A DNA stretch of 64,000 nt from positions 1-64,000 of the forward strand of contig NZ_JADEXQ010000009.1 in NCBI RefSeq assembly GCF_015207035.1, read 5' to 3'. This DNA is from Romeriopsis navalis LEGE 11480. GTDB taxonomy: Bacteria; Cyanobacteriota; Cyanobacteriia; Leptolyngbyales; Leptolyngbyaceae. The translations under genes were made by a program, and so were the position numbers. Below the pieces are notes generated by a model. The model did not search any database. It saw nothing but the letters and a program-made list of their open reading frames with translations, and was not told the origin of the DNA. Of the stretch, positions 1 to 64,000 are shown in pieces (the stretch's first letter is position 1; every line of letters starts with the position of its first letter).

Positions 1-63
1 ATCTTTCAGCTGACGCACACCGTTCTTGTACAACTGGTCGCTTTCACATCGGGGACAACGCAT
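1..63 (-). CDS. N-terminus of a zinc-ribbon protein, transposase-like (partial)
   Basis: The reverse strand opens with an ATG at 63 and stays open to the left edge, giving 21 residues beginning MRCPRCESDQLYKNG. The CPRC knuckle followed by a KNG motif is typical of the N-terminal zinc ribbon of IS1-like and related transposases, and of a few other cyanobacterial zinc-ribbon proteins. Only the first Cys pair is visible, so neither the family nor intactness can be judged. Confidence 0.45.
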   Translation of the reverse strand, partial: MRCPRCESDQLYKNGVRQLKD

Positions 64-144
64 CAAACCTGCCTCTATCGGTTGATGCACCTAGGGTTCC
101 CCATTCCTCACTTAAACGCCCAGTGCCAAGAAATCAAGATCATT

Positions 145-185
145 AGGTTAAAACTAAAAAATAATTGGTTTAAGTTTTGATTAAG
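145..185 (-). promoter_or_regulatory. Pho-box-like array upstream of the response regulator
   Basis: Read on the minus strand there are 8-mers CTTAATCA (185-178), CTTAAACC (174-167) and TTTAACCT (152-145). All lie in one 11-bp register; the third register position (163-156) is degenerate. The cyanobacterial SphR/PhoB site is an 8-bp direct repeat of the form YTTAAYYW with 3-bp spacers. Orientation is opposite to the downstream regulator gene, so it could serve autoregulation or the leftward gene. Confidence 0.45.
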
Positions 186-276
186 CATCGATCGGATTGC
201 TAGAAGTAATCTTGCATACACAGATACAGAATACCAATGGTGTTAGGATATACGGAAAATTAATGTACGTCAGTTT

Positions 277-1035
277 ATGTCTGTTCCCGCTGTTGTAGAC
301 AGCAAGCCTCCACCGGTCAATCAGAATAAGAAAATTTTGCTGGTTGAGGATGAGAAAAATATTGCCGATGCGATCGCGCTTGCGTTATCCACCGAAAACT
401 ATGAAGTGACGATTATTAATAATGGCCGCGATGCGATTCAGGCACTGGTACCCGATTACGTGCAAGGCACTAAGCCAGAGGTTGATTACGATCTCTTGAT
501 TTTGGATTTGATGTTGCCATTTGTGAATGGTCTGGATATTTGTCGTCAGATTAGAGGCAGTGGGAATATTATCCCAATTCTGATTTTGAGTGCGAAGGCG
601 AGCGAGACCGATCGGGTTGTCGGTCTTGAGGTGGGTGCCGATGATTATTTGACTAAGCCCTTTGGGATGCGAGAGCTGGTTGCACGCTGCCGGGCGTTAC
701 TCCGACGGCCTCAAGGGCCGCCGCTACAACCGGAAGAAACAATTTTGCGGTTCCGCGCCCTCAAGGTCTATATTCAAGAGCATCGTGTCCTGATGGGTAA
801 TCAAGAAATTAACTTACCGCCAAAAGAGTTTCGGTTACTTGAAGTCTTTATCCGATCACCGAAGCAAGTCTTCTCCCGCGAACAGCTACTACACAGAGTT
901 TGGGGAGTCGAGTACACATCGGAGACCAAAACGGTGGATGTGCATGTCCGTTGGCTGCGAGAAAAACTTGAACGCGATCCGAGTCATCCGAAGTACATCA
1001 TTACTGTACGTGGTTTTGGATATCGCTTGGGGTGA
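277..1035 (+). CDS. OmpR/PhoB-family response regulator (SphR candidate)
   Basis: The 252-aa protein has an N-terminal receiver domain (about residues 19-140) with the acidic VEDE pocket, the phospho-acceptor Asp in LLILDLMLP and the KPF lysine. A linker leads to a C-terminal winged-helix DNA-binding domain ending in VDVHVRWLREKLE...VRGFGYRLG, diagnostic of the OmpR/PhoB class. It acts in the cytoplasm as a phosphorylation-dependent transcription factor. No histidine kinase is adjacent. Pho-box-like arrays lie upstream of it and of two following genes, and a PhoX phosphatase is nearby, so a phosphate-stress role (SphR-like) is plausible. That assignment is inference; the sequence alone supports only the family. 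The ATG at 277 precedes the receiver by a short polar tail. Confidence 0.9.
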   Translation: MSVPAVVDSKPPPVNQNKKILLVEDEKNIADAIALALSTENYEVTIINNGRDAIQALVPDYVQGTKPEVDYDLLILDLMLPFVNGLDICRQIRGSGNIIPILILSAKASETDRVVGLEVGADDYLTKPFGMRELVARCRALLRRPQGPPLQPEETILRFRALKVYIQEHRVLMGNQEINLPPKEFRLLEVFIRSPKQVFSREQLLHRVWGVEYTSETKTVDVHVRWLREKLERDPSHPKYIITVRGFGYRLG

Positions 1036-1052
1036 GGTGGTGCGGACCATTT

Positions 1053-1082
1053 TTTAACCCATATTTTACCTTTGTTTAAATT
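1053..1082 (+). promoter_or_regulatory. Triple Pho-box-like array
   Basis: Three 8-mers in perfect 11-bp register: TTTAACCC (1053-1060), TTTTACCT (1064-1071) and TTTAAATT (1075-1082), each 7/8 to YTTAAYYW. It lies just after the response regulator stop and about 260 bp before the next ATG, consistent with an SphR/PhoB site for the choice-of-anchor I gene. Confidence 0.5.
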
Positions 1083-1105
1083 CCCCTTGCAGCGCTTCAG
1101 ATACT

Positions 1106-1176
1106 ATTTAGCTAAATGTACTTACTATCATACGTATGCAAGTCTTGATCCGATTCATAACGATCATACGTTTGCA
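1106..1176. repeat. Short palindrome and direct repeat in the 1036-1344 gap
   Basis: The 309-bp gap between the response regulator and the anchor-I gene holds the Pho-box array plus a 12-bp palindrome ATTTAGCTAAAT (1106-1117). It also holds a 14-bp direct repeat, ATCATACGTATGCA (1127-1140) and ATCATACGTTTGCA (1163-1176), 36 bp apart. These could be regulator sites; nothing identifies the protein. No extra gene is seen in the gap. Confidence 0.35.
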
Positions 1177-1344
1177 TTTGTGACGTACTCAGCATTTCAT
1201 CTAACTCAGACATTTGTTACCTTTCATCAGAACTAGTTCAACGCCTGGCTCCCCATTGATCTAGGTCGTCTTTTTAGTGGAAACCGCTTTTTAGTTGAAG
1301 TCAGTCGGTATTACCCCACACCAACCCCAACACACAGAAAACTC

Positions 1345-3435
1345 ATGACAGATTCTCAAAATATTCGCCTTGAAAGAATTGGCGCCGTTACTAGTGATAT
1401 TGGCGCAGAAATCTCTGCCTATGATGCCGCGAATCAACTGCTGTTTGTGGTATCTGGCAGCACGGAAGTTCAAGTATTTGATTTGAGTGACCCAGCCAAT
1501 CCGCAGCCGTTTGCCGCAGCGCCAGTGATTGATCTAACGGATCTGGGTGCGCCGATTGGTGGCATTAATAGTGTTGCATTTAAGAACGGGTTATTGGCCT
1601 TGGCACTAGAGGCTGAAATACAAACTGACCCTGGTGCAGTGGCAATTGTGGATATCAATACCATTGTTAACGGCACTCCGATCGCCGATGCGGCCAAGGC
1701 ATTCCAAGCGGGTGCGTTACCCGATATGGTGACTTTCAGCCCCGACGGCAAAATGGTCTTAACCGCCAATGAAGGTGAACCCGATGATGGGATTAATCCT
1801 GAAGGGTCGATCACGATCGTCGATCTATCTGGTGGTTTGGCTGATGTCACTGCCGCGAATGTCACAACCGCCAACTTCCAAGCCTTCAATGGTCGTGAAT
1901 CTGAGTTGCGTGCTGCGGGTGTGCGCATTTTCCCAGACATACCTGCCGCCATTGACTTTGAACCGGAATATATTGCCGTTGCGCCGAATGGTCAGCAGGC
2001 GTTTGTGGCACTCCAGGAAAATAATTCCGTTGCGGTGCTGAATCTTGCAACCAAGACAGTCGAAAATATCGTTCCCCTGGGCCTCAAAGATTTTAGCCAG
2101 CCGGGTAATGGCATTGATGCGAGCGATCGCGATGGCGCAATCAATATTGTGAACCAGCCTGTCTTCGGTTTCTATATGCCCGATGGCATTGCTGCCTATG
2201 AAGTACATGGATCGACCTATTACATCACGGCGAATGAAGGGGATGATCGGGGGGATGCGGATGAAGCAGGCACTGGTGACGCAATTCGGATTAAAGACTT
2301 GGGCGATGTTGTTTCCTTTGGTCGCAATGGTTTGGCGTTAGATAGTAAGTTTGACCCATCAATCACGGAAGATGAGAATCTGGGTCGCTTGACTATTTCT
2401 TCGGTGGATGGTGACACTGATGGCGATGGCAATATTGATCAATTGATTTCCTATAGCAGCCGCTCTTTTTCCATCTGGGATGCTCATGGTAATCAAGTTT
2501 TCGACAGTGGTGACCAAATTGCCCAAATTACTGCGGCACAAGCACCGGAGCTATTTAACGCCAACAATGGTGATCCAGAAGACTTTGACACCCGCTCTGA
2601 CAATAAAGGGGCGGAACCGGAGGCTGTGACGATCGGTGAAATTGCAGGTCGTCCTTATGCATTTATTGGACTTGAGCGGGCCGGGGGTGGTGTGTTGGTC
2701 TATGACGTGAGTCAACCTACGGCACCAGAGTTTGTACAGTATGCACGTAACGATGAGGATATTGCTCCAGAAGGTCTGACTTTCATTAGCGCCGAGGACA
2801 GCCCCAACGGTAAGCCGCTACTAACAGTCGCGAACGAAGTATCAAACACCATTGCTGTCTACGAAATTGACGTACCACAGCAACCTGATGCAACTGATAC
2901 TGGAAGCGGTTCATCGCGTGACCCAGGTGTAAAGCAGGAAGAACCCACAAATCCAATGGGTGACGGTAATGGCGATAGTGCCGCTATGAGTATTTATGGC
3001 CGTGACTATGCAGAAACGCTGATGGGCAGTAGCGGCAACGAGATGATCTTCGGTAATGGTGGCATGGACGAACTCATCGGCAAAGCGGGCGATGACAAAA
3101 TTTATGGTGGCTCCCAGGCTGACAGGATTATGGCGGGTGCTGGTAACGACGTGATCTACGCAAATGGTGGCATGGACTACATCAATAGCGGTAGTGGTCT
3201 CGACCAAATCTGGTTGGGTGGTGCTAGCGACGCAATAGTGGTGTTGGAGACTGGTGATGGTTATGACAAAATCATGAACTATCAAGCGGGTTCCACACGC
3301 TTTAAGTTTGCAAATCCAGGCAACTTGACTTATACCGACAGTGCGGCTGGTCTTCAAATTAGCCAAGGTAATGACTTGCTTGCTGTGGTAGCCCACCGGA
3401 CAACTGGTGACTTTGGTACGCCAAGCTTTGTCTAA
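1345..3435 (+). CDS. Choice-of-anchor I family protein with C-terminal RTX repeats
   Basis: The 696-aa protein has a long beta-propeller-like region (residues about 8-515) with blade motifs such as VTFSPDGKMVLTANEGEPDD, PEYIAVAPNGQQAFVAL and PEGLTFIS, matching the choice-of-anchor I family. A low-complexity linker (about 516-545) leads to an RTX segment (about 546-640) with glycine/aspartate nonapeptides (GKAGDDKIYGG, GAGNDVIYANGG) that bind calcium in type I secreted proteins. There is no Sec signal peptide, fitting type I export through the C-terminus. Family members are often found with phosphatases and phytase-like esterases; enzyme activity here is unproven. An upstream Pho-box-like array and the neighbouring PhoX suggest a phosphate-scavenging role. 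The RTX tail closely resembles that of the protein at 6899-8623. Confidence 0.8.
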   Translation: MTDSQNIRLERIGAVTSDIGAEISAYDAANQLLFVVSGSTEVQVFDLSDPANPQPFAAAPVIDLTDLGAPIGGINSVAFKNGLLALALEAEIQTDPGAVAIVDINTIVNGTPIADAAKAFQAGALPDMVTFSPDGKMVLTANEGEPDDGINPEGSITIVDLSGGLADVTAANVTTANFQAFNGRESELRAAGVRIFPDIPAAIDFEPEYIAVAPNGQQAFVALQENNSVAVLNLATKTVENIVPLGLKDFSQPGNGIDASDRDGAINIVNQPVFGFYMPDGIAAYEVHGSTYYITANEGDDRGDADEAGTGDAIRIKDLGDVVSFGRNGLALDSKFDPSITEDENLGRLTISSVDGDTDGDGNIDQLISYSSRSFSIWDAHGNQVFDSGDQIAQITAAQAPELFNANNGDPEDFDTRSDNKGAEPEAVTIGEIAGRPYAFIGLERAGGGVLVYDVSQPTAPEFVQYARNDEDIAPEGLTFISAEDSPNGKPLLTVANEVSNTIAVYEIDVPQQPDATDTGSGSSRDPGVKQEEPTNPMGDGNGDSAAMSIYGRDYAETLMGSSGNEMIFGNGGMDELIGKAGDDKIYGGSQADRIMAGAGNDVIYANGGMDYINSGSGLDQIWLGGASDAIVVLETGDGYDKIMNYQAGSTRFKFANPGNLTYTDSAAGLQISQGNDLLAVVAHRTTGDFGTPSFV

Positions 3436-3668
3436 GCAGCATTGCAGTTTACTTTGGCTGATGTTTTATTCGCCAGCATGATTCAGACAAGTAACTTCAA
3501 TCGCAAACTCTGAGTTGTCAATATGTGCACATTATGATTATCTTCCAGGCAATTTAATCATTGCAATAAAATTAGATAGCTATCACATTTCATAAAATAT
3601 AGCATCTACCCCAGCAGTTTACTATTTCGATAGTTTATTCCTAATCCAAATTTAATTGACAATTAAAT

Positions 3669-3794
3669 TTGGCATTTAGGTGTTTGACTGATGGCCATAG
3701 TACTGGCGTTGGTATAACTAGCTCTGGCAACGGTGGCACAGCTGTTGGTGGAAGCTTCGATGGCGATAACGGTTCTTCGCTTGAACTTTATTGA
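3669..3794 (+). pseudogene. Glycine-rich coding remnant
   Basis: A 42-codon frame ends at TGA 3792-3794 and encodes a Gly/Ser-rich stretch (TGVGITSSGNGGTAVGGSF and DGDN). The composition is protein-like and unlike the surrounding A+T-rich spacer, and resembles repeat segments of secreted RTX-type proteins. No ribosome-binding site or ATG starts it, so it is best read as a decayed fragment or chance frame. Confidence 0.25.
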
Positions 3795-3895
3795 CGATAG
3801 TATTGATGCCAAACAAAGATGACAACACTGCAATATTGTCAATTCAACTTTGTTAACCCAATGAGTCTCATACCTTTCCCAAAAATTTCCCTCAA

Positions 3896-3925
3896 CTTTG
3901 ACTGCACTTAACCTATGTTTTACTT
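3896..3925 (+). promoter_or_regulatory. Pho-box-like triplet
   Basis: In 11-bp register: CTTTGACT (3896-3903, weak), CTTAACCT (3907-3914, perfect YTTAAYYW) and TTTTACTT (3918-3925, 7/8). It lies about 160 bp upstream of the small exported protein gene at 4087. Confidence 0.45.
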
Positions 3926-4048
3926 CAGTAGCTTACTATTTCTTTGGTTCTGTTGATAGAACCCCTAACCTTCTCAGTTGCATTTCAGACTTGTTTGTGT
4001 CGTTAGAGTAGTGTGTCATAGCAATTGCTACTTCAATGATTTTCCGGT

Positions 4049-4067
4049 TTTAACTTTGAGTTAACCA
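4049..4067 (+). promoter_or_regulatory. Pho-box-like doublet
   Basis: TTTAACTT (4049-4056) and GTTAACCA (4060-4067) are separated by 3 bp, scoring 8/8 and 7/8 to YTTAAYYW. The doublet ends only 19 bp before the ATG at 4087, which would fit repression or a very short leader better than classical activation. Confidence 0.35.
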
Positions 4068-4086
4068 TTTCACCTGCCCCTGCAAA

Positions 4087-4632
4087 ATGACTTTTCATAG
4101 TGCTTTATCCTTACGTGGTGCAAGGACATTTTCTAGTGGCATGATCGCTTTCATTGCAGTATTTTCCTGCATTGCGTCTGTCATATTAGATTGCTTGCCG
4201 GCTGTTGCAAAAGCGGGTCGATTCGCTTTTGAGCTGCCAGTCTATGGGCAAGTTGCGCACCAAAACCTAGCGACGCAGGTTAGGCCATTCGTAACGCAGC
4301 AAGTTGATCGTCAGTTTCGTCAAGATCCCAATCTTGAAGTGGTAGAGATATTCATTACGGTGAATCGTAATGGCGACGTTATGCCACTACTAACGACAGC
4401 AGTCTCGCGATCACAGTGGCAACAGTCACCACAAATTAGTCTGTGGACTAGATATCACGGTTCCTATGCTGATTTTCAACGGCCCACGCGGTCATTCCGG
4501 CGCTCAGTCATCGCGACTCAGCGTCGGAATGTGAACAGTTGGCAAGGTGTCGCATCCCGTCTTGAGATTTCCCTCGATCGCGGCAAGTTATCGAAAAGAC
4601 TTGCCCAACAAAAGCTCAGCGATCTGGATTAA
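4087..4632 (+). CDS. Hypothetical exported protein
   Basis: The 181-aa protein begins with a long hydrophobic segment (residues about 17-42, ending PAVAKA) that reads as a Sec signal peptide with an AxA-type site. The mature part is basic and Gln/Arg-rich, with no motif I recognise. It lies just downstream of two Pho-box-like sites and about 200 bp ahead of phoX, suggesting a periplasmic or secreted role in the phosphate response. That role is inference only. Confidence 0.65.
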   Translation: MTFHSALSLRGARTFSSGMIAFIAVFSCIASVILDCLPAVAKAGRFAFELPVYGQVAHQNLATQVRPFVTQQVDRQFRQDPNLEVVEIFITVNRNGDVMPLLTTAVSRSQWQQSPQISLWTRYHGSYADFQRPTRSFRRSVIATQRRNVNSWQGVASRLEISLDRGKLSKRLAQQKLSDLD

Positions 4633-4641
4633 CCGTTGGAA

Positions 4642-4803
4642 TTAATCTGGGTCGCGGATTGCGGCGATCACGTACTCATCGAAGTACATCAGCTTTTCCC
4701 AGGTGCGGCAATTGTCTGCGCCTTTGGAAAAAGACTTCAGACATTGCACAGCTAGCTTATCTAGTTGTCTGAAGCCATTTAGTTCGAGTTGTCTACCACA
4801 AGT
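4642..4803 (-). pseudogene. 3' fragment of an unrecognised gene
   Basis: On the reverse strand, a frame open from just after a stop (4804-4806) to TAA 4642-4644 encodes 53 residues including QLDKLAVQCLKSFSKGADN and LMYFDEYVIAAIRDPD. Codon use and amphipathic helical composition look strongly protein-like. There is no good start codon, and the upstream side collides with the ribosome-binding site and start of the divergent phoX gene. It is therefore probably the tail of a truncated gene. An internal GTG start giving a very small protein cannot be excluded. Confidence 0.4.
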
Positions 4804-4829
4804 TCAAGGCTAGAGAGGAGACGTGAACC

Positions 4830-6722
4830 ATGCACGACGACCAAATTACTAATAGATCAGGCAATCGCCCATTCGAGGATATTCTCCGCGCTAGCATGTC
4901 CCGCCGTAACGTCTTAAAGCGTGGTGCTGGATTATCAGTGGCGGGATTTTTTGGCACATTAGCTGGCAAAAATTTGTTGGCTAAAGTCGCGACTGCCGCA
5001 ACAGAAGGTACATCCACACTGCTAGCTCAGGCAACACCAACTGCTAATTTGCTCAATTTTACCGCTGTTAAAATTGCGGATTCTGTTACTGACCCGAAAG
5101 TGCCCAGCATTTCGCCCGAGTATCAGTACGAAGTTTTGATCCCCTGGGGTACGCCCATTCAGCCTGGTGGCCCTGAGTACAAAGGTGAACCGAGCAAGCG
5201 TCCTACCGCTGCGCAGCAAGCGAAGCAAGTTGGCATTGGCCATGATGGTATGTGGTTTTTCCCGAAGGGTGAAACCAGTAATACTGAAGGTATGCTTTGT
5301 GTGAACCATGAATTTGGTCGTAACAGCCATCTCCTTGGTAAGGATGCACCTGAAAGTGCCGAGGATGTGCGGCTATCGCAGCACGCCCACGGCCTGTCGG
5401 TAATTGCGATTAAGAATGTTGGTGACAAGTGGAAGCCAGTCGCCAGTAAAAACTCACGTCGCATCCATGTCAATACGCCTGTGACTCACAGCGGTCCGGT
5501 TGCGGGTACGGAGTTCCTGAAAAATAGTGCAAACAACGAAGTCAAAGGCACAGTGAATAACTGCGCTAACGGCTATACGCCCTGGGGCACATACTTGACC
5601 TGCGAAGAGAACTTTAACGGTTACTTCGGTGATAGCACCTACGATGCGGATACTGAAACCGGGACTTGGGAACCGAACGATCGTCAAGAACGTTACGGTT
5701 TCTCTTCTACGGGGTTTGGTTATGGTTGGGAGAAGTACGATCCCCGCTTTGATCTATCGAATCCAGCTTATGTGAATGAGCAGAACCGTTTTGGTTGGAT
5801 CGTGGAAGTCGATCCGATGGATGGTTCCCAAAAGCCGGTGAAGCGCACAGCGCTGGGTCGCGTGAAGCATGAAGGTATTGCTGTCACTGTTGGCCGCGGC
5901 GGTCGTGCTGTCGGTTATATGGGTGATGATCAGCGGTTTGACTACTGCTATAAGTTCGTATCGAAAGCAAACTGGCGCTCCATGCGGGCCCGTGGCTTAA
6001 GCCCCTTGGATCAAGGTAAGCTCTACGTTGCAAAGTTCAACGAGAACGGTACGGGTGAATGGCTGGAAATTACCATCAAGAACCCCAAAATCGCCGCTGA
6101 GTTCAAAACTCAAGCCGAAGTTTTGACCTATACTCGCGTTGCCGCTGACCTACTTGGCGCAACCCCCATGGATCGTCCGGAGTGGACAACTGTTGCGCCT
6201 AACGGCAATATCTTCTGGGCGATGACCAACAACAGCCGTCGCGAGGAAACTGGCCCGGGCAGCCCCTTGGCTCCCAACCCCGATGGTCATATCCTCGAAA
6301 TGTTTGATACCAACAATCACACTGGTACGACATTCACTTGGAGCATCCCTTACATCGCCCAAGAAACTCACGCCGCTGGCGATGAGACAACTTACAGCGA
6401 TCCGGATGGTCTCTGGGCTGACCCGGATGGTCGTCTGTTCATCCAAACTGATGGCGGTCAGAAAAAGGATCTCAACAACCAAATGCTGGTTGCTGATACC
6501 AACACGGGCGAAATTCGGCGGATCTTCTCCGGCGTTGCGAGTGATGAAATTACTGGCGTTGCGATTACCCCCGATCGTAAGACCATGTTTATCAACACAC
6601 AGCACCCCGGCAACGGCGATCCGGAGAAGACAAACTTCCCGGCACCGACTGATGGTGTGACAATCCCGCGCGATTGTACGATCGTGATCACGCGTAAAGA
6701 TGGCGGTATCATCGGTTCCTAA
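4830..6722 (+). CDS. phoX: PhoX-family alkaline phosphatase, Tat-exported (DUF839)
   Basis: The 630-aa protein starts at ATG 4830 behind AGAGGAG (4814-4820, 9-nt spacing). Residues 23-50 form a twin-arginine signal (SRRNVLKRG followed by a hydrophobic stretch). The mature part shows PhoX/DUF839 features: GHDGMWFFP, a CVNHEFG segment near residue 155, TYLTCEENFNGYFG, VKHEGIAVT, and DGLWADPDGRLFIQTDGG near 535. PhoX enzymes are periplasmic or extracellular Ca/Fe-dependent monoesterases releasing phosphate from organic esters under phosphate starvation. Length is normal for the family. No clear Pho box lies directly upstream; it may share the promoter region of the 4087 gene. The family call is firm; substrate is not known. 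Confidence 0.85.
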   Translation: MHDDQITNRSGNRPFEDILRASMSRRNVLKRGAGLSVAGFFGTLAGKNLLAKVATAATEGTSTLLAQATPTANLLNFTAVKIADSVTDPKVPSISPEYQYEVLIPWGTPIQPGGPEYKGEPSKRPTAAQQAKQVGIGHDGMWFFPKGETSNTEGMLCVNHEFGRNSHLLGKDAPESAEDVRLSQHAHGLSVIAIKNVGDKWKPVASKNSRRIHVNTPVTHSGPVAGTEFLKNSANNEVKGTVNNCANGYTPWGTYLTCEENFNGYFGDSTYDADTETGTWEPNDRQERYGFSSTGFGYGWEKYDPRFDLSNPAYVNEQNRFGWIVEVDPMDGSQKPVKRTALGRVKHEGIAVTVGRGGRAVGYMGDDQRFDYCYKFVSKANWRSMRARGLSPLDQGKLYVAKFNENGTGEWLEITIKNPKIAAEFKTQAEVLTYTRVAADLLGATPMDRPEWTTVAPNGNIFWAMTNNSRREETGPGSPLAPNPDGHILEMFDTNNHTGTTFTWSIPYIAQETHAAGDETTYSDPDGLWADPDGRLFIQTDGGQKKDLNNQMLVADTNTGEIRRIFSGVASDEITGVAITPDRKTMFINTQHPGNGDPEKTNFPAPTDGVTIPRDCTIVITRKDGGIIGS

Positions 6723-6746
6723 ACCGTTGACTAAGGCCTGAATTAA

Positions 6747-6778
6747 ACAGTCGGGGCTTCGCTGGAAGTCCCGACTGT
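6747..6778 (+). terminator. Hairpin terminator after phoX
   Basis: ACAGTCGGG pairs with CCCGACTGT, with an inner CTT/AAG extension around a small loop. It begins 25 bp after the phoX stop. There is no strong T-run, so it may be a weak terminator or a 3' stabiliser. Confidence 0.5.
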
Positions 6779-6898
6779 CATGGCAATCAATTAACTTATT
6801 CAGATCAGTTCAGTTTCGTCACATTGGCGCATCAGTTGGTGACATCAGGTTTTACACAATTCACTTGCGAAACAACTGTAGGTAGAGAGGAATCGGTT

Positions 6899-8623
6899 TT
6901 GGACGCAACAAAAAATTTAGAGTTCGGCGTCAAATATGCAGGCTTCTGGGAAGGTGATGCTGCTGTTAAAGGCATTTTCTCCACCACGGAAGCAGCCGCT
7001 GCTGATGGCGTTGTTTCACTGGACGAGCTAATTTCCTGGAAATGGGACTGGACTGGTAACGGTGATGTCGGCGCATTCGCGATCGATTCAACCAGTGGGA
7101 GTGCTAGCGCCTTAGTTCCACCAGGCGGCTTTATCATTGGTGGAGCAAATACACCCGTTGATGCTAGCTTTAACGATGCTGATGGCACTGATCAAGGTTT
7201 ATATGAGTCCGCTGCTGGCGATCAAGTGATTGATCTCGGCGCACTACTCATTCAAGACTTCGCCGCCGGTACAACTGCCACTGGTGATGCCAGTGCGGCT
7301 GGCTCCGTTTCCGTTAGCCCAATCATTGACTTTGCAATTAACTACTCCGGTTTTTGGGCCGACGGTGGGGCCATCACCGGGATCTTTTCCGCGAGTGAAG
7401 CGGATGCCGCAGATGGTATTGTTTCGCTTGATGAGCTGGTTGCCTGGCAATGGGATTGGTCTGGAAATAGTGAAGTAGCGGCCTTTTCGGTTAGTTCCGA
7501 AGACGGCTCAGCCAGTAGCCTCATCCCCCCTCATGGGTTCAAGATCGGTGACATCAATACCCCTGTCGCCTTCGACTTCACCGATGCAGATGGGCTTGAC
7601 CAGGGCTTATACGAGTCTGGCTCCGGTGAGCAAGTGATTGACCTAGGGACATTGATTATCGAAGACTTTGGTGCTGGCACCACTGCCTTGGGCGATGTCA
7701 CAGCCAGTGGCACGATCGCTGCAAGCAAAGTCCTTAACTTTACCACCGAGTTCAGCGGTTACTGGGAAAATGACGGTGGTGGCGCAATCCAAGGTGGTTT
7801 CTCCGCTAGCGCGGCTGATGCGGCTGATGGGGTTGTCTCGATCGATGAACTGATTTCCTGGAACTGGAGCTGGACTGGCAACAGTGAAGTTGGTGCCTTT
7901 TCCGTTGATTCCACTGGCAGTACAGCTCTCGCCCTGCTCCCACCGGGTGGATTCGCGGTGGATGGCAATAAAGTCCTCGACGTTGACTTCAACGCCGCCG
8001 ATAAACTGGACCAAGGTCTGTATGAATCGGCTAATGGCAAGCAGTTGATTGACATCGGTGCGCTGCTGGTCGAGGACTTTGGAGCTGGCACTTTCTCCCA
8101 AGGTGCAGTTGAGAAACCCGTTGTCGCTGCCCCCCCAACGATCGAACCACCGGTTGACAAAGCTCCAGTGAATTTGTTCGGTAATGGCGCGGCTGAAACC
8201 CTTAAAGGTGGTGCCGGTAACGATAACATCTTTGGCAATGGTGGCCCTGATCAACTAATTGGTGGTGCGGGTAATGACAAAATCTATGGCTCTGACACTG
8301 CCGAGAATATCATCGGTGGAACTGGTGATGATGTTATTTATGCTAATGGTGGGATGGATTATATCAACAGTGGCAGTGGTCAAGACCAAGTGTGGCTAGG
8401 TGGCGCGAGTCAATCAACAGTGGTACTTGAAGCTGGCGATGGTTATGATACGATCGTCAACTACCAAGCTGGCTCAACGCGTCTGCAAATCAGTAGCCTT
8501 ACTGGTTTATCGTTAACGAATAGCGCTAATGGTCTTGAAATCACCCAAGGCGGTGATTTACTCGCAGTAGTTGCAAATCAGACAACTGACTCATTCAACA
8601 CCAGTAGTTTATTCGCTGGTTAA
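6899..8623 (+). CDS. Triple-repeat extracellular protein with RTX tail
   Basis: Start taken as TTG 6899, which has AGAGAGG (6884-6890) 8 nt upstream; a further in-frame TTG lies at 6824. The 574-aa product has three tandem modules of about 125 residues. Each carries a Y-x-GFW/GYW motif, an ADGVVSLDELISW-type acidic segment, WDWTGN, LVPPGGF, a DADGLDQGLYES segment and a VIDLGALLIEDFGAGT ending. A Pro-rich linker then leads to RTX nonapeptides (GGAGNDNIFGNGG, GGTGDDVIYANGG). No signal peptide is present, consistent with type I secretion. The tail is nearly the same as that of the protein at 1345-3435. I do not recognise the 125-residue module; calcium binding and surface or extracellular location are inferred from the RTX part. 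Confidence 0.75.
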   Translation: MDATKNLEFGVKYAGFWEGDAAVKGIFSTTEAAAADGVVSLDELISWKWDWTGNGDVGAFAIDSTSGSASALVPPGGFIIGGANTPVDASFNDADGTDQGLYESAAGDQVIDLGALLIQDFAAGTTATGDASAAGSVSVSPIIDFAINYSGFWADGGAITGIFSASEADAADGIVSLDELVAWQWDWSGNSEVAAFSVSSEDGSASSLIPPHGFKIGDINTPVAFDFTDADGLDQGLYESGSGEQVIDLGTLIIEDFGAGTTALGDVTASGTIAASKVLNFTTEFSGYWENDGGGAIQGGFSASAADAADGVVSIDELISWNWSWTGNSEVGAFSVDSTGSTALALLPPGGFAVDGNKVLDVDFNAADKLDQGLYESANGKQLIDIGALLVEDFGAGTFSQGAVEKPVVAAPPTIEPPVDKAPVNLFGNGAAETLKGGAGNDNIFGNGGPDQLIGGAGNDKIYGSDTAENIIGGTGDDVIYANGGMDYINSGSGQDQVWLGGASQSTVVLEAGDGYDTIVNYQAGSTRLQISSLTGLSLTNSANGLEITQGGDLLAVVANQTTDSFNTSSLFAG

Positions 8624-8830
8624 CTTAATCAATCGACTGATTGCCATTCCGTACAGATAACGGAAAAATCAAGCCATAGAATCACATAGTCCGTATGCCA
8701 ATGGCGTTATATGCTCGCTGAGTGATACAACGCCACCTTCTATATTTTTATGGATAACGCGAATGAGTTGATGCAATTGCTGAAGATGTAGCGAATGTGT
8801 GTAGGCTAGTCATAAGTGGAGGTAATCTCC

Positions 8831-10162
8831 ATGAGCCGTTTAGCAATCAGCGATCTAGATCAAATGGCACGTTTTCTTATCGGTACAATTCCGGTTATTG
8901 GGCATGTGACACCAGCAATTCCGATCGCCCGTCAGCTAATTCAGCAAGGCCATGAAGTTTGTTGGTATACGGGTAAGGCCTTTCAGGCAAAGGTCGAAGC
9001 GACCGGTGCGACGTATTTACCGATGTGCCAAGCGAATGATTATTCTGATCCGGCCAATGTTTCGGAAGAGATTGCCGCTTATCGTAGTCAGCTGAGTGGT
9101 TTAAAGCAGCTCCAATTTGACCTAAAGTATGCCTTTATCGAGTCAGCGGTAGGGCAACTGGCGGATCTGACGGAAATTCTTAAAACCTTTCCAGCCGATG
9201 TGATCTTGGCGGACTCGCTATTTCTGGGTGCAGCTTGGCTGCATGAAAAAGGTGGCCCAGTGTGGGCGCAGTTCGGCAGTACGATTTTCTTTGCCCAGAG
9301 TCCAGACGTGCCGCCTGTGGGATTGGGCTGGCAGCCCAGTTCGGCGTGGTTTAGCCGTTGGCGCAATCGCGTTTTGAACAAGCTGCTGCAAACCTTTGTG
9401 TTTCGAGAAGTGGCAGTTTATGCCGCGGAAACTCGGGAGAAAGTGGGACTATCAACGCCAATGCCACCCGTTTTCGATGTGGTTTCGCCCTATCTGTACC
9501 TTTCCAACACTGTGCCGAGCTTTGAATATCCCCGCCGTGATTTGCCGCCACAATTTCATTTTGTCGGGCCAGCGCGGCCCGTACCCTCAAACCAGAGTCC
9601 GCCTGAGATATTAACGCAGTTGCCCACTGATCGCCCGATCGTTCATGTTACTCAAGGCACAGCCAGTACCAACCCTGAAGATTTACTGGTCCCGACGCTG
9701 CAGGCTTTGGCTGAGGAAAAGGTATTTGTGATTGCGACGACGGGTAATCGTCCTATTGAGGATCTCGCGCTTGATCCATTGCCCAGGAATGCGCATGTTG
9801 AAAAATTTATTCCCCATGCAGAGTTATTGCCCCATATTGATTTGATGATTACCAACGGGGGCTTTAATGGCGTGCATTCAGCGCTTGCACGGGGTATACC
9901 GCTGATTACGGCGGGGAAAACAGAAGAGAAGCCAGAGGTCTGTGCACGGGTTGCTTGGTCAGGTGTTGGGCTTAATTTGAAGACCCAAACACCCAAACCA
10001 GCACAAATTCGGCAAGCAGTGCAGGAGATTTTACAAAATCCCCAGTACCGCGATCGGGCCAAAGCAATGCAGGCAGAAATTGCCCAGTATGACTTTGTTA
10101 GCCGTTCAGTTGATTTGCTGGAGGAGCTTGCGCGAACCCAAGCTCCAGTTGTGCGATCGTAG
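8831..10162 (+). CDS. Family GT1 (MGT-type) UDP-glycosyltransferase
   Basis: ATG 8831 is preceded by GGAGG (8818-8822, 8-nt spacing), giving 443 aa. The N-terminal Rossmann half starts GTIPVIGHVTPAIPIARQL, typical of macrolide-type glycosyltransferases. The C-terminal half carries the nucleotide-sugar binding region VTQGTAS...HVEKFIPHAELLPHIDLMITNGGFNGVHSALARGIPLI. Such enzymes transfer a sugar from a UDP-sugar to a small hydrophobic acceptor (carotenoid, polyketide, sterol or xenobiotic). The acceptor cannot be told from sequence. The stop is 3 bp from the convergent HU stop. Confidence 0.85.
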   Translation: MSRLAISDLDQMARFLIGTIPVIGHVTPAIPIARQLIQQGHEVCWYTGKAFQAKVEATGATYLPMCQANDYSDPANVSEEIAAYRSQLSGLKQLQFDLKYAFIESAVGQLADLTEILKTFPADVILADSLFLGAAWLHEKGGPVWAQFGSTIFFAQSPDVPPVGLGWQPSSAWFSRWRNRVLNKLLQTFVFREVAVYAAETREKVGLSTPMPPVFDVVSPYLYLSNTVPSFEYPRRDLPPQFHFVGPARPVPSNQSPPEILTQLPTDRPIVHVTQGTASTNPEDLLVPTLQALAEEKVFVIATTGNRPIEDLALDPLPRNAHVEKFIPHAELLPHIDLMITNGGFNGVHSALARGIPLITAGKTEEKPEVCARVAWSGVGLNLKTQTPKPAQIRQAVQEILQNPQYRDRAKAMQAEIAQYDFVSRSVDLLEELARTQAPVVRS

Positions 10163-10165
10163 GAT

Positions 10166-10456
10166 CTACTTTTTCTTGGCAGCAGTTGCAACCATTTCCT
10201 TGAAACCTTTGCCGACAGAGAATCCTGGCACAGTCGTTGCCGGAATCTTGAGCGCGGCACCAGTCGAAGGATTGCGGCCTTCACGGGCCTGACGATCGCG
10301 GGCTTCAAATGTGCCAAATCCGACCAGGGTGATTTTCTCACGCTGGGCGACGGCTTCCATTATGGTTTCAAGCGTCGCGTTTAACACAGTTTCTGCGTCT
10401 TTTTTGCTGACTTCGGCTTGTGCCGCAATTGCATCAACGAGTTCACCTTTGTTCAT
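10166..10456 (-). CDS. hup: HU-family DNA-binding protein
   Basis: This 96-aa basic protein begins MNKGELVDAIA and contains the canonical HU/IHF arm, GFGTFEARDRQAREGRNPSTGAAL in shorter form, followed by a Lys-rich end. HU dimers bend and compact DNA in the nucleoid. Length and sequence are fully standard for cyanobacterial HU. It is convergent with the GT1 gene. Confidence 0.96.
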   Translation of the reverse strand: MNKGELVDAIAAQAEVSKKDAETVLNATLETIMEAVAQREKITLVGFGTFEARDRQAREGRNPSTGAALKIPATTVPGFSVGKGFKEMVATAAKKK

Positions 10457-10553
10457 ATTCTTTCCTAGCGGAGTGGTCGTCGTCGAGGATTATAGGCTAA
10501 GTTGCCGGTCTTCGGGAGTTTTACCACTAATCCCTTTGGGTCAGTTGATATTT

Positions 10554-10579
10554 GGTTTGAGTCTCGTAAGACTCAAACC
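10554..10579. terminator. Perfect hairpin between fucosyltransferase and hup
   Basis: GGTTTGAGTCT, loop CGTA, AGACTCAAACC: an 11-bp perfect stem 40 bp past the end of the leftward GT11 gene. It lacks a T-run on the minus strand; on the plus strand it is followed by TGGTTTT. It probably separates the two leftward transcripts. Confidence 0.5.
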
Positions 10580-10618
10580 TGGTTTTGCGGCTGCTTTTTC
10601 ACGGTGTCCCTGAAGCGG

Positions 10619-11848
10619 CTACTTGTCCCAGGCCCGGCTCCAGCCGAGGGTGTACAAGAGGCTTTTTATGAGTCCAGCCACTTTTTGCGCTTGATACCCG
10701 AGGTACAAACGGGTTAGCAATTGTTTGATTTGGCTTTTGGGCTTGTAAATGAATATTGCTTTAAGCGCGGCTCCCAGGCCTTGAGTTGTATAGACGATGG
10801 ATGCAATGTCCGTGAAACTTTTAAGGAATTTGGGTTGTGTGTCCCCCAGCCACAATAGGGGTTCGCTATTCCAGGGATCAAAATCGATAAATTTTGTCTC
10901 AAAGTTCCAATGCGGTCGGCTGAATTTTTTGGCCCGCTCGTTGAGCATACAAGCAATGAAGCTGAAGATACTATTGCTTGTACAAACGATATCGCACTGC
11001 GTGAGGGTAAAAAAATCAATATAAAATTCGGCATCGGAATCTTTGAGCCGATCGGGCAGTTGCACGTCCAGATTTTTCATTGTCACCGGGGAAAATTTCT
11101 CAAAGTCAGCAAGGATATTTTCAGAATCATCACTGGCGATAAATAGCACCGGATCTTCTAACTCATCCCAGATCGATTCGAGCCATTCACAGTACCAGGC
11201 GGTCGGTACCACTAAAGTAAAGCCAGCGCGTGGCTCAATGAGATAATCGCCACGTCGGATATGCAGTCCGACAATTGTTTTGCCTTGGGCACGCAGTCGC
11301 TCTAGTCCAGGCTCTAATGCCGCTTTTAGATCCTCCATCGGCTGGAAGAGGCGACGAAAACATGCCTGATGCGGTTGAAAGTAGCGGCTATGGAGTTGAA
11401 AAAATCCATATAGATCATAATTCTGGATGCCAGTATCCATCGTTGTGGCATCTACTTGGATACTGGGGGCATCGGCGAGATGTTCGAGATAGGGAATCAG
11501 TTCTGGCACAATATCGAACAGTGTTGCCTGATTCGGTTTGATTTCGATCGCTGGCGGCAAGCGTTGGGTGATCGGTGCATCTTGATGCCCAAATAGACTT
11601 TGGCCGATCCAAGGTGGGCATTCGACTCTAGCATCACTGGCCTCAGAACAAATTCGCAAAAAAGCATATTGAAATAGTTGATTGCCAAATCGACCGAATT
11701 TACCAAGCGAAGACATACTAAGCACTGGCGCGGTGTCATGATTGGCATCAACTCCGGCATCGTTTTGCTTGAAAATACCAAACACTTCAGCCCGCCTGCC
11801 CACTTCACTCTTAGTGCCGTATTTTATATTCTTGTCGGAGTTATTCAT
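10619..11848 (-). CDS. GT11-like alpha-1,2-fucosyltransferase family protein
   Basis: From ATG 11848 (AGGGAA a few bases upstream) the protein is about 409 aa; a longer upstream frame adds 31 residues without a visible ribosome site. GT11 hallmarks are present: FGRFGNQLFQYAF near the N-terminus, the donor-binding HIRRGDY motif mid-protein, LFIASDD, and a final TSNSIFSFIACML segment. The family transfers fucose (or another 6-deoxyhexose) to surface or exopolysaccharide glycans using GDP-sugars. The C-terminus is extended relative to small GT11 enzymes. It likely acts in polysaccharide modification with the nearby AGE-type sugar epimerase, though no full cluster is present. Confidence 0.8.
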   Translation of the reverse strand: MNNSDKNIKYGTKSEVGRRAEVFGIFKQNDAGVDANHDTAPVLSMSSLGKFGRFGNQLFQYAFLRICSEASDARVECPPWIGQSLFGHQDAPITQRLPPAIEIKPNQATLFDIVPELIPYLEHLADAPSIQVDATTMDTGIQNYDLYGFFQLHSRYFQPHQACFRRLFQPMEDLKAALEPGLERLRAQGKTIVGLHIRRGDYLIEPRAGFTLVVPTAWYCEWLESIWDELEDPVLFIASDDSENILADFEKFSPVTMKNLDVQLPDRLKDSDAEFYIDFFTLTQCDIVCTSNSIFSFIACMLNERAKKFSRPHWNFETKFIDFDPWNSEPLLWLGDTQPKFLKSFTDIASIVYTTQGLGAALKAIFIYKPKSQIKQLLTRLYLGYQAQKVAGLIKSLLYTLGWSRAWDK

Positions 11849-11969
11849 GATAATTCCCTGTCTAGATTCGACTCTATGGCATGTGACCTTAAAATTTCTG
11901 GACGAAGCATCAATTAGATGGACTGTTGGGACACAAACCATTCATAAACGGACATGCTTTTCTTTCATA

Positions 11970-13151
11970 TCATCCTATGGGCGATGCAAGCTGTTCAAAC
12001 TGCTGCCAACACATATACATTGCCCGTGGCACATGAAAACAGCCCTTCCACTTGCCGCCCTTGAGATTGAGTAAGACATCGCTGCGTCGATCGAGATACC
12101 CAAACCATTCCCCATTTGCTGGATCAGAAAAATGCGACCAGGAATATTCATGCACTTTCTGATACCATTCCCAGCACTCGGAACGCCCTGTGAACCGATA
12201 GCCCATCGACAATGCCACCAAAGTTTCTAAATGTACCCACCAGAGTTTTTGGTTCCACTCTAGCTGGTGGGGTGGATGGCCATCGGCATCCATAAAGTAA
12301 TAAATTCCGCCAAACTCCTCATCCCAGGCGAATTTCAAAATATTCAATACAACATCAACAGCTTGATTCACTAAGCCCATGTCCTGCCGCCGCTGTCCGA
12401 TATCCATCATGAACCACATTGCTTCAATTCCATGCCCCGGATTCAGCAATCGTCCATCAAAGCAATCTAAATGCCCACCGTCGGGTGTGACATTTTCGTA
12501 CATTAATCCCCGATCGGCATCATAGAAATCATTCATGACTTCCTGAACTGTTGCTGATAAGATTTCTTCTAGCGTTGACTCATCCAGTAGCCAAGCCATT
12601 TCTAAAGTTAGATTCGCGAGGATCATCGGAATCGCCAACGACTTCATCACCCGCGTTCCGGGATAAGCCTTCGTATATTTTCCCTTTGGATTATCTTTAC
12701 GCCGCAGATAGTTATGATAGGCCTGAAGTGCCACATCCTTGGCCCAATCCTGCCCTGAAGCTAGCGCATACTGACTAAACGCCATTGCCGCAAAGCAATC
12801 GGAGAAAATATTATAGGGCTGCACTAGCGGCTGCCCCTCCTGGTTAATCGCAAAATACCAATTCCCCTCGGCATCGCGCCCATGCTCTGCCAGAAACTTT
12901 GCGCCATGTTCGGCAACGGCCAGCCAGTTCTCACGCTTCTCCAAGTGATTGCACAATACCGAAAACATCCACACCTCGCGGTTCTGGAGCCAGATGAATT
13001 TATCAGTGTCATAGACTTGGCCAGTACGATCAATACAGGTAAAGTAACCGCCGTATTCTTGGTCGATCGAATACCGCTCCCAAAACGGCAAAACATCATC
13101 GAGTAGTGCCGTTTTATATTGCTGTGCAAGCTGGGCAAAATCGTAGTTCAT
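11970..13151 (-). CDS. AGE-family sugar epimerase/isomerase
   Basis: Start chosen at ATG 13151 ([12 protein letters not shown]), which matches the usual N-terminus of the family and gives 393 aa; a longer frame begins at 13190 beside a palindromic repeat. Signature elements of the (alpha/alpha)6 barrel are visible: [12 protein letters not shown]-type helix, [14 protein letters not shown] and [12 protein letters not shown] with catalytic-type histidines. The family includes N-acylglucosamine 2-epimerases, cellobiose 2-epimerases and mannose isomerases; the exact sugar cannot be decided. Cytoplasmic enzyme. Confidence 0.85.
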
Positions 13152-13194
13152 GGGAGAGATTAATCTAGAGGAGATTGATGCGAGTCGCATTTTG

Positions 13195-13281
13195 TGATCC
13201 CCCCTAAAGCCCCCTTCAAAAGGAAGACTTTGAAAACTTCTTCTACTTCCCCCCCTTTTTCAGGGGGGCTAGGGGGGATCA
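13195..13281. repeat. Palindromic dispersed repeat (cyanobacterial GATCCCCCC type)
   Basis: The element is bounded by TGATCCCCCCTA at left and TAGGGGGGATCA at right (via GGGGGGCTAGGGGGG), with inner complementary CCCCCTT and AAGGGGG-like blocks. The terminal inverted repeat is about 25 bp and imperfect. Similar GATCCCCC elements recur in many cyanobacterial genomes as small non-coding palindromic repeats. It sits between uvrC and the AGE gene and could fold into a long hairpin ending the uvrC transcript. Confidence 0.65.
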
Positions 13282-13326
13282 CCCACATTGCCATAAAAGA
13301 TTCAGACAAAAAGTCCTCAACCCAGC

Positions 13327-15285
13327 TTAAGCCGTTTCCGCCCCACCCTCATCGCCACTCGGATGAAAATATTCATAAATCTGCTCCGCCATCTTCGGCC
13401 CAATCCCCTCCACATCGGCTAATTGCTCCACACTCGCCTCTCGCACATAATCGATCGATCTGAACGTCGCAAGTAACTGCTTCTGCCGATAATGTCCCAA
13501 CCCCGGAATCTCATCGAGCCGCGATCGCCGCATGCGGTTCGATCGTTGCTGCCGGTGAAAACTCACCGCAAATCGGTGGGCCTCATCCCGCAATCGCCGC
13601 AGCAACTGCACCCCCGGCTGCTCCGCTTCCGTTGGCAACGGCAACGACTCACCCGGCAAGAAAATCTCCTCCCGCTGCTTCGCCAAACTCACCACCCGAA
13701 TTTCCTCCAGCAGGTTCATATCCTTCAACACGGCCACTACTGCCGAAAGCTGCCCCTTTCCACCATCAATCATTAGTAAATCTGGAAAATCCGAATAAGC
13801 CGACGACTGCCGGGTGAGCACCGAAGACTCATGCCACTTGCGAATATGTTCACCCCGCGCCTTTGCCTGAGCATACCGCCGAAACCGCCGCGTAATCACC
13901 TCCGCCATACTCGCAAAGTCATCCGAGTGACCTGGCTTTACTTCCGGATTGCGAATCTTATAATGACGGTAATGCTGCCGGGCTGATAGTCCATCGACAA
14001 ACACAACCTGGGACGCTACAGCATCAGAACCTTGAATATGCGAGATATCATAACCTTCAATCCGGCGTGGCAACTCTGGCAAGTCCAAAATCTCCGCCAA
14101 GTCTTGCATTGCCTGATTATTCCGATCGACCGCCTTCTGGGTGCGGGCCAACTCATAGGTGGCATTCCGCTCCACCATCTCGATTAGTTCCGCCTTCGTT
14201 TGCCGCTGGGGATTGACGATCGTGACCTTCCGCCCCTTCGCCTGACTCAGATAGTCCGCCAGCATTTCACTATCCGGCAACTCATGCTGCACCAAAATTT
14301 CTGCTGGAATCTCCACTGGGTCCACCGTCTGAAAATGCTCCTCTAAGACCCGTTGCAAGATTGCTCCCGGCTCCCCCGACTGCGCATCCGCAAAGAAGCC
14401 TAAACGCCCGACCAACCGACCGGCCCGAATTTGAAACAACTGAATGCAAGCATGGGCATCATCCGCTGATAGGGCGATCGCATCCCGCGACACCGTATCA
14501 TCCGGCAACGCGACTTTCTGGTGTGCCCCTAAGTTCTGCAAACCCTGAATCTGGTCCCGCAGCCGGGCCGCATGTTCAAAGTTCAACTCTTCCGCTGCCT
14601 TTTCCATCTGCCCGGACAAATTGTCCACCAGCTCCGAACTCCGCCCCTGGAAAATCATTGCCACTTTTTGCAAGATTTTGCGATAGTCTTCCGAAGACAC
14701 CAATCCCTGACATACCCCCGGACAACGACCAATATCGTAATTCAGACAAGTTCGATCTTTAAATAAAGGCTGTCGCCGCTGGCGCAACGGGAAAATTCGC
14801 TTCACTAGCCCCAAAGTGCTACGCAGCAAATGCGTATCCACATACGGGCCATAATAGCGATCGGACTTTTTTCCCGCCCGCCGCTTCCGCGTGATAAAAA
14901 TCCGGGGATATTCATCCGACCAGGTAATACAGAGATAGGGATATTTCTTGTCGTCCTTCAGCGCCACATTGAAATGGGGCTGATGTTGCTTAATTAGATT
15001 CGCCTCGAGGGCCAGTGCTTCGGCTTCCGTATCGGTGACGATCACCTCAATATCCGTGACCTGCTTCACCATTAGCTGAATGCGGGGCCGCGTATCATGG
15101 CCATTGAAATACTGTCGCACCCGCGATCGGAGCTTCTTTGACTTACCAATATAGAGAATCTGGTCCGTCGCATCCCGCATGTAATAGACGCCTGGCTCCG
15201 GCGGAATTTCTTTCAGCCGTGCTTCAAGTCGTTCAGGCTCCTTCATCAAGGGCTGAACTTCCGATTTAGATGCGCTGGAAGCCAT
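13327..15285 (-). CDS. uvrC: Excinuclease ABC subunit C
   Basis: Start taken at ATG 15285 (652 aa); ATG 15246 is an alternative. The order is GIY-YIG nuclease ([28 protein letters not shown]), a Cys-containing segment ([13 protein letters not shown]), the UVR/UvrB-binding motif ([19 protein letters not shown]), the RNase H-like 5' nuclease ([27 protein letters not shown]) and a C-terminal double helix-hairpin-helix ([15 protein letters not shown]). UvrC makes both incisions in nucleotide excision repair with UvrA and UvrB. The length is normal. Confidence 0.97.
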
Positions 15286-15490
15286 ACAGACGGGAGAAAT
15301 AAGCGGACTTTCCCCATTGTACCGCTTCCACCTAACCGCTACACCCACAGGTCTTGCTTCCATTGCCTAAAAAGACGATGCAAAATCCTGGGCAAACTGG
15401 TTAAACGGAATTAGAGCTACGGGTATCTTCAAAATCTAAATTACGCTGAGCGAGTTTGAATACTATATCGTTTCTCCGGCTAAACAGTTC

Positions 15491-16453
15491 TCAGGCTAAA
15501 CAATTTGCGAGGTATTGCTGGATTTCGATCGGGTTAATCTTGTGTCCGATACAGACGAGTTGATTGGAAGGTTGGTCTTCCCAGGTCGAATCATCCAGAT
15601 GAAATCGCCGTCCACTCAGTTGGAAAACGTGCCGCGCTGGACTTTCCTCAAACCACAGAATCCCTTTCATCCGGTAGATGTTTACTGGCAATTGATTATC
15701 CAAAAAATGCTGAAATTTGCGCAGGGAAAATGGACGTTTGGACTGGAAAGAGACCGATAAATAGCCGTCGTTCTGCAAATGTCGCGGTTTTGGCTGATTC
15801 TCTGTTTCTGTGATCTCCAGAGGATAATTCTCGGACTGCGCCAGCTTCACGTCCAGAATTAGCGGCAGCGGAACTTCACCATGCTGCATATGCAAAATTC
15901 TGGCACCTTCTTTGGTTTCATGAATTTGCGTCTCGACTTTGCCCAAACGATCTGTTGTAACTAGATCCGTTTTGTTCAGTAGCGCAATATCGCCGTACAT
16001 AATCTGCTTCACCGCCGCTTCCCCTTGCTTCAGGGAGAAGTTCTCAGCATCGACAACGGTTAAAATACCGTCGACATAGGTCAGGTCCCGTAGTTCAGAG
16101 CCCAGAAATGTCAGGGCGATCGGGAGTGGGTCGGCCACCCCGGTGGTTTCTACGATCAGATAGTCCAGCTTTTCCGGCCGTGCCAACACTTCGTACACCG
16201 TGTTCGCCAAGCTGTCGTTGATCGTGCAGCAAATACAGCCATTGCTCAGCTCAACCATATCTTCCCCAACCGTCATCAACAGTTGACTATCGATATTGAT
16301 ATCCCCGAATTCATTGACCAGAACCGCCACTTTCAAATCCTGACGATTCTGCAAAATGCGGTTGAGCAAGGTCGTTTTGCCGCTGCCGAGAAAGCCTGTG
16401 ATGATCGTGACAGGCAATTTTTGATTGCGAACTCCATCCAGACTTTCTAGCAT
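15491..16453 (-). CDS. COG0523 (CobW/ZNG1-type) GTPase, metallochaperone
   Basis: The 320-aa protein has Walker A GFLGSGKTTLLN, the metal-binding GCICC motif, switch region VETTGVADPLP, the guanine motif NKTD, and a CobW C-terminal domain (FSLRKFQHFLD, YRMKGILWFEE). It starts 37 bp after the folE stop on the same strand, so both genes probably form one transcript under the Zur box at 17276. Zur-controlled COG0523 GTPases are thought to hand zinc to client enzymes during deficiency; Zn-dependent FolE is an obvious possible client. It lacks the His-rich insert of its paralogue at 21970. Confidence 0.9.
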   Translation of the reverse strand: MLESLDGVRNQKLPVTIITGFLGSGKTTLLNRILQNRQDLKVAVLVNEFGDINIDSQLLMTVGEDMVELSNGCICCTINDSLANTVYEVLARPEKLDYLIVETTGVADPLPIALTFLGSELRDLTYVDGILTVVDAENFSLKQGEAAVKQIMYGDIALLNKTDLVTTDRLGKVETQIHETKEGARILHMQHGEVPLPLILDVKLAQSENYPLEITETENQPKPRHLQNDGYLSVSFQSKRPFSLRKFQHFLDNQLPVNIYRMKGILWFEESPARHVFQLSGRRFHLDDSTWEDQPSNQLVCIGHKINPIEIQQYLANCLA

Positions 16454-16490
16454 TTCTCAGCGCCTCACCGGGGTAAACGTAAATCAGAAT

Positions 16491-17150
16491 TTAGTGGAAC
16501 TGGGGAGTATGGCGAATCAAGTCCATAAATTCCCGACGGGTGCGCGCATCGTCGGCAAAACATCCGCGCATCGCACTGGTGACAGTCCACGATCCCGGCT
16601 TTTGCACACCGCGCATGACCATGCACATATGGGTCGCTTCCACGACGACTGCGACTCCCTGTGGTTGTAGTAAGCCTTGTAATGCTTCGGCAATTTGATT
16701 AGTCAGACGTTCCTGCACTTGGAGTCGGCGAGCATACATTTCCGCAATGCGCGCTAGCTTCGAAAGGCCAATGACTTTACCGTTGGGGATATAGGCAATA
16801 TGGACACGGCCCAAAATCGGCAGAATATGGTGCTCACAGGAGCTGAATAAATCAATGTCCCGCACCAGTACCATTTCATTGGCATCTTCATGGAAAATTG
16901 CCCCGTTGAGCAATTCATCTAGGGACTGATTATAGCCAGAAGTCAGGTGTTGTAGTGCTTTAACAACGCGCTTCGGCGTATCGATAAGGCCTTCACGATC
17001 GGGGTCCTCACCCAGGCCAATCAGCAATGTGCGGACGGCTTGCTGCATTTCTTCATCGGAAACGCGGGGTTTAGCACTGGTGGAGATTTGGGCCAATGTT
17101 TCGTTAGCGGTTACGTTCGCTAAAGATTCTGCAGGAATTTGTGCTGTCAT
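16491..17150 (-). CDS. folE: GTP cyclohydrolase I (Zn-dependent type IA)
   Basis: The 219-aa protein contains all FolE-I signatures: [32 protein letters not shown] with zinc Cys/His ligands, and [16 protein letters not shown] supplying the other Cys. It converts GTP to dihydroneopterin triphosphate, the first step of folate/pterin synthesis. It is preceded by a Zur-type palindrome (17276-17290) and followed by a COG0523 gene. The usual Zur-regulated isoform is the zinc-independent FolE2; here the zinc-dependent form itself appears to be induced, together with a putative zinc chaperone. Confidence 0.95.
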
Positions 17151-17275
17151 GGGGTTTGTGATGGATAAGGAAAACGATTCAAGCTCGATCAGGCGTCGAT
17201 CACTACCGCACCGTTTGAAGATTACTCTTTCACCGAAGTAGCGCTAAAACATCGAGCAAGATTAACTATAAAGAA

Positions 17276-17290
17276 TAAGAATCATTCTCA
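17276..17290. promoter_or_regulatory. Zur box upstream of folE-cobW
   Basis: TAAGAATCATTCTCA is a 7-1-7 palindrome-like match to the Zur consensus TGATAATnATTATCA, weaker than the four others in the island. It lies about 125 bp upstream of the folE ATG. Fur recognises a similar sequence, so regulator identity is inferred from the gene content. Confidence 0.6.
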
Positions 17291-17397
17291 TTCTCAATTA
17301 GCGTAACATAGTTTTGCCTGGTCCGACTGCAAGGTGAAATTGCCCAAATTCAAGTGTTTGTCACACCCTGTTTGAAATATTCAGTTAATTACAAGTG

Positions 17398-18123
17398 TTA
17401 TCGCCCAAAGCCCTTGGGGCTTGTCTGGCAGGCGACTTGCTGAAACTGAATCTGTCCTGATTCTGGATAAAACAGCGTATAGGTTGCCTGTTCACCACCG
17501 CCGACATTGCCAACACCGACTATATGTTTAGTCGGCAGTTCACGGGATTGATTAGTGGCAGGCTGATCAAGCGTTTGCACCGTTGACTGGATTTGTCCCA
17601 TGGCAATCTCATAATCGAAGGTGAGTCCCGATCGACCACAAAATAGATAATTTGCTTCCATCCGCTGCAGTCGATCGACCAGCGTGACCACGGGAGTATC
17701 GGGTGTGAGCACATCATCGACCCCCAAACTACTGCCGTGGGCCAGTAAGCAATCCAGCTCAAAAATGCCAAATTCCCATGATTGGATTTGACGGACTAAT
17801 TCCCGTGGAACGGCATCCCAAAGGGTTTTAGTCATAGCTGCACCGTATTGTTCAATCAGCGCCGTCGGCTCCCCGGTACGACCTAAACCGTGCAAAATCA
17901 ACAGTTGCTCTTCCCACCAGCCTTGGCATACGGCGACCCGAGGTTCTCCCGGTCGACGTTGGTATAATCGCTTGATGAGTGCGGCATTATCGCCTTGCGG
18001 CCCAATCACATCACCCAGAATAAACATTTCATCGATCGCCAAGCGTGATTGCCGCACATCCGCTAAAACTGCCTCATAGGCTCGTAAATTTCCAACGATG
18101 CCTGATAATATTGCCCAAGCCAT
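17398..18123 (-). CDS. Degenerate metallophosphoesterase-fold protein (pseudoenzyme)
   Basis: The 241-aa protein aligns with calcineurin-like phosphoesterases of the DUF-type Metallophos_2 group. However, motif I is SGIVGN (residues 7-12) instead of SDIHGN, motif III is GWWEE instead of GNHDE, and the GHTH motif is replaced by GRSG. Only GD (residues 37-38) and HGS survive. It therefore lacks most metal ligands and is unlikely to be a phosphatase. It is last in the leftward znuA operon, 41 bp after the paralogue at 18165-19001. Role unknown; a regulatory or partner subunit is one possibility. Confidence 0.75.
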   Translation of the reverse strand: MAWAILSGIVGNLRAYEAVLADVRQSRLAIDEMFILGDVIGPQGDNAALIKRLYQRRPGEPRVAVCQGWWEEQLLILHGLGRTGEPTALIEQYGAAMTKTLWDAVPRELVRQIQSWEFGIFELDCLLAHGSSLGVDDVLTPDTPVVTLVDRLQRMEANYLFCGRSGLTFDYEIAMGQIQSTVQTLDQPATNQSRELPTKHIVGVGNVGGGEQATYTLFYPESGQIQFQQVACQTSPKGFGR

Positions 18124-18164
18124 ATCGTACTCCCAGCGCTAATCAATCCTCTTGTTTGCCAATC

Positions 18165-19001
18165 CTAGCGTTCGCAAATATGGCTGGGATCGTCCGCTCG
18201 TTCCGCATATTCCCAGCCGCGGGCTAAACGCCATGCAAAGATTTCGGGCAAACCTTTTTCGATAATTGCTGCACAAGTCTTTTGGTAATCGTACTCAACT
18301 TCTCGCAGCGTTACGTTCTGCGTTTCTGTTTCATAAATTACATAGGTCGCATTGGGGCGTCCATGCCGAGGCTCACCGACTGACCCGGCGTTGACGATCT
18401 TTTTCAATGATGTTGTAAATTCTTGCGTTATGGTTTTCTGTTTTGCTTTCTGATTCGATTTAACGGTGACAGAGTTGACTTTGACCGTAAATTGGCCTTG
18501 ATCGAACTGGCGCACATAGGGAATGTGGGTATGGCCGCAAAACAGGACATCTGCCTCGGTTGCCATCACCCGCTCCATTGCCGCAAATGCATCCATTTCG
18601 GGCATGAGATACTCATGCTGATTGTGCGGACTGCCATGCACGAAACAGAGATTATCGTGGCGCAGTGTCAGGGGTAGTTGGGCGAGGAATTCCCGGTTCT
18701 CGGGATGCAGGGCTTGATCAGTCCAGACATGGGCTGCTTTGCCCCGTCGTTCGGCGATTAATGATGGATAGCTGCATTCACAGGCATTTAGCCCATCGAC
18801 AATATCTTCATCCCAGCACCCCTGCACCGTCGGAATATCCAGCGATCGAATCATTTCGACGACGGCATTGGGATGGGGACCGTAGCCCACCAAGTCACCG
18901 AGGCAAAAGATTTGTTCAACCTGCTGGGCATCAATATCACATAACACTTCATTCAAGGCTTCATAGTTACCATGAATGCAGGACATAACAGCAATTTTCA
19001 T
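18165..19001 (-). CDS. Metallophosphoesterase family protein with Cys-substituted metal site
   Basis: The 278-aa protein keeps the fold and several motifs: GDLVGYGP (D36), VHGSP and CGHTHIP. The first metal ligand Asp of SDIHGN is Cys (SCIHGN, C8), and Asn-His of GNHDE are Cys-Trp (GCWDE, C62, W63). H10, D36 and the later histidines remain. Two acquired cysteines at ligand positions suggest a site tuned to zinc or to sensing rather than standard Mn/Fe hydrolysis; this is inference. It lies between the CobW-like gene (17-bp gap) and its degenerate paralogue in the Zur-controlled znuA operon. Confidence 0.8.
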   Translation of the reverse strand: MKIAVMSCIHGNYEALNEVLCDIDAQQVEQIFCLGDLVGYGPHPNAVVEMIRSLDIPTVQGCWDEDIVDGLNACECSYPSLIAERRGKAAHVWTDQALHPENREFLAQLPLTLRHDNLCFVHGSPHNQHEYLMPEMDAFAAMERVMATEADVLFCGHTHIPYVRQFDQGQFTVKVNSVTVKSNQKAKQKTITQEFTTSLKKIVNAGSVGEPRHGRPNATYVIYETETQNVTLREVEYDYQKTCAAIIEKGLPEIFAWRLARGWEYAERADDPSHICER

Positions 19002-19018
19002 TTAATGCTCTCCGGGAG

Positions 19019-19786
19019 TTAACTTACAGATGGGGATTGCAGCATTGATTGAATTTGGGATTGGTAATATTCAATTAAGCGATCGTCTAAACTGGCATCT
19101 TTGAGGCTTTGTTGTAGGGTGCGATGATTCACCTCGCCGATAATGGATAAGCCACTAAAGCGTTGGGGACGGCCTTGGAGATTACGGGTAATTTCTAGTT
19201 CTTCATAATCCGTTTGGACAGAGCCTGCAACGTAGTCGAAGTAAAGTGGATAGCCTTCGATCGTTTCTAATAATGCCTTCGCCCGCTGGACTTCGCCGTA
19301 GGCCCCTTGGGTGATCTCGGTCCAGAGCATGGCTAAACTCGGCGGATCGAGGATTTCCCCAGTTAAGTCGATGGACTGCGACGGTGATGTGCTGCTGCTG
19401 CCGTGGCCACCAGCGATCGTCCGACTGGCCCAGCCCACATCCACGGCCAAGTTCGAGGCTTGAATCCATAGGTACTCGGCTGGCGTGGCGGTAAGTTCTG
19501 GTAGGGTTGCACGATCGATATCACTCGGGAGTTCAATCAATAGATGCTGCACTTGTTCAGCCAGTTTCGCTAACTCCCCATGGCTGGGTGCAGCGCGTAA
19601 AATCCTGAGCCCAGGGCAAACATAGCTTAAGTAGGTTGCGTCGATCGTGGAGGGTTCGATTGACTGTGCATCAGCGGCATAATGCCAGTAGGCACAGGGT
19701 ACGGCTAGCGAATCGATGTGATCGCGTATCCAAGTCGTTTTACCGGCTCCAGTCGCACCCGCGACCCAGGTAATTTGTAATGACAT
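19019..19786 (-). CDS. Divergent CobW/G3E-like P-loop protein lacking the CxCC motif
   Basis: The 255-aa protein begins with Walker A GATGAGKTTWIRDH. Its last 90 residues resemble a CobW C-terminal domain (GEVQRAKALLETIEGYPLYFD, then RFSGLSIIGEVNHRTLQQSL). The GCICC metal motif and the NKxD guanine motif are absent, and the LLIELPS segment only loosely recalls the VETTG switch. It is 13 bp after znuA and 17 bp before the phosphoesterase gene, so co-transcribed. I read it as a degenerate member of the COG0523/G3E class whose nucleotide and metal specificity have changed. Family assignment is moderate. Confidence 0.65.
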   Translation of the reverse strand: MSLQITWVAGATGAGKTTWIRDHIDSLAVPCAYWHYAADAQSIEPSTIDATYLSYVCPGLRILRAAPSHGELAKLAEQVQHLLIELPSDIDRATLPELTATPAEYLWIQASNLAVDVGWASRTIAGGHGSSSTSPSQSIDLTGEILDPPSLAMLWTEITQGAYGEVQRAKALLETIEGYPLYFDYVAGSVQTDYEELEITRNLQGRPQRFSGLSIIGEVNHRTLQQSLKDASLDDRLIEYYQSQIQSMLQSPSVS

Positions 19787-19799
19787 AGGACGACTAAAA

Positions 19800-20858
19800 T
19801 TATGGTACAGGTGGCGGCGAGGGCTGACCGCCTAAGCCTTCGACAATTGCCTTCGTATTGGCGACTAACATCTTTTCATAGGTTTCAGCACCCGACCCGG
19901 CGTCGCCCAAACCATCACTAAATAATTGTTTCTCCGACACTTTAACTTGAGCGTCCTGAGCCAGTGCTTGCATCATTGCCAGATTCGCAGTGCTCTCGGT
20001 AAAGACCGTCGGTACTTGACTGGCTTTGACATCGTCAACTAATTCCTTGATGCGCGTGGGTGTGGCTTTGACATCGGTACTAATGCCTTGCAGTGCACCT
20101 TCGATCGGAATACCATAGGCCGCGCCATAATAGGCCAGCGCTTCATGGGTTGTGACTAGCTTGCGTTGCTTGGCCGGAATTGTGGCAATTGCCGTTTTAA
20201 TCCAAGTATCGATTGCCGTCAGTCGATCGATGATTTGTTGTGCATTTTTGGCATACACCGCTTTATTTTCTGGCGATGCCTGGGTGAGTTGCTGTTGGAT
20301 GACCTTGACCATCGCAATGCCATGCTGGGCATTATGCCAAACGTGGGGATCGGCTTCTGCTGATGCGGCGTTGGCTGACTTTTTCGCTTTGTCGTGGTCA
20401 TGATCATGGTCGTGACCTTCTTCTTTCGCATGATCATGGTCATGTCCGCCTTGAAGTGGCTGCGCGACTGCTTGCTCATGCACCGCAATTTTTTGCACTG
20501 ACTCGGGGGCTGACGCAATCAGCTTAATAATCCCTGGTTCGAATCCATAACCACCGTAGAGGACGAGTTTAGCGGTATCAATGGCTTTACGATCGTCTGG
20601 CGTGACTTGGTAAACATGGGGATCGACTCCGGCTTCGATTAAACAATTGATCTGAGCCGTTGACTGAGCAATCCGCTCCGCCAAGTCACAGAGGACGCTG
20701 TAGGTCGCAACCACCTGCGTTTGTGCTGCAGTATTCGATTTTTCAGCGGTGCGATTATCTGTAGAGCTAGTTGGGGACGAGCTACATCCAGCGAAGCCAC
20801 CACCCACAACTGTCAGAATTGTGGCCAAGAAAAATAGTCGAGAGAAGAGAGAACGCAT
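19800..20858 (-). CDS. znuA: Zinc ABC transporter substrate-binding lipoprotein ZnuA
   Basis: ATG 20858 gives 352 aa. The N-terminus has a lipoprotein signal ending GGFAGC. The mature ZnuA fold shows VVATYSVLCDLAERI, AGVDPHVYQVTPDDRKAI, a His/Asp-rich loop (GGHDHDHAKEEGHDHDHDHDK), DPHVWHN, TTHEALAYYGAAYG and FTESTANLAM, matching metal-ligand and structural motifs of cluster A-I binding proteins. It captures zinc in the periplasm for ZnuBC, which are not in this window. A near-perfect Zur box is 57 bp upstream. It heads a four-gene leftward operon with a CobW-like protein and two phosphoesterase-fold proteins. Confidence 0.93.
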   Translation of the reverse strand: MRSLFSRLFFLATILTVVGGGFAGCSSSPTSSTDNRTAEKSNTAAQTQVVATYSVLCDLAERIAQSTAQINCLIEAGVDPHVYQVTPDDRKAIDTAKLVLYGGYGFEPGIIKLIASAPESVQKIAVHEQAVAQPLQGGHDHDHAKEEGHDHDHDHDKAKKSANAASAEADPHVWHNAQHGIAMVKVIQQQLTQASPENKAVYAKNAQQIIDRLTAIDTWIKTAIATIPAKQRKLVTTHEALAYYGAAYGIPIEGALQGISTDVKATPTRIKELVDDVKASQVPTVFTESTANLAMMQALAQDAQVKVSEKQLFSDGLGDAGSGAETYEKMLVANTKAIVEGLGGQPSPPPVP

Positions 20859-20914
20859 TGCAGGCGGCACTTACATCTTAGAGAGGTTTTTAAGGATCTC
20901 ACACTAACATAAAA

Positions 20915-20929
20915 TGATAATCGTTATCA
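20915..20929. promoter_or_regulatory. Zur box upstream of the znuA operon
   Basis: TGATAATCGTTATCA, a 7-1-7 palindrome with A/T flanks extending the symmetry (AAAA...TTTT). It lies 57 bp before the znuA ATG and about 165 bp before the rightward smtA ATG, so it could influence both. Confidence 0.85.
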
Positions 20930-21094
20930 TTTTGGGATTCTAAAATCTTCTGGAAGATAATTGTGTCTGGAATCACTTGATAGATCTGTGTAACGAACAA
21001 TCGCAAAGCGTTAAGACTATTCAGTGGCAACGCTTGGGCTGTCGTGCTGATGCTAGATTGAGGTGGTATATAACCCAATAGGAGGGTGTTTCTG

Positions 21095-21259
21095 ATGACA
21101 ACCATCACCCAAATGAAATGTGCCTGTCCTGACTGCCTATGTATTGTCAATCTCAACGATGCCGTTATGAAGGAGCAGAAACCCTATTGCAGCCAGGCCT
21201 GTGCCAATGGCCATACAGATGGCGGCAACTGTGCCCAAAGTAGCTGCGGGTGCCACTAG
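21095..21259 (+). CDS. smtA: SmtA-type bacterial metallothionein
   Basis: ATG 21095 follows AGGAGGG (21080-21086, 8-nt spacing) and encodes 54 aa. Cysteines are at 9, 11, 14, 16, 32, 36, 46, 51 and 53, with His40 and His54. Segments KCACPDCLC, YCSQACANGH and SCGCH match the Synechococcus SmtA pattern, a cluster of nine cysteines with histidines that holds up to four zinc ions. It buffers cytoplasmic zinc or cadmium. No smtB repressor gene is adjacent, unlike the classical smt locus. It is divergent from the znuA operon across a Zur box, so its control is open. Confidence 0.93.
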   Translation: MTTITQMKCACPDCLCIVNLNDAVMKEQKPYCSQACANGHTDGGNCAQSSCGCH

Positions 21260-21407
21260 CGATTAGTGATTCAGTTTTAGTCATCGGGTTTTGCTCGAAT
21301 TGCCTAGCACCCGGTCATTGCGATAATTTTGGCAACCATGATAAGTGGCTGGCTGTCAATGCAATATCGGATCTCATTCAGCTAGCTTTCTGAATACCGG
21401 CGATGAG

Positions 21408-21437
21408 TGCCAGTCCTTGAAGCATTGAGGGCTGGCA
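21408..21437 (+). terminator. Hairpin downstream of smtA
   Basis: TGCCAGTCCT pairs with AGGGCTGGCA around a 10-nt loop, about 150 bp after the smtA stop. Only a short T-containing tail follows, so terminator strength is uncertain. Confidence 0.4.
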
Positions 21438-21517
21438 TCTTGCTTGAGAGACAAACTCATTTGGATTATCTGTGTCATTGATTAATTGATTTGTATTTAG
21501 TTGCGCCTGTCTTTCAA

Positions 21518-21844
21518 CTATTCTGGAAATAGAAAGTCAGCAGTATCGCCGTCTAAGGGCAAATGATTGCGATAGTATCGCTCTAATTCGGTGGCGGCGA
21601 TCGGGTTTTCGCTAGGATTCTCAAAAAAGGCCTTCACCCGCAAATAACACCGTAGGCCCTCTGCGCCTGCATCCTCCTTAGTTGCCGCTTGAAAGTCCTC
21701 GGGAAATGTTTCACTGACACGCAGCCAGGCCTTCTGCAAAATCTTAGCGATCGCTTCATTGGGGGCTTGGTCCATCAATGTTTCTAAGCCTTCTAAGATA
21801 TTGATGGTGTCCAGAATTTTGGCGTTTATGTCGGAATTTGCCAT
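21518..21844 (-). CDS. Hypothetical protein
   Basis: From ATG 21844 the product is 108 aa, acidic and largely helical, with no motif I recognise. It has no signal peptide or membrane segment. It follows the His-rich cobW gene on the same strand with a gap of 125 bp and lies within the zinc island. A role in zinc physiology is only suggested by position. Confidence 0.55.
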   Translation of the reverse strand: MANSDINAKILDTINILEGLETLMDQAPNEAIAKILQKAWLRVSETFPEDFQAATKEDAGAEGLRCYLRVKAFFENPSENPIAATELERYYRNHLPLDGDTADFLFPE

Positions 21845-21969
21845 AGCTGATCGTGGGTTTATCAATTTTTAGTTTACCTAACTCCGTTAGAGGCTGTTTG
21901 ATGATGACTGTCACTAGCCTCATTGTTCTTCGACTGAAATGCGGTTCATCCGATATGGCGCAGCGCCTG

Positions 21970-23142
21970 CTAATGGCTATAGCTGAAATGAGTTGATGTC
22001 GGATGCGGCGACTTTGCATGACAATTAGCGAGCTGATGGCGAATTATCGTAGGCTCAAGATTCCGTCCAATCACAACAACTTGATTTTTGCGTTGTGCCG
22101 TTGGCCATTGGTCCGTATCTAGCTGATACCGCTTGCCCGTCAACTGGAAAATGTGACGTGATGGAATATCCTCGAACCAAAGAATGCCTTTTGCGCGAAA
22201 TACATCGACGGATAGCGCTTCTAGAAATTTCTGAAATGCGACGATCGAAAACGGCTGATCACTTTCGTAGGCAATCGAGATAAAGCCGTCTTGAGTTAGA
22301 TGATCAGAATGATGGTGGTGATGTTCGTGGTCATGAGGATGATCATGGTCATGATGGTGGGCATGACTGTGATCGGCACTGTGGTCATGCGAATCGTGCC
22401 CATGGGTATGATCAGAATGGTGGTGGCGATGGTTATCGGAATCAGTCGCCGATCGTTCAATCTCTTCCTGAATCAACCCCGCATAGGCGTCAGTATCGGC
22501 ACCACCCACATCCAGTAAAGCCGATAGGGGTACGCGGCCATGCTGTGACTGCAAGATTCTCGCGCCAGCTTTAATTTCATGAATAGTTACTTCTACTTCA
22601 GAGACCTTAGCCGCATCTACTAAGTCCGTTTTATTCAACAAAATAATATCGCCATAGGTAATCTGATTAAATGCAGCCTCGCTCTGAAAGTGTTCTGGCG
22701 TAAAAGTTTCCGCATCGACTAAAGTGATCACGGAATCTAAGCGGGTGAAATCCCGCAAATCAGTCCCGACGAACGTCAACATAATTGGCAGCGGATCGGC
22801 AATGCCCGTGGTCTCAATTACCAGATAATCAATTTGTTCTTCCCGTGCCATGACGTCATATACCGCATCGACCAAACTGTCATTGATCGTGCAACAAATG
22901 CAGCCATTGCTTAGCTGCACCATATCTTCGTCAATCGATACCAAAAGCTGGCTATCAATATCAATATCGCCAAACTCATTGACCAAAACCGCCACTTTCA
23001 AATTCTGGCGGTTACTGAGAATATGATTCAGCAGAGTGGTCTTACCACTACCCAGAAACCCTGTGATAATCGTGACCGGCATACCGCGCTTCGGCAACTG
23101 GAGGGTTGTCTGCTCCTGATGTTCAGCCGATAAATTGACCAT
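21970..23142 (-). CDS. COG0523 GTPase with His-rich metal-binding insert
   Basis: The 390-aa protein shows Walker A GFLGSGKTTLLN, GCICC, VIETTGIADPLP, NKTD and a CobW C-terminal domain (FSIVAFQKFLE, FRAKGILWFED). A long His/Asp-rich segment (about residues 240-285) is typical of zinc-storing or zinc-handling G3E GTPases such as YeiR/ZNG1 types. A perfect-type Zur box lies upstream, shared with the divergent zur gene. Its likely job is GTP-driven zinc delivery during deficiency. It is paralogous to the protein at 15491-16453, which lacks the His-rich loop. Confidence 0.93.
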   Translation of the reverse strand: MVNLSAEHQEQTTLQLPKRGMPVTIITGFLGSGKTTLLNHILSNRQNLKVAVLVNEFGDIDIDSQLLVSIDEDMVQLSNGCICCTINDSLVDAVYDVMAREEQIDYLVIETTGIADPLPIMLTFVGTDLRDFTRLDSVITLVDAETFTPEHFQSEAAFNQITYGDIILLNKTDLVDAAKVSEVEVTIHEIKAGARILQSQHGRVPLSALLDVGGADTDAYAGLIQEEIERSATDSDNHRHHHSDHTHGHDSHDHSADHSHAHHHDHDHPHDHEHHHHHSDHLTQDGFISIAYESDQPFSIVAFQKFLEALSVDVFRAKGILWFEDIPSRHIFQLTGKRYQLDTDQWPTAQRKNQVVVIGRNLEPTIIRHQLANCHAKSPHPTSTHFSYSH

Positions 23143-23225
23143 GTTTTTCTCCGCGAATAGTGAAGTGAGGATGCGTTCGAAGCCAGGCTAATTGTGGTGA
23201 TATGACCGCAGCAGATACAGTATAA

Positions 23226-23240
23226 TGATAATCATTATCG
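23226..23240. promoter_or_regulatory. Zur box between cobW and zur
   Basis: TGATAATCATTATCG matches the Zur consensus at 14 of 15 positions. It is 83 bp upstream of the leftward cobW and 87 bp upstream of the rightward zur gene, implying control of both and autoregulation of zur. Confidence 0.85.
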
Positions 23241-23327
23241 CAAATCTCACAATAGCATCCCCAGTCAAATAACATCCCCAGTCAATGGCAGCTTTTTCAA
23301 TTCAACAACTGCAAAATAATCTGATCG

Positions 23328-23732
23328 ATGAAACATACCTTAACTGACCCGCCGAAACTAACCCGGGCACAGCAGGCGGTTCTGGATTTATTGCGCGATG
23401 TGTCCCAGGCCATTGCCGCACAAGATTTGTTCATGATGTTGCGACAAACACGTTCAATTGGCTTGGCGACGGTTTACCGATCGTTAGAAACTTTAAAGAC
23501 GCGGGGTTTAGTCAAATGCGTTACTGGACAACCGGGTGAGGCGCTGTACAGTTTAGTCGGACAAGACGTGCACCACCTCAAATGCCTATCCTGTGATCAA
23601 TCAGTGCAATTGGAAAATTGTCCATTGTCCGGAGTGACACAAGAACTTCAGACGACTCAGCAATTCAAAATTTACTATCACACACTCGACTTTTTCGGTG
23701 TTTGTCCTGATTGTCAGCGTTCACAACAGTAG
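23328..23732 (+). CDS. zur: Fur-family regulator, zinc uptake repressor Zur
   Basis: The 134-aa protein has the Fur winged helix (LTRAQQAVLDLLRDV, SIGLATVYRSLETLKTRGLV) and a metal-binding dimerisation half with HHLKCLSCDQ and FFGVCPDCQ. These two CxxC pairs are the structural zinc site of the family. Its neighbours (ZnuA, COG0523, metallothionein) and five surrounding palindromes identify it as Zur (FurB) rather than Fur or PerR. It represses zinc-uptake genes when zinc is sufficient, and likely represses itself through the box at 23226. Confidence 0.92.
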   Translation: MKHTLTDPPKLTRAQQAVLDLLRDVSQAIAAQDLFMMLRQTRSIGLATVYRSLETLKTRGLVKCVTGQPGEALYSLVGQDVHHLKCLSCDQSVQLENCPLSGVTQELQTTQQFKIYYHTLDFFGVCPDCQRSQQ

Positions 23733-23874
23733 GTTTCTGATGCCGCTGACATGGAGGTTGTACGACTAATCGATCGATAAATTTAAAGTGGAATAAAAAA
23801 TAAATCTGTAGTACTTTGCCACCCACTTTCTATAAGATCAATGCTGAACGACTCCAATTACAGGATGCATTGCT

Positions 23875-24276
23875 ATGGATTGTCAAACTGCGCGACAAGT
23901 ATATTTAACGGACACACATGTCAAAAATATTCGATCGCGATTTCCTAATGCGTTTGCTTTTCTAGCCCAGCAAGCTCAAGCGTTTCTTGATCGACAACCC
24001 GATCGGTTTGACCAAGCGGTGAAACAGATTGTGGGAGAAACTCGCTTTCCCTATCGCGTGGTACATCAAGATGAAAAAACTCAGCTTTCCCAGGATATTT
24101 CGGAATTGCTGGGTGATATTACTTCTCGACTGCTAGTAGAGCGGCATTTTTCCGAAAAACTTGGCCACACCATTTTCTTTAGTACTGTTTGCTGTGATGG
24201 GCATATCACGACCGATCGGGCTTTGACTTTAGAAGAAGTTTTACCGATTCAGTGTGCGGCGGTGACTTTACAGTAA
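23875..24276 (+). CDS. Hypothetical protein in the zinc island
   Basis: The 133-aa protein is soluble, with a helical N-terminal half and an FFSTVCCDGHIT segment toward the C-terminus (Cys-Cys and His). I do not recognise the family. An AGGA lies about 10 nt upstream of the ATG. It follows zur on the same strand after 142 bp and precedes a convergent TonB-like gene. Confidence 0.6.
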   Translation: MDCQTARQVYLTDTHVKNIRSRFPNAFAFLAQQAQAFLDRQPDRFDQAVKQIVGETRFPYRVVHQDEKTQLSQDISELLGDITSRLLVERHFSEKLGHTIFFSTVCCDGHITTDRALTLEEVLPIQCAAVTLQ

Positions 24277-24336
24277 CAATCCGTCGCTGCTATTGAGCCT
24301 GCCCCCAGCCCACAATTTTGCAAATTTTAGTCAGCG

Positions 24337-25245
24337 CTAATTTTTAACTGGAGTTATGGGGGCAACCACAAAGGGCGGGGGCTGCGTCCAAATCACAAGC
24401 AACGTGCCGCTACCCGGGTTGAGCGGCATGATTTGTAAATAACGCTGAAATGCTTGGCGTTGCATCTGCCAAACTTCCCCCGCCGTCGATGGGGCATCAC
24501 TGGTCAAAGTGAGTTGGTCGATCGTAAATTGCAGTGCTTTGAGCTTGGCTTGCATCTGTTCATCGCGCACCTGTGCCATAGTTTTGTTAGAAAACAGCTG
24601 ATAGGATGTGATTCCTGGCTTTGGCTGCGCCTGAGATCCAAGCAATAAATCGGGCTGAGTTTCCTGCCCAAAAAACTCCAGAATGTCAGCCAGAGAAGAT
24701 GTGCCAAATCCTTCGCCAACTTTAAAGGAATCAACCACCGTTTGGAAGGACTGCTCAATCGCCGCTGGACTTGGTGCGGCTTTGGTCGGGGTTGGTGTCG
24801 GAGTGGGCATCGGGCTGGGCGTGGGAATCGCCGTAGGCGTGGGGATCGCGATGGGAGAAGGATTGGTGACTGGACCGGGAGAAGGACTGGGGGATCGCGT
24901 TATGCGAGGCTTAACCGTCGGGGACACGATGGGACGGGGCAGCGGCGATCGCTGAGGCTGAGCCACTTGCAGCGGCGATCGGCCGCGACGGAGTTGCCGC
25001 GGTGGGCCACTTCGCTGTGGCGGTTTTCGCGGAATCGGCACTCGTTGGCGCGGTGGGGACGGTAACGGTGTGAGTGGCGCAATTGTGGGCTTCGGTGGGA
25101 GTTGAATAACAGACACACTTGCAACAGCTGGGGGTGGCAATTGGCGCTGCTTTTTCCAGGAAACTGGCAACCATAGCAGTGCACTATGTATCAATACCGA
25201 TAGCAGAATTGCGACATACCCGCGCTGCATCTCCTTTTCAAGCAT
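24337..25245 (-). CDS. TonB-like protein with proline-rich periplasmic spacer
   Basis: The 302-aa protein has one N-terminal membrane helix (about residues 8-28). A very Pro/Arg/Ser-rich spacer follows (about 35-165), including PTPTA and PTPTPT repeats, then a folded C-terminal domain of about 130 residues. The topology is that of TonB, but I cannot see a standard TonB C-terminal motif, so the energy-transducing role is uncertain. Its start faces znuA2 across a strong Zur box, so it is likely zinc-regulated. It may couple the inner membrane to an outer-membrane zinc receptor elsewhere, or span the periplasm for the porin at 26540. Confidence 0.65.
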   Translation of the reverse strand: MLEKEMQRGYVAILLSVLIHSALLWLPVSWKKQRQLPPPAVASVSVIQLPPKPTIAPLTPLPSPPRQRVPIPRKPPQRSGPPRQLRRGRSPLQVAQPQRSPLPRPIVSPTVKPRITRSPSPSPGPVTNPSPIAIPTPTAIPTPSPMPTPTPTPTKAAPSPAAIEQSFQTVVDSFKVGEGFGTSSLADILEFFGQETQPDLLLGSQAQPKPGITSYQLFSNKTMAQVRDEQMQAKLKALQFTIDQLTLTSDAPSTAGEVWQMQRQAFQRYLQIMPLNPGSGTLLVIWTQPPPFVVAPITPVKN

Positions 25246-25333
25246 CAGCTTTCAATCTTCCGCATAGCAAACACAAAATTGCCTGAAATTTAATTGACAA
25301 CGACATTTTGTTTAAACTATCATCTAGCGATAA

Positions 25334-25348
25334 TGATAACGATTATCA
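25334..25348. promoter_or_regulatory. Zur box between the TonB-like gene and znuA2
   Basis: TGATAACGATTATCA, a 7-1-7 palindrome placed midway between the leftward start at 25245 and the rightward start at 25423. It probably controls both genes. Confidence 0.85.
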
Positions 25349-25422
25349 TTGTAGAGCAATTATGCTACGGCTTCTTGTTTATCCGTTTTTGACAAATATT
25401 TTACCCGCTGGTTTATAGGCTT

Positions 25423-26442
25423 ATGTTCCGTCCTCGCAAAATTCCATCGGTCGCAGTGTGGTTGCTTACGGGTTTGACGCTGGGTACGGTTGCCCATGTC
25501 GATGTGGCGATCGCCCAAGCTAGTAGTAAGCCGAAAGTGGTTGCGACGAATGCGATCCTTTGTGATCTGGCAAAGCAGATTGCGAAGAATAGTGTGGAGT
25601 TGACTTGCCTGATGGAACCAGGACAAGATCCCCACCTCTACGAAATGCGGCCTGCCGATCGTCGGGCGATCGAGCAAGCAAAGCTGGTGCTTTATGGCGG
25701 GTATCGTTATGCTCCAGCGATCGAAAAGGCCATCAAGGCAGCGAATAACGGCTCCACTAAGGTGGCAGTTTATGAAATTGCTACACCAAAGCCCCGCAAA
25801 AGCAGTGGTCATCACCATCATGGCGAAGAAAAAGGAAAGGGTCATGACCATGATCACGACCATGACCATAGCAAAGAGAAGAAAGCTGAGCCGAAGGTTG
25901 CTGACGCCCATATTTGGCACAATGTGAAAAACACGCGCGCAATGCTGAAAGTACTGCGTCGCAACCTGATCAAAATCCAGCCCAAGTCGACGTTTCAGTA
26001 TATCGATCGGACTAAAGCCTTGAATGATGAGCTGAAGCGGCTCGACGAATGGATTCAAGCTCAGGTAAAAACCGTGCCCGACGATAAACGGGTACTGATC
26101 ACCAGTCATGATGCTATGGGCTACTACGCAGATGCCTATGGCTTCAAGGTTCAGAGCGCTCTAGGGGCGATCAGTACTGAGGAGCGACCTTCAGCGAAGC
26201 AAGTTAAGCTCGTGGTTGATGCTGTCCGGAAGTCTGGGGTGAAGACTGTTTTCGCCGAGACAGCTTATAAGACTCGGCTGATTGAAATCATGGCCCGTGA
26301 AGCCGATGTGAAAGTAGCAGAGAAACGCTTGTTTGTTGAAGGGTTGGGGCAGCCAGAAAGTGGTGCCGATACCTATCAGAAAATGATGCGGCACAACACC
26401 TGCGTCATCGTCACTGGACTTGGCGGCAAATGCCAGTCCTAA
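25423..26442 (+). CDS. znuA: Second ZnuA-type zinc-binding protein, secreted form
   Basis: The 339-aa protein has a Sec signal peptide (ending AIAQA) rather than a lipobox. ZnuA motifs follow: VVATNAILCDLAKQI, PGQDPHLYEMRPADRRAI, a His-rich loop near residues 126-152 (SGHHHHGEEKGKGHDHDHD), DAHIWHN, ITSHDAMGYYADAYG and FAETAYKTRL. It would be a soluble periplasmic zinc carrier, paralogous to the lipoprotein at 19800. A Zur box lies 75 bp upstream. A His-rich porin gene follows on the same strand after a hairpin. Confidence 0.92.
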   Translation: MFRPRKIPSVAVWLLTGLTLGTVAHVDVAIAQASSKPKVVATNAILCDLAKQIAKNSVELTCLMEPGQDPHLYEMRPADRRAIEQAKLVLYGGYRYAPAIEKAIKAANNGSTKVAVYEIATPKPRKSSGHHHHGEEKGKGHDHDHDHDHSKEKKAEPKVADAHIWHNVKNTRAMLKVLRRNLIKIQPKSTFQYIDRTKALNDELKRLDEWIQAQVKTVPDDKRVLITSHDAMGYYADAYGFKVQSALGAISTEERPSAKQVKLVVDAVRKSGVKTVFAETAYKTRLIEIMAREADVKVAEKRLFVEGLGQPESGADTYQKMMRHNTCVIVTGLGGKCQS

Positions 26443-26453
26443 TCATTCATCCT

Positions 26454-26487
26454 TGCCTTGGAACTTAGTTCTGGGGCAAGGCATTTT
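26454..26487 (+). terminator. Hairpin between znuA2 and the porin gene
   Basis: TGCCTTG and GAAC pair with GTTC and CAAGGCA with a five-base bulge, followed by TTTT. This intrinsic-terminator-like structure lies 11 bp after znuA2 and may make porin expression partial read-through. Confidence 0.6.
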
Positions 26488-26539
26488 CCACTGCTAATTT
26501 TCCATTGCTATATGCATTTCGTGTGAGGAGATTATTTCC

Positions 26540-28300
26540 ATGTCTAAGCATTCTTTGTCCCAGCGTTTTGGGCCTCAACATTCGCAACTCAAGCAGCAGT
26601 TGATTAGCCCTCTGTTAGTGGGTGCTAATCTTTTGTTAGCCGCTGTCGCAGCGCCCAGTGCCATTGCACAGTCAACGATGACCACGATTGATCAACTGAG
26701 TCGCGATCGTCCAAATTCCATGGGGCAGGTCACATCAGTTTCCCAACTGTCCGATGTGCGGCCGACTGATTGGGCCTTTCAATCAATGCAATCCCTAGTC
26801 GAACGCTACGGTTGTATTGCGGGCTATCCTGACCGATCGTTCCGAGGGAATCGGGCGATCACTCGCTTTGAGTTTGCCGCAGGGATGAATGCTTGTCTCG
26901 ATCGCATTCAGCAATTGATCGGCGTATTACAAGATGATCTGGTCAAGAAGGAAGATCTCGCAACAGTCCAAAAGCTGCAATCAGAATTTGCGGCGGAGCT
27001 AGCGACGCTGCGGGGTCGCGTCGATGCGGTAGAAGCTAAAACTGCAACATTAGAGAAACAGCAGTTCTCGACCACCACTAAGCTCTACGGAGAAGTCGGC
27101 TTTTCTGTCAGTGGCGCTTTGGGGGGCGATAAAGCTGATGGCAGTGGTGACCCCCTCCAGGAAAGCACAGTTTTAAATAACCGGGTACGTCTATTCTTCA
27201 ATAGCAGTTTCACCGGCAAGGATCTGTTAATTACGCGTCTTGATGCGCTCAATTCCATTCCTTTTGGTCCTGGCGAGGAGGGATTCCCCAACGTCACGGG
27301 CACCAGCATGAGTCGTCTGGCCTTTGATGAGGACAGTGGCAACTCGGTGCGAATTGGTAAGCTGTTCTACCAGTTTGGTGTGGGTAAATCAGCCCATAGT
27401 GAACACGACCACAGCAAGGATAAAAAAGCAGAAGGTGATGATGGCCACGGACATGGTCACGGTCACGGACATGGCAGCAAGAATCGCCTCACAGTCTCGA
27501 TCGATGCTGTTGGTGGTGAATTCAATGAAAACTTTGCCAATCTGAATGAGTACTTTTCCGAAGAACTGACCGGGGCAATTTCCCGCTTTGGTCGGTTTAA
27601 TCCGATTTACTACCAAGGTTTGGAAGGTACAGGTGCTTCGGTTAACTACGAACTAAGTGAAAAAATCACCCTATCGGCGGGTTATCTCTCACCCACAGCC
27701 GATAGTCCCAATGACAAAGAGGGCTTGTTTGATGGTTCGTTTGCCGCTCTGGCGCAGCTGACCATTGAACCCGTGGAAGATGTACGGCTGGCATTTACCT
27801 ATGCACGTTCCTTTTTCCCCGGAGGTTCGGCGGTCGTTTCCGGTGAGACCGGCAGCGAATTCTCCAATGAACCATTTGAGGAGGCCGCAACCGCAGCCGA
27901 TAACTTTGGTATTCAGGCCAGCGCAAAAATCAGTCCGGCATTTACCCTCTCTGGCTGGGCGGGTTTAACCCGTGCCACTGCCCAATCAAATGACGGTGCA
28001 GTACAGGAAGGAGATGACGCAAGCATCTTTAACTGGGCAGCCACCTTTGCTTTCCCAGATTTTGGCAAGCGCGGCAACCTGCTTGGCTTTATTGTCGGTC
28101 AGCCCCCACGGGTAACGCGCAATGATGTCGCTGGGCGTGAAGATGGAACGTCCGCTTGGCATTTGGAAGCAATGTATCGCTATAAGGTGAATCAGAATAT
28201 TTCTGTCACACCGGGCTTACTCGTGATTCTCAATCCAGAACACAACAGTAATAATGACACCATCTTGGTTGGGACAATTAAAACTGTGTTCCAGTTCTAG
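26540..28300 (+). CDS. SLH-OprB family outer-membrane porin with His-rich loop
   Basis: The 586-aa protein has a signal peptide (ending AIAQ), an SLH domain (about residues 70-135, LSDVRPTDWAFQSMQSLVERYG, GYPDRSFRGNRAITRFEFA), a coiled-coil segment (about 140-175) and a C-terminal OprB-type beta-barrel ending in Phe. This is the cyanobacterial SomA/iron-uptake porin layout, in which SLH anchors the barrel to peptidoglycan. An insert near residues 285-315 contains HSEHDHSK and a GHGHGHGHGHG run, absent from ordinary members and placed in a probable barrel loop. With znuA2 just upstream, a zinc-admitting porin is the natural inference. Confidence 0.85.
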   Translation: MSKHSLSQRFGPQHSQLKQQLISPLLVGANLLLAAVAAPSAIAQSTMTTIDQLSRDRPNSMGQVTSVSQLSDVRPTDWAFQSMQSLVERYGCIAGYPDRSFRGNRAITRFEFAAGMNACLDRIQQLIGVLQDDLVKKEDLATVQKLQSEFAAELATLRGRVDAVEAKTATLEKQQFSTTTKLYGEVGFSVSGALGGDKADGSGDPLQESTVLNNRVRLFFNSSFTGKDLLITRLDALNSIPFGPGEEGFPNVTGTSMSRLAFDEDSGNSVRIGKLFYQFGVGKSAHSEHDHSKDKKAEGDDGHGHGHGHGHGSKNRLTVSIDAVGGEFNENFANLNEYFSEELTGAISRFGRFNPIYYQGLEGTGASVNYELSEKITLSAGYLSPTADSPNDKEGLFDGSFAALAQLTIEPVEDVRLAFTYARSFFPGGSAVVSGETGSEFSNEPFEEAATAADNFGIQASAKISPAFTLSGWAGLTRATAQSNDGAVQEGDDASIFNWAATFAFPDFGKRGNLLGFIVGQPPRVTRNDVAGREDGTSAWHLEAMYRYKVNQNISVTPGLLVILNPEHNSNNDTILVGTIKTVFQF

Positions 28301-28356
28301 AACACAGCCGATGCCTGTTCTAGAACTCCATAGAACAACATAACTATTGCATGATC

Positions 28357-28402
28357 GAAAACACTGAGCGCGACTGTTGATCAACAGTCGCGCTCAGTGT
28401 TT
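28357..28402. terminator. Perfect 46-bp palindromic terminator
   Basis: A 23-bp perfect inverted repeat (AAAACACTGAGCGCGACTG... and its complement) with no loop bases, ending in TTTTT on the plus strand and symmetric on the minus. It is about 55 bp past the porin stop and is a strong intrinsic terminator. Confidence 0.85.
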
Positions 28403-28508
28403 TTCTGAACAAATTCGCGATTAAACTCAAGCAGAGTGAAATTTGACGCATAATTCGCTCCCCCGCTTGACGATTATTCAAGGCATTGATACAACTTTTG
28501 AGATAGAA

Positions 28509-28523
28509 TGATAATGATTCTCA
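28509..28523. promoter_or_regulatory. Zur box upstream of the flavoprotein gene
   Basis: TGATAATGATTCTCA matches the Zur consensus at 13 of 15 positions. It lies 85 bp before ATG 28609, just after the porin terminator. Confidence 0.75.
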
Positions 28524-28608
28524 TTCCTGGGTGATTATCCAACTGCGGTGCCTCATCCCGCAACCGTTAGCCCCAGATCATTCTTTATCCCTAAACTTCT
28601 CTCTCCCA

Positions 28609-29820
28609 ATGAAAGTGCTTGATATTGCCGTGATTGGCGCCGGTCCCCATGCGCTGACTCTAGTGCTTCACCTGCTGCAAAAACGCCGTGGCTGGCACGA
28701 TCGTATCCGGGCATTTGATCCCAGTGGCACTTGGCTCCACCAATGGCAGCATCAGTTTGCTGCACTTCAGATTCCCCATCTCCGCTCTCCGATCGTGCAT
28801 CATCCTTGCCCAAATCCCTTTGCCCTACGTCAGTTTGCCGAACTGCGACCCGAGGAACTGCATGCGCCATACGATTTGCCAGGGACACAACTGTTTAATG
28901 ATTTTTGTGATCACTTAGTGCAAACCTCGCAGCTCCAGGATCAGGTGGTGCCTGAGGCGATCCGTGGATTAGAGTACGATCGCCTCCGCCGGCGGTTTCA
29001 TTTGCAAACGAGTCAGCGGGAAACCGTGAGTGCAAAGCGGGTGGTTTTAGCTTGTGGCGGTGGGACTGCAGCTTGGCCGCACTGGGCGAAAGGTATACAG
29101 CAGAGCAGTTATCCGCCCGATCGGTTGCAGCACAGCAGCCAGGTTGATTTACGCGAAACCAAGTTGAGTGGGCAGCATGTGCTAATTGTTGGCAGTGGTT
29201 TAACCAGTGGGCATCTGGCGATCGGAGCATTACGGCAAGGGGCAACGGTCACAATGCTGGCGCGACGATCGTTTTACGCCAAGCTATTTGATGCGGACCC
29301 CGGCTGGTTGGGGCCAAAGCTTTTGCGCGGATTTAATGCCGAACCTTGCTGGCAGACGCGCTGGCATCAAGTGACGACGGCACGTAACGGTGGTTCATTG
29401 ACACCAACTGTGCTGAGGCATCTGCGCCGATATGCTAAAACGGGTCAACTACAGCTTCAAGAAAATTGCATCGTACAGTCAGCTCGCTGGCAAGAAAATC
29501 ACTGGAATATCAGTTGTCATAACGAGAAAGTAATCCAATCTGACTACATTTGGGCAGCGACTGGAAGCAACATCAACATTTCATCTCAGCCATTGCTGAA
29601 ATCAATCGCTGAGCAATTACCGATACAAACTATAAATGGCCTGCCTGTATTAACCCAAAATCTGCGTTGGGGTGACATTGAACTGTATATCATGGGGGGA
29701 TTAGCCGCATTACAAATTGGCCCCACCGCCCGAAATCTATCGGGGGCGAGGATGGCAAGCGATCGGATTGTCGATGCTTTGGCTAAACCGCGACGCTATC
29801 AGCCATTAATTGCCGCCTGA
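28609..29820 (+). CDS. FAD/NAD(P)-binding protein, SidA/lysine N-hydroxylase-like
   Basis: Start taken at ATG 28609 (MKVLDIAVIGAGPHAL), giving 403 aa; an upstream frame adds 26 unlikely residues overlapping the promoter. It has an N-terminal FAD site VIGAGPHALTL, the FDPSGTWLHQW segment, LRSPIVHHP, a second Rossmann motif IVGSGLTSGHLA (NADPH) and a late IWAATGS motif. The order resembles flavin-dependent N-hydroxylating monooxygenases of the SidA/IucD group and related oxidoreductases. The substrate is unknown. The Zur box implies induction in zinc deficiency, raising the possibility of a metallophore-type or redox role; this is inference. Confidence 0.75.
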   Translation: MKVLDIAVIGAGPHALTLVLHLLQKRRGWHDRIRAFDPSGTWLHQWQHQFAALQIPHLRSPIVHHPCPNPFALRQFAELRPEELHAPYDLPGTQLFNDFCDHLVQTSQLQDQVVPEAIRGLEYDRLRRRFHLQTSQRETVSAKRVVLACGGGTAAWPHWAKGIQQSSYPPDRLQHSSQVDLRETKLSGQHVLIVGSGLTSGHLAIGALRQGATVTMLARRSFYAKLFDADPGWLGPKLLRGFNAEPCWQTRWHQVTTARNGGSLTPTVLRHLRRYAKTGQLQLQENCIVQSARWQENHWNISCHNEKVIQSDYIWAATGSNINISSQPLLKSIAEQLPIQTINGLPVLTQNLRWGDIELYIMGGLAALQIGPTARNLSGARMASDRIVDALAKPRRYQPLIAA

Positions 29821-29839
29821 TTGGACGCATGACTTTGGT

Positions 29840-31342
29840 TTACGACTGGGGAGGGCGGCCAAACCGGTGGGTCAGCGTATTCAGCTTATGGCGGACATCA
29901 CCGGATAGCTGATCATACTCATAGCGCCAAGTCCAGTTACCGGTTGCGACTCCCGGCGTATTCATTCGAGCTTCGCTGCCACAGCTCAGAATATCCTGCA
30001 TCGGAATAATGCTGAGATTGGCGATCGACCCCATCGCCTGCCGAATTAAATCCCACTGAATCCCATCCGGGCTGACATCCCCGATATGGATCAAGCAGTT
30101 ATTTTTGTCCCAGTCCTGCAATTCTCCCCACCACCCAACTGTGGTGTTATTGTCATGGGTCCCGGTGTACACCACACAGTTGCGGGGATAGTTAAACGGC
30201 AAAAATGGATTAGCGGGATCAGAACCAAAGGCAAAGTGCAGCACCTTCATTCCGGGGAACTCAAACTGGTCGCGCAACGCCTCGACTTCCGGCGTAATTA
30301 CGCCTAAATCCTCCGCCAAAATTGGCAAATGCCCCAGCTGTTTATCCAACTGCTTAAAGAAGGCTTCACCGGGGGCTAAGACCCATTCACCATTCATTGC
30401 TGTAGATTCGCCACCGGGTACCGACCAGTAGGCTTCAAACCCCCGAAAATGGTCAATCCGAATCCAGTCCACCGCCGTTAGCAGCGCCTCAAACCGCTGA
30501 ATCCACCAAGCAAAATTCGTATCCTTCAGGTGCTCCCAGTCGTACACTGGATTGCCCCATAGTTGCCCCGTCTCACTAAAGTAATCCGGTGGCACACCGG
30601 CCATCTCCGCCGCTAAGCCTTTTTCATCCAGCTTAAAGTTCTCGGGATTCGCCCAGACATCGGCACTATCGTGGGCCACATAAATCGGAATATCACCCAC
30701 AATCTGGATCTTCCGCTCATTGGCATAGTCCTTCAGCGCCCCCCATTGCCGGAAAAACTCATACTGCAAGAACTGGTGGAAATGTACTTCCGTCGCCAAG
30801 CGCTCAAGCGCCGCCTTCATCGCCGCGGGTTCCCGATGCGCGATCGCCTCATCCCATTCAAACCACGAAATATCCTGATTCTCTGTCTTCAACGCCATAA
30901 ACAGCGCATAGTCATCTAGCCAGCTGGCCTTAGCCTGACAAAAGGCTTCAAACGCTGCCTGACTTTCTGGTGTGCCCTGCACTGTAAAGGCCGCATAGGC
31001 CTGACGCAACAACGGCATCTTGGCCGCGGCTACTTGGTCATATTCCACCCGATCGTGGGGAAAATGCTCCATCAGCGCGATCGCTTCGCTACTCAGCAGA
31101 CCATCTTCATGCAATACCTCGACACTAATCAGCAAGGGGTTGCCCGCGATCGCCGAATAGCACATATAAGGCGAATTCCCGTAGGCCGTTGGGCCTAATG
31201 GCAACACCTGCCAAAACTGCTGCGAAGTCTCCGCCAAAAAATCAATAAACTGTCGTGCGCCACTTCCCAGTTCACCGACCCCATAGGGACTAGGCAATGA
31301 AGTTGGATGAAGCAGAATACCGTTTGCTCTAGGCAGTTGCAT
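29840..31342 (-). CDS. malQ: 4-alpha-glucanotransferase
   Basis: The 500-aa protein starts RANGILLHPTSLPSPYGVGELG and carries the GH77 signatures: QVLPLGPTAYGNSPY, DIPIYVAHDSADVW, VDWIRIDHFRGFEAYW (nucleophile Asp), AEDLGVITPEVEALR (acid/base Glu) and YTGTHDNNTTVGWW. It disproportionates maltodextrins in glycogen metabolism. Normal length; convergent with the SidA-like gene (19-bp gap between stops). Confidence 0.97.
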   Translation of the reverse strand: MQLPRANGILLHPTSLPSPYGVGELGSGARQFIDFLAETSQQFWQVLPLGPTAYGNSPYMCYSAIAGNPLLISVEVLHEDGLLSSEAIALMEHFPHDRVEYDQVAAAKMPLLRQAYAAFTVQGTPESQAAFEAFCQAKASWLDDYALFMALKTENQDISWFEWDEAIAHREPAAMKAALERLATEVHFHQFLQYEFFRQWGALKDYANERKIQIVGDIPIYVAHDSADVWANPENFKLDEKGLAAEMAGVPPDYFSETGQLWGNPVYDWEHLKDTNFAWWIQRFEALLTAVDWIRIDHFRGFEAYWSVPGGESTAMNGEWVLAPGEAFFKQLDKQLGHLPILAEDLGVITPEVEALRDQFEFPGMKVLHFAFGSDPANPFLPFNYPRNCVVYTGTHDNNTTVGWWGELQDWDKNNCLIHIGDVSPDGIQWDLIRQAMGSIANLSIIPMQDILSCGSEARMNTPGVATGNWTWRYEYDQLSGDVRHKLNTLTHRFGRPPQS

Positions 31343-31494
31343 GGAAGATCCTAAACGTGAAACCTAAACTTAAATCGTAGCCAGGTTTGAGCAGTTTGGC
31401 AGCAAATCTGACCCGACATATCAAACATCAACGATCGTGAATCCTGCGCAATGCATCTTCATTAAATATCACGCAAGGCAATACAGATGCTTGG

Positions 31495-31529
31495 CGCATT
31501 GATTCGAGTAATTGACGCATTGATTCGAG
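31495..31529. repeat. Short direct repeat and hairpin in the malQ-alaS spacer
   Basis: CGCATTGATTCGAG occurs at 31495-31508 and 31516-31529 (21-bp period). About 30 bp further, GGTAATCA/TGATTACC (31562-31587) forms an 8-bp stem with a 10-nt loop, placed as an alaS 3' hairpin. Nothing else is seen in the spacer 31343-31628. Confidence 0.35.
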
Positions 31530-31628
31530 CATTCCCCATCAACCGGCAAGCAACACCATCAGGTAATCAAACGACTCAATGATTACCCAATTCGCTGTTT
31601 GGTTAACTGCTAGTCGATCGCGCTCCAA

Positions 31629-34250
<2,622 letters not shown>

Positions 34251-34307
34251 GGGAGGCGTACGGGAAATTTAGAGGGTTTATTATGGGGGAGATCAAGTGT
34301 CAGATGG

Positions 34308-34359
34308 CAGTTTTCAGCGAACCAGTTCTCGATACTGTCACACTGGCGACTGAAAACTG
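34308..34359. repeat. Inverted repeat CAGTTTTCAG upstream of alaS
   Basis: CAGTTTTCAG (34308-34317) and CTGAAAACTG (34350-34359) are inverted around about 32 bp. A related GGTTTTCAGTTCTCAG occurs at 38925-38942, bracketing the accessory block 34.5-38.9 kb. These CAG/TTTTCAG repeats resemble dispersed cyanobacterial spacer repeats. Confidence 0.35.
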
Positions 34360-34526
34360 ATGACTTATTACTTTCCGACGAATTACTATCTTAGATTCTG
34401 GCGTCATTTCCTGCTCAGGTTTTCCTCAAGTTTCTTAGTTATCGATACAATCGATCTACTGCCGGTCCGGTTAATTGCGGCTGAAATAAAACCACCCCAC
34501 CTACGGAATCTCCGAAGCGATCGACT

Positions 34527-36434
34527 ATGCCTGATCAATCCTCTCAGTCTGATCAATCTTCTCAGCCTGATCTCTACTCGACCTATGAGCAGTTTATTGA
34601 TGACATTGTGGCGCAGACGTTGAAGGGGGCGTTTCGATCGCAGGCGCAGGTGGAACGATTGCTGGCGGCGCAGTTGGAGACGGGGACGAGTGAGATTCTG
34701 GAGCGGTGTTTGATGAGTCGGGCAGAAACCTACGCGCAGCAGTTAGCGGCGGGGGATCTGACGGCGATTCAGCAGGCGAAGGTGACGCGCCAGGCGAATG
34801 CGCTGAAAACCTTGCAGAAGGCATGGGAGCGGTGGCAGCAAGGCTATGTGGTCGAGCGGGACTGCGCGATGATTGCGAGTCAGATTTTGCAGGCGGACCC
34901 AGATGCGCGGTTGTTAGTGTTGGTGCAGGCTTTGGATGAGAATCAGACCGATCGCTTTAGTCAGCCGCATCTGGAACAGCTGAGTCGGCAGTTGAAGACG
35001 ATCGCCGATCAGCAACCGGATGCGGATGCGGCTTTGATGCTGCGGCAGTTTGGGACGGGGGTAGCGCAGGGTCTTCAGAGCTATGAGCAGCTTAAAGGCG
35101 ACTTGGTGAGTTGGTTGTTTCAGCAGCCGGGTGAGCTGGGGTTTGGTAGTGCGGCGGAAAGTGTCGAGCCTTGGCGGACTTGGGCGGCGACGACGAATCG
35201 ATCGTTACCCCAGGCGTTGTTTGGGTTGCAGGCACAGAATGAATCGGCGGCGAATTTGGCCGGGGCGCAACCGACGATCGACTGGGCGGCTTGGGTGGAG
35301 CTGGTGATTTTGCTGCGGAGTTTGCAGAATGGTTTGGTCGCTTGGTTTGAGATGCAGCCCTACGATTTTCGGGCGGGGCAGAATCTCACGGGTTCGACGT
35401 TTATGATGTTTGCGATGGTGTGGAGTGAGATTAGTCGGGGCTGGCGCGATCGCACGAATTTGGCGGGGAATCAGTCGGAGCAGTTGGCAGAGACGTTTTT
35501 TCAGTTGACGTTGCAAACGCTGCGGCGGTTTGCGCAGCGGGAGAATTTCCCGTTGTATGGGGGCGCGTTTGCGACGTTCTCGACGGCGGGGCTGCGGGCG
35601 ACGGTCAGCTATCTAGACCAACCGTTGAAGGCGGTGGGGCAGGTGCAGGAGAAGGCACGAATCTTGACGGTGCTGGGATATTCCCAACGCTGGCTGAATC
35701 AGTACGATCGAGCACAGGAGATGCATGAGGAAGCGCTAGAGCTGGCGCAGCAGGTGGCAGACCAGCGCTGTGAGGTGGCGAATCTCTGTCATTTGAGTCG
35801 GTTGTTTTTGGTGCAGCAGGATTATGAATCGGCGGTGAGCTATGGGCAGCGGGCGTTGATTCGGGCGCGGCAGACGGGGGATGGGCAAGGCGAGGCGAAT
35901 GCGCTGGTGGCGGTGGGTTATGGCGAGGTGATGCAGTTGGAGCGGCGGGAGGTGGTGACGGCGGAGGACTTGGAGACGCCGATGCGGTTTCTGGCGCAGG
36001 GGCAGCAGATGTCTCAGAAGTTTGCGGATGTGCAGGGGCAGGCGTTTGCGGCGGTGGGTTTGGGGGTGGCGCAGTTGTTGTTGAGTGAGTTTGGGGCGGC
36101 GCGGCGATCGCTCGAGCAGGGGTTGGAGTTGATTGCGGTGGTGGGCGATCGGGATTTGCAGGCGTTGAGTTATGGGTATTTGGGGGAGGTGTGTTATCAG
36201 CAGGGGCAACTGGAGGTGGCGGCTTACTGTGCTGGTATCGGGATGTATCTGCTGGAGCAGCGGGGGCGGGGGGCTTGGCGTAAGAGTGCGGCGCTGGTGA
36301 GTATTTTGCTGGGTAAGGCGGGAGTGGAGTCGCCGGGGGAACTGTTGGGGGAGCTGCGATCGCGGTTGTTGTCGCGAATTGGGCAGGATGGGTTGGACCA
36401 TTTGACGACGCTGATGCAGCAGTATCGGGAGTAA
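34527..36434 (+). CDS. TPR-containing hypothetical protein
   Basis: The 635-aa protein has an N-terminal helical region (about 1-130) without recognisable motifs, a central region with several tryptophans (about 180-330), and tetratricopeptide-like helical repeats (about 375-600, for example RILTVLGYSQRWLNQYDRAQEMHEEAL and ANLCHLSRLFLVQQDYESAVSYGQRAL). It is cytoplasmic by sequence. The coding strand is markedly G-rich (one sample line is 38 of 60 G+C), in sharp contrast with the next two genes. Likely a scaffold; function unknown. It lies 97 bp before the two-TM/NACHT pair but has a distinct composition. Confidence 0.75.
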   Translation: MPDQSSQSDQSSQPDLYSTYEQFIDDIVAQTLKGAFRSQAQVERLLAAQLETGTSEILERCLMSRAETYAQQLAAGDLTAIQQAKVTRQANALKTLQKAWERWQQGYVVERDCAMIASQILQADPDARLLVLVQALDENQTDRFSQPHLEQLSRQLKTIADQQPDADAALMLRQFGTGVAQGLQSYEQLKGDLVSWLFQQPGELGFGSAAESVEPWRTWAATTNRSLPQALFGLQAQNESAANLAGAQPTIDWAAWVELVILLRSLQNGLVAWFEMQPYDFRAGQNLTGSTFMMFAMVWSEISRGWRDRTNLAGNQSEQLAETFFQLTLQTLRRFAQRENFPLYGGAFATFSTAGLRATVSYLDQPLKAVGQVQEKARILTVLGYSQRWLNQYDRAQEMHEEALELAQQVADQRCEVANLCHLSRLFLVQQDYESAVSYGQRALIRARQTGDGQGEANALVAVGYGEVMQLERREVVTAEDLETPMRFLAQGQQMSQKFADVQGQAFAAVGLGVAQLLLSEFGAARRSLEQGLELIAVVGDRDLQALSYGYLGEVCYQQGQLEVAAYCAGIGMYLLEQRGRGAWRKSAALVSILLGKAGVESPGELLGELRSRLLSRIGQDGLDHLTTLMQQYRE

Positions 36435-36531
36435 GTACTTAACCTGAGCTCCGACCTAGGCTGTGTATAAACTGGATGCTGTTTTGAAGTAAATGTACTA
36501 GGATGAAGCAAAATTTCATTGGGTTACGGAT

Positions 36532-36879
36532 ATGATGTATCGGAGTTTGCCTTACTTGGTTCTGAATAGTTTGATTGGTGTAGGTTTGGCTTATCTTGTT
36601 AATCAGCTTCCGACCATACCGAGTTCTCTAAAGCCGTGGGTGTGGTTACTAATAGTAGGCTTCGTTTTGTTGGCAACTTTTGTGGCGTCGCGTTTGCAAT
36701 CTAACTCTCAAGTTCCACAGCGCTCTCAAAGTGTTTTATCCAATATCAAGGGATATAACATACGTGCAAAAGATATAAGTGCGCAGAACACCTTGGGAGA
36801 AGTCAAAGATCAGCAAATAGCAAGCAATCTGGAGGCGCAAAAAGATATCGATTTAGGAAATATCTCTGTGAAGCAGTAG
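36532..36879 (+). CDS. Two-TM protein with C-terminal motif shared with the adjacent NACHT
   Basis: The 115-aa protein has two membrane helices (about residues 6-26 and 36-55). A cytoplasmic tail contains SVLSNIKGYNIRAKDISAQN, a hydrophobic/polar alternating motif, followed by a second looser copy (NLEAQKDIDLGNISVKQ). The first motif matches the N-terminus of the downstream NACHT protein (NIKADSISTGDIDARQT). The genes are 9 bp apart. This layout resembles effector/NLR pairs in bacteria that communicate through homotypic amyloid-like motifs, with a membrane-acting effector. That reading is inference; the protein has no other recognised domain. Confidence 0.65.
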   Translation: MMYRSLPYLVLNSLIGVGLAYLVNQLPTIPSSLKPWVWLLIVGFVLLATFVASRLQSNSQVPQRSQSVLSNIKGYNIRAKDISAQNTLGEVKDQQIASNLEAQKDIDLGNISVKQ

Positions 36880-36888
36880 GATTCAACT

Positions 36889-38907
36889 GTGGCGAAAGAT
36901 CCATCCCAAGAAATTCTGAAAAATATCAAGGCTGACAGCATCTCGACAGGTGATATTGATGCTCGTCAAACCATCATTCAATTTTCTAGTCAGCCGAAAA
37001 CTGAGTTGGGAATCGATTGGGAGTGGGCAAATTTCCTCTTAAAAGAACAAAAACGATTGGTGTGCGAGCAACAACGTGATAAGTTGCTCGGTGGCGTTCT
37101 TCTTGATTTGGCCATAACCGACAAACCATATTTGGTTGCTCGAAAGCCTGTAGGAGCGAGGAAACAACAGGACCCTCAAGTCAAAACACTTATACAGATT
37201 TATGATCGAGAAGACGTGCAAGGACGTTTGCTGATTCTGGGGGCACCTGGCGCAGGTAAAACAACTGCTTTATTGGATTTTGCCGATCAATTAATTAAAC
37301 GAGCTATCGATCAACCAAAGACATTTATTCCAATTGTTTTTGAATTATCAAATTGGAATGATCCGAATATCAGTTTTGAAGAGTGGCTAATTCAGCAGCT
37401 CTGCGAATCTGTTCGATATCGGAAGCAACGTAAAAAATGTCAGAAAATTTATGAAGTGTGGCTAGAGAGAAAAGTACTTGTTCCGCTGTTAGATGGTTTA
37501 GATGAGTTAAGCATAGAAAAAAGAAAATCCTGCATAGAAAAAATCAATGATTTCATTTACGGTTCTCAGCAAATTGTTGTATGTTGTCGCGCTCAGGAAA
37601 CTCTATTAGCGGATGCTCGATTAAGCAAATTGAATTGGGCAGTTCAAATAGAACCATTATCTTGCGGACAAATTAAATTTTATCTAGAAAAAGTTGGCAA
37701 ACTAGATTTTTGGCGGGAAATACAGGCCACACCAGAAATGTATAAGCTGCTAAACCCCGTTGATTTAATGACAAGAGAAATTCACATAGAAATTCAGAAT
37801 CAATTCAAACAAGGTGAATTCAAAGGCGTTAGCAAAGAGCCAGGTCTACTCCAAGTTCCACTATTTATTGCGCTAGCAGCACAAGCATTTTCTCCTGGCC
37901 AATTGGCAAAAAGGAAAGCTGAAATTTTAGAGCAATATATCAATTTTCAATTAAGCCGAGAGACACGCGATCTAGGTCGAAAAAACATCTACGATGAAAA
38001 GAGACTAGCTTTTTCAAACGTCAGTCGAGAGCCCACTTCCACCTATACAAAAAAATGTCTGGGCTGGCTTGCAGCTCAACAAAAAATACATGAACAAGGT
38101 GAGTTTTTAGTTGAGGATTTAGATTTTAGCTGGTTGCAAGATTCAACTTCAGACAGCCAGTATCGTTTTTTGTTTGGACTTTTGATGGGAATTTTTACAA
38201 GTGCTGCGGTGAGCCTATACTCATCAAGAATTGCTTGTATAGTAGCTGGTTTAACTACTATGACTCTGCTGATTGTAGAACAAGAGAGTAGAGCTTCTAA
38301 TTTTAAAATTCATACAATTAGAGCACATCAGAAGTATTGTGGCGAAGTTCAGAATGATTTTTCATATCCACTGACAAAATGGCTTCCTCTTATATTTTCA
38401 GTGGTCATATTAGGCATTAGTTTTTCCACTTTTCCATCGAGCCAAGATTTAATGCATGGCTTTAGTATTGGGATGTGCGCATATTCCTGTTATATTCTTG
38501 CAAGCAAATGGAGTCAAGGTCCCAGCTCAATATTCGAATTGCCCTTAGGTACTAGTAGCGCTGACAAAAAGACTAACCAGAAAAATCTAAGTGCCTTAGC
38601 TCGATTTGCTTCTGTATTGCTCAGCATATTTTTAGGATTAGTAGCAAGCGTAGTTTTTCGATTTCCATTTAATGTCTCTATGCAAGTTATAGGATTATTG
38701 TCAGTCCTCAGCTTATCGTTAGGAGGGGCCATCTGCATTCAGCATTTATGCCTTCGTATTATCATGACTAATCGATATAAGCTTCCTTGGAACCTAAAAC
38801 AATTTCTTGATTACTGTGTTGAGCGTCGCCTATTGCAGCGAATTGGCGGACGCTATCGGTTTATCCATCGGGAACTGCTGGATCATTTCGCAGAAATGAA
38901 GAATTGA
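36889..38907 (+). CDS. NACHT-domain STAND NTPase with C-terminal membrane segments
   Basis: GTG 36889 starts a 672-aa protein 9 bp after the two-TM gene. Residues about 11-33 hold a repeat-like motif (NIKADSISTGDIDARQT) shared with that neighbour. NACHT follows: Walker A LGAPGAGKTT (118-126) and Walker B LVPLLDGLDEL (about 197-207). The usual LRR/TPR/WD sensor is missing; instead residues about 425-640 contain about five or six membrane helices, and the end is RFIHRELLDHFAE, a winged-helix-like tail of NACHT proteins. STAND NTPases of this type act in antiphage or stress responses. The gene is visibly A+T-rich (a sample line is 22 of 60 G+C), suggesting horizontal acquisition. Confidence 0.85.
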   Translation: MAKDPSQEILKNIKADSISTGDIDARQTIIQFSSQPKTELGIDWEWANFLLKEQKRLVCEQQRDKLLGGVLLDLAITDKPYLVARKPVGARKQQDPQVKTLIQIYDREDVQGRLLILGAPGAGKTTALLDFADQLIKRAIDQPKTFIPIVFELSNWNDPNISFEEWLIQQLCESVRYRKQRKKCQKIYEVWLERKVLVPLLDGLDELSIEKRKSCIEKINDFIYGSQQIVVCCRAQETLLADARLSKLNWAVQIEPLSCGQIKFYLEKVGKLDFWREIQATPEMYKLLNPVDLMTREIHIEIQNQFKQGEFKGVSKEPGLLQVPLFIALAAQAFSPGQLAKRKAEILEQYINFQLSRETRDLGRKNIYDEKRLAFSNVSREPTSTYTKKCLGWLAAQQKIHEQGEFLVEDLDFSWLQDSTSDSQYRFLFGLLMGIFTSAAVSLYSSRIACIVAGLTTMTLLIVEQESRASNFKIHTIRAHQKYCGEVQNDFSYPLTKWLPLIFSVVILGISFSTFPSSQDLMHGFSIGMCAYSCYILASKWSQGPSSIFELPLGTSSADKKTNQKNLSALARFASVLLSIFLGLVASVVFRFPFNVSMQVIGLLSVLSLSLGGAICIQHLCLRIIMTNRYKLPWNLKQFLDYCVERRLLQRIGGRYRFIHRELLDHFAEMKN

Positions 38908-38938
38908 GAATCAAGTTTTAGCCGTCGGTTTTCAGTTC

Positions 38939-39778
38939 TCAGCCAGTCAATAGCTCCGCCCACTGGACTTCGGTCGCCTCATCCGCCGGAAACATACATT
39001 CCAGCCGCAACTCCTGCAACGTAATATCCTGCGGCGTCCCCAAAGTCGTCAACGTCGAGAAAAAACTCAACCGCACATCATCCCGGACAAAATCGATCGT
39101 CAACAACGGCAAATCCCAACGTTCCTCGATCGGCGATCCCTGCCACAACGCCGCCACCTCCGGCACCGCCAACAGCTCCGCCAGCAACGCCCCAGAATCC
39201 GCCTCCGGCCCCTCCGCCAAACTCTCCCGCTGCAACCGATAGAGTAACTGCACCGCCACCGCATCCCAATTGCTCACATAGGGCTTCACACCCCCCGGCT
39301 CAAACAACAGCCGCACCATATTAATCGGCCCGCTAGATTGAGTCAGTTTACTGGGTGCAGTTGGCTCACCCCCCGCCAGCCAACCCATCAGCCGCATCGC
39401 CCCCTGATTCACCAACAGCTGATTCCAATACCGATCGAGCACAAACGCCGGATACGGCTCATGCTGCCGCAACATACAATCCAGCGCCCGCCGAATCACC
39501 CCCACCTCCGGCGCATCCAAATCAAACTCCGAATAAATCGGCGCAAACCCCGCCGTCGTCAATAGCTGATTCTGCTGCCGCAGCGGCATATCCAACACCG
39601 CCGCCAACTGCAAAATCATCGATCGACTCGGCCGCGATCGCCCCGACTCCAAAAAACTAATATGCCGCTGCGACACACCACTCGCCATCGACAAATCCAA
39701 CTGACTCACATGCCGCCGCGATCGCCAATGCTTCAGCAGCCGACCAAACGCATTGTCATCAAGAGAGATTACCGACAT
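38939..39778 (-). CDS. XRE-family regulator with MmyB-like ligand domain
   Basis: ATG 39778 (MSVISLDDNAFGRLLKHWR) gives 279 aa. Residues about 8-65 are an XRE helix-turn-helix (VSQLDLSMASGVSQRHISFLESGRS in two parts). The remainder matches the MmyB-like PAS-related ligand-binding domain (PAFVLDRYWNQLLVNQGAMRLMGW, VRLLFEPGG, FVRDDVRLSFFST). Such proteins regulate small adjacent metabolic or membrane genes. It is divergent from a DUF2834 gene across a perfect 27-bp palindrome, its likely operator. Confidence 0.88.
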   Translation of the reverse strand: MSVISLDDNAFGRLLKHWRSRRHVSQLDLSMASGVSQRHISFLESGRSRPSRSMILQLAAVLDMPLRQQNQLLTTAGFAPIYSEFDLDAPEVGVIRRALDCMLRQHEPYPAFVLDRYWNQLLVNQGAMRLMGWLAGGEPTAPSKLTQSSGPINMVRLLFEPGGVKPYVSNWDAVAVQLLYRLQRESLAEGPEADSGALLAELLAVPEVAALWQGSPIEERWDLPLLTIDFVRDDVRLSFFSTLTTLGTPQDITLQELRLECMFPADEATEVQWAELLTG

Positions 39779-39844
39779 CGTTTTTCTAGAAATTGTGTGG
39801 TCGATCGCGCAACTCACCCACCCTATCTCCCCGCATCATACCGG

Positions 39845-39871
39845 CCGCAATTACCTCAGAGGTAATTGCGG
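39845..39871. promoter_or_regulatory. Perfect 27-bp palindrome, operator candidate
   Basis: CCGCAATTACCTC, a single A, then GAGGTAATTGCGG: a 13-1-13 perfect inverted repeat. It lies 66 bp upstream of the XRE gene start and 62 bp upstream of the DUF2834 start. The absence of a T-run and the divergent setting favour a regulator site over a terminator. Confidence 0.7.
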
Positions 39872-39933
39872 CGATTATCGACACTTCGCAAAATGAGGCT
39901 AACCACTTCCGCTCACCCAAGGAGCGACAAATC

Positions 39934-40311
39934 ATGAATCTGACGAACCAAGTCCCAGTGCTAACTAAACCGAGCCGATCGTATCAAACCCTCTATCTCA
40001 TTTTCGCCATCCTCAGCTTCGTCATCTCGTGGGGCATATTCCTCCAGTTCCTCCTTTCCGGCGATGCCTCGATCGGCGCATTTTTCCGCCAATGCTTCGG
40101 CACACACATCGCCAGCCTCCTCTCCAGCGACATTTTGATTTCCTTTGTTATTCTGATCACCTTCACCGCCATCGAACTCAAACGCCTCGATCAACCCAAC
40201 TATTGGATCGCCCTCTACATCGCCGCCACCTGGTCCGTCGGCATCTGCTTCGCCCTATCCCTGTTTCTCTACCAACGCGAAACTTGGCGGCTCCAAACCC
40301 CCAAATCCTAA
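39934..40311 (+). CDS. DUF2834-like small membrane protein
   Basis: ATG 39934 with AAGGAG (39919-39924) gives 125 aa; the longer frame to 39793 would run through the palindromic operator. It has three hydrophobic helices (about residues 20-42, 65-85 and 95-115) and a polar N-terminus, consistent with the DUF2834 family of inner-membrane proteins of unknown role. It probably is regulated by the divergent XRE protein. Confidence 0.7.
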   Translation: MNLTNQVPVLTKPSRSYQTLYLIFAILSFVISWGIFLQFLLSGDASIGAFFRQCFGTHIASLLSSDILISFVILITFTAIELKRLDQPNYWIALYIAATWSVGICFALSLFLYQRETWRLQTPKS

Positions 40312-40445
40312 TTAATTTCGCCGGGATCTCCGACCCATCGGCTGTTGCTGCCACTAAACCGGATCATCTGGGAATAATCAAGACAGGCCACAATGGTGCT
40401 ACGCCGATCCGCAAATCGTCCTGTCCTGAGCATCTGCTCCCTGGT

Positions 40446-41345
40446 ATGAAATCCCTTTTCCCACCATTCCGCCGATTTCTGCATTTCTTCCACTACCTCA
40501 CCCCCAGTCTGCTCCGCGAAGTCGTTCGTCGCAGTCTACGTCACCGCATCAATGGACTCTCCGCCGAAATTGCCTATAACGCCATCTTCGCCCTCTTTCC
40601 CGCCCTCCTTGCCCTGGTTAGTGCGATCGGCCTAATCCCCTGGCCCGACAGCCAATTTCATAGCTTCCTCGACCAAGCGGCTATGATTATTCCGATCGAA
40701 GCCGTCGGCCTCCTCAACGACTTTTGGGTCAGCCTGCACGCCAGCCCCAACCAAAATCTCTTCTCCTTCAGCTTCCTCATCGCCATCTGGCTTTCTGCCA
40801 ACGTCCTCAGTGCCACGATGGCCGCCATCGATCGGATTCACCAAATACCCCGACAGTATATTCGTCCCTACTGGAAAGCCAAAATTATCGCCATCAGCCT
40901 GGGTTTCGCTAGCTTCCTCCTGCTCCTCCTCGCCCTCACCATCGTTGGCATTGGCGACTTCGCCCTAAAATACATCGCCCATCCCCGCAACCCGATCGGC
41001 CCGCTCCTCCTCCAAACCTGGAACTGGCTCAGCTTCCCCACCGTGCTGAGCAGCATCGCGCTAGCGATGGGCTTGATCTACCGCTATGGCTCAAGCTACC
41101 GGCAGCGCGATACCCCGATCATGCCCGGTGCGATCCTGGCTTCCCTGCTCTGGGTGTTTATCTCTTGGCTGTTGCGGATTTACATCGCCCAATTCGGCAA
41201 CTACAACCAAATTTACGGCACGATCGGGGCTGTGATTATCCTTCTGCTCTGGCTCTATCTCAGCGCCTTCGCCATGCTCCTTGGGAGCCAACTCAATGTC
41301 GTGGTTGGCGAAGCCATGCGCCAGTCTCCGAAACTACGCTACTGA
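40446..41345 (+). CDS. YihY/BrkB-family inner membrane protein
   Basis: Start chosen at ATG 40446 (299 aa), which gives the family's normal N-terminus; the frame is open further upstream over the DUF2834 gene but in a different frame from it. Features: LSAEIAYNAIFALFPALLAL, five to six membrane helices, YRYGSSYRQRDTPIMPGAILASLLW and FGNYNQIYGTIGAVIILLLWLYLSAF in part. These are hallmark segments of the YihY/virulence factor BrkB family, whose members are integral membrane proteins with no settled function. Confidence 0.9.
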   Translation: MKSLFPPFRRFLHFFHYLTPSLLREVVRRSLRHRINGLSAEIAYNAIFALFPALLALVSAIGLIPWPDSQFHSFLDQAAMIIPIEAVGLLNDFWVSLHASPNQNLFSFSFLIAIWLSANVLSATMAAIDRIHQIPRQYIRPYWKAKIIAISLGFASFLLLLLALTIVGIGDFALKYIAHPRNPIGPLLLQTWNWLSFPTVLSSIALAMGLIYRYGSSYRQRDTPIMPGAILASLLWVFISWLLRIYIAQFGNYNQIYGTIGAVIILLLWLYLSAFAMLLGSQLNVVVGEAMRQSPKLRY

Positions 41346-41467
41346 TAAATTCACGCACCCAATTGTAAAGCGGAGAAGAAGCCTGGAACTCGATCACCTC
41401 ATGCGCAGTCTAACCATTCAGATCCCCTGAAATAGCAGCGATTTTAGCAAAGCGAGAGGCTCATCCG

Positions 41468-41959
41468 ATGCGAGGCGTTAGTTGGTTTACCACTGTTAGT
41501 ACGAGCCTGTTATTGACCGCCACCCTTGGCCTCACAGCAAACTTGCCCGGCTATGCTCAAGCCGATAATCCGGAAGCCCGATGCTATGCCAACGCGCTCA
41601 GCTTCGGCGCCACGCGATCGGCCAAACGCCGCGCCACCTATCTTTGCCAAGACGCGACCTCGATCGCCCCTGCTAAATGCTATTGGAAAGCCCTTGGATT
41701 TGGCCCAACCCGCGCCGCCAAACGGCGTGCTGCCTACCTCTGCCAAGGTGTAACTTCCACCGATCCGGCCCAGTGCTATTGGAATGCCCTGAGCTTCGGT
41801 GCAACCAACTACGATAAACGTCAAGCAGTGATCGACTGCAAACCCGAGGAATCGATCGTCATTTCCCCCGCCCTCGAAAACTGCGTCAAAACCTACCAAA
41901 CAAAATTCCAAGTCTCCCCCGACACCGCCTTACAAACTTGCACAGAGCAGCAACACTAA
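41468..41959 (+). CDS. Exported protein with three Cys-containing tandem repeats
   Basis: The 163-aa protein has a signal peptide (residues about 1-30, ending PGYAQA). Three repeats of about 32-35 residues follow, each of the form CYxxALxFGxTxxxKRxAxxxC. A final CVKTYQTKF...TALQTC segment adds another Cys pair. Each repeat likely forms a helical hairpin closed by a disulfide in the periplasm. The family is not one I recognise; no enzymatic motif is visible. Confidence 0.7.
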   Translation: MRGVSWFTTVSTSLLLTATLGLTANLPGYAQADNPEARCYANALSFGATRSAKRRATYLCQDATSIAPAKCYWKALGFGPTRAAKRRAAYLCQGVTSTDPAQCYWNALSFGATNYDKRQAVIDCKPEESIVISPALENCVKTYQTKFQVSPDTALQTCTEQQH

Positions 41960-42003
41960 TCTGCTCCGGTGCCGCTGTGAATTGGGGGGCTCGGGGCCTT
42001 CCA

Positions 42004-43356
42004 CTACCGCCGCCGACTCTGGGTGGCGCCCCGCATCGTCTTAAAGCCGCTATTGCGATAAATCACATCCCCCGCCGCAAACGAGTTATCCGGATTCACC
42101 AAAAAATACTGCACCGCAATCCCGCCGCTATAGCTCACCCGTTGCCCCGAAAACATCGAGGTAAAGAGCGATCGCCGCGTCCGCGTACTGCCCCCACTAG
42201 CCAATACATCCAGCACCAACACCCGCTTTTTGCGACTATTCAACAACTGATTAATCTCCGCCCCCTTAATCAACTGGAAAATCTGTGAACCGCTACGCGC
42301 CCCTTCACTTTCTTTGTCTTCCGAATCCTGAAAACTCGTATCCTTCAATAAATTCAACAGCAAATTGGCCTGCCCATTCAGGGCTTCCAAGCGCTGCCGC
42401 TTCTGGGGATCGCTCGTATTGCCCAACTGTTTCGTCGCCGCTGCCTGCAGTGCTGCGAGCTCATTTAGATCGGCCAAAAACGACTCAAATACGCCATTCG
42501 ATCGACTAAAATCCATCAAATACACCGACGGCGCATACACCTTAATCTTCGACTTCCGCCGCCGCAACTCCGACACCAGCTGCGCCACCACAAAATTCTC
42601 ACCTTGGGGCGTAAAACTATTCAGCGCAATCTTATCTTCACTGCGAAAATACGAAAACAACTCTGCTACCGACTTCAGTACAGTGGTCGAGGTCGGCAAC
42701 ACATCCCCCAAACCCACACTGCGCGAGCCGCCATCCCCCGTTGCCTGGGGCAACTCCACGCCCAAATCTTCGTAGCCCGACACAATCCCCTTCCGCATGC
42801 TGTTATACAAACGGTAGCCATTCACCTTCGCGAATTCCCGCTGCGAATACACCACCAGTGAAGCAATCGTGGCATCCTTGGCGACCTGCTCCACATCGTG
42901 GGCAATCAGCTGTGCGACCTCACCGGATGACTTAAATACGAGGATTTTGCTTTCGATCGGCACCTCGGGTAATTGCTGAAAACTTGTCCCCGCCTGAATT
43001 CCGCCAAATCCAATCGGCTTAGTTGTATCGGAAATGCCTAATTGTTTCTGTTCCAGGTTATTCAGCCGTTTTTTCAGTTGCAACTCGGTTTCCTGAAGCT
43101 GGAAATTGCCGTTTTGCAGTTCCAGTCGCTCCTGTTGCACGCGCAGTTTTTCCTGCGCTGCTTCGAGTTTTTCCTGGGCCTTCTGGAGTTTCTCTTCGGC
43201 GGCTTTCAGTTGTTCTTCCTGTGCGGTTAATGCCACATCTGTCGGTAATTCTTCGATCGACTGCGCTAGCGCCAACCCTTGCGGTCCGATCGACAACGAT
43301 GTGATCGTCGTCAAACAAAGTCCCCAATGAACAATCCGCAGATTTGGCTTTTGCAT
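42004..43356 (-). CDS. Exported coiled-coil protein of the caspase/CHAT cluster
   Basis: The 450-aa protein has a signal peptide (to about residue 32, ALAQS). A coiled coil (about 42-105, repeats of AEEKLQKAQEKLEAAQEKL) precedes a mixed alpha/beta domain (about 130-340) and a basic C-terminus. No family was recognised. It follows the TPR-CHAT gene by 129 bp on the same strand and ends the cluster. It may organise or bind the other two exported proteins. Confidence 0.65.
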   Translation of the reverse strand: MQKPNLRIVHWGLCLTTITSLSIGPQGLALAQSIEELPTDVALTAQEEQLKAAEEKLQKAQEKLEAAQEKLRVQQERLELQNGNFQLQETELQLKKRLNNLEQKQLGISDTTKPIGFGGIQAGTSFQQLPEVPIESKILVFKSSGEVAQLIAHDVEQVAKDATIASLVVYSQREFAKVNGYRLYNSMRKGIVSGYEDLGVELPQATGDGGSRSVGLGDVLPTSTTVLKSVAELFSYFRSEDKIALNSFTPQGENFVVAQLVSELRRRKSKIKVYAPSVYLMDFSRSNGVFESFLADLNELAALQAAATKQLGNTSDPQKRQRLEALNGQANLLLNLLKDTSFQDSEDKESEGARSGSQIFQLIKGAEINQLLNSRKKRVLVLDVLASGGSTRTRRSLFTSMFSGQRVSYSGGIAVQYFLVNPDNSFAAGDVIYRNSGFKTMRGATQSRRR

Positions 43357-43485
43357 CTTCCCTCTTACCTCTTATCCGCCCCGCCGGCGCTGCAACTAAA
43401 CCTGTGATCGTCGAATCTCCAACACCCTAAAACCATTGAATTCCATTGCCTAGAGGATTATACCCACTTCCTCTAGTTGCCGAAC

Positions 43486-46400
43486 TTATTTCCCCGCTGA
43501 CTCCGCTGACTCTGTTGACTGCAAAGCCTGCCATTGCCCCGATGGGATAAACGCCGCCCAGAAAAATGGATGGCGATACTGCTGTGACTGCAGCGCTGCC
43601 AGCTGGACTTGGCGCAGTGCCCCACTTCGCCCCTGCTTTTGCATCAGATTATTGTAATAATCCACCATCAAATCCTTCGTTCCCTGATCATCGACTTTCC
43701 AGAGGCTGATCACCTGACTTTCGGCCCCCGCAAGGACCAACGCCCGCCGCAATCCATAGACGCCTTCGCCATTGGCGACATCGCCCACGGCGGTTTCGCA
43801 AGCGGATAGCACCACCAACTGGGTTCCCTGCAAGCGAAGATTAGACATCTCAAGGGCCGTCAGTACGCCATCCTCGGCGCCACTTTGCCGGGGATTCACG
43901 CCCGCTAACGCGAGGCCCGATCGCAGCAAGGCATTTTCGAGATTGACGGTGGGTGCCACTGGGCTAGCGCTCCCCGTTGCCGTCGGCAAAATATCACTGC
44001 GGAAGGGATTCCGCTGGCCCCGGACGGGTTGCTTAAAGCTGAGGCTGGGCTGATCCGGCAAAAAGAAACCATGGGTGGCGATATGCAAAATGCTGGGTGC
44101 AATGGTTTGCTTCAACGCATTTTCCGTGGCTTTTGTGCCGGTTAGAACGATCGCGCCTGGCAGCTTGGGGCCGATGGCTGAAGCCTCGGCTTGGGTTCCT
44201 GGTAACGGGCCAAATGCGAGTTCATGTAAGTCATGCGATCGTGAGTGACTGCGAGTTTCATCATGTTCGGCATTCACCTCATTGGCATCACTGGGCTTGT
44301 CGTAAGTGGGATTGGCGACTAATAATGCGGGTGCTTGGCTGGACTGCGAATCCTGGAAGCGCAATAGGTCACGTCCCGACGTGAGATAACTAATTTCATA
44401 GGATTCGACCAAATAGCGATACTGCTCATCCACTAATGCCGCAAAGGGAATGAGATTGAGCTGACCATCGGGAGAAATAATTAAATGCGGCGACTCTGCT
44501 CCCCCTTTGGTCAACTGTGCCCGTACGGGTTCCATCAGTTTGATATCGAGTTTGCGGGCAATCCGCTTCAGATCACCACTGCGCCGACTCAACGCCTGGC
44601 GGAACTGTTGGGCCAGTTGATCAATCTCGGCGGCGGGTCCCAAATCCAAGGAACGAATCCGGCCATCTTGGTTGAGCAAATAAACGCCATAGCGGGGTTT
44701 GCCCCACTTTTCTGCAGGACTTGCCTGGGCATTAAAGGGGATATAGCGGGTAAATTCAATCAATGTGGCGTTGGCGGGAATTTGCTGCTGTACCGCGTTG
44801 ATGGTCACTGGCTGCGCGACTTGGTTGAAGCGACTGCTCTGTTTAGCTAATGTGGCTTCGAGCGTCTCGGCTGCTTGACTCAACTGCTGCAATTGCGCCC
44901 GGTATTGTGCCGTACTCAGCTGCGTTGGCGCATAGTAAAGTGAGGCCAATTGTGTCCGCTTATCGGTCAATTGCGTGAGTAACGCTTGACTTTTGGGGCT
45001 TAAATTTTGATAGAGCGTTTGCACATGATTACTACTTGCATCCAGAATTCGGCCTTTTCGCTGCAGCAATGTTTTCAGGGCTAATTTTTCAGCCGCCTGG
45101 TTCTTCGGTGCATCCTGCAAATGTAATGAGATGACGGCATCCGTCGTCCCGCGAATCTGTGCGATATATTGTCGCTTTTGGGTTTCTGCGCCGATCGCTA
45201 AATTCAGCTTGAGATTCTGTTCTTCAATTTCTAATCCCTGCTCCAGCATCTGAACCGCGAGGTCATAGCGTTCTTGCTGTTGATATAGCGACGCGACAGA
45301 TTTCAGAGTCTGTCCGAGGAGCGGATGCTCTGCCCCAAATACGGATTTTGCCTGCTGTAGTGCCTGTTGGTGTAGCGACTCGGCGAGCTGATATTTTTGC
45401 TGCTGCTGGTAGAGGGAAGCGAGTCCTTGGAGGCTGGCTAAGACATCAGGATGCTGTGTGCCGAGCAAGGCGCGCTTTGTGCTGAGCGATTGCTTATACA
45501 GTGGTTCAGCCAAATCATAGCGCCCCATCCACAGATAGATTAAGGCTAAATTATGTTGTCCTGATGCCACCTCGGGATGGTTTTCTCCCAACATCGACTG
45601 GCGTAATTCTAAGGCTTGTTTGGCAAAGGACTCAGCCCGTTGATAGCGTCCTTTATACAAATAGAGTAGGGCTAAATTATTCAAACTATGCGCGACGTGG
45701 GGATGTTGTTCACCATGCAACTCCCGCACAAGCTTGAGCGAGTCTTGAAATAACGTTTCAGCTTCGTCAAAGCGCCCCTGGATGCGATAAATTGCCGCTA
45801 AAATATTACGACTCGATGCAACATAGGGATGTCGTTCTCCGAGTTTTTTTTGCGCCATCGCTAGCGATTCTGCCGCAACGGGTGCGGCTAGGTCATAGCG
45901 ACCTTCATGCAGGTGGAGTAAGGCCAAGCGACTTAAAGTACTGATAATTGCTGGGGCATTTGGTTCAGCCGCTGCCTTTTGTTGTTTTAATACCTGCTGA
46001 TACAGTGGTGCTGCGGCTTGTAATTTCCCCTGCGCCACATGTAATGAAGCCAAACTCGTGACGACCATTGCAACATAGGGATGTTTTGGCCCGAGGGTTT
46101 GGCGGAGGCTATATAAGGCTTTGCGGTATAGCGGTTCGGCTAGGGCATACCGTCCTTGCTTCTGGTATAACGTGGCTACATTCTTGAAACTTGTAGCTGT
46201 GGCTGGATGCTTATCCCCGAATTTTGCCTGACGAATTTTTAGCGCTTGATCATGTAATGGTTCGGCTTGTGCGTATTTGCCTTGCCGTAAATATAAACCG
46301 GCAAACTGATCTAAGCTGGTGGCGACATCGGGATGGTCCGGCCCCAGCAATGATTTTTGTAGTTTGAGTGTTTTTTGATAAAGCGGTGCCGCAAGTCGAT

Positions 46401-46716
46401 ATTGCCCTTGGGCGGCATATAGCAATGCCAGCTTATTCAAGCTAGCTGCCACCTCCGGATGGCGCTCGCCCAAACGCTGACGCTGCTGCTGCAACACCTG
46501 CTTCACCAGGGGAATCGCTTGGCGATATTGCCCTCGGCGATAATGTTGCTCAATTTGCTGATTCAGTTCGGAGAGGTCCAGGGCACTCGCAAGCGTGTTC
46601 ACGCTGGACTGCGCCCTCATCGATCGCATCGATTGCGCATTAACTGATGCGATTGGCATCAGCAATGAAGCAAACATTAGAAAAGATAACGGTTTCAAGA
46701 AAGTTAGGCAACGCAT
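43486..46716 (-). CDS. Exported TPR-CHAT protein
   Basis: The 1076-aa protein has a signal peptide (ending VNAQS), ten to eleven 42-residue kinesin-light-chain-type TPRs (about residues 80-500) with a repeated LGxxHPxVAxSLxNLAxLYxxxGRY pattern, a helical linker (500-650), and a C-terminal CHAT peptidase domain (about 740-1060). CHAT residues are visible as ILHIATHGFF (His) and VVLSACETAVGD (Cys). CHAT domains are caspase-like cysteine proteases, usually activated through the attached repeats. It starts 36 bp after the caspase gene stop, so the two are co-transcribed. Export to the periplasm or surface is suggested by the signal. Confidence 0.9.
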   Translation of the reverse strand: MRCLTFLKPLSFLMFASLLMPIASVNAQSMRSMRAQSSVNTLASALDLSELNQQIEQHYRRGQYRQAIPLVKQVLQQQRQRLGERHPEVAASLNKLALLYAAQGQYRLAAPLYQKTLKLQKSLLGPDHPDVATSLDQFAGLYLRQGKYAQAEPLHDQALKIRQAKFGDKHPATATSFKNVATLYQKQGRYALAEPLYRKALYSLRQTLGPKHPYVAMVVTSLASLHVAQGKLQAAAPLYQQVLKQQKAAAEPNAPAIISTLSRLALLHLHEGRYDLAAPVAAESLAMAQKKLGERHPYVASSRNILAAIYRIQGRFDEAETLFQDSLKLVRELHGEQHPHVAHSLNNLALLYLYKGRYQRAESFAKQALELRQSMLGENHPEVASGQHNLALIYLWMGRYDLAEPLYKQSLSTKRALLGTQHPDVLASLQGLASLYQQQQKYQLAESLHQQALQQAKSVFGAEHPLLGQTLKSVASLYQQQERYDLAVQMLEQGLEIEEQNLKLNLAIGAETQKRQYIAQIRGTTDAVISLHLQDAPKNQAAEKLALKTLLQRKGRILDASSNHVQTLYQNLSPKSQALLTQLTDKRTQLASLYYAPTQLSTAQYRAQLQQLSQAAETLEATLAKQSSRFNQVAQPVTINAVQQQIPANATLIEFTRYIPFNAQASPAEKWGKPRYGVYLLNQDGRIRSLDLGPAAEIDQLAQQFRQALSRRSGDLKRIARKLDIKLMEPVRAQLTKGGAESPHLIISPDGQLNLIPFAALVDEQYRYLVESYEISYLTSGRDLLRFQDSQSSQAPALLVANPTYDKPSDANEVNAEHDETRSHSRSHDLHELAFGPLPGTQAEASAIGPKLPGAIVLTGTKATENALKQTIAPSILHIATHGFFLPDQPSLSFKQPVRGQRNPFRSDILPTATGSASPVAPTVNLENALLRSGLALAGVNPRQSGAEDGVLTALEMSNLRLQGTQLVVLSACETAVGDVANGEGVYGLRRALVLAGAESQVISLWKVDDQGTKDLMVDYYNNLMQKQGRSGALRQVQLAALQSQQYRHPFFWAAFIPSGQWQALQSTESAESAGK

Positions 46717-46752
46717 AGCGGCATCAGTAAAAACATGAATAATTGTCGATCG

Positions 46753-49038
46753 TCATTTTCCAGCTACAACTTCAATTAAAGTCGGCACCACCGAAAACAA
46801 ACTTGTATCCACCGCCTTCACCGTCCGCCGCACCAAAATCTCCGATCGTGAATTCTGGTCAACATCCCCCAGCAACGCACTCATCGAATCAATCGCATCA
46901 TCACCCATCAGCGGGTCCGCCGGAATCTCACCACCGCGACTCGGCACTCCACCGCGTCCACTGGAAGCGATCGACTGCAACGCCGTTAACGCCTTATTAA
47001 TCGGCTTATGACTACTAAACGTCAGAATCTCCAGCGTCCCTGGCGCACCCAAAGGAAATTCCACCCCATCCTCCGGCAACACCAACTTGCGGCCTGCAGC
47101 GACCCGCGCCTTCTCTTCCGCAATACTACCCGCGCCAAAATAGGGATAGAGCACCCGCAGATTACCGGCACTGCCGATCGCGACTACTCCGACGTATACA
47201 TCCTGACGCCCTGTATTCTCAATCACCAGATTAATCCGGCTGCCCGACACAAATTTGCTATCGCCGACCTTACCCTGTGGCGACTTCGCACTGGCCTCGG
47301 CACTCACCTGCAAAGTCCCGCGCTGATTTCCTGACGCCACATCGACACCACCCATCGCCTTCAAAATCTCCCGCGCCCGGAACGATTGCAGTTTCGATCG
47401 CAGCCGATCCATCGCATCCTCGATCGGCTCATTCGGCATGCCAAACGTCGGCACCAAGGGCTGTAATTCCCCCTCGACTAAACCCACCGTATGTTGCTCT
47501 AGGTCTTTTACCCCATGCGTATCCACACCGGCTCTGGACTGATAGCGATCGTTCATCCGCGCAATCTGGAATGCCACGGGCTGATCGGCCTCCACCACTT
47601 CCACCCCGCGCATCTCCTGCAACACCTCACGGGCCACAGTTAAGTCCACCCCTAGGGATTCATCCAAAGCGACCTTCAACTTCACATCCGTCGGCAATCC
47701 CCGCACTTTTTCACGCAGCAGAACACCGGGTTTAATGGCCTGCTTCGCCCCTTTGACTAAACGACCATAGCCAACCAACCGCGCCCCGCGCCCCTGATGC
47801 TCAATTTGACCGACTTCCTGGCCTGCCGCATCGATCGCGCTAAAAATCGTTCCCTTAATGCTTTGATCCAAACTCGAAGAAGCGAGTCCCCCCATCCAAT
47901 AGTGGATTTGCCCTTCCTTTGACACTTTGCGCACTGCTGCATCCGCATAGGCATTCGCCGGATTGCTTAGATAAATCGGCTGCTGGGGGTAATGCTTGTC
48001 ATTACTGGTTTGATACAGTGGCTCCTGAATTACCTTCGCCGAACTGCCAATATCCCTTGCTTTACGCGAGATATTCACAAACACGCGATCGAGGGATTCA
48101 TTCACCGGCTGTTGCCATAGATACCGGGTCAACGTATACGTCAGTGCCCCGGCATAAAACTTACCATTCGGACTCCAAATTGGCGCATCCGCTGCGAGTT
48201 CGTTATAGTTCGCTGAGCCGATCGCCACCCCCGCGGCAATTCCCTTTTGGCGCAACGCTTGAAACCCTACCTCATCCAGCTTCAGCTTGCGCAGCAACGA
48301 CTTCTGGTAATCAATTTCTGCCTCGCTCGAATCATAAAATCCCCCATCCGGTCGATTTACCGCCCGCACCATCGCATTGCCTCGAAAGCCCCCACCCGAA
48401 TGACAGCTATCCAACACCGTCGTAATGTTCGGCGTCTTCTGCGCCAGCAGTGCCGTCAGTAAATACAGCGTCCGCCCCGTAATGTCGTCCACTTCATCGG
48501 CATAACCCGTCAACCGATCGAGGGGCAAGATTGAACCCGTGACGCCATCCGGATTCTTCGCCACCGTCTTCACGCCATTCACATTTTTAATCAGCTCCGG
48601 CAAGGGATTCGGATCTTTGACCAATGCCCCATGCCCCGAAAAGTGGAATACCGCCGTTGTGTCCGCATCTGCCTGCCGAATCAAATGACTCTCATAGGCC
48701 GACAGGATATTTTCCCGCGTCGGCTGATCCGGCACATAATCCAAAAAGGATAAACGGCGATCGGCGAGCACCAAAATATCCTTGGGATTAAAGCCATAGC
48801 GATTGACCAACAGCTCCCATTGCAACTCCACATCCGTCAGACAGCCCCGCAGCTTGCCAACTTTACGCGGATAGCGATTAATTCCTACCAGCAACGCCAG
48901 CTTCCGACCCGGCTTGCCCTTGGCTAATACTTGACTGTAGCGATCGGCTTGGAGGAGGAAATCGGCCTGACTGAGCCCGAGGGCTGCCAGCGTTGAACCC
49001 GCAGCTTGGAGGAAATGGCGACGTTTCATCAGAGACAT
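46753..49038 (-). CDS. Tat-exported orthocaspase (C14 family) with DUF4384-like region
   Basis: The 761-aa protein starts with a twin-arginine signal (MKRRHFLQAAG, R6-R7, hydrophobic to about residue 30). A p20-like caspase domain follows with LALLVGINRYP, H136 in FHFSGHG and C212 in LDSCHSGGGF. This is an intact His-Cys dyad. The central region is uncharacterised, and residues about 600-700 (NLVIENTGRQDVYVGVVAI) resemble DUF4384. Orthocaspases cleave after basic residues and are linked to stress or cell death in cyanobacteria. It heads a leftward cluster with the TPR-CHAT and coiled-coil genes. Confidence 0.9.
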   Translation of the reverse strand: MSLMKRRHFLQAAGSTLAALGLSQADFLLQADRYSQVLAKGKPGRKLALLVGINRYPRKVGKLRGCLTDVELQWELLVNRYGFNPKDILVLADRRLSFLDYVPDQPTRENILSAYESHLIRQADADTTAVFHFSGHGALVKDPNPLPELIKNVNGVKTVAKNPDGVTGSILPLDRLTGYADEVDDITGRTLYLLTALLAQKTPNITTVLDSCHSGGGFRGNAMVRAVNRPDGGFYDSSEAEIDYQKSLLRKLKLDEVGFQALRQKGIAAGVAIGSANYNELAADAPIWSPNGKFYAGALTYTLTRYLWQQPVNESLDRVFVNISRKARDIGSSAKVIQEPLYQTSNDKHYPQQPIYLSNPANAYADAAVRKVSKEGQIHYWMGGLASSSLDQSIKGTIFSAIDAAGQEVGQIEHQGRGARLVGYGRLVKGAKQAIKPGVLLREKVRGLPTDVKLKVALDESLGVDLTVAREVLQEMRGVEVVEADQPVAFQIARMNDRYQSRAGVDTHGVKDLEQHTVGLVEGELQPLVPTFGMPNEPIEDAMDRLRSKLQSFRAREILKAMGGVDVASGNQRGTLQVSAEASAKSPQGKVGDSKFVSGSRINLVIENTGRQDVYVGVVAIGSAGNLRVLYPYFGAGSIAEEKARVAAGRKLVLPEDGVEFPLGAPGTLEILTFSSHKPINKALTALQSIASSGRGGVPSRGGEIPADPLMGDDAIDSMSALLGDVDQNSRSEILVRRTVKAVDTSLFSVVPTLIEVVAGK

Positions 49039-49186
49039 AGGACGGGTGCATTTGATGCTGTGACGGTATTTATCTCTTCGCGATCAATCGACGGAAGTCC
49101 GCAATCAATGCATAAAGATCCGTACCAATACGCACTCAGAGTACCCACCAGACCATCAAATATCCCGGCCTCGCTAACGTCGCTCC

Positions 49187-49816
49187 CTAGTCAGGTGGCT
49201 GAAACCCTTTCTCCTGCAATAGTCGGTCGATTTTGGCGCGATGTAAGGCTTGCCATGCCTCTAGAGACTGGGCGGCATCCTGATCGGCGCGTGCCTGGGC
49301 CGCTTGGTAAACGGTATCAAGCTGCGCTTGTGGAATGACGACAATGCCTTCCTCATCGGCCACGACGACATCACCCGGATTGACTGCAACGCCGCCACAG
49401 ACGATCGGCTGCTGCAAATCGCCTAAATGTTGTTTGCCACCCGGTTTCGGGATTACCCCACGCGCAAACACCGGAAATCCACATTCCCGCACCTCCGCCA
49501 CATCCCGAATTACCCCATCGATCACAAATCCGGCCAGTCCGAGCTTCTGAGCCACCGCACAGACATTCCCGCCCGACACCGCATGACTCGCATCCCCGGC
49601 ATCCACAACCAGCACCGATCCGGGTGCCGCCCGGTACATCGCCGCATGCAGCATCAAATTATCCCCGGCCACACAGCGCACTGTATAGGCGGACCCCGCA
49701 ATCCGTGGCATGCCTGTCCACATTTGGCGGATCGCAAAGTCCATACAATTCTCGCGGGCTAAAGCATCCGCGTAAGCGGTTGGGGAAATTGCGCGAAACT
49801 TCTCGTAATCAGTCAT
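49187..49816 (-). CDS. RraA family protein
   Basis: The 209-aa protein contains RraA/HMG-aldolase motifs: TVRCVAGDNLMLHAA, VVDAGDASHAVSGGNV, FVIDGVIRDVAEVRECGFPVFARG and VVNPGDVVVADEEGIVVIP in part. The family spans regulators of RNase E and class II pyruvate aldolases/oxaloacetate decarboxylases. DGxxRD and GGxx residues needed for aldolase-type metal binding are present, so an enzymatic role is possible. It lies 148 bp upstream of the caspase cluster on the same strand. Confidence 0.88.
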   Translation of the reverse strand: MTDYEKFRAISPTAYADALARENCMDFAIRQMWTGMPRIAGSAYTVRCVAGDNLMLHAAMYRAAPGSVLVVDAGDASHAVSGGNVCAVAQKLGLAGFVIDGVIRDVAEVRECGFPVFARGVIPKPGGKQHLGDLQQPIVCGGVAVNPGDVVVADEEGIVVIPQAQLDTVYQAAQARADQDAAQSLEAWQALHRAKIDRLLQEKGFQPPD

Positions 49817-49886
49817 TTGAAAGTTCTAGGTCGTGAATTATTGAGGGGGTTGAGCCATAGGGTTGTGTGCGATGGCGGTCGATTCG

Positions 49887-50171
49887 CTATGCTGATCGCC
49901 CCACTTCCTTCGAGCCATAAAACAGCACAAACCCGACGATCGTAAAATCCAAAATCGCCGTCCCCAACAGTCCAATCAACGACTGCAACGCCAAATACTT
50001 CTCAGTGAAGATATACAATCCAACATTCGCCACCCCAAACATAATCCAAGTCACCAGACTCACACCCTTGGCGGACTTCTCACGCACAATTTTTGTCAAC
50101 TGCGTAATCGTTGCCAACGGCAAAATCACCGCTGGCATCCACCCCGCAATATTCGTCCAAAACTCATTCAT
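49887..50171 (-). CDS. SemiSWEET (PQ-loop) sugar transporter
   Basis: The 94-aa protein has three membrane helices. The first carries the PQ-loop-type motif LPLATITQLTKIVREKSAKG followed by VSLVTW, matching SemiSWEET transporters that dimerise to move sugars along gradients. It lies leftward between the CobO fusion and RraA genes. Substrate not predictable. Confidence 0.85.
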   Translation of the reverse strand: MNEFWTNIAGWMPAVILPLATITQLTKIVREKSAKGVSLVTWIMFGVANVGLYIFTEKYLALQSLIGLLGTAILDFTIVGFVLFYGSKEVGRSA

Positions 50172-50252
50172 AACTCAGCAATTCCAATGGCAACCAAGGT
50201 TATTGCTCAGCCTAGCAGGATTTGGGAAAAGGGATTATAACCGCCGCCCATC

Positions 50253-51386
50253 CTAAAAATCTACGCCCCGCTTCAGGTTCACACCCCGCTCCGCATAGTG
50301 CTTATGGCACACCATCTCCGAGTGAATACTCGCCAAATCAAAATATGCCGGGGGATTCTGACAACGTCCGGTGATAATCACTTCCGTATCCTTTGGCTTC
50401 CGCAATAGCGCCTGGACGATCGGGTCTTCCGGCAGCAGTTCCAAATCGACTGTGGGATTGAGCTCATCCAAAATAATCGTCTTATACATTCCCGAAGCGA
50501 TCGCACTCTTCGCAATCTCCCAGCCTCGCTCCGCCTCTACGTAGTCTAATTCCTGTTGCTGGCCGCGCCAGACGATCGCATCGCGGCCACAGCGCTGATG
50601 ATCCACCAGGCTGGGATAAATCTGGCGCAATGCCTGAATCGCGGCATCTTCGGTATAGCCCTTTCCCCCCTTGAGCCACTGCATGATCAAGACGCGGTGT
50701 GATTTGTCTTGGTTAATGCCGCGCCCGATCGCCTGCAACGCCTTACCCAATGCACTAGTTGACTTACCCTTGCCGGCCCCTGTGTAAATCTCAATACCGC
50801 TGATCCCGTGGCGTTCTTCATCCTCGTGATAGTGCGGCTTCATCTCCGAATGCAGATCGGCGACATCGACTAACTTCTGGGGGGCACCGCGACCAGTGAC
50901 AATCACTTCCATATGGTCCGGCTTGCGCTTGAGCATGCTGACCACTTCGTCGACTTCGAGCAAGCCTAGGTCAAGTAATGGGTTTAATTCGTCCAGAACG
51001 ACGACCGAATATAAACCCGAAGCCAATGCGCCCTTCGCCACATCCCAACCGCGCTGCGCTTCCATGCGATCGAAGCGGGTAATCTCATCTCGGCCAAAAT
51101 ACTCGGCCCGCCCAGTCCGTACCTGGTCAATCAGGTGGGGAAAACCACTTTGCAATGCCTGAATTGCCCCATCTTCATCGTAAATCCGACCCGGCCCCTT
51201 CAAAAATCGCAGCAACAGCACGCGGGTTTGGGAGAAATTTTGAATTCCCAAGCCAATCGATCGCAGCACCACACCCAATGCTGCCTGCGACTTACCTTTG
51301 CCCGCACCGTCATACACATGGATCTGACCTGTGATGCGTTCCGAGCGGCCTTGAGCTGTCCGAATACCGATTCCAGTGCGAACCAT
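50253..51386 (-). CDS. Tandem CobO/CobA corrinoid adenosyltransferase fusion
   Basis: The 377-aa protein contains two homologous halves. Half 1 (about 17-190) has P-loop DGAGKGKSQAALG and VVLDELNPLLDLGLL; half 2 (about 196-377) has TGAGKGKSTSALG, IILDELNPTVDLELL, VIITGR and the C-terminal KHYAERGVNLKRGVDF typical of CobO. Each is somewhat shorter than a normal 190-200-aa enzyme; the first lacks the usual GI/GVDF end. CobO adenosylates cob(I)yrinic acid diamide in B12 synthesis. Fusion may give an intramolecular dimer; both P-loops look functional. Confidence 0.85.
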   Translation of the reverse strand: MVRTGIGIRTAQGRSERITGQIHVYDGAGKGKSQAALGVVLRSIGLGIQNFSQTRVLLLRFLKGPGRIYDEDGAIQALQSGFPHLIDQVRTGRAEYFGRDEITRFDRMEAQRGWDVAKGALASGLYSVVVLDELNPLLDLGLLEVDEVVSMLKRKPDHMEVIVTGRGAPQKLVDVADLHSEMKPHYHEDEERHGISGIEIYTGAGKGKSTSALGKALQAIGRGINQDKSHRVLIMQWLKGGKGYTEDAAIQALRQIYPSLVDHQRCGRDAIVWRGQQQELDYVEAERGWEIAKSAIASGMYKTIILDELNPTVDLELLPEDPIVQALLRKPKDTEVIITGRCQNPPAYFDLASIHSEMVCHKHYAERGVNLKRGVDF

Positions 51387-51697
51387 AGTGACGAATGAGG
51401 ATTTTAAAGTGACTTAACTTGATTTAAATACAAAAGTTGCCCGAACGATTAATACTGCATGACCCTAGAGTATTTAACCGCCGAGCAATGGTGATTGAAT
51501 GATGTGCAAACGTAGAGTAACAGACTTTCTAGTTTTAGAACACCCCCTTTCTCAAAAAAAAACACCACATATAGCGTGAAAATTTTCAAATTAATTCATG
51601 CGTTCTATTTTTCTGCTGCTTCAAACCGGGAAAATACCCGTACAATCAATTCACTAGCAACTGTTAAAACGGTTCGGGAATATTTACTGCTGCGGAA
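51387..51697. other. Leader region upstream of fraC
   Basis: 311 bp without a supported gene. It is A+T-rich with a run of nine A near 51555 and a single Pho-box-like CTTAACTT at 51413-51420 not repeated in register. It probably contains divergent promoters for the CobO fusion and fraC; no further structure is recognised. Confidence 0.4.
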
Positions 51698-52237
51698 ATG
51701 CCTATGCTGTGGACTGGAGTGTTGCCTTTACGGGCAGTCGCCTTTCAAATCCTATTTTTGTTGATCGCGATCGCGATTGAAGGCATGATCTTGCGATCGC
51801 GTCTGGGGCTGAAGCGCAAAGAGAGTATGGAATACGCTGTGGTGGTCAATCTGCTCAGCACGATTTTGGGCTGGATGCTGTTCTTTTTGGCCGAACCGTT
51901 TTTCCCCGAACAGCTGCGCACCATCTTGATGGAATATATCTTTTTTGGTGGCAACACATTCCCGCCGACCCTGGTGATTGCTGGTTTTAGCATTTTTATT
52001 GCGACCTTCCTGCTGAAGCTCCAAGGGATGGCTTGGCTCGACGCCATCCTAGGGCGGACGCCCCCAACCCCAACCGAAGAAGACCGCAACAAGTTTCGGG
52101 GGCGCAAACGGCGGCATGAGACATTCAAGGGGACTCCGAGTCGCTCCCTGGCTGTGCTGTGGGCCAATGCCTGTAGCTTTAGTGCGATTAGTATTCTGCT
52201 CGCGCTGCAAATTTTCGGCGGGGCGATGCGTAATTAA
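51698..52237 (+). CDS. fraC: Filament integrity protein FraC
   Basis: The 179-aa membrane protein has four hydrophobic helices and begins MLWTGVLPLRAVAFQILF (after one more ATG at the start). Length equals that of Nostoc FraC, and it is followed by FraD- and FraE-like genes. FraC is an integral membrane protein needed for filament integrity and intercellular transfer through septal junctions. The gene trio is diagnostic of a filamentous cyanobacterium. Confidence 0.88.
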   Translation: MPMLWTGVLPLRAVAFQILFLLIAIAIEGMILRSRLGLKRKESMEYAVVVNLLSTILGWMLFFLAEPFFPEQLRTILMEYIFFGGNTFPPTLVIAGFSIFIATFLLKLQGMAWLDAILGRTPPTPTEEDRNKFRGRKRRHETFKGTPSRSLAVLWANACSFSAISILLALQIFGGAMRN

Positions 52238-52346
52238 GTTGCGATGCGTCATCATTCGCTGTCTGATAAAGCTTGTAGCTAATTTAATGCCTCGCCAGCG
52301 CGATATTCCTTTGAGTTAAATTCGGTATTTCTCCTTCGCAATTTCT

Positions 52347-53396
52347 ATGAAAGCTGTTCTCCAAGATCTTCGCAAAACCCTCCAACCGCCGCGCTGGGAT
52401 TCCTGGCAAACGTTGATGCTGATGTCGATTTTCAGCGCCCTGTTGGCGGGCCTAGCGACGGGTTGGGCGCAAACCTTGATCTCTTCCTGCGGTTGGATCT
52501 GGTTGATTTTAAGTGTCTGGTGGCTGGTCTATGAGTATAAGAAGTCGCTGACTGTGGGGTTCTGGTTTACGGGTCCTTGGATTATTGCTGCGTTAATCAC
52601 GGTGTTTTTGTCCAGCAATTTCCCGGTGATTCCCCGATCGGCGCTGCTGATTCTGTGGGCACCGGTTTCGGCGGCAATCGCTATTTTGCCGACCTTTATC
52701 CAATCGAACAAAAAGACCAAGGAGCCGGAATGGTCGGTCCCGGGAGTTGGCAAGCGACAGGGGCTTTTGTTGCTTGTCCTAACCCATTTGTTGATTGCTT
52801 GCTGGATACAGTTTTACTTTCTCTTGCAGAACTGGTTAACGGCCTATCCGAGTTTGCAGTCGGAGAATCTGGACCGCGGTAATTTTGTGGTGAATATCCG
52901 ACCGGAACCGACTAGTCGTGCCCGATCGGTGCTCAATCTTACGGAAAAATCGCTGCGGGAAGAACTGAAAGATAAGGACTGGCCGGAAGTCGAGCGCTGG
53001 TTGTTGGAGACAAACCGCAGTATGGCGACGTTGCAATCGAAGGTGCAAGAACGTTTGAGTAATCAAACCATCCAATATGCCGAAGATAGTTGGTGGAAAA
53101 TCACCGGTAAAGTCACGGGTGGTGAGTATGACCTTGAACTCCAGGCGTATTTGCAACGGCCCAATACCCAAACGATGGGCCAGCCGATGTCGATGGTTTG
53201 CCGGATTAATCCGAAAACGATCGCCTTACCCCCAGAGCAAATCGCCCTCAAAACCGATGATATTGATGTGAAAAACATTCAAAAGAATCTGCCGCGGTTC
53301 CGGACGATCGCTAAAATCGAATGCGAAGCGCCGACCGATGAGTTAGATAGTGCCAGTGAATCAGCGATCCAGGATGATGCGGCGGCAGATATTTAG
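52347..53396 (+). CDS. fraD: Filament integrity protein FraD
   Basis: The 349-aa protein has about five membrane helices in residues 20-185. A large soluble, presumably periplasmic, C-terminal domain (about 190-330) contains RSVLNLTEKSLREELKDKDW and SWWKITGKVTGGEYD. The architecture matches FraD, a septal junction component. It lies 109 bp after fraC and 66 bp before fraE on the same strand, matching the known order. Confidence 0.88.
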   Translation: MKAVLQDLRKTLQPPRWDSWQTLMLMSIFSALLAGLATGWAQTLISSCGWIWLILSVWWLVYEYKKSLTVGFWFTGPWIIAALITVFLSSNFPVIPRSALLILWAPVSAAIAILPTFIQSNKKTKEPEWSVPGVGKRQGLLLLVLTHLLIACWIQFYFLLQNWLTAYPSLQSENLDRGNFVVNIRPEPTSRARSVLNLTEKSLREELKDKDWPEVERWLLETNRSMATLQSKVQERLSNQTIQYAEDSWWKITGKVTGGEYDLELQAYLQRPNTQTMGQPMSMVCRINPKTIALPPEQIALKTDDIDVKNIQKNLPRFRTIAKIECEAPTDELDSASESAIQDDAAADI

Positions 53397-53462
53397 CTGC
53401 ATCCCTTTAGTTTGAGTCATCCAATCAGTTTTTATTTCGGTGTGTCCTAGAGGAGAAACCTT

Positions 53463-54245
53463 ATGTTCCGTACTATTCGTCGAGTCAAAGTGATTGCATC
53501 GAATGTTTTCCGTGAGGTTTTCCGCGAACGTGCGCTCTATTTGTTGGGTTTCTATGCGATTGCGCTAGGATTAGCCGCACGGCTATTGCCGGAAGTCTCG
53601 GCGGGATTGGCCGATCGCAAAATCTTACCGGATGTGGGGTTGGCCGGGATACATATTTTGGGTTTGGTCCTGGCGATTTTTGTGGGCACAGGACTGATTA
53701 ACAAAGAGATTGAGAAACGGACTGTGCTGGTCTTGATGGCGAAGCCGGTGAGCCGCTCCGAATTTATTGTCGGTAAGCATATTGGTCTTTCGGCGGTGCT
53801 CGCAGTGCTGGTGGCGGCGATGACAGCGATTTATTTGATCGTGATGGAAATGACGAAGATTAGCTATGACATGCAACCCACGATGATCACGATCGGCTTT
53901 ATGTGGTTATTACTGTCGTTAATGACAGCAGTGGCGATCGGGTTTGGCGGCATGATGAGTTCGTTATTGGCGACGCTCATGACCGTGGCCGTTTATTTCA
54001 TGGGTACTTTAAGTGGTGATTTGGTCAACTTAGGCAAACTCACCGAAAATCTGGTGATTGAGCAAATGACCCAGGCATTTTACCTAATCCTGCCGGACTT
54101 CTCCCGGCTTGATCTTAAGAACCAAGCCGTTTACAGCCTGTTGCCGAGCAATGAAATCTTGCTGCAAAATGCCGGTTATGGTGTGCTCTACATCGTATTA
54201 GTACTGACGATTTCTTCAATTTTATTTTCAGCTCGTGAATTCTAA
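53463..54245 (+). CDS. fraE: ABC-2-type permease FraE
   Basis: The 260-aa protein has six membrane helices and the ABC-2 permease pattern (NVFREVFRERALYLLG, TGLINKEIEKRTVLVLMAKPVSRSEFIVGK split over helices). It follows AGGAG (53451-53455) and ATG 53463. In Nostoc the FraE protein is the third product of the operon, involved in diazotrophic filament integrity. The ATPase partner is not in the window. Confidence 0.88.
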   Translation: MFRTIRRVKVIASNVFREVFRERALYLLGFYAIALGLAARLLPEVSAGLADRKILPDVGLAGIHILGLVLAIFVGTGLINKEIEKRTVLVLMAKPVSRSEFIVGKHIGLSAVLAVLVAAMTAIYLIVMEMTKISYDMQPTMITIGFMWLLLSLMTAVAIGFGGMMSSLLATLMTVAVYFMGTLSGDLVNLGKLTENLVIEQMTQAFYLILPDFSRLDLKNQAVYSLLPSNEILLQNAGYGVLYIVLVLTISSILFSAREF

Positions 54246-54299
54246 CGAGGGCAATCCGTAGAATTATCTGCCAGACTACATTCAGGGTATAGGTAACCC

Positions 54300-56168
54300 G
54301 TGATTTCTCAGATTGAGCCTTGTGCTTGCCCCAGCCAATCCACTATGTCGTCGCATCCTCAAGCCACTTCTATTTTGACGATCGGTCTGACTACCGATAC
54401 CGCCGCATTGATCGGCACACATCCGGATTGGGCAAGTCTTGCACCGCCCGAACAGACGGCGATTCAACTGCGCCTCGAACAATCACTGAACCAGCTACGG
54501 CAGCAGCTTGACGAAACCTATTTGCAGCATCTGGGGCAGATGACGGATATCGGTCATGATATCCAGACCGATATGCTCAAAACGTTTCTTGCACAGGTTC
54601 GGCAAAATCTTGGCAATGCGAGTTTTGGGATTGTGTGTCTGAGTCCAAGTCAGTCGCAGCAGTTTATTTCTCCCAGTTGGGCTAGTCCGGCGATTGAGCA
54701 AATTTTTACGGATGACGCACTGCATGCACGTCATGCACTCCAGCCGTCAACGGCTTGGCCACTGACGAGTCAAAGTGGGGCATCGCCGATCGGTTGGTTA
54801 GTCCTCGAAACGGATACAGCGAATGGCTGGATGCAGTCGATTCAACAAACATTTATTCAACGGGCGATTGGTCAACTAGCGAATGTCCTGCGCTCCGCCG
54901 AAATCTGGCAGCAGTCCCAGGCGCAAACCCAAGCCTTAAATCAAAAAAACCAAGAATTAGCCCAAGTCAGCAAACTCAAAAGCGAATTCTTGGCCAATAC
55001 TAGTCACGAAATCCGCACCCCGCTCAGTTCAATTTTGGGTTTTACGCGCCTGATGCAAGAGCAGGGATTTAGCCCTGATAGTCTACGCCATAAGGAATAT
55101 CTCCGCATTATCCTCACCAGTGGCCAACACCTTTTGGCCTTGATTAACGACATTCTCGATTTATCAAAGATCGAAGCGAATCAGATGGATTTGCACTGGT
55201 CCGAAACCGAGTTAGAGCCGATTTGCAAAACCGCCATCACCTTGGTCAAAGAGAAAGCGAATGACAAGGGTGTGCTGCTGCGCCTCGATCGTCCCGAGGA
55301 CTGCGATCGGATTAATGCTGATCCCCTGCGGCTGAAGCAAATGCTGTTTAATTTGCTCTCCAACGCGATCAAGTTTACTGAGACAGGTAGCGTGGGTTTA
55401 AGACTGCGACCGGATGGTCAATATATTCGGTTTACGGTATGGGATACCGGCGCGGGAATTACCCCGGAGCAGCAAGCCTCACTATTTCGGGCCTATAGTC
55501 AGCTACCGCAAAATGAAGATAATCGCAGTATGGGCACGGGGCTGGGTTTAGCGCTGACCCAAAAACTGGCGGATCTCCACGGCGGTTGGGTCGAAGTATC
55601 CTCAACCGTCGGCGAAGGTTCCGAATTTACGATTGTCCTGCCGATCGCTGCTGCCAGTGGAATTGTTCAACCCACACATCAAGTCCCGGTCGAGATGCGA
55701 CCAACGCCAACCCAACCGATGCCGCCAGTGGAGCCGCAAACTGTCAAAGCGACCATACCGGCCCGGAAAAAATTTCGCAAGGCATCACGCAACTATCATT
55801 TGCTCTTAGTCGAAGATCACCAGCCGAATGCGCGATTGATGATTACTTATCTGTGCAAACTGGGTTACGAGGTGACTTGGGCCCGCGATAGTAAAACCAT
55901 GTGGAAATCGCTAGAGCAGTCGATGCCTGCAATGATTCTGATGGATATTAACTTGCCCGATATCGATGGTTTGACACTCACCAAGCAGCTCCGTGAGCAC
56001 GATAAATACAAGGATCTGCCAATTATTGCGCAGACAGCGATGGCCATGACGGGCGACAAAGAAACCTGCCTCGAAGCGGGGGTCAATGACTATATTACCA
56101 AGCCGATCGACTTAACTAAACTCGCTGATACGATTCGGCAGTATAGCGATCCGGGCATCGATCGGTAA
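54300..56168 (+). CDS. Hybrid sensor histidine kinase/response regulator
   Basis: GTG 54300 gives 622 aa; ATG 54345 is an alternative. The N-terminal region (about 60-220) is GAF-like without clear cofactor residues. A coiled region leads to HisKA (FLANTSHEIRTPLSSILGF) and HATPase (MLFNLLSNAIKF, DTGAGI, GTGLGLAL). A Pro-rich linker joins a C-terminal receiver (LLLVEDHQPNARLM, LMDINLPDIDG, KPID). Signal unknown. It follows fraE by 54 bp and could be read through from the fra operon. Confidence 0.92.
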   Translation: MISQIEPCACPSQSTMSSHPQATSILTIGLTTDTAALIGTHPDWASLAPPEQTAIQLRLEQSLNQLRQQLDETYLQHLGQMTDIGHDIQTDMLKTFLAQVRQNLGNASFGIVCLSPSQSQQFISPSWASPAIEQIFTDDALHARHALQPSTAWPLTSQSGASPIGWLVLETDTANGWMQSIQQTFIQRAIGQLANVLRSAEIWQQSQAQTQALNQKNQELAQVSKLKSEFLANTSHEIRTPLSSILGFTRLMQEQGFSPDSLRHKEYLRIILTSGQHLLALINDILDLSKIEANQMDLHWSETELEPICKTAITLVKEKANDKGVLLRLDRPEDCDRINADPLRLKQMLFNLLSNAIKFTETGSVGLRLRPDGQYIRFTVWDTGAGITPEQQASLFRAYSQLPQNEDNRSMGTGLGLALTQKLADLHGGWVEVSSTVGEGSEFTIVLPIAAASGIVQPTHQVPVEMRPTPTQPMPPVEPQTVKATIPARKKFRKASRNYHLLLVEDHQPNARLMITYLCKLGYEVTWARDSKTMWKSLEQSMPAMILMDINLPDIDGLTLTKQLREHDKYKDLPIIAQTAMAMTGDKETCLEAGVNDYITKPIDLTKLADTIRQYSDPGIDR

Positions 56169-56386
56169 CCGATAGACTTAAAAATATTTAACTCAGCCTC
56201 CGACCGATTCAGGCTGATTGTAAAACTTCAACGAGAACTGTCATTTAGTGCCGACATCCCCGGTATCATAATGTAACTATACCCAGTTTGTCACTTCCGA
56301 ATAATCAATTGACTTTTCCTCATTCCACTCAATCAAGGGGAAAGGTCATAGACAAAAATAGAAGTTCTATACAAGGCAAGCAGCAG

Positions 56387-56402
56387 TCACTGTATACAGT
56401 GA
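56387..56402. promoter_or_regulatory. Perfect 16-bp palindrome upstream of the exported protein
   Basis: TCACTGTATACAGTGA, ending 22 bp before ATG 56425. The position suggests an operator or an mRNA hairpin that hides translation initiation; no Shine-Dalgarno sequence is seen between it and the ATG. Confidence 0.5.
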
Positions 56403-56424
56403 TATTTTAGCTTGATTTTCCACC

Positions 56425-57402
56425 ATGAATAATTTTACACAGTGGCTCCTGCGAATGTCTCTGGGTTCATTCAGCATGGCGCTACTAGGAAGCACACCCG
56501 CTCTCGCCAATGTCCTGATTAATGAAGACTTTAATAACATTGGTGACTGGAAAGATTTGAGCACAGCGATTAGGTGGGGCGATAATCGTGGCGCAGTTTC
56601 TGCATTCACCACAACTAATGGTGCAGTTGCTTTAACTGACAATGCTTTTAACTACACTGGATATACTGCACCCAACAGTCTCAAAACTTTCACAGTCCTC
56701 GATCGTCAGTTCGCGACACCAATCATTCATAAACAAAATGTCATCACGATCGATTTTCGGGCCCGCTGGAACAGCGTTGATCAGTCTGGCTCCGGCGAAG
56801 CTGGACGTTTTTTAATTGTGCTCAACCATCGCTATCCTAGAAACGGACTGAATCTCAATCTCGATCGGAAATATAACAATTTTAATCGTGCTTGGTGGGC
56901 ACGACCGGCCTACCACTTGAGAATTCGTGCGGGGGCGATCGATAATACTCAAGGTACAAGCCTATTGCAGTATGGAGGTGGATTTACGGCGGCAGGAGAA
57001 TACGAAAAATATAATGCTGAGAGTGGTTTAGGTTGGTGGTTACCAGGATTTATTTCTGGGGCTGGCGGTACGATTCCTGGGGTTGGAAATGACTTTCCTG
57101 AAAATAGTTGGATTCAAACCTCATCCGGAGTTGCATCAACTGAGTATCGGAACTACCGCTACGTGATCAAGCCACGGGTGCAAGAGTTTTGGTTTGATGC
57201 CAATAATAATGGCAGTTTTCAATCGCATGAATTGATGGCAAGTATGCCTTTGCCTAAAACCCGTAATAGCGGTGGTGCCCCCTTATACAAATACTTTCCG
57301 AAACTTCAAGGAATTCGGCTCTATTGGCGTGGTGCAGGTGGTGCGGCAAAAGGACAAGTTTTCCTCGATCATCTAACGGTGACAGCAACACCAGCAACCT
57401 AA
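56425..57402 (+). CDS. Exported protein of unknown function
   Basis: The 325-aa protein has a signal peptide (to about residue 29, ALAN). The mature part is beta-rich with aromatic and Gly-rich segments, likely a jelly-roll or concanavalin-like fold (LINEDFNNIGDWKDLS, FLIVLNHRYPRNG, QGIRLYWRGAGG, VFLDHLTVTATP). No catalytic signature was recognised. It is preceded by a perfect palindrome and stands alone between a hybrid kinase and a convergent topoisomerase. Confidence 0.65.
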   Translation: MNNFTQWLLRMSLGSFSMALLGSTPALANVLINEDFNNIGDWKDLSTAIRWGDNRGAVSAFTTTNGAVALTDNAFNYTGYTAPNSLKTFTVLDRQFATPIIHKQNVITIDFRARWNSVDQSGSGEAGRFLIVLNHRYPRNGLNLNLDRKYNNFNRAWWARPAYHLRIRAGAIDNTQGTSLLQYGGGFTAAGEYEKYNAESGLGWWLPGFISGAGGTIPGVGNDFPENSWIQTSSGVASTEYRNYRYVIKPRVQEFWFDANNNGSFQSHELMASMPLPKTRNSGGAPLYKYFPKLQGIRLYWRGAGGAAKGQVFLDHLTVTATPAT

Positions 57403-57488
57403 AGACTAAGCATCTCGAAACTACCCTAACAACTTTCTCGGATAAAAGGGACTGAGCTTGTCGAAGCCCGCCGCTAGTTTTGACAGGC

Positions 57489-59660
57489 TCAAGTCGAAGC
57501 CACTTCCAAATTCCCAAACTTCGGTGACCAAAAGCCCTCGCGTCCCTGAAAATATGCCACTTCCTTACACTTCCCCTTACGATGCTCAAAAATTGAACAG
57601 CGTAGCATCTCCTTCTGCTTCCCTTCCTTTGTGTAGCGATACTTCTCGAGCAACGCTCCACACACCGGACAAGGATGATTGGTAAACGCCTCTGGGTCCA
57701 CCGGCCGCTCTGCATAGGGCAGCTCATACTTCTTTCCCTGCGGATTCCAAAACATCACCGCGCCGCACGCTTCACTCGAACACTTCAAAAAGTGATCCGC
57801 CTTCAGCTTCTTTGACTTCGACGGCACCTTACCCATCTTCTCCTTACACTTCGGACAATTAAACTTCGTCAGTTTCGCCGGAACCGACTGATTTTTAGCA
57901 CCTTTACGACCCGTCGATTTTCTCCCATCGCCACTCTGGCTCACCACCACCTCAGTCCCAATCTTCTTCGCCGCCTGATCCAGCGCTGGCGCAAAATAAC
58001 TGCGATGCCAACCATTCAGATATACTTCCCAATCCTTTTGCCCCTCGGCAATTTGATCCAGTTCCGCCTCCATCTGCGCCGTAAACTCCGGCTGAATCAA
58101 ATCCGGCAATAGCTGCTCCAAAGCTCCATCCAGCTCCAAACCCAACGCCGTCGGCTGCAACTTCCCCTTCAACACACCGACATAATCCCGTTCCTTCAGC
58201 GTCTTCACCGTCGGCGCATAGGTACTCGGTCGCCCAATTCCCTTGCGTTCCATCAGTTGCACCAGTTTCGGCTCACTGTAGCGCGGCGGTGGCTGTGTTT
58301 GTTTCTGCTCCGAATCGGCTTTTTTCAGCTTCAGTACCTGCCCCTTTTTCAGCACCGGCAACTGACTATCCGCACTCAAGTTATTCCAATATTTCGTATA
58401 ACCCGCAAATGTCACCACCTGTCCCCGTGCTTCCCAGCGTGTATCCGCTGCCTGAGTCATTACCCGCGTCTTTTGCAATTCCGCTGGTTTGCACTGCGTC
58501 GCCACCGTGCGATTCCAAATCAGCTCATACAGCTTCGCATCATCCCCCGACACATTCAGACTATCCGGTGTCTGATGCACATCCGTTGGCCGAATCGCCT
58601 CATGGGCTTCCTGGGCGTTTCCCTTCGACTTATATTTCTTCGCTTTCGCGGGTAAATTCTGTGGATCGTGAGTCTGGAGATACGATCGCACCGCCTGACA
58701 AAACGAATCCGCCAACATCACCGAATCCGTCCGCATATAGGTAATATGCCCTGCCTCATACAGTGATTGCGCCACCTTCATCGTCTTATCCGGACTGAAC
58801 TTCAGCTTCTGGCCCGCCGCCTGCTGCAACGTCGAAGTGATAAAGGGCGGTGGTGCCGACTGCTGCGCCGTTTTCCCTTCGACGGAGAACACATGATGGG
58901 GATTGTTGCGGGCAATTTCTACCACCCGATCGGCTTCTGCCTGGGTCGTGACGCGATCGGACTCCGGCACTTTCTTATCCCCTGGCGCATCGGTTGGTTC
59001 CTTGGGATGCACCGCCTTGGGCTTCCCGCTAGCACGATAAAATGCCTTAAACCCCTCGCCATATTCCACCCAGACACTCCAATAATCCTGCGGTTTAAAC
59101 GCTAAGATTTCCCGCTCTCGCTGACAAAGCAAATGTAGCGTGGCGCTCTGCACCCGGCCCATCGATTTCGCACCGTTATTCAGCTTCCAGACCACATGCT
59201 TGCTGCCTTTGTAGCCCACCAGTTTATCGAGGCAGTCCCGTGCCCGACCCGCTGCTACTAGACTTTGATCGAGTTTCCTGGGCTTTGATACCGCTGCCTT
59301 TACTGCCTGGGGCGTAATCTCGCTATAGGTGACGCGGTGCGGATTCTTCAGACGTAAAGCCTGCTGCAAATGCCACCCGATCGTCTCACCTTCGCGATCG
59401 GGGTCCGTCGCAATATACACCTGATCCGATTGCTTCACCGCCTGCCGCAGTTCCGCCAGCACCTTCTTGCCCCTACTCCCCCGGGCTTCGTACCGACAGG
59501 GAATCGTATCGCCGGATAGGTCGAACCCTAGCGAATCCTCACCATCATTCGCTAGCTCCCGCACATGCCCCATACTGGCCTTGATAATCCACTCACGGCC
59601 GAGAATTTGGGCAAGCTTGCGCAGCTTCCCTGGTGATTCAATCAGCAGTAGTTTGATCAT
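57489..59660 (-). CDS. Divergent type IA DNA topoisomerase
   Basis: Start chosen at ATG 59660 (MIKLLLIESPGKLRKLA), 723 aa. Toprim residues (LIESPGK, ATDPDREGETIGW), catalytic YMRTDSVML and ERKGIGRPSTYAPTV identify topoisomerase I. The strand-passage region has GAKSMGRVQSATLHLL instead of the usual SAGRVQSVAL, and two C-terminal zinc-ribbon segments are present (CPKCKEKMGK, CPVCGALLEKY). It differs enough from standard cyanobacterial TopA that I read it as a paralogue; this needs comparison. It removes negative supercoils or acts on a special substrate. Confidence 0.85.
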   Translation of the reverse strand: MIKLLLIESPGKLRKLAQILGREWIIKASMGHVRELANDGEDSLGFDLSGDTIPCRYEARGSRGKKVLAELRQAVKQSDQVYIATDPDREGETIGWHLQQALRLKNPHRVTYSEITPQAVKAAVSKPRKLDQSLVAAGRARDCLDKLVGYKGSKHVVWKLNNGAKSMGRVQSATLHLLCQREREILAFKPQDYWSVWVEYGEGFKAFYRASGKPKAVHPKEPTDAPGDKKVPESDRVTTQAEADRVVEIARNNPHHVFSVEGKTAQQSAPPPFITSTLQQAAGQKLKFSPDKTMKVAQSLYEAGHITYMRTDSVMLADSFCQAVRSYLQTHDPQNLPAKAKKYKSKGNAQEAHEAIRPTDVHQTPDSLNVSGDDAKLYELIWNRTVATQCKPAELQKTRVMTQAADTRWEARGQVVTFAGYTKYWNNLSADSQLPVLKKGQVLKLKKADSEQKQTQPPPRYSEPKLVQLMERKGIGRPSTYAPTVKTLKERDYVGVLKGKLQPTALGLELDGALEQLLPDLIQPEFTAQMEAELDQIAEGQKDWEVYLNGWHRSYFAPALDQAAKKIGTEVVVSQSGDGRKSTGRKGAKNQSVPAKLTKFNCPKCKEKMGKVPSKSKKLKADHFLKCSSEACGAVMFWNPQGKKYELPYAERPVDPEAFTNHPCPVCGALLEKYRYTKEGKQKEMLRCSIFEHRKGKCKEVAYFQGREGFWSPKFGNLEVAST

Positions 59661-59700
59661 AGCGAGATGGACATCCACTTAATCGGACGCATGTACTGCT

Positions 59701-61512
59701 CTAATGGTACATCTGATCTGTGGTTTTTTGGACATTTTTTGCGGCCCATGCGGCTTTAGCCACGGCGACAGCTGGATGGGTTGCCGCCGGAGACGCTGCC
59801 ACCGCATCATTTAACTCACGTTGCCGTAACAGTTTTCGCTGTTCCTCTAATGCTTGCAATAGCATCTGTGTCGTAAATGGTTTGCCCAAGAACCGCGCGA
59901 ATCCGCTCACTTCCGTACGTTGTGCTAACCCGGCTGAATTGACGCCACTCATGGCGATCGCCGGTGTATCCGATCGCCAATGTTGTAACTGCGCTAGAGT
60001 GTCAAACCCATCCAACTCCGGCATCATCAAGTCAATCAACATAAAATCAATGCGATCGGGATAGCGCTGACATAGATTAACGGCTTCCGTACCACTGGCT
60101 GCCACCAACACAAAATAGTTGTAGCTTTCCAAAGTCGCTTTTGTGCTTTCCCGGACAGCGGCTTCATCGTCGACGACCAGCACCACTTCTTGATGGCCAG
60201 GGGGGAAGTCATCATCATGTTCAATCACCCCAGCAGCCACTTGATACGCTGGCAAAAATAGGCGAAAGCTGGTGCCGCGTACAACTTCGCTCTGCGCGTC
60301 AATAAACCCACCATGACTGTTCACGATCCCTAACACCGCTGACAGCCCTAACCCTGTCCCTTGTCCCATGGCCTTGGTGGTGAAAAATGGATCAAAAATG
60401 CGATCGAGCACTTCTGGCGACATGCCCATGCCCGTATCCTTGACGCCAATCACGATATACAGTCCTGGTTTGGCTTCAATATGCATTTGCGCTGTTGTGC
60501 TATCCAGCGTTTGCATTTCGGCTGTGATTTGGAGTTTTCCACCATGAGGCATCGCATCCCGCGCATTCACGCTAAGATTCATCAGGACTTGATGTAACTG
60601 TGTAACATCGCCGTACACTGGTTCCAAATCGTCACGGCAATCGACGGCGATCTGAATTGTCTTGGGCAACGTCTGCTGCAAAATCTGCGTTACTTCCGTT
60701 AACAGCTCATCGACCTTTACAGTGGTGCGATTGCCTTCAACGCCCCGGGCAAAGGCGAGAATCTGCTTGACTAAGGCGGCACCGCGATGGGCACTATCTT
60801 CCATCACCTGTAACAGCCGCAGCATATTTGCGTCGAGTTGGGGTAACTTCAACGGCAAGAGCTGGCTAACCGCCAAAATTGGCGTCAGGATATTATTCAT
60901 ATCGTGGGCAATCCCGGCGGATAAGGTGCCCAAACTTTCCAGTCGCTGTGCCCGTAAAAACTGTGCTTCTAATTGCTGTCGTTCCAATATTTCTTGTTTG
61001 AGTTGCTGATTCGCTGCGGCCAGCTCTGCGGTGCGTTCAGCGACGCGTTGCTCCAAATTCTCATTTGCTGCTTGTAGGGCATCGGCGGCTTGTTGCCGCT
61101 CGATCGCGTAGCTAATTGAGCGCACCAACACATCGGCATTCACCTGCCGTTTCATTAAGTAGTCCTGTGCCCCATGCCGCACGGCTGCCACGGCTAGCGC
61201 ATCATCATTCATATTGGTGAGGACGACGATCGGTAACTGAGGATAATCCGCAAGCAAGCGATCGACGGATGCTAAGCCCTGACTATCCGGTAGGGTTAAA
61301 TCGAGCAACACGACATCAAACGTTTGATCAGCAAGGGTGCCAAAGGCCTCGGCTAATCGCTGAACATGCCGTAGGATCAACCGCCGTGCTAACTTCTCTT
61401 GCAAAATCTCCCGCATAAATCGGCCTTCGGCCAGATTGTCTTCCACCAAGAGAATACGAATCGTGCCTGACGCTACGGCCCGATCGAGGGTAATGTTGCT
61501 GTTTCTAACCAA
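59701..61512 (-). CDS. Receiver-histidine kinase-receiver hybrid protein
   Basis: The 603-aa protein has an N-terminal receiver (about 18-135, LLVEDNLAEGR, VVLLDLTLPDSQG), a coiled coil (about 145-195), HisKA (LESLGTLSAGIAHDMNNILTPI in part), HATPase (VLMNLSVNARDAM, DTGMGM, GTGLGLSAV) and a C-terminal receiver (VLVVDDEAAVRES, FMLIDLMMPELDG). It overlaps rcp1 by 40 bp, indicating translational coupling in the phytochrome operon. It likely passes phytochrome signals onward. Confidence 0.92.
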   Translation of the reverse strand: MVRNSNITLDRAVASGTIRILLVEDNLAEGRFMREILQEKLARRLILRHVQRLAEAFGTLADQTFDVVLLDLTLPDSQGLASVDRLLADYPQLPIVVLTNMNDDALAVAAVRHGAQDYLMKRQVNADVLVRSISYAIERQQAADALQAANENLEQRVAERTAELAAANQQLKQEILERQQLEAQFLRAQRLESLGTLSAGIAHDMNNILTPILAVSQLLPLKLPQLDANMLRLLQVMEDSAHRGAALVKQILAFARGVEGNRTTVKVDELLTEVTQILQQTLPKTIQIAVDCRDDLEPVYGDVTQLHQVLMNLSVNARDAMPHGGKLQITAEMQTLDSTTAQMHIEAKPGLYIVIGVKDTGMGMSPEVLDRIFDPFFTTKAMGQGTGLGLSAVLGIVNSHGGFIDAQSEVVRGTSFRLFLPAYQVAAGVIEHDDDFPPGHQEVVLVVDDEAAVRESTKATLESYNYFVLVAASGTEAVNLCQRYPDRIDFMLIDLMMPELDGFDTLAQLQHWRSDTPAIAMSGVNSAGLAQRTEVSGFARFLGKPFTTQMLLQALEEQRKLLRQRELNDAVAASPAATHPAVAVAKAAWAAKNVQKTTDQMYH

Positions 61513-61913
61513 AACTCTTCAATCCCCCGCACAATTTTGAACAAATCTTTTAAATTTCGCGACTTGGCAATGTAGCAATTCACATGCAAGTCATAGCTAT
61601 GGGCAATATCCTCCTCATTTTGAGAAGTCGTAAGCACAATCACCGGGATATGCATTAGTGCCGGATCGGCTTTAATTTCTGCTAATACCTCCCGGCCATC
61701 CTTCTTCGGCAAATTCAAGTCCAACAAGATTAAATCCGGTGGCACGGCTTGGGGTGTTTGGCTCAGACTTCGTAAATAAGTCATCGCTTCCACCCCATCA
61801 CGTGCCACGACGACTTGATGTTGGGCACCAGTGGTTTTTAATGCTTCTTGAATTAACCGAATATCCCCCCGGTTGTCTTCAACTAAGAAGATAGTTTTGC
61901 CGTCCGTTGCCAT
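61473..61913 (-). CDS. rcp1: Rcp1-type response regulator
   Basis: The 146-aa single receiver shows FLVEDNRGDIRLIQEAL, phospho-acceptor DLILLDLNLPKKDG and the typical Rcp1 segment VIVLTTSQNEEDI. The usual KP dipeptide is replaced by AKSRN, but the lysine is kept. It lies directly after cph1, overlapping it by 35 bp, the classical arrangement of phytochrome kinase with its cognate regulator. It takes phosphate from Cph1. Confidence 0.93.
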   Translation of the reverse strand: MATDGKTIFLVEDNRGDIRLIQEALKTTGAQHQVVVARDGVEAMTYLRSLSQTPQAVPPDLILLDLNLPKKDGREVLAEIKADPALMHIPVIVLTTSQNEEDIAHSYDLHVNCYIAKSRNLKDLFKIVRGIEEFWLETATLPSIGP

Positions 61914-64000
61914 CGCGATCGCGTCCTCCTAGCGGAATCGTAAACTTGAACGTCACGCCCTCCTCCGACTCGGATTCCAGCCAGATTCGACCCCGATGAC
62001 ATTCGACAATCTTTTTGCAGATCGCCAGCCCCATACCGGACCCCGGATATTCATCCCGCGTATGCAACCGCTGGAAAATCACAAAAATCCGATCGGCAAA
62101 CTGTGGGTCAATGCCAATGCCGTTATCCTTGACGGAGAACTGCCAATCTTCTTCCAAGCGTTCCACCCCGATATGGATCTGGGGGGTGCGATCGGGATGG
62201 CGGAACTTCATCGCATTGCCGATGAGATTTTGGAACAGCTGCATTAACTGGGTGGAATCGGCGACGATCGTTGGCATTGTATCGGCCACAATTTCTGTTT
62301 CTGTTTCTGCGATGCGCCCGCGTAAATTGCCGAGTGCCCGCTGTAATGGCTCATCTACGGGTGTGAGTTGCCATTCCACCCCCTGCAAATCCACCTTGGA
62401 ATAGACCAAGACATCATCAATGAGGGTTTGCATCAGGCTGACGCCTTCCACTGCAAAATCAATGAAGTCCTTGGCATCCGCATCTAACGCGTCGTTGTAG
62501 CGCATTTCCAGCAGTTGCACATAGTTCGCGACTTGATTCAGCGGCTCTTGCAGGTCATGGGAGGCAACATAGGCAAACTTTTTCAGCTCACCATTGGAGC
62601 GGGCTAAATCCTGGGCCAAAATCGCTAATTCTTCGGCTTGGCGCAGCACAATATTAACGATCGCCTTGCGCAATTCTAAGACGGCCTTCACTTCGACGGA
62701 TTGCCACGGTAATGACTGTAGTTGCACCGTTTCTTTCCACGCATCGAAGGATTTCCGAGGACAGAGACGTGGGGCTTGACCCGATTCATCAAGTTCATAG
62801 GCATGATGTGGATCGCCGCCCCAATTGACTGTCTGTAGGACCTCCGGGCGGAACCACAGGACATAGCTGCGTTTCGAAATCGGAATTGCCAATAACCCAC
62901 TCGCGACATCCTTAAATCGCTCGGCATCGGAATAGAGTAACGGCAGTGAATCCGTATAAAAGACATCTTCCTGGACATTTTTCGAGAGCCACTGGGCCAG
63001 ATAATCCAGTTCGCGGTCAGCCGGGGTGCGGCCGATCGTGGTCCAATGGCCATTAAAGCAAATTGCCGCGCCTGAAGCGGCAGCTAGATCCAATAAATTG
63101 GGTCGATCCTGAGTCAAGGCGTGAATAAAGTCACTTGACTGTGCCATCCGCTCAAACAGTGACGACTGAACCTGCGCTAGCTTCATCCGATAGTGATAAT
63201 CGGCCTCCTCCTCCCGCGTTGCGATTTCGGAGAAGACCACACGCCCCAGGAATTCGCAGGCTTTCCGCACTTCATAGGGCACATACTTTGCGGTGCCATG
63301 ATGACAGGCAATTAAGCCCCATAATTTATCATCCTTCATCAGCGAAATCGTTAACGATGCCCCGACGCCCATATTGTGTAAATACTCAATATGACAAGGG
63401 TAAGCACTGCGCAAAATTGACTGAATTAAGTCGACCGGCTGACCGGTTTGGGGATTTTCACGCGGGAATAATGGTGCCGACTTGGCGCTTGTATCCGGAA
63501 TCACCCGAATCCAATTTGACAAAAACATCTGCCGCGCCGTTTGGGGAATATCTGACTCCGGATAATGCAAGCCCAAATACGGCTCTAGCGCTTCAATCTT
63601 CTCTTCTGCCACGACTTCTCCATGGCCATCTTCATCAAACTTGTAGAGCATCACCCGATCGAAGCCGGTCACCTTACGCACTTCACCCACAATGATTTGA
63701 CAGAAATCGCGCAGATTGGCACTGGTTTGCAACTGACCAATTGACGCCTGCGCCAAGTGGTAAAAACTCAAAAATGGAATATTTTCGCTGGTGACTGCGA
63801 GTTCTAGTTCCATAACCAAGAACCCATCACTGGTGCGATGCACGATCGCATCAAACACGCTGTAATCATCACCAGATTTACGCACCCACATCTTTGTAGG
63901 GTTGAGTAATTCGAGATTGTCCTGGGCCAGCCCTTCGCGAAACTGACTCAGTTGGAAACTATCAAATAACCGTTCGACGCCCAAATCCAGAACTTCTTGG
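61879..64000 (-). CDS. cph1: Cph1-type phytochrome histidine kinase (5' end missing)
   Basis: The frame continues past the right edge (residues before LGVERLFDSFQL are visible), so at least part of the PAS domain lies outside. Present are the rest of the PAS (to about 85), the GAF (about 95-260) with LRSAYPCHIEYLHNMGVG providing the bilin-attaching Cys-His, a PHY region (about 280-450), HisKA (FAYVASHDLQEPLNQV) and HATPase (LFQNLIGNAMKF, DNGIGI, GSGMGLAICKK). It should carry phycocyanobilin and switch between red and far-red forms. Rcp1 follows immediately. Confidence 0.95.
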   Translation of the reverse strand, partial: QEVLDLGVERLFDSFQLSQFREGLAQDNLELLNPTKMWVRKSGDDYSVFDAIVHRTSDGFLVMELELAVTSENIPFLSFYHLAQASIGQLQTSANLRDFCQIIVGEVRKVTGFDRVMLYKFDEDGHGEVVAEEKIEALEPYLGLHYPESDIPQTARQMFLSNWIRVIPDTSAKSAPLFPRENPQTGQPVDLIQSILRSAYPCHIEYLHNMGVGASLTISLMKDDKLWGLIACHHGTAKYVPYEVRKACEFLGRVVFSEIATREEEADYHYRMKLAQVQSSLFERMAQSSDFIHALTQDRPNLLDLAAASGAAICFNGHWTTIGRTPADRELDYLAQWLSKNVQEDVFYTDSLPLLYSDAERFKDVASGLLAIPISKRSYVLWFRPEVLQTVNWGGDPHHAYELDESGQAPRLCPRKSFDAWKETVQLQSLPWQSVEVKAVLELRKAIVNIVLRQAEELAILAQDLARSNGELKKFAYVASHDLQEPLNQVANYVQLLEMRYNDALDADAKDFIDFAVEGVSLMQTLIDDVLVYSKVDLQGVEWQLTPVDEPLQRALGNLRGRIAETETEIVADTMPTIVADSTQLMQLFQNLIGNAMKFRHPDRTPQIHIGVERLEEDWQFSVKDNGIGIDPQFADRIFVIFQRLHTRDEYPGSGMGLAICKKIVECHRGRIWLESESEEGVTFKFTIPLGGRDRDGNGRQNYLLS

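Follow-up and report, generated by a model that had tools for sequence, protein, structure and literature searches.

The 64-kb window, i.e. the whole stretch of Romeriopsis navalis LEGE 11480 DNA that was analyzed, contains an operon on the minus strand that begins with znuA and continues with a gene for a P-loop protein and two genes for metallophosphoesterase (MPE) homologues, here called MPE1 and MPE2. The operon is surrounded by further zinc-linked genes and by Zur-box-like sites, as follows.

15491 to 16453, minus strand: CobW/COG0523 GTPase (PF02492), a recurrent neighbour
16491 to 17150, minus strand: folE, GTP cyclohydrolase I (TIGR00063, E 2e-82), a recurrent neighbour present in 21 of 61 well-covered loci
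17276 to 17290: Zur-box-like repeat upstream of folE-cobW
17398 to 18123, minus strand: MPE2 (241 aa), degenerate MPE homologue, by homology to MPE1 and without Pfam match
18165 to 19001, minus strand: MPE1 (278 aa), metallophosphoesterase fold (PF12850, E 5.8e-24)
19019 to 19786, minus strand: P-loop gene (255 aa), shortened, COG0523/CobW-like
19800 to 20870, minus strand: znuA, first gene of the operon (PF01297, E 7.4e-76)
20915 to 20929: Zur-box-like site, an inverted repeat (TGATAATCGTTATCA) located 44 bp ahead of the znuA start
21970 to 23142, minus strand: second CobW/COG0523 GTPase, with a His-rich linker (PF02492)
23226 to 23240: Zur-box-like repeat in the interval that separates cobW from the fur/zur-type gene
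23328 to 23732, plus strand: FUR-family regulator, probably Zur (PF01475, E 3.4e-18)
25334: Zur-box-like site upstream of the second znuA
28509 to 28523: Zur-box-like repeat TGATAATGATTCTCA, perfect, upstream of the FAD gene
28531 to 29820, plus strand: FAD/NAD(P)-binding oxidoreductase, with the perfect repeat upstream

The intergenic gaps in the order znuA, P-loop gene, MPE1, MPE2 are 13, 17, and 41 bp, in line with a preliminary description that had placed a gene pair within the znuA operon. Both members of this pair are real, but the unit is at least a trio, because the COG0523-like P-loop protein has to be included. The P-loop gene had been overlooked, as had the Zur-box-like site upstream of znuA and a C74-x-C76 motif in MPE1. 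Beyond MPE2 lie folE and cobW, and on the other side of the operon the second cobW, the FUR-family regulator, the second znuA, and a gene for an OprB-type porin. The latter two (25423-28300), with the Zur-box-like site at 25334 ahead of them, encode proteins with His-rich stretches, and the porin contains an SLH domain; together they possibly form an outer-membrane zinc route. The nearest orthologues were found in Leptolyngbya-type genomes.

By profile and by fold, MPE1 belongs to the metallophosphoesterases (PF12850/PF00149). The AF2 model (pLDDT 78.5) had its best Foldseek match with 3rqz (E 1.8e-21), and the matches included the SapH Ap4A hydrolase 3qfm; the CxC loop (65-76) is of low confidence, and the model places no metals. 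The complete ligand set of the family (DxH, GD, GNH[DE], H, GHxH) is not present, but CxH and GCWD occur instead. The motifs of MPE1 are SCIHGN, GD36, GCWDE, H122-GS, and GH157TH159, and thus Cys occupies two canonical metal-ligand positions: C8 replaces the first Asp, and C62-W63 replace the Asn-His of GNHD, with W63 at the place of the general-acid His. The open reading frame and these residues, including the retained H10, D36, HGS, and GHTH, are as they had been described.

The exchanged residues turned out to be fixed. In 150 of 150 cyanobacterial MPE1 orthologues, C8, H10, D36, C62, W63, H122, H157, and H159 were invariant, which excludes chance or a sequencing error as the origin of C8 and C62 and answers the question, raised in the preliminary description, of whether the Cys pair is conserved in homologues. 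C74-x-C76, 12-14 residues past C62, was likewise invariant in all 150, and GCWDEDIVxGLxACxCSYPS is among the best-conserved stretches of the protein. Four further Cys were found in at least 147 of the 150 orthologues, C155 and C276 in all of them and C33 and C243 in almost all. Identity across the class was 57-78%, with more than 100 near-invariant residues, genomes of 1.6-1.9 Mb included. The pattern used for locus collection contained QGCWDEDI and was therefore biased to C62; a whole-protein genome search gave the same result. A first phylum-wide scan for Cys-type CxHxN motifs had too low a specificity. Orthologues with Asp or Asn at the two positions and without a link to zinc, which would have spoken against the original proposal, were looked for, and the search came out negative.

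The standard ligand assignment of the family has two metal positions that share one Asp. Applied to MPE1, it would yield the sites C8/H10/D36/H159 and D36/C62/H122/H157, each with one Cys, two His, and the shared Asp. Such an S-N2-O ligand set is typical of Zn(II).

MPE2 is very different. Its motifs are SGIVGN, GD38, GWWEE, H129-GS, and GRSG, and only two of seven ligands are retained, namely those that correspond to D36 and H122; the counterparts of H10, H157, and H159 are also lost, and Gly, Val/Glu, Trp, Arg, and Gly are found at the ligand positions. W70 is invariant in MPE2, and C162 is present in most of the proteins. A Pfam search of MPE2 gave no match, and its membership in the metallophosphoesterases follows from the homology to MPE1 alone (25% identity, E 3e-11). 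The sequences support the view that MPE2 is a conserved pseudoenzyme and a tandem duplicate of MPE1, which agrees with the earlier suggestion of an inactive partner stripped of nearly all ligands. A gene for a SAM-dependent methyltransferase homologue occurs in 22 loci (e.g., L043:6819-7519), in several of them in a gap of about 745 bp between MPE1 and MPE2, and also in the zinc cluster of Anabaena variabilis.

The P-loop protein had YjiA as its top PDB match in a profile search (hmmsearch, E 0.0012), and its C-terminal half aligned to the C-terminal part of CobW (hhalign, 90.7%). The AF2 model (pLDDT 90) had Zn-bound YjiA 4ixm (E 3e-7) and 1nij as top Foldseek matches. In the alignment of the P-loop proteins, the Walker A motif GxxGxGKT is invariant and a CobW_C-like C-terminal domain is present; neither the CxCC metal motif nor any other conserved Cys motif was found in it, and Pfam gave no family match, cobW included. 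In nearly every locus, MPE1 is immediately preceded by the P-loop gene, with a median gap of about 30 bp. MPE2 usually follows directly after MPE1, and in picocyanobacteria the stop and start codons overlap. Among 390 genomes of the class, strong matches to MPE1 were found in 144, the P-loop gene in 151, MPE2 in 155, and all three in 137 (phi 0.91, 0.92, and 0.86). Judged from these patterns, the three genes behave as a single unit that is gained and lost jointly. In one locus (L113, 8249-9832), the P-loop gene and MPE1 form one open reading frame of 527 aa; this was not taken as proof of an interaction, because a frameshift in the C-terminal part of the P-loop protein is the probable cause.

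The relationship to zinc was quantified in the window and across the loci. With at most one mismatch, TGANAATNATTNTCA occurs at exactly five sites in the 64 kb, whereas 0.38 were expected, and none of 100 shuffles reached five. All five sites are located upstream of zinc-linked genes, i.e. the znuA operon, folE-cobW, cobW/fur, the second znuA, and the FAD oxidoreductase gene. By all outward signs, the window is a zinc regulon. Within the 300 bp that precede the P-loop gene, a Zur-box-like site was found in 53 of 123 loci, versus 5 of 123 random segments; about 57% of the loci have no box close upstream of this gene. Over all loci, 70 exact box matches were found, compared to none in the reversed control. 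At least one of cobW, folE, hemB, thrS, hisI, znuA, or fur was present within 6 kb in 42 of the 61 well-covered loci (5 kb or more to either side, without the picocyanobacteria). Such neighbours were present within 1.9 kb in 61 of 149 loci but in only 1 of 15 controls, and that one was itself an MPE2 locus. In the 13 picocyanobacterial loci, the zinc genes are not adjacent to the module, and a Zur-like box is kept in 5 of them. In 31 of 98 loci, the P-loop-MPE1 operon and a gene for an FAD/NAD(P) oxidoreductase are divergently oriented within 1.5 kb of each other, with a box between them in 26. The oxidoreductase is a possible fourth partner; it contains no conserved CxxC, and its family matches were weak only.

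Taken together, the zinc linkage of the unit, which had been proposed from the single locus, is well supported by neighbours, Zur-box-like sites, and co-occurrence. The three genes form a conserved unit in cyanobacteria, some of the smallest genomes included, and this unit is probably controlled by zinc starvation. The Zur regulon of Anabaena and Synechococcus PCC 7002 contains hemB2, thrS2, folE2, COG0523, and znuABC (PMC6103462, PMC4628125). In the accessible part of the literature, no paper was found that joins the Zur regulon, cyanobacteria, and a metallophosphoesterase, and none of the papers found described the MPE pair as a member of the Zur regulon.

Published expression data exist for Synechococcus PCC 7002, where a zur mutation as well as TPEN derepresses G0131 and G0132, but not the "phosphoesterase" genes G0129 and G0130 (PMC4628125). 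G0131 is a remnant of the P-loop gene, and G0132 is the FAD gene. On pAQ7 of this strain (L164:2217-3988), only 166 aa of the P-loop protein are still encoded, an unrelated open reading frame takes the place of MPE1, and MPE2 is a fragment of 112 aa; in PCC 7117 and 73109, the module is intact. The lack of induction of G0129 and G0130 is therefore explained by the decay of the module in PCC 7002, and the RNA-seq results were rejected as an argument against Zur control of the phosphoesterase. The derepression of G0131 speaks for control of the unit's first gene by Zur. As PCC 7002 keeps the Zur regulation with MPE1 deleted, the unit is dispensable in this strain.

The closest non-cyanobacterial relatives in the plasmid collection belong for the most part to arsenic operons, which were found in Paraclostridium, Pedobacter, Hymenobacter, Adhaeribacter, Flammeovirga, and Rubrobacter. 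Most of these relatives have D8, N62-Y63, and CGC at 74-76, and Cys74-x-Cys76 of MPE1 aligned with the CGC of the ars-operon proteins, as in the Car1 type; the Asp and Asn ligands of the Car1 type are replaced by C8 and C62. The Paraclostridium-type protein is reported to be related to the arsenate reductase Car1, whose Cys74 and Cys76 are described as essential for arsenate reduction (PMC12124457). Maximum-likelihood analysis united MPE1 and MPE2 in one clade (100/98) inside the CxC group (90/73), with separate subclades for MPE2 (100/100) and MPE1 (86/56); the two are thus tandem duplicates that go back to a Car1-like protein. In the simplest history, a Car1-like gene would have been duplicated in a cyanobacterial ancestor, and one copy would have gained C8 and C62 while the other lost the metal site. 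A search of 36 genomes from non-photosynthetic members of the phylum yielded no MPE1; the 12 best matches that were retrieved all have Asp8/Asn62 and no CxC. Phages yielded one weak match with canonical residues. None of the annotated loci showed ars genes close to MPE1, and zinc-linked genes take their place. A further MPE family with CGC, from other cyanobacteria (GNYDxAIGxxxRDCGCGYTD; L166, L169, L171), has degraded DxH and GHxH motifs and is distinct from the MPE1 family. A Pedobacter ars operon (L158:3001-4512) contains two tandem metallophosphoesterases, one with and one without CxC, paralleling MPE1-MPE2, and similar uncharacterised pairs have been reported for Mucilaginibacter (PMC10652896).

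What could the unit do? We tentatively favour, with a probability of about 0.4, the reading that it is a Zur-controlled module induced by zinc starvation, in which MPE1 would be a zinc-handling protein served by the P-loop partner. MPE1 would bind zinc, or another thiophilic metal, tightly in its thiolate-modified dimetal site and act as a zinc-holding or zinc-transfer protein and not as a phosphatase. The COG0523-like protein encoded upstream would load or unload it, the ligand-less sister MPE2 would be its structural partner or scaffold, and a redox change of the CxC pair could gate metal release. This reading gains from the absence of C8 and C62 in MPE2, in the Car1-type proteins, and in the canonical relatives; the 13 picocyanobacterial loci without adjoining zinc genes and the roughly 57% of loci without a box count against it, as do the dispensability of the unit in PCC 7002 and the low confidence of the CxC loop in the model. 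Its boldest version, a new class of zinc-handling machine in which the MPE fold would have left phosphate chemistry and become a thiolate dizinc carrier or store with a dedicated COG0523-like loader, a pseudoenzyme twin as stabiliser, and a CxC release switch for survival of zinc scarcity, picocyanobacteria included, is doubtful. The preliminary reading had rightly recognized the Cys pair, the inactive partner, and the zinc ties, but it had missed the CxC motif and the Car1-type, arsenic-operon ancestry; because of these two, a role in thiol redox chemistry must be taken seriously as an alternative. MPE1 might be a Car1-like enzyme in which the dithiol C74/C76, next to the Cys-modified dimetal site, reduces an oxyanion or a different substrate when zinc is scarce, with electrons from thioredoxin or from the Zur-linked FAD/NAD(P) oxidoreductase and with MPE2 and the P-loop protein as assembly factors. 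The position of the CxC, the placement in the tree, the reported necessity of the two Cys in Car1, and the divergent FAD gene in 31 of 98 loci are all in accord with this. However, the regulation indicates zinc rather than arsenic, ars genes are missing from the annotated neighbourhoods, C8 and C62 set MPE1 apart from the Car1 ligands, and the FAD protein lacks a conserved CxxC and strong family matches. Such a reductase is the strongest competing explanation, if slightly less probable; the present evidence does not separate it from zinc handling, and the preferred reading is accordingly rated only a little higher.

The other explanations carry less weight. That MPE1 stays a phosphoesterase, e.g. 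a SapH-like nucleotide or dinucleotide hydrolase that uses a thiophilic metal pair like Dbr1 to cleave a zinc-stress nucleotide, with MPE2 as regulatory subunit, would fit the PF12850 fold, the retention of most ligands, and the match to SapH, and Dbr1 exemplifies that one Cys ligand is compatible with catalysis. Yet Asn62 and the general-acid His63 are both gone, in contrast to the canonical relatives that were compared, which makes this unlikely. A zinc sensor or signalling pair, in which the thiolate site would read zinc and another protein would be controlled via MPE2 without turnover, is more unlikely still: pairing with a pseudoenzyme and the resemblance of the S-N2-O set to the reported sensory site of cyanobacterial Zur (PMC9337993) are in its favour, but neither protein has a DNA-binding or signalling domain, and zinc is already sensed by Zur. 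Finally, the ligand loss of MPE2 and the remnants in PCC 7002 could be viewed as signs of functionless genes in decay, with residue changes due to drift. The degree of conservation of MPE1, even in genomes of 1.6-1.9 Mb, already contradicts this view, and its probability is minimal.

Several aspects are of general relevance. The unit, conserved and apparently not described before, comprises three genes that probably take part in the response of cyanobacteria to zinc starvation, and it is retained in genomes of 1.6-1.9 Mb, where few genes persist unused. MPE1 contains a natural Asp-to-Cys plus Asn-to-Cys swap in the metal sites of a widespread enzyme, and as the ancestor is traceable, a joint change of metal choice and chemistry is testable. 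In addition, MPE1 is a candidate dedicated client of a COG0523-like protein, a large family whose clients are mostly unknown, and its residue pattern suggests a zinc-handling or redox protein that has so far escaped study.

A comparison with known systems underlines both the relationships and the differences. The Anabaena and PCC 7002 Zur regulon shares the neighbours of the unit, hemB2, thrS2, folE2, COG0523, and znuABC. Among the COG0523 zinc GTPases (YjiA, ZagA/YciC, ZNG1), YjiA is matched by the P-loop partner in profile and structure, as is the C-terminal part of CobW, but the partner is shorter and lacks both the conserved CxCC and a Pfam cobW match. The lariat debranching enzyme Dbr1, likewise a metallophosphoesterase, has a Cys in place of the first Asp ligand. 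In contrast to MPE1, which alters both residues, Dbr1 retains the Asn and His of GNH[DE], and it belongs to another family and other organisms. The closest solved structures by sequence and fold are Sphaerobacter thermophilus 3rqz and Streptococcus SapH (3qfm); where MPE1 deviates, 3rqz has Asp and GNHD, and neither of the two structures is linked to zinc genes here. The Car1-type proteins (Rufibacter tibetensis Car1, Paraclostridium Orf1) share with MPE1 the fold family, 34-39% identity, the CxC at 74/76, a GNYD-type loop, and H10/D36/H122/H157/H159, but they have Asp8 and Asn62 and an arsR/acr3/arsM context, whereas MPE1 has Cys8, Cys62, Trp63, zinc genes, and Zur-like boxes. In summary, MPE1 is a member of the metallophosphoesterase fold and a sister of the Car1-type proteins, with a ligand set unlike both.
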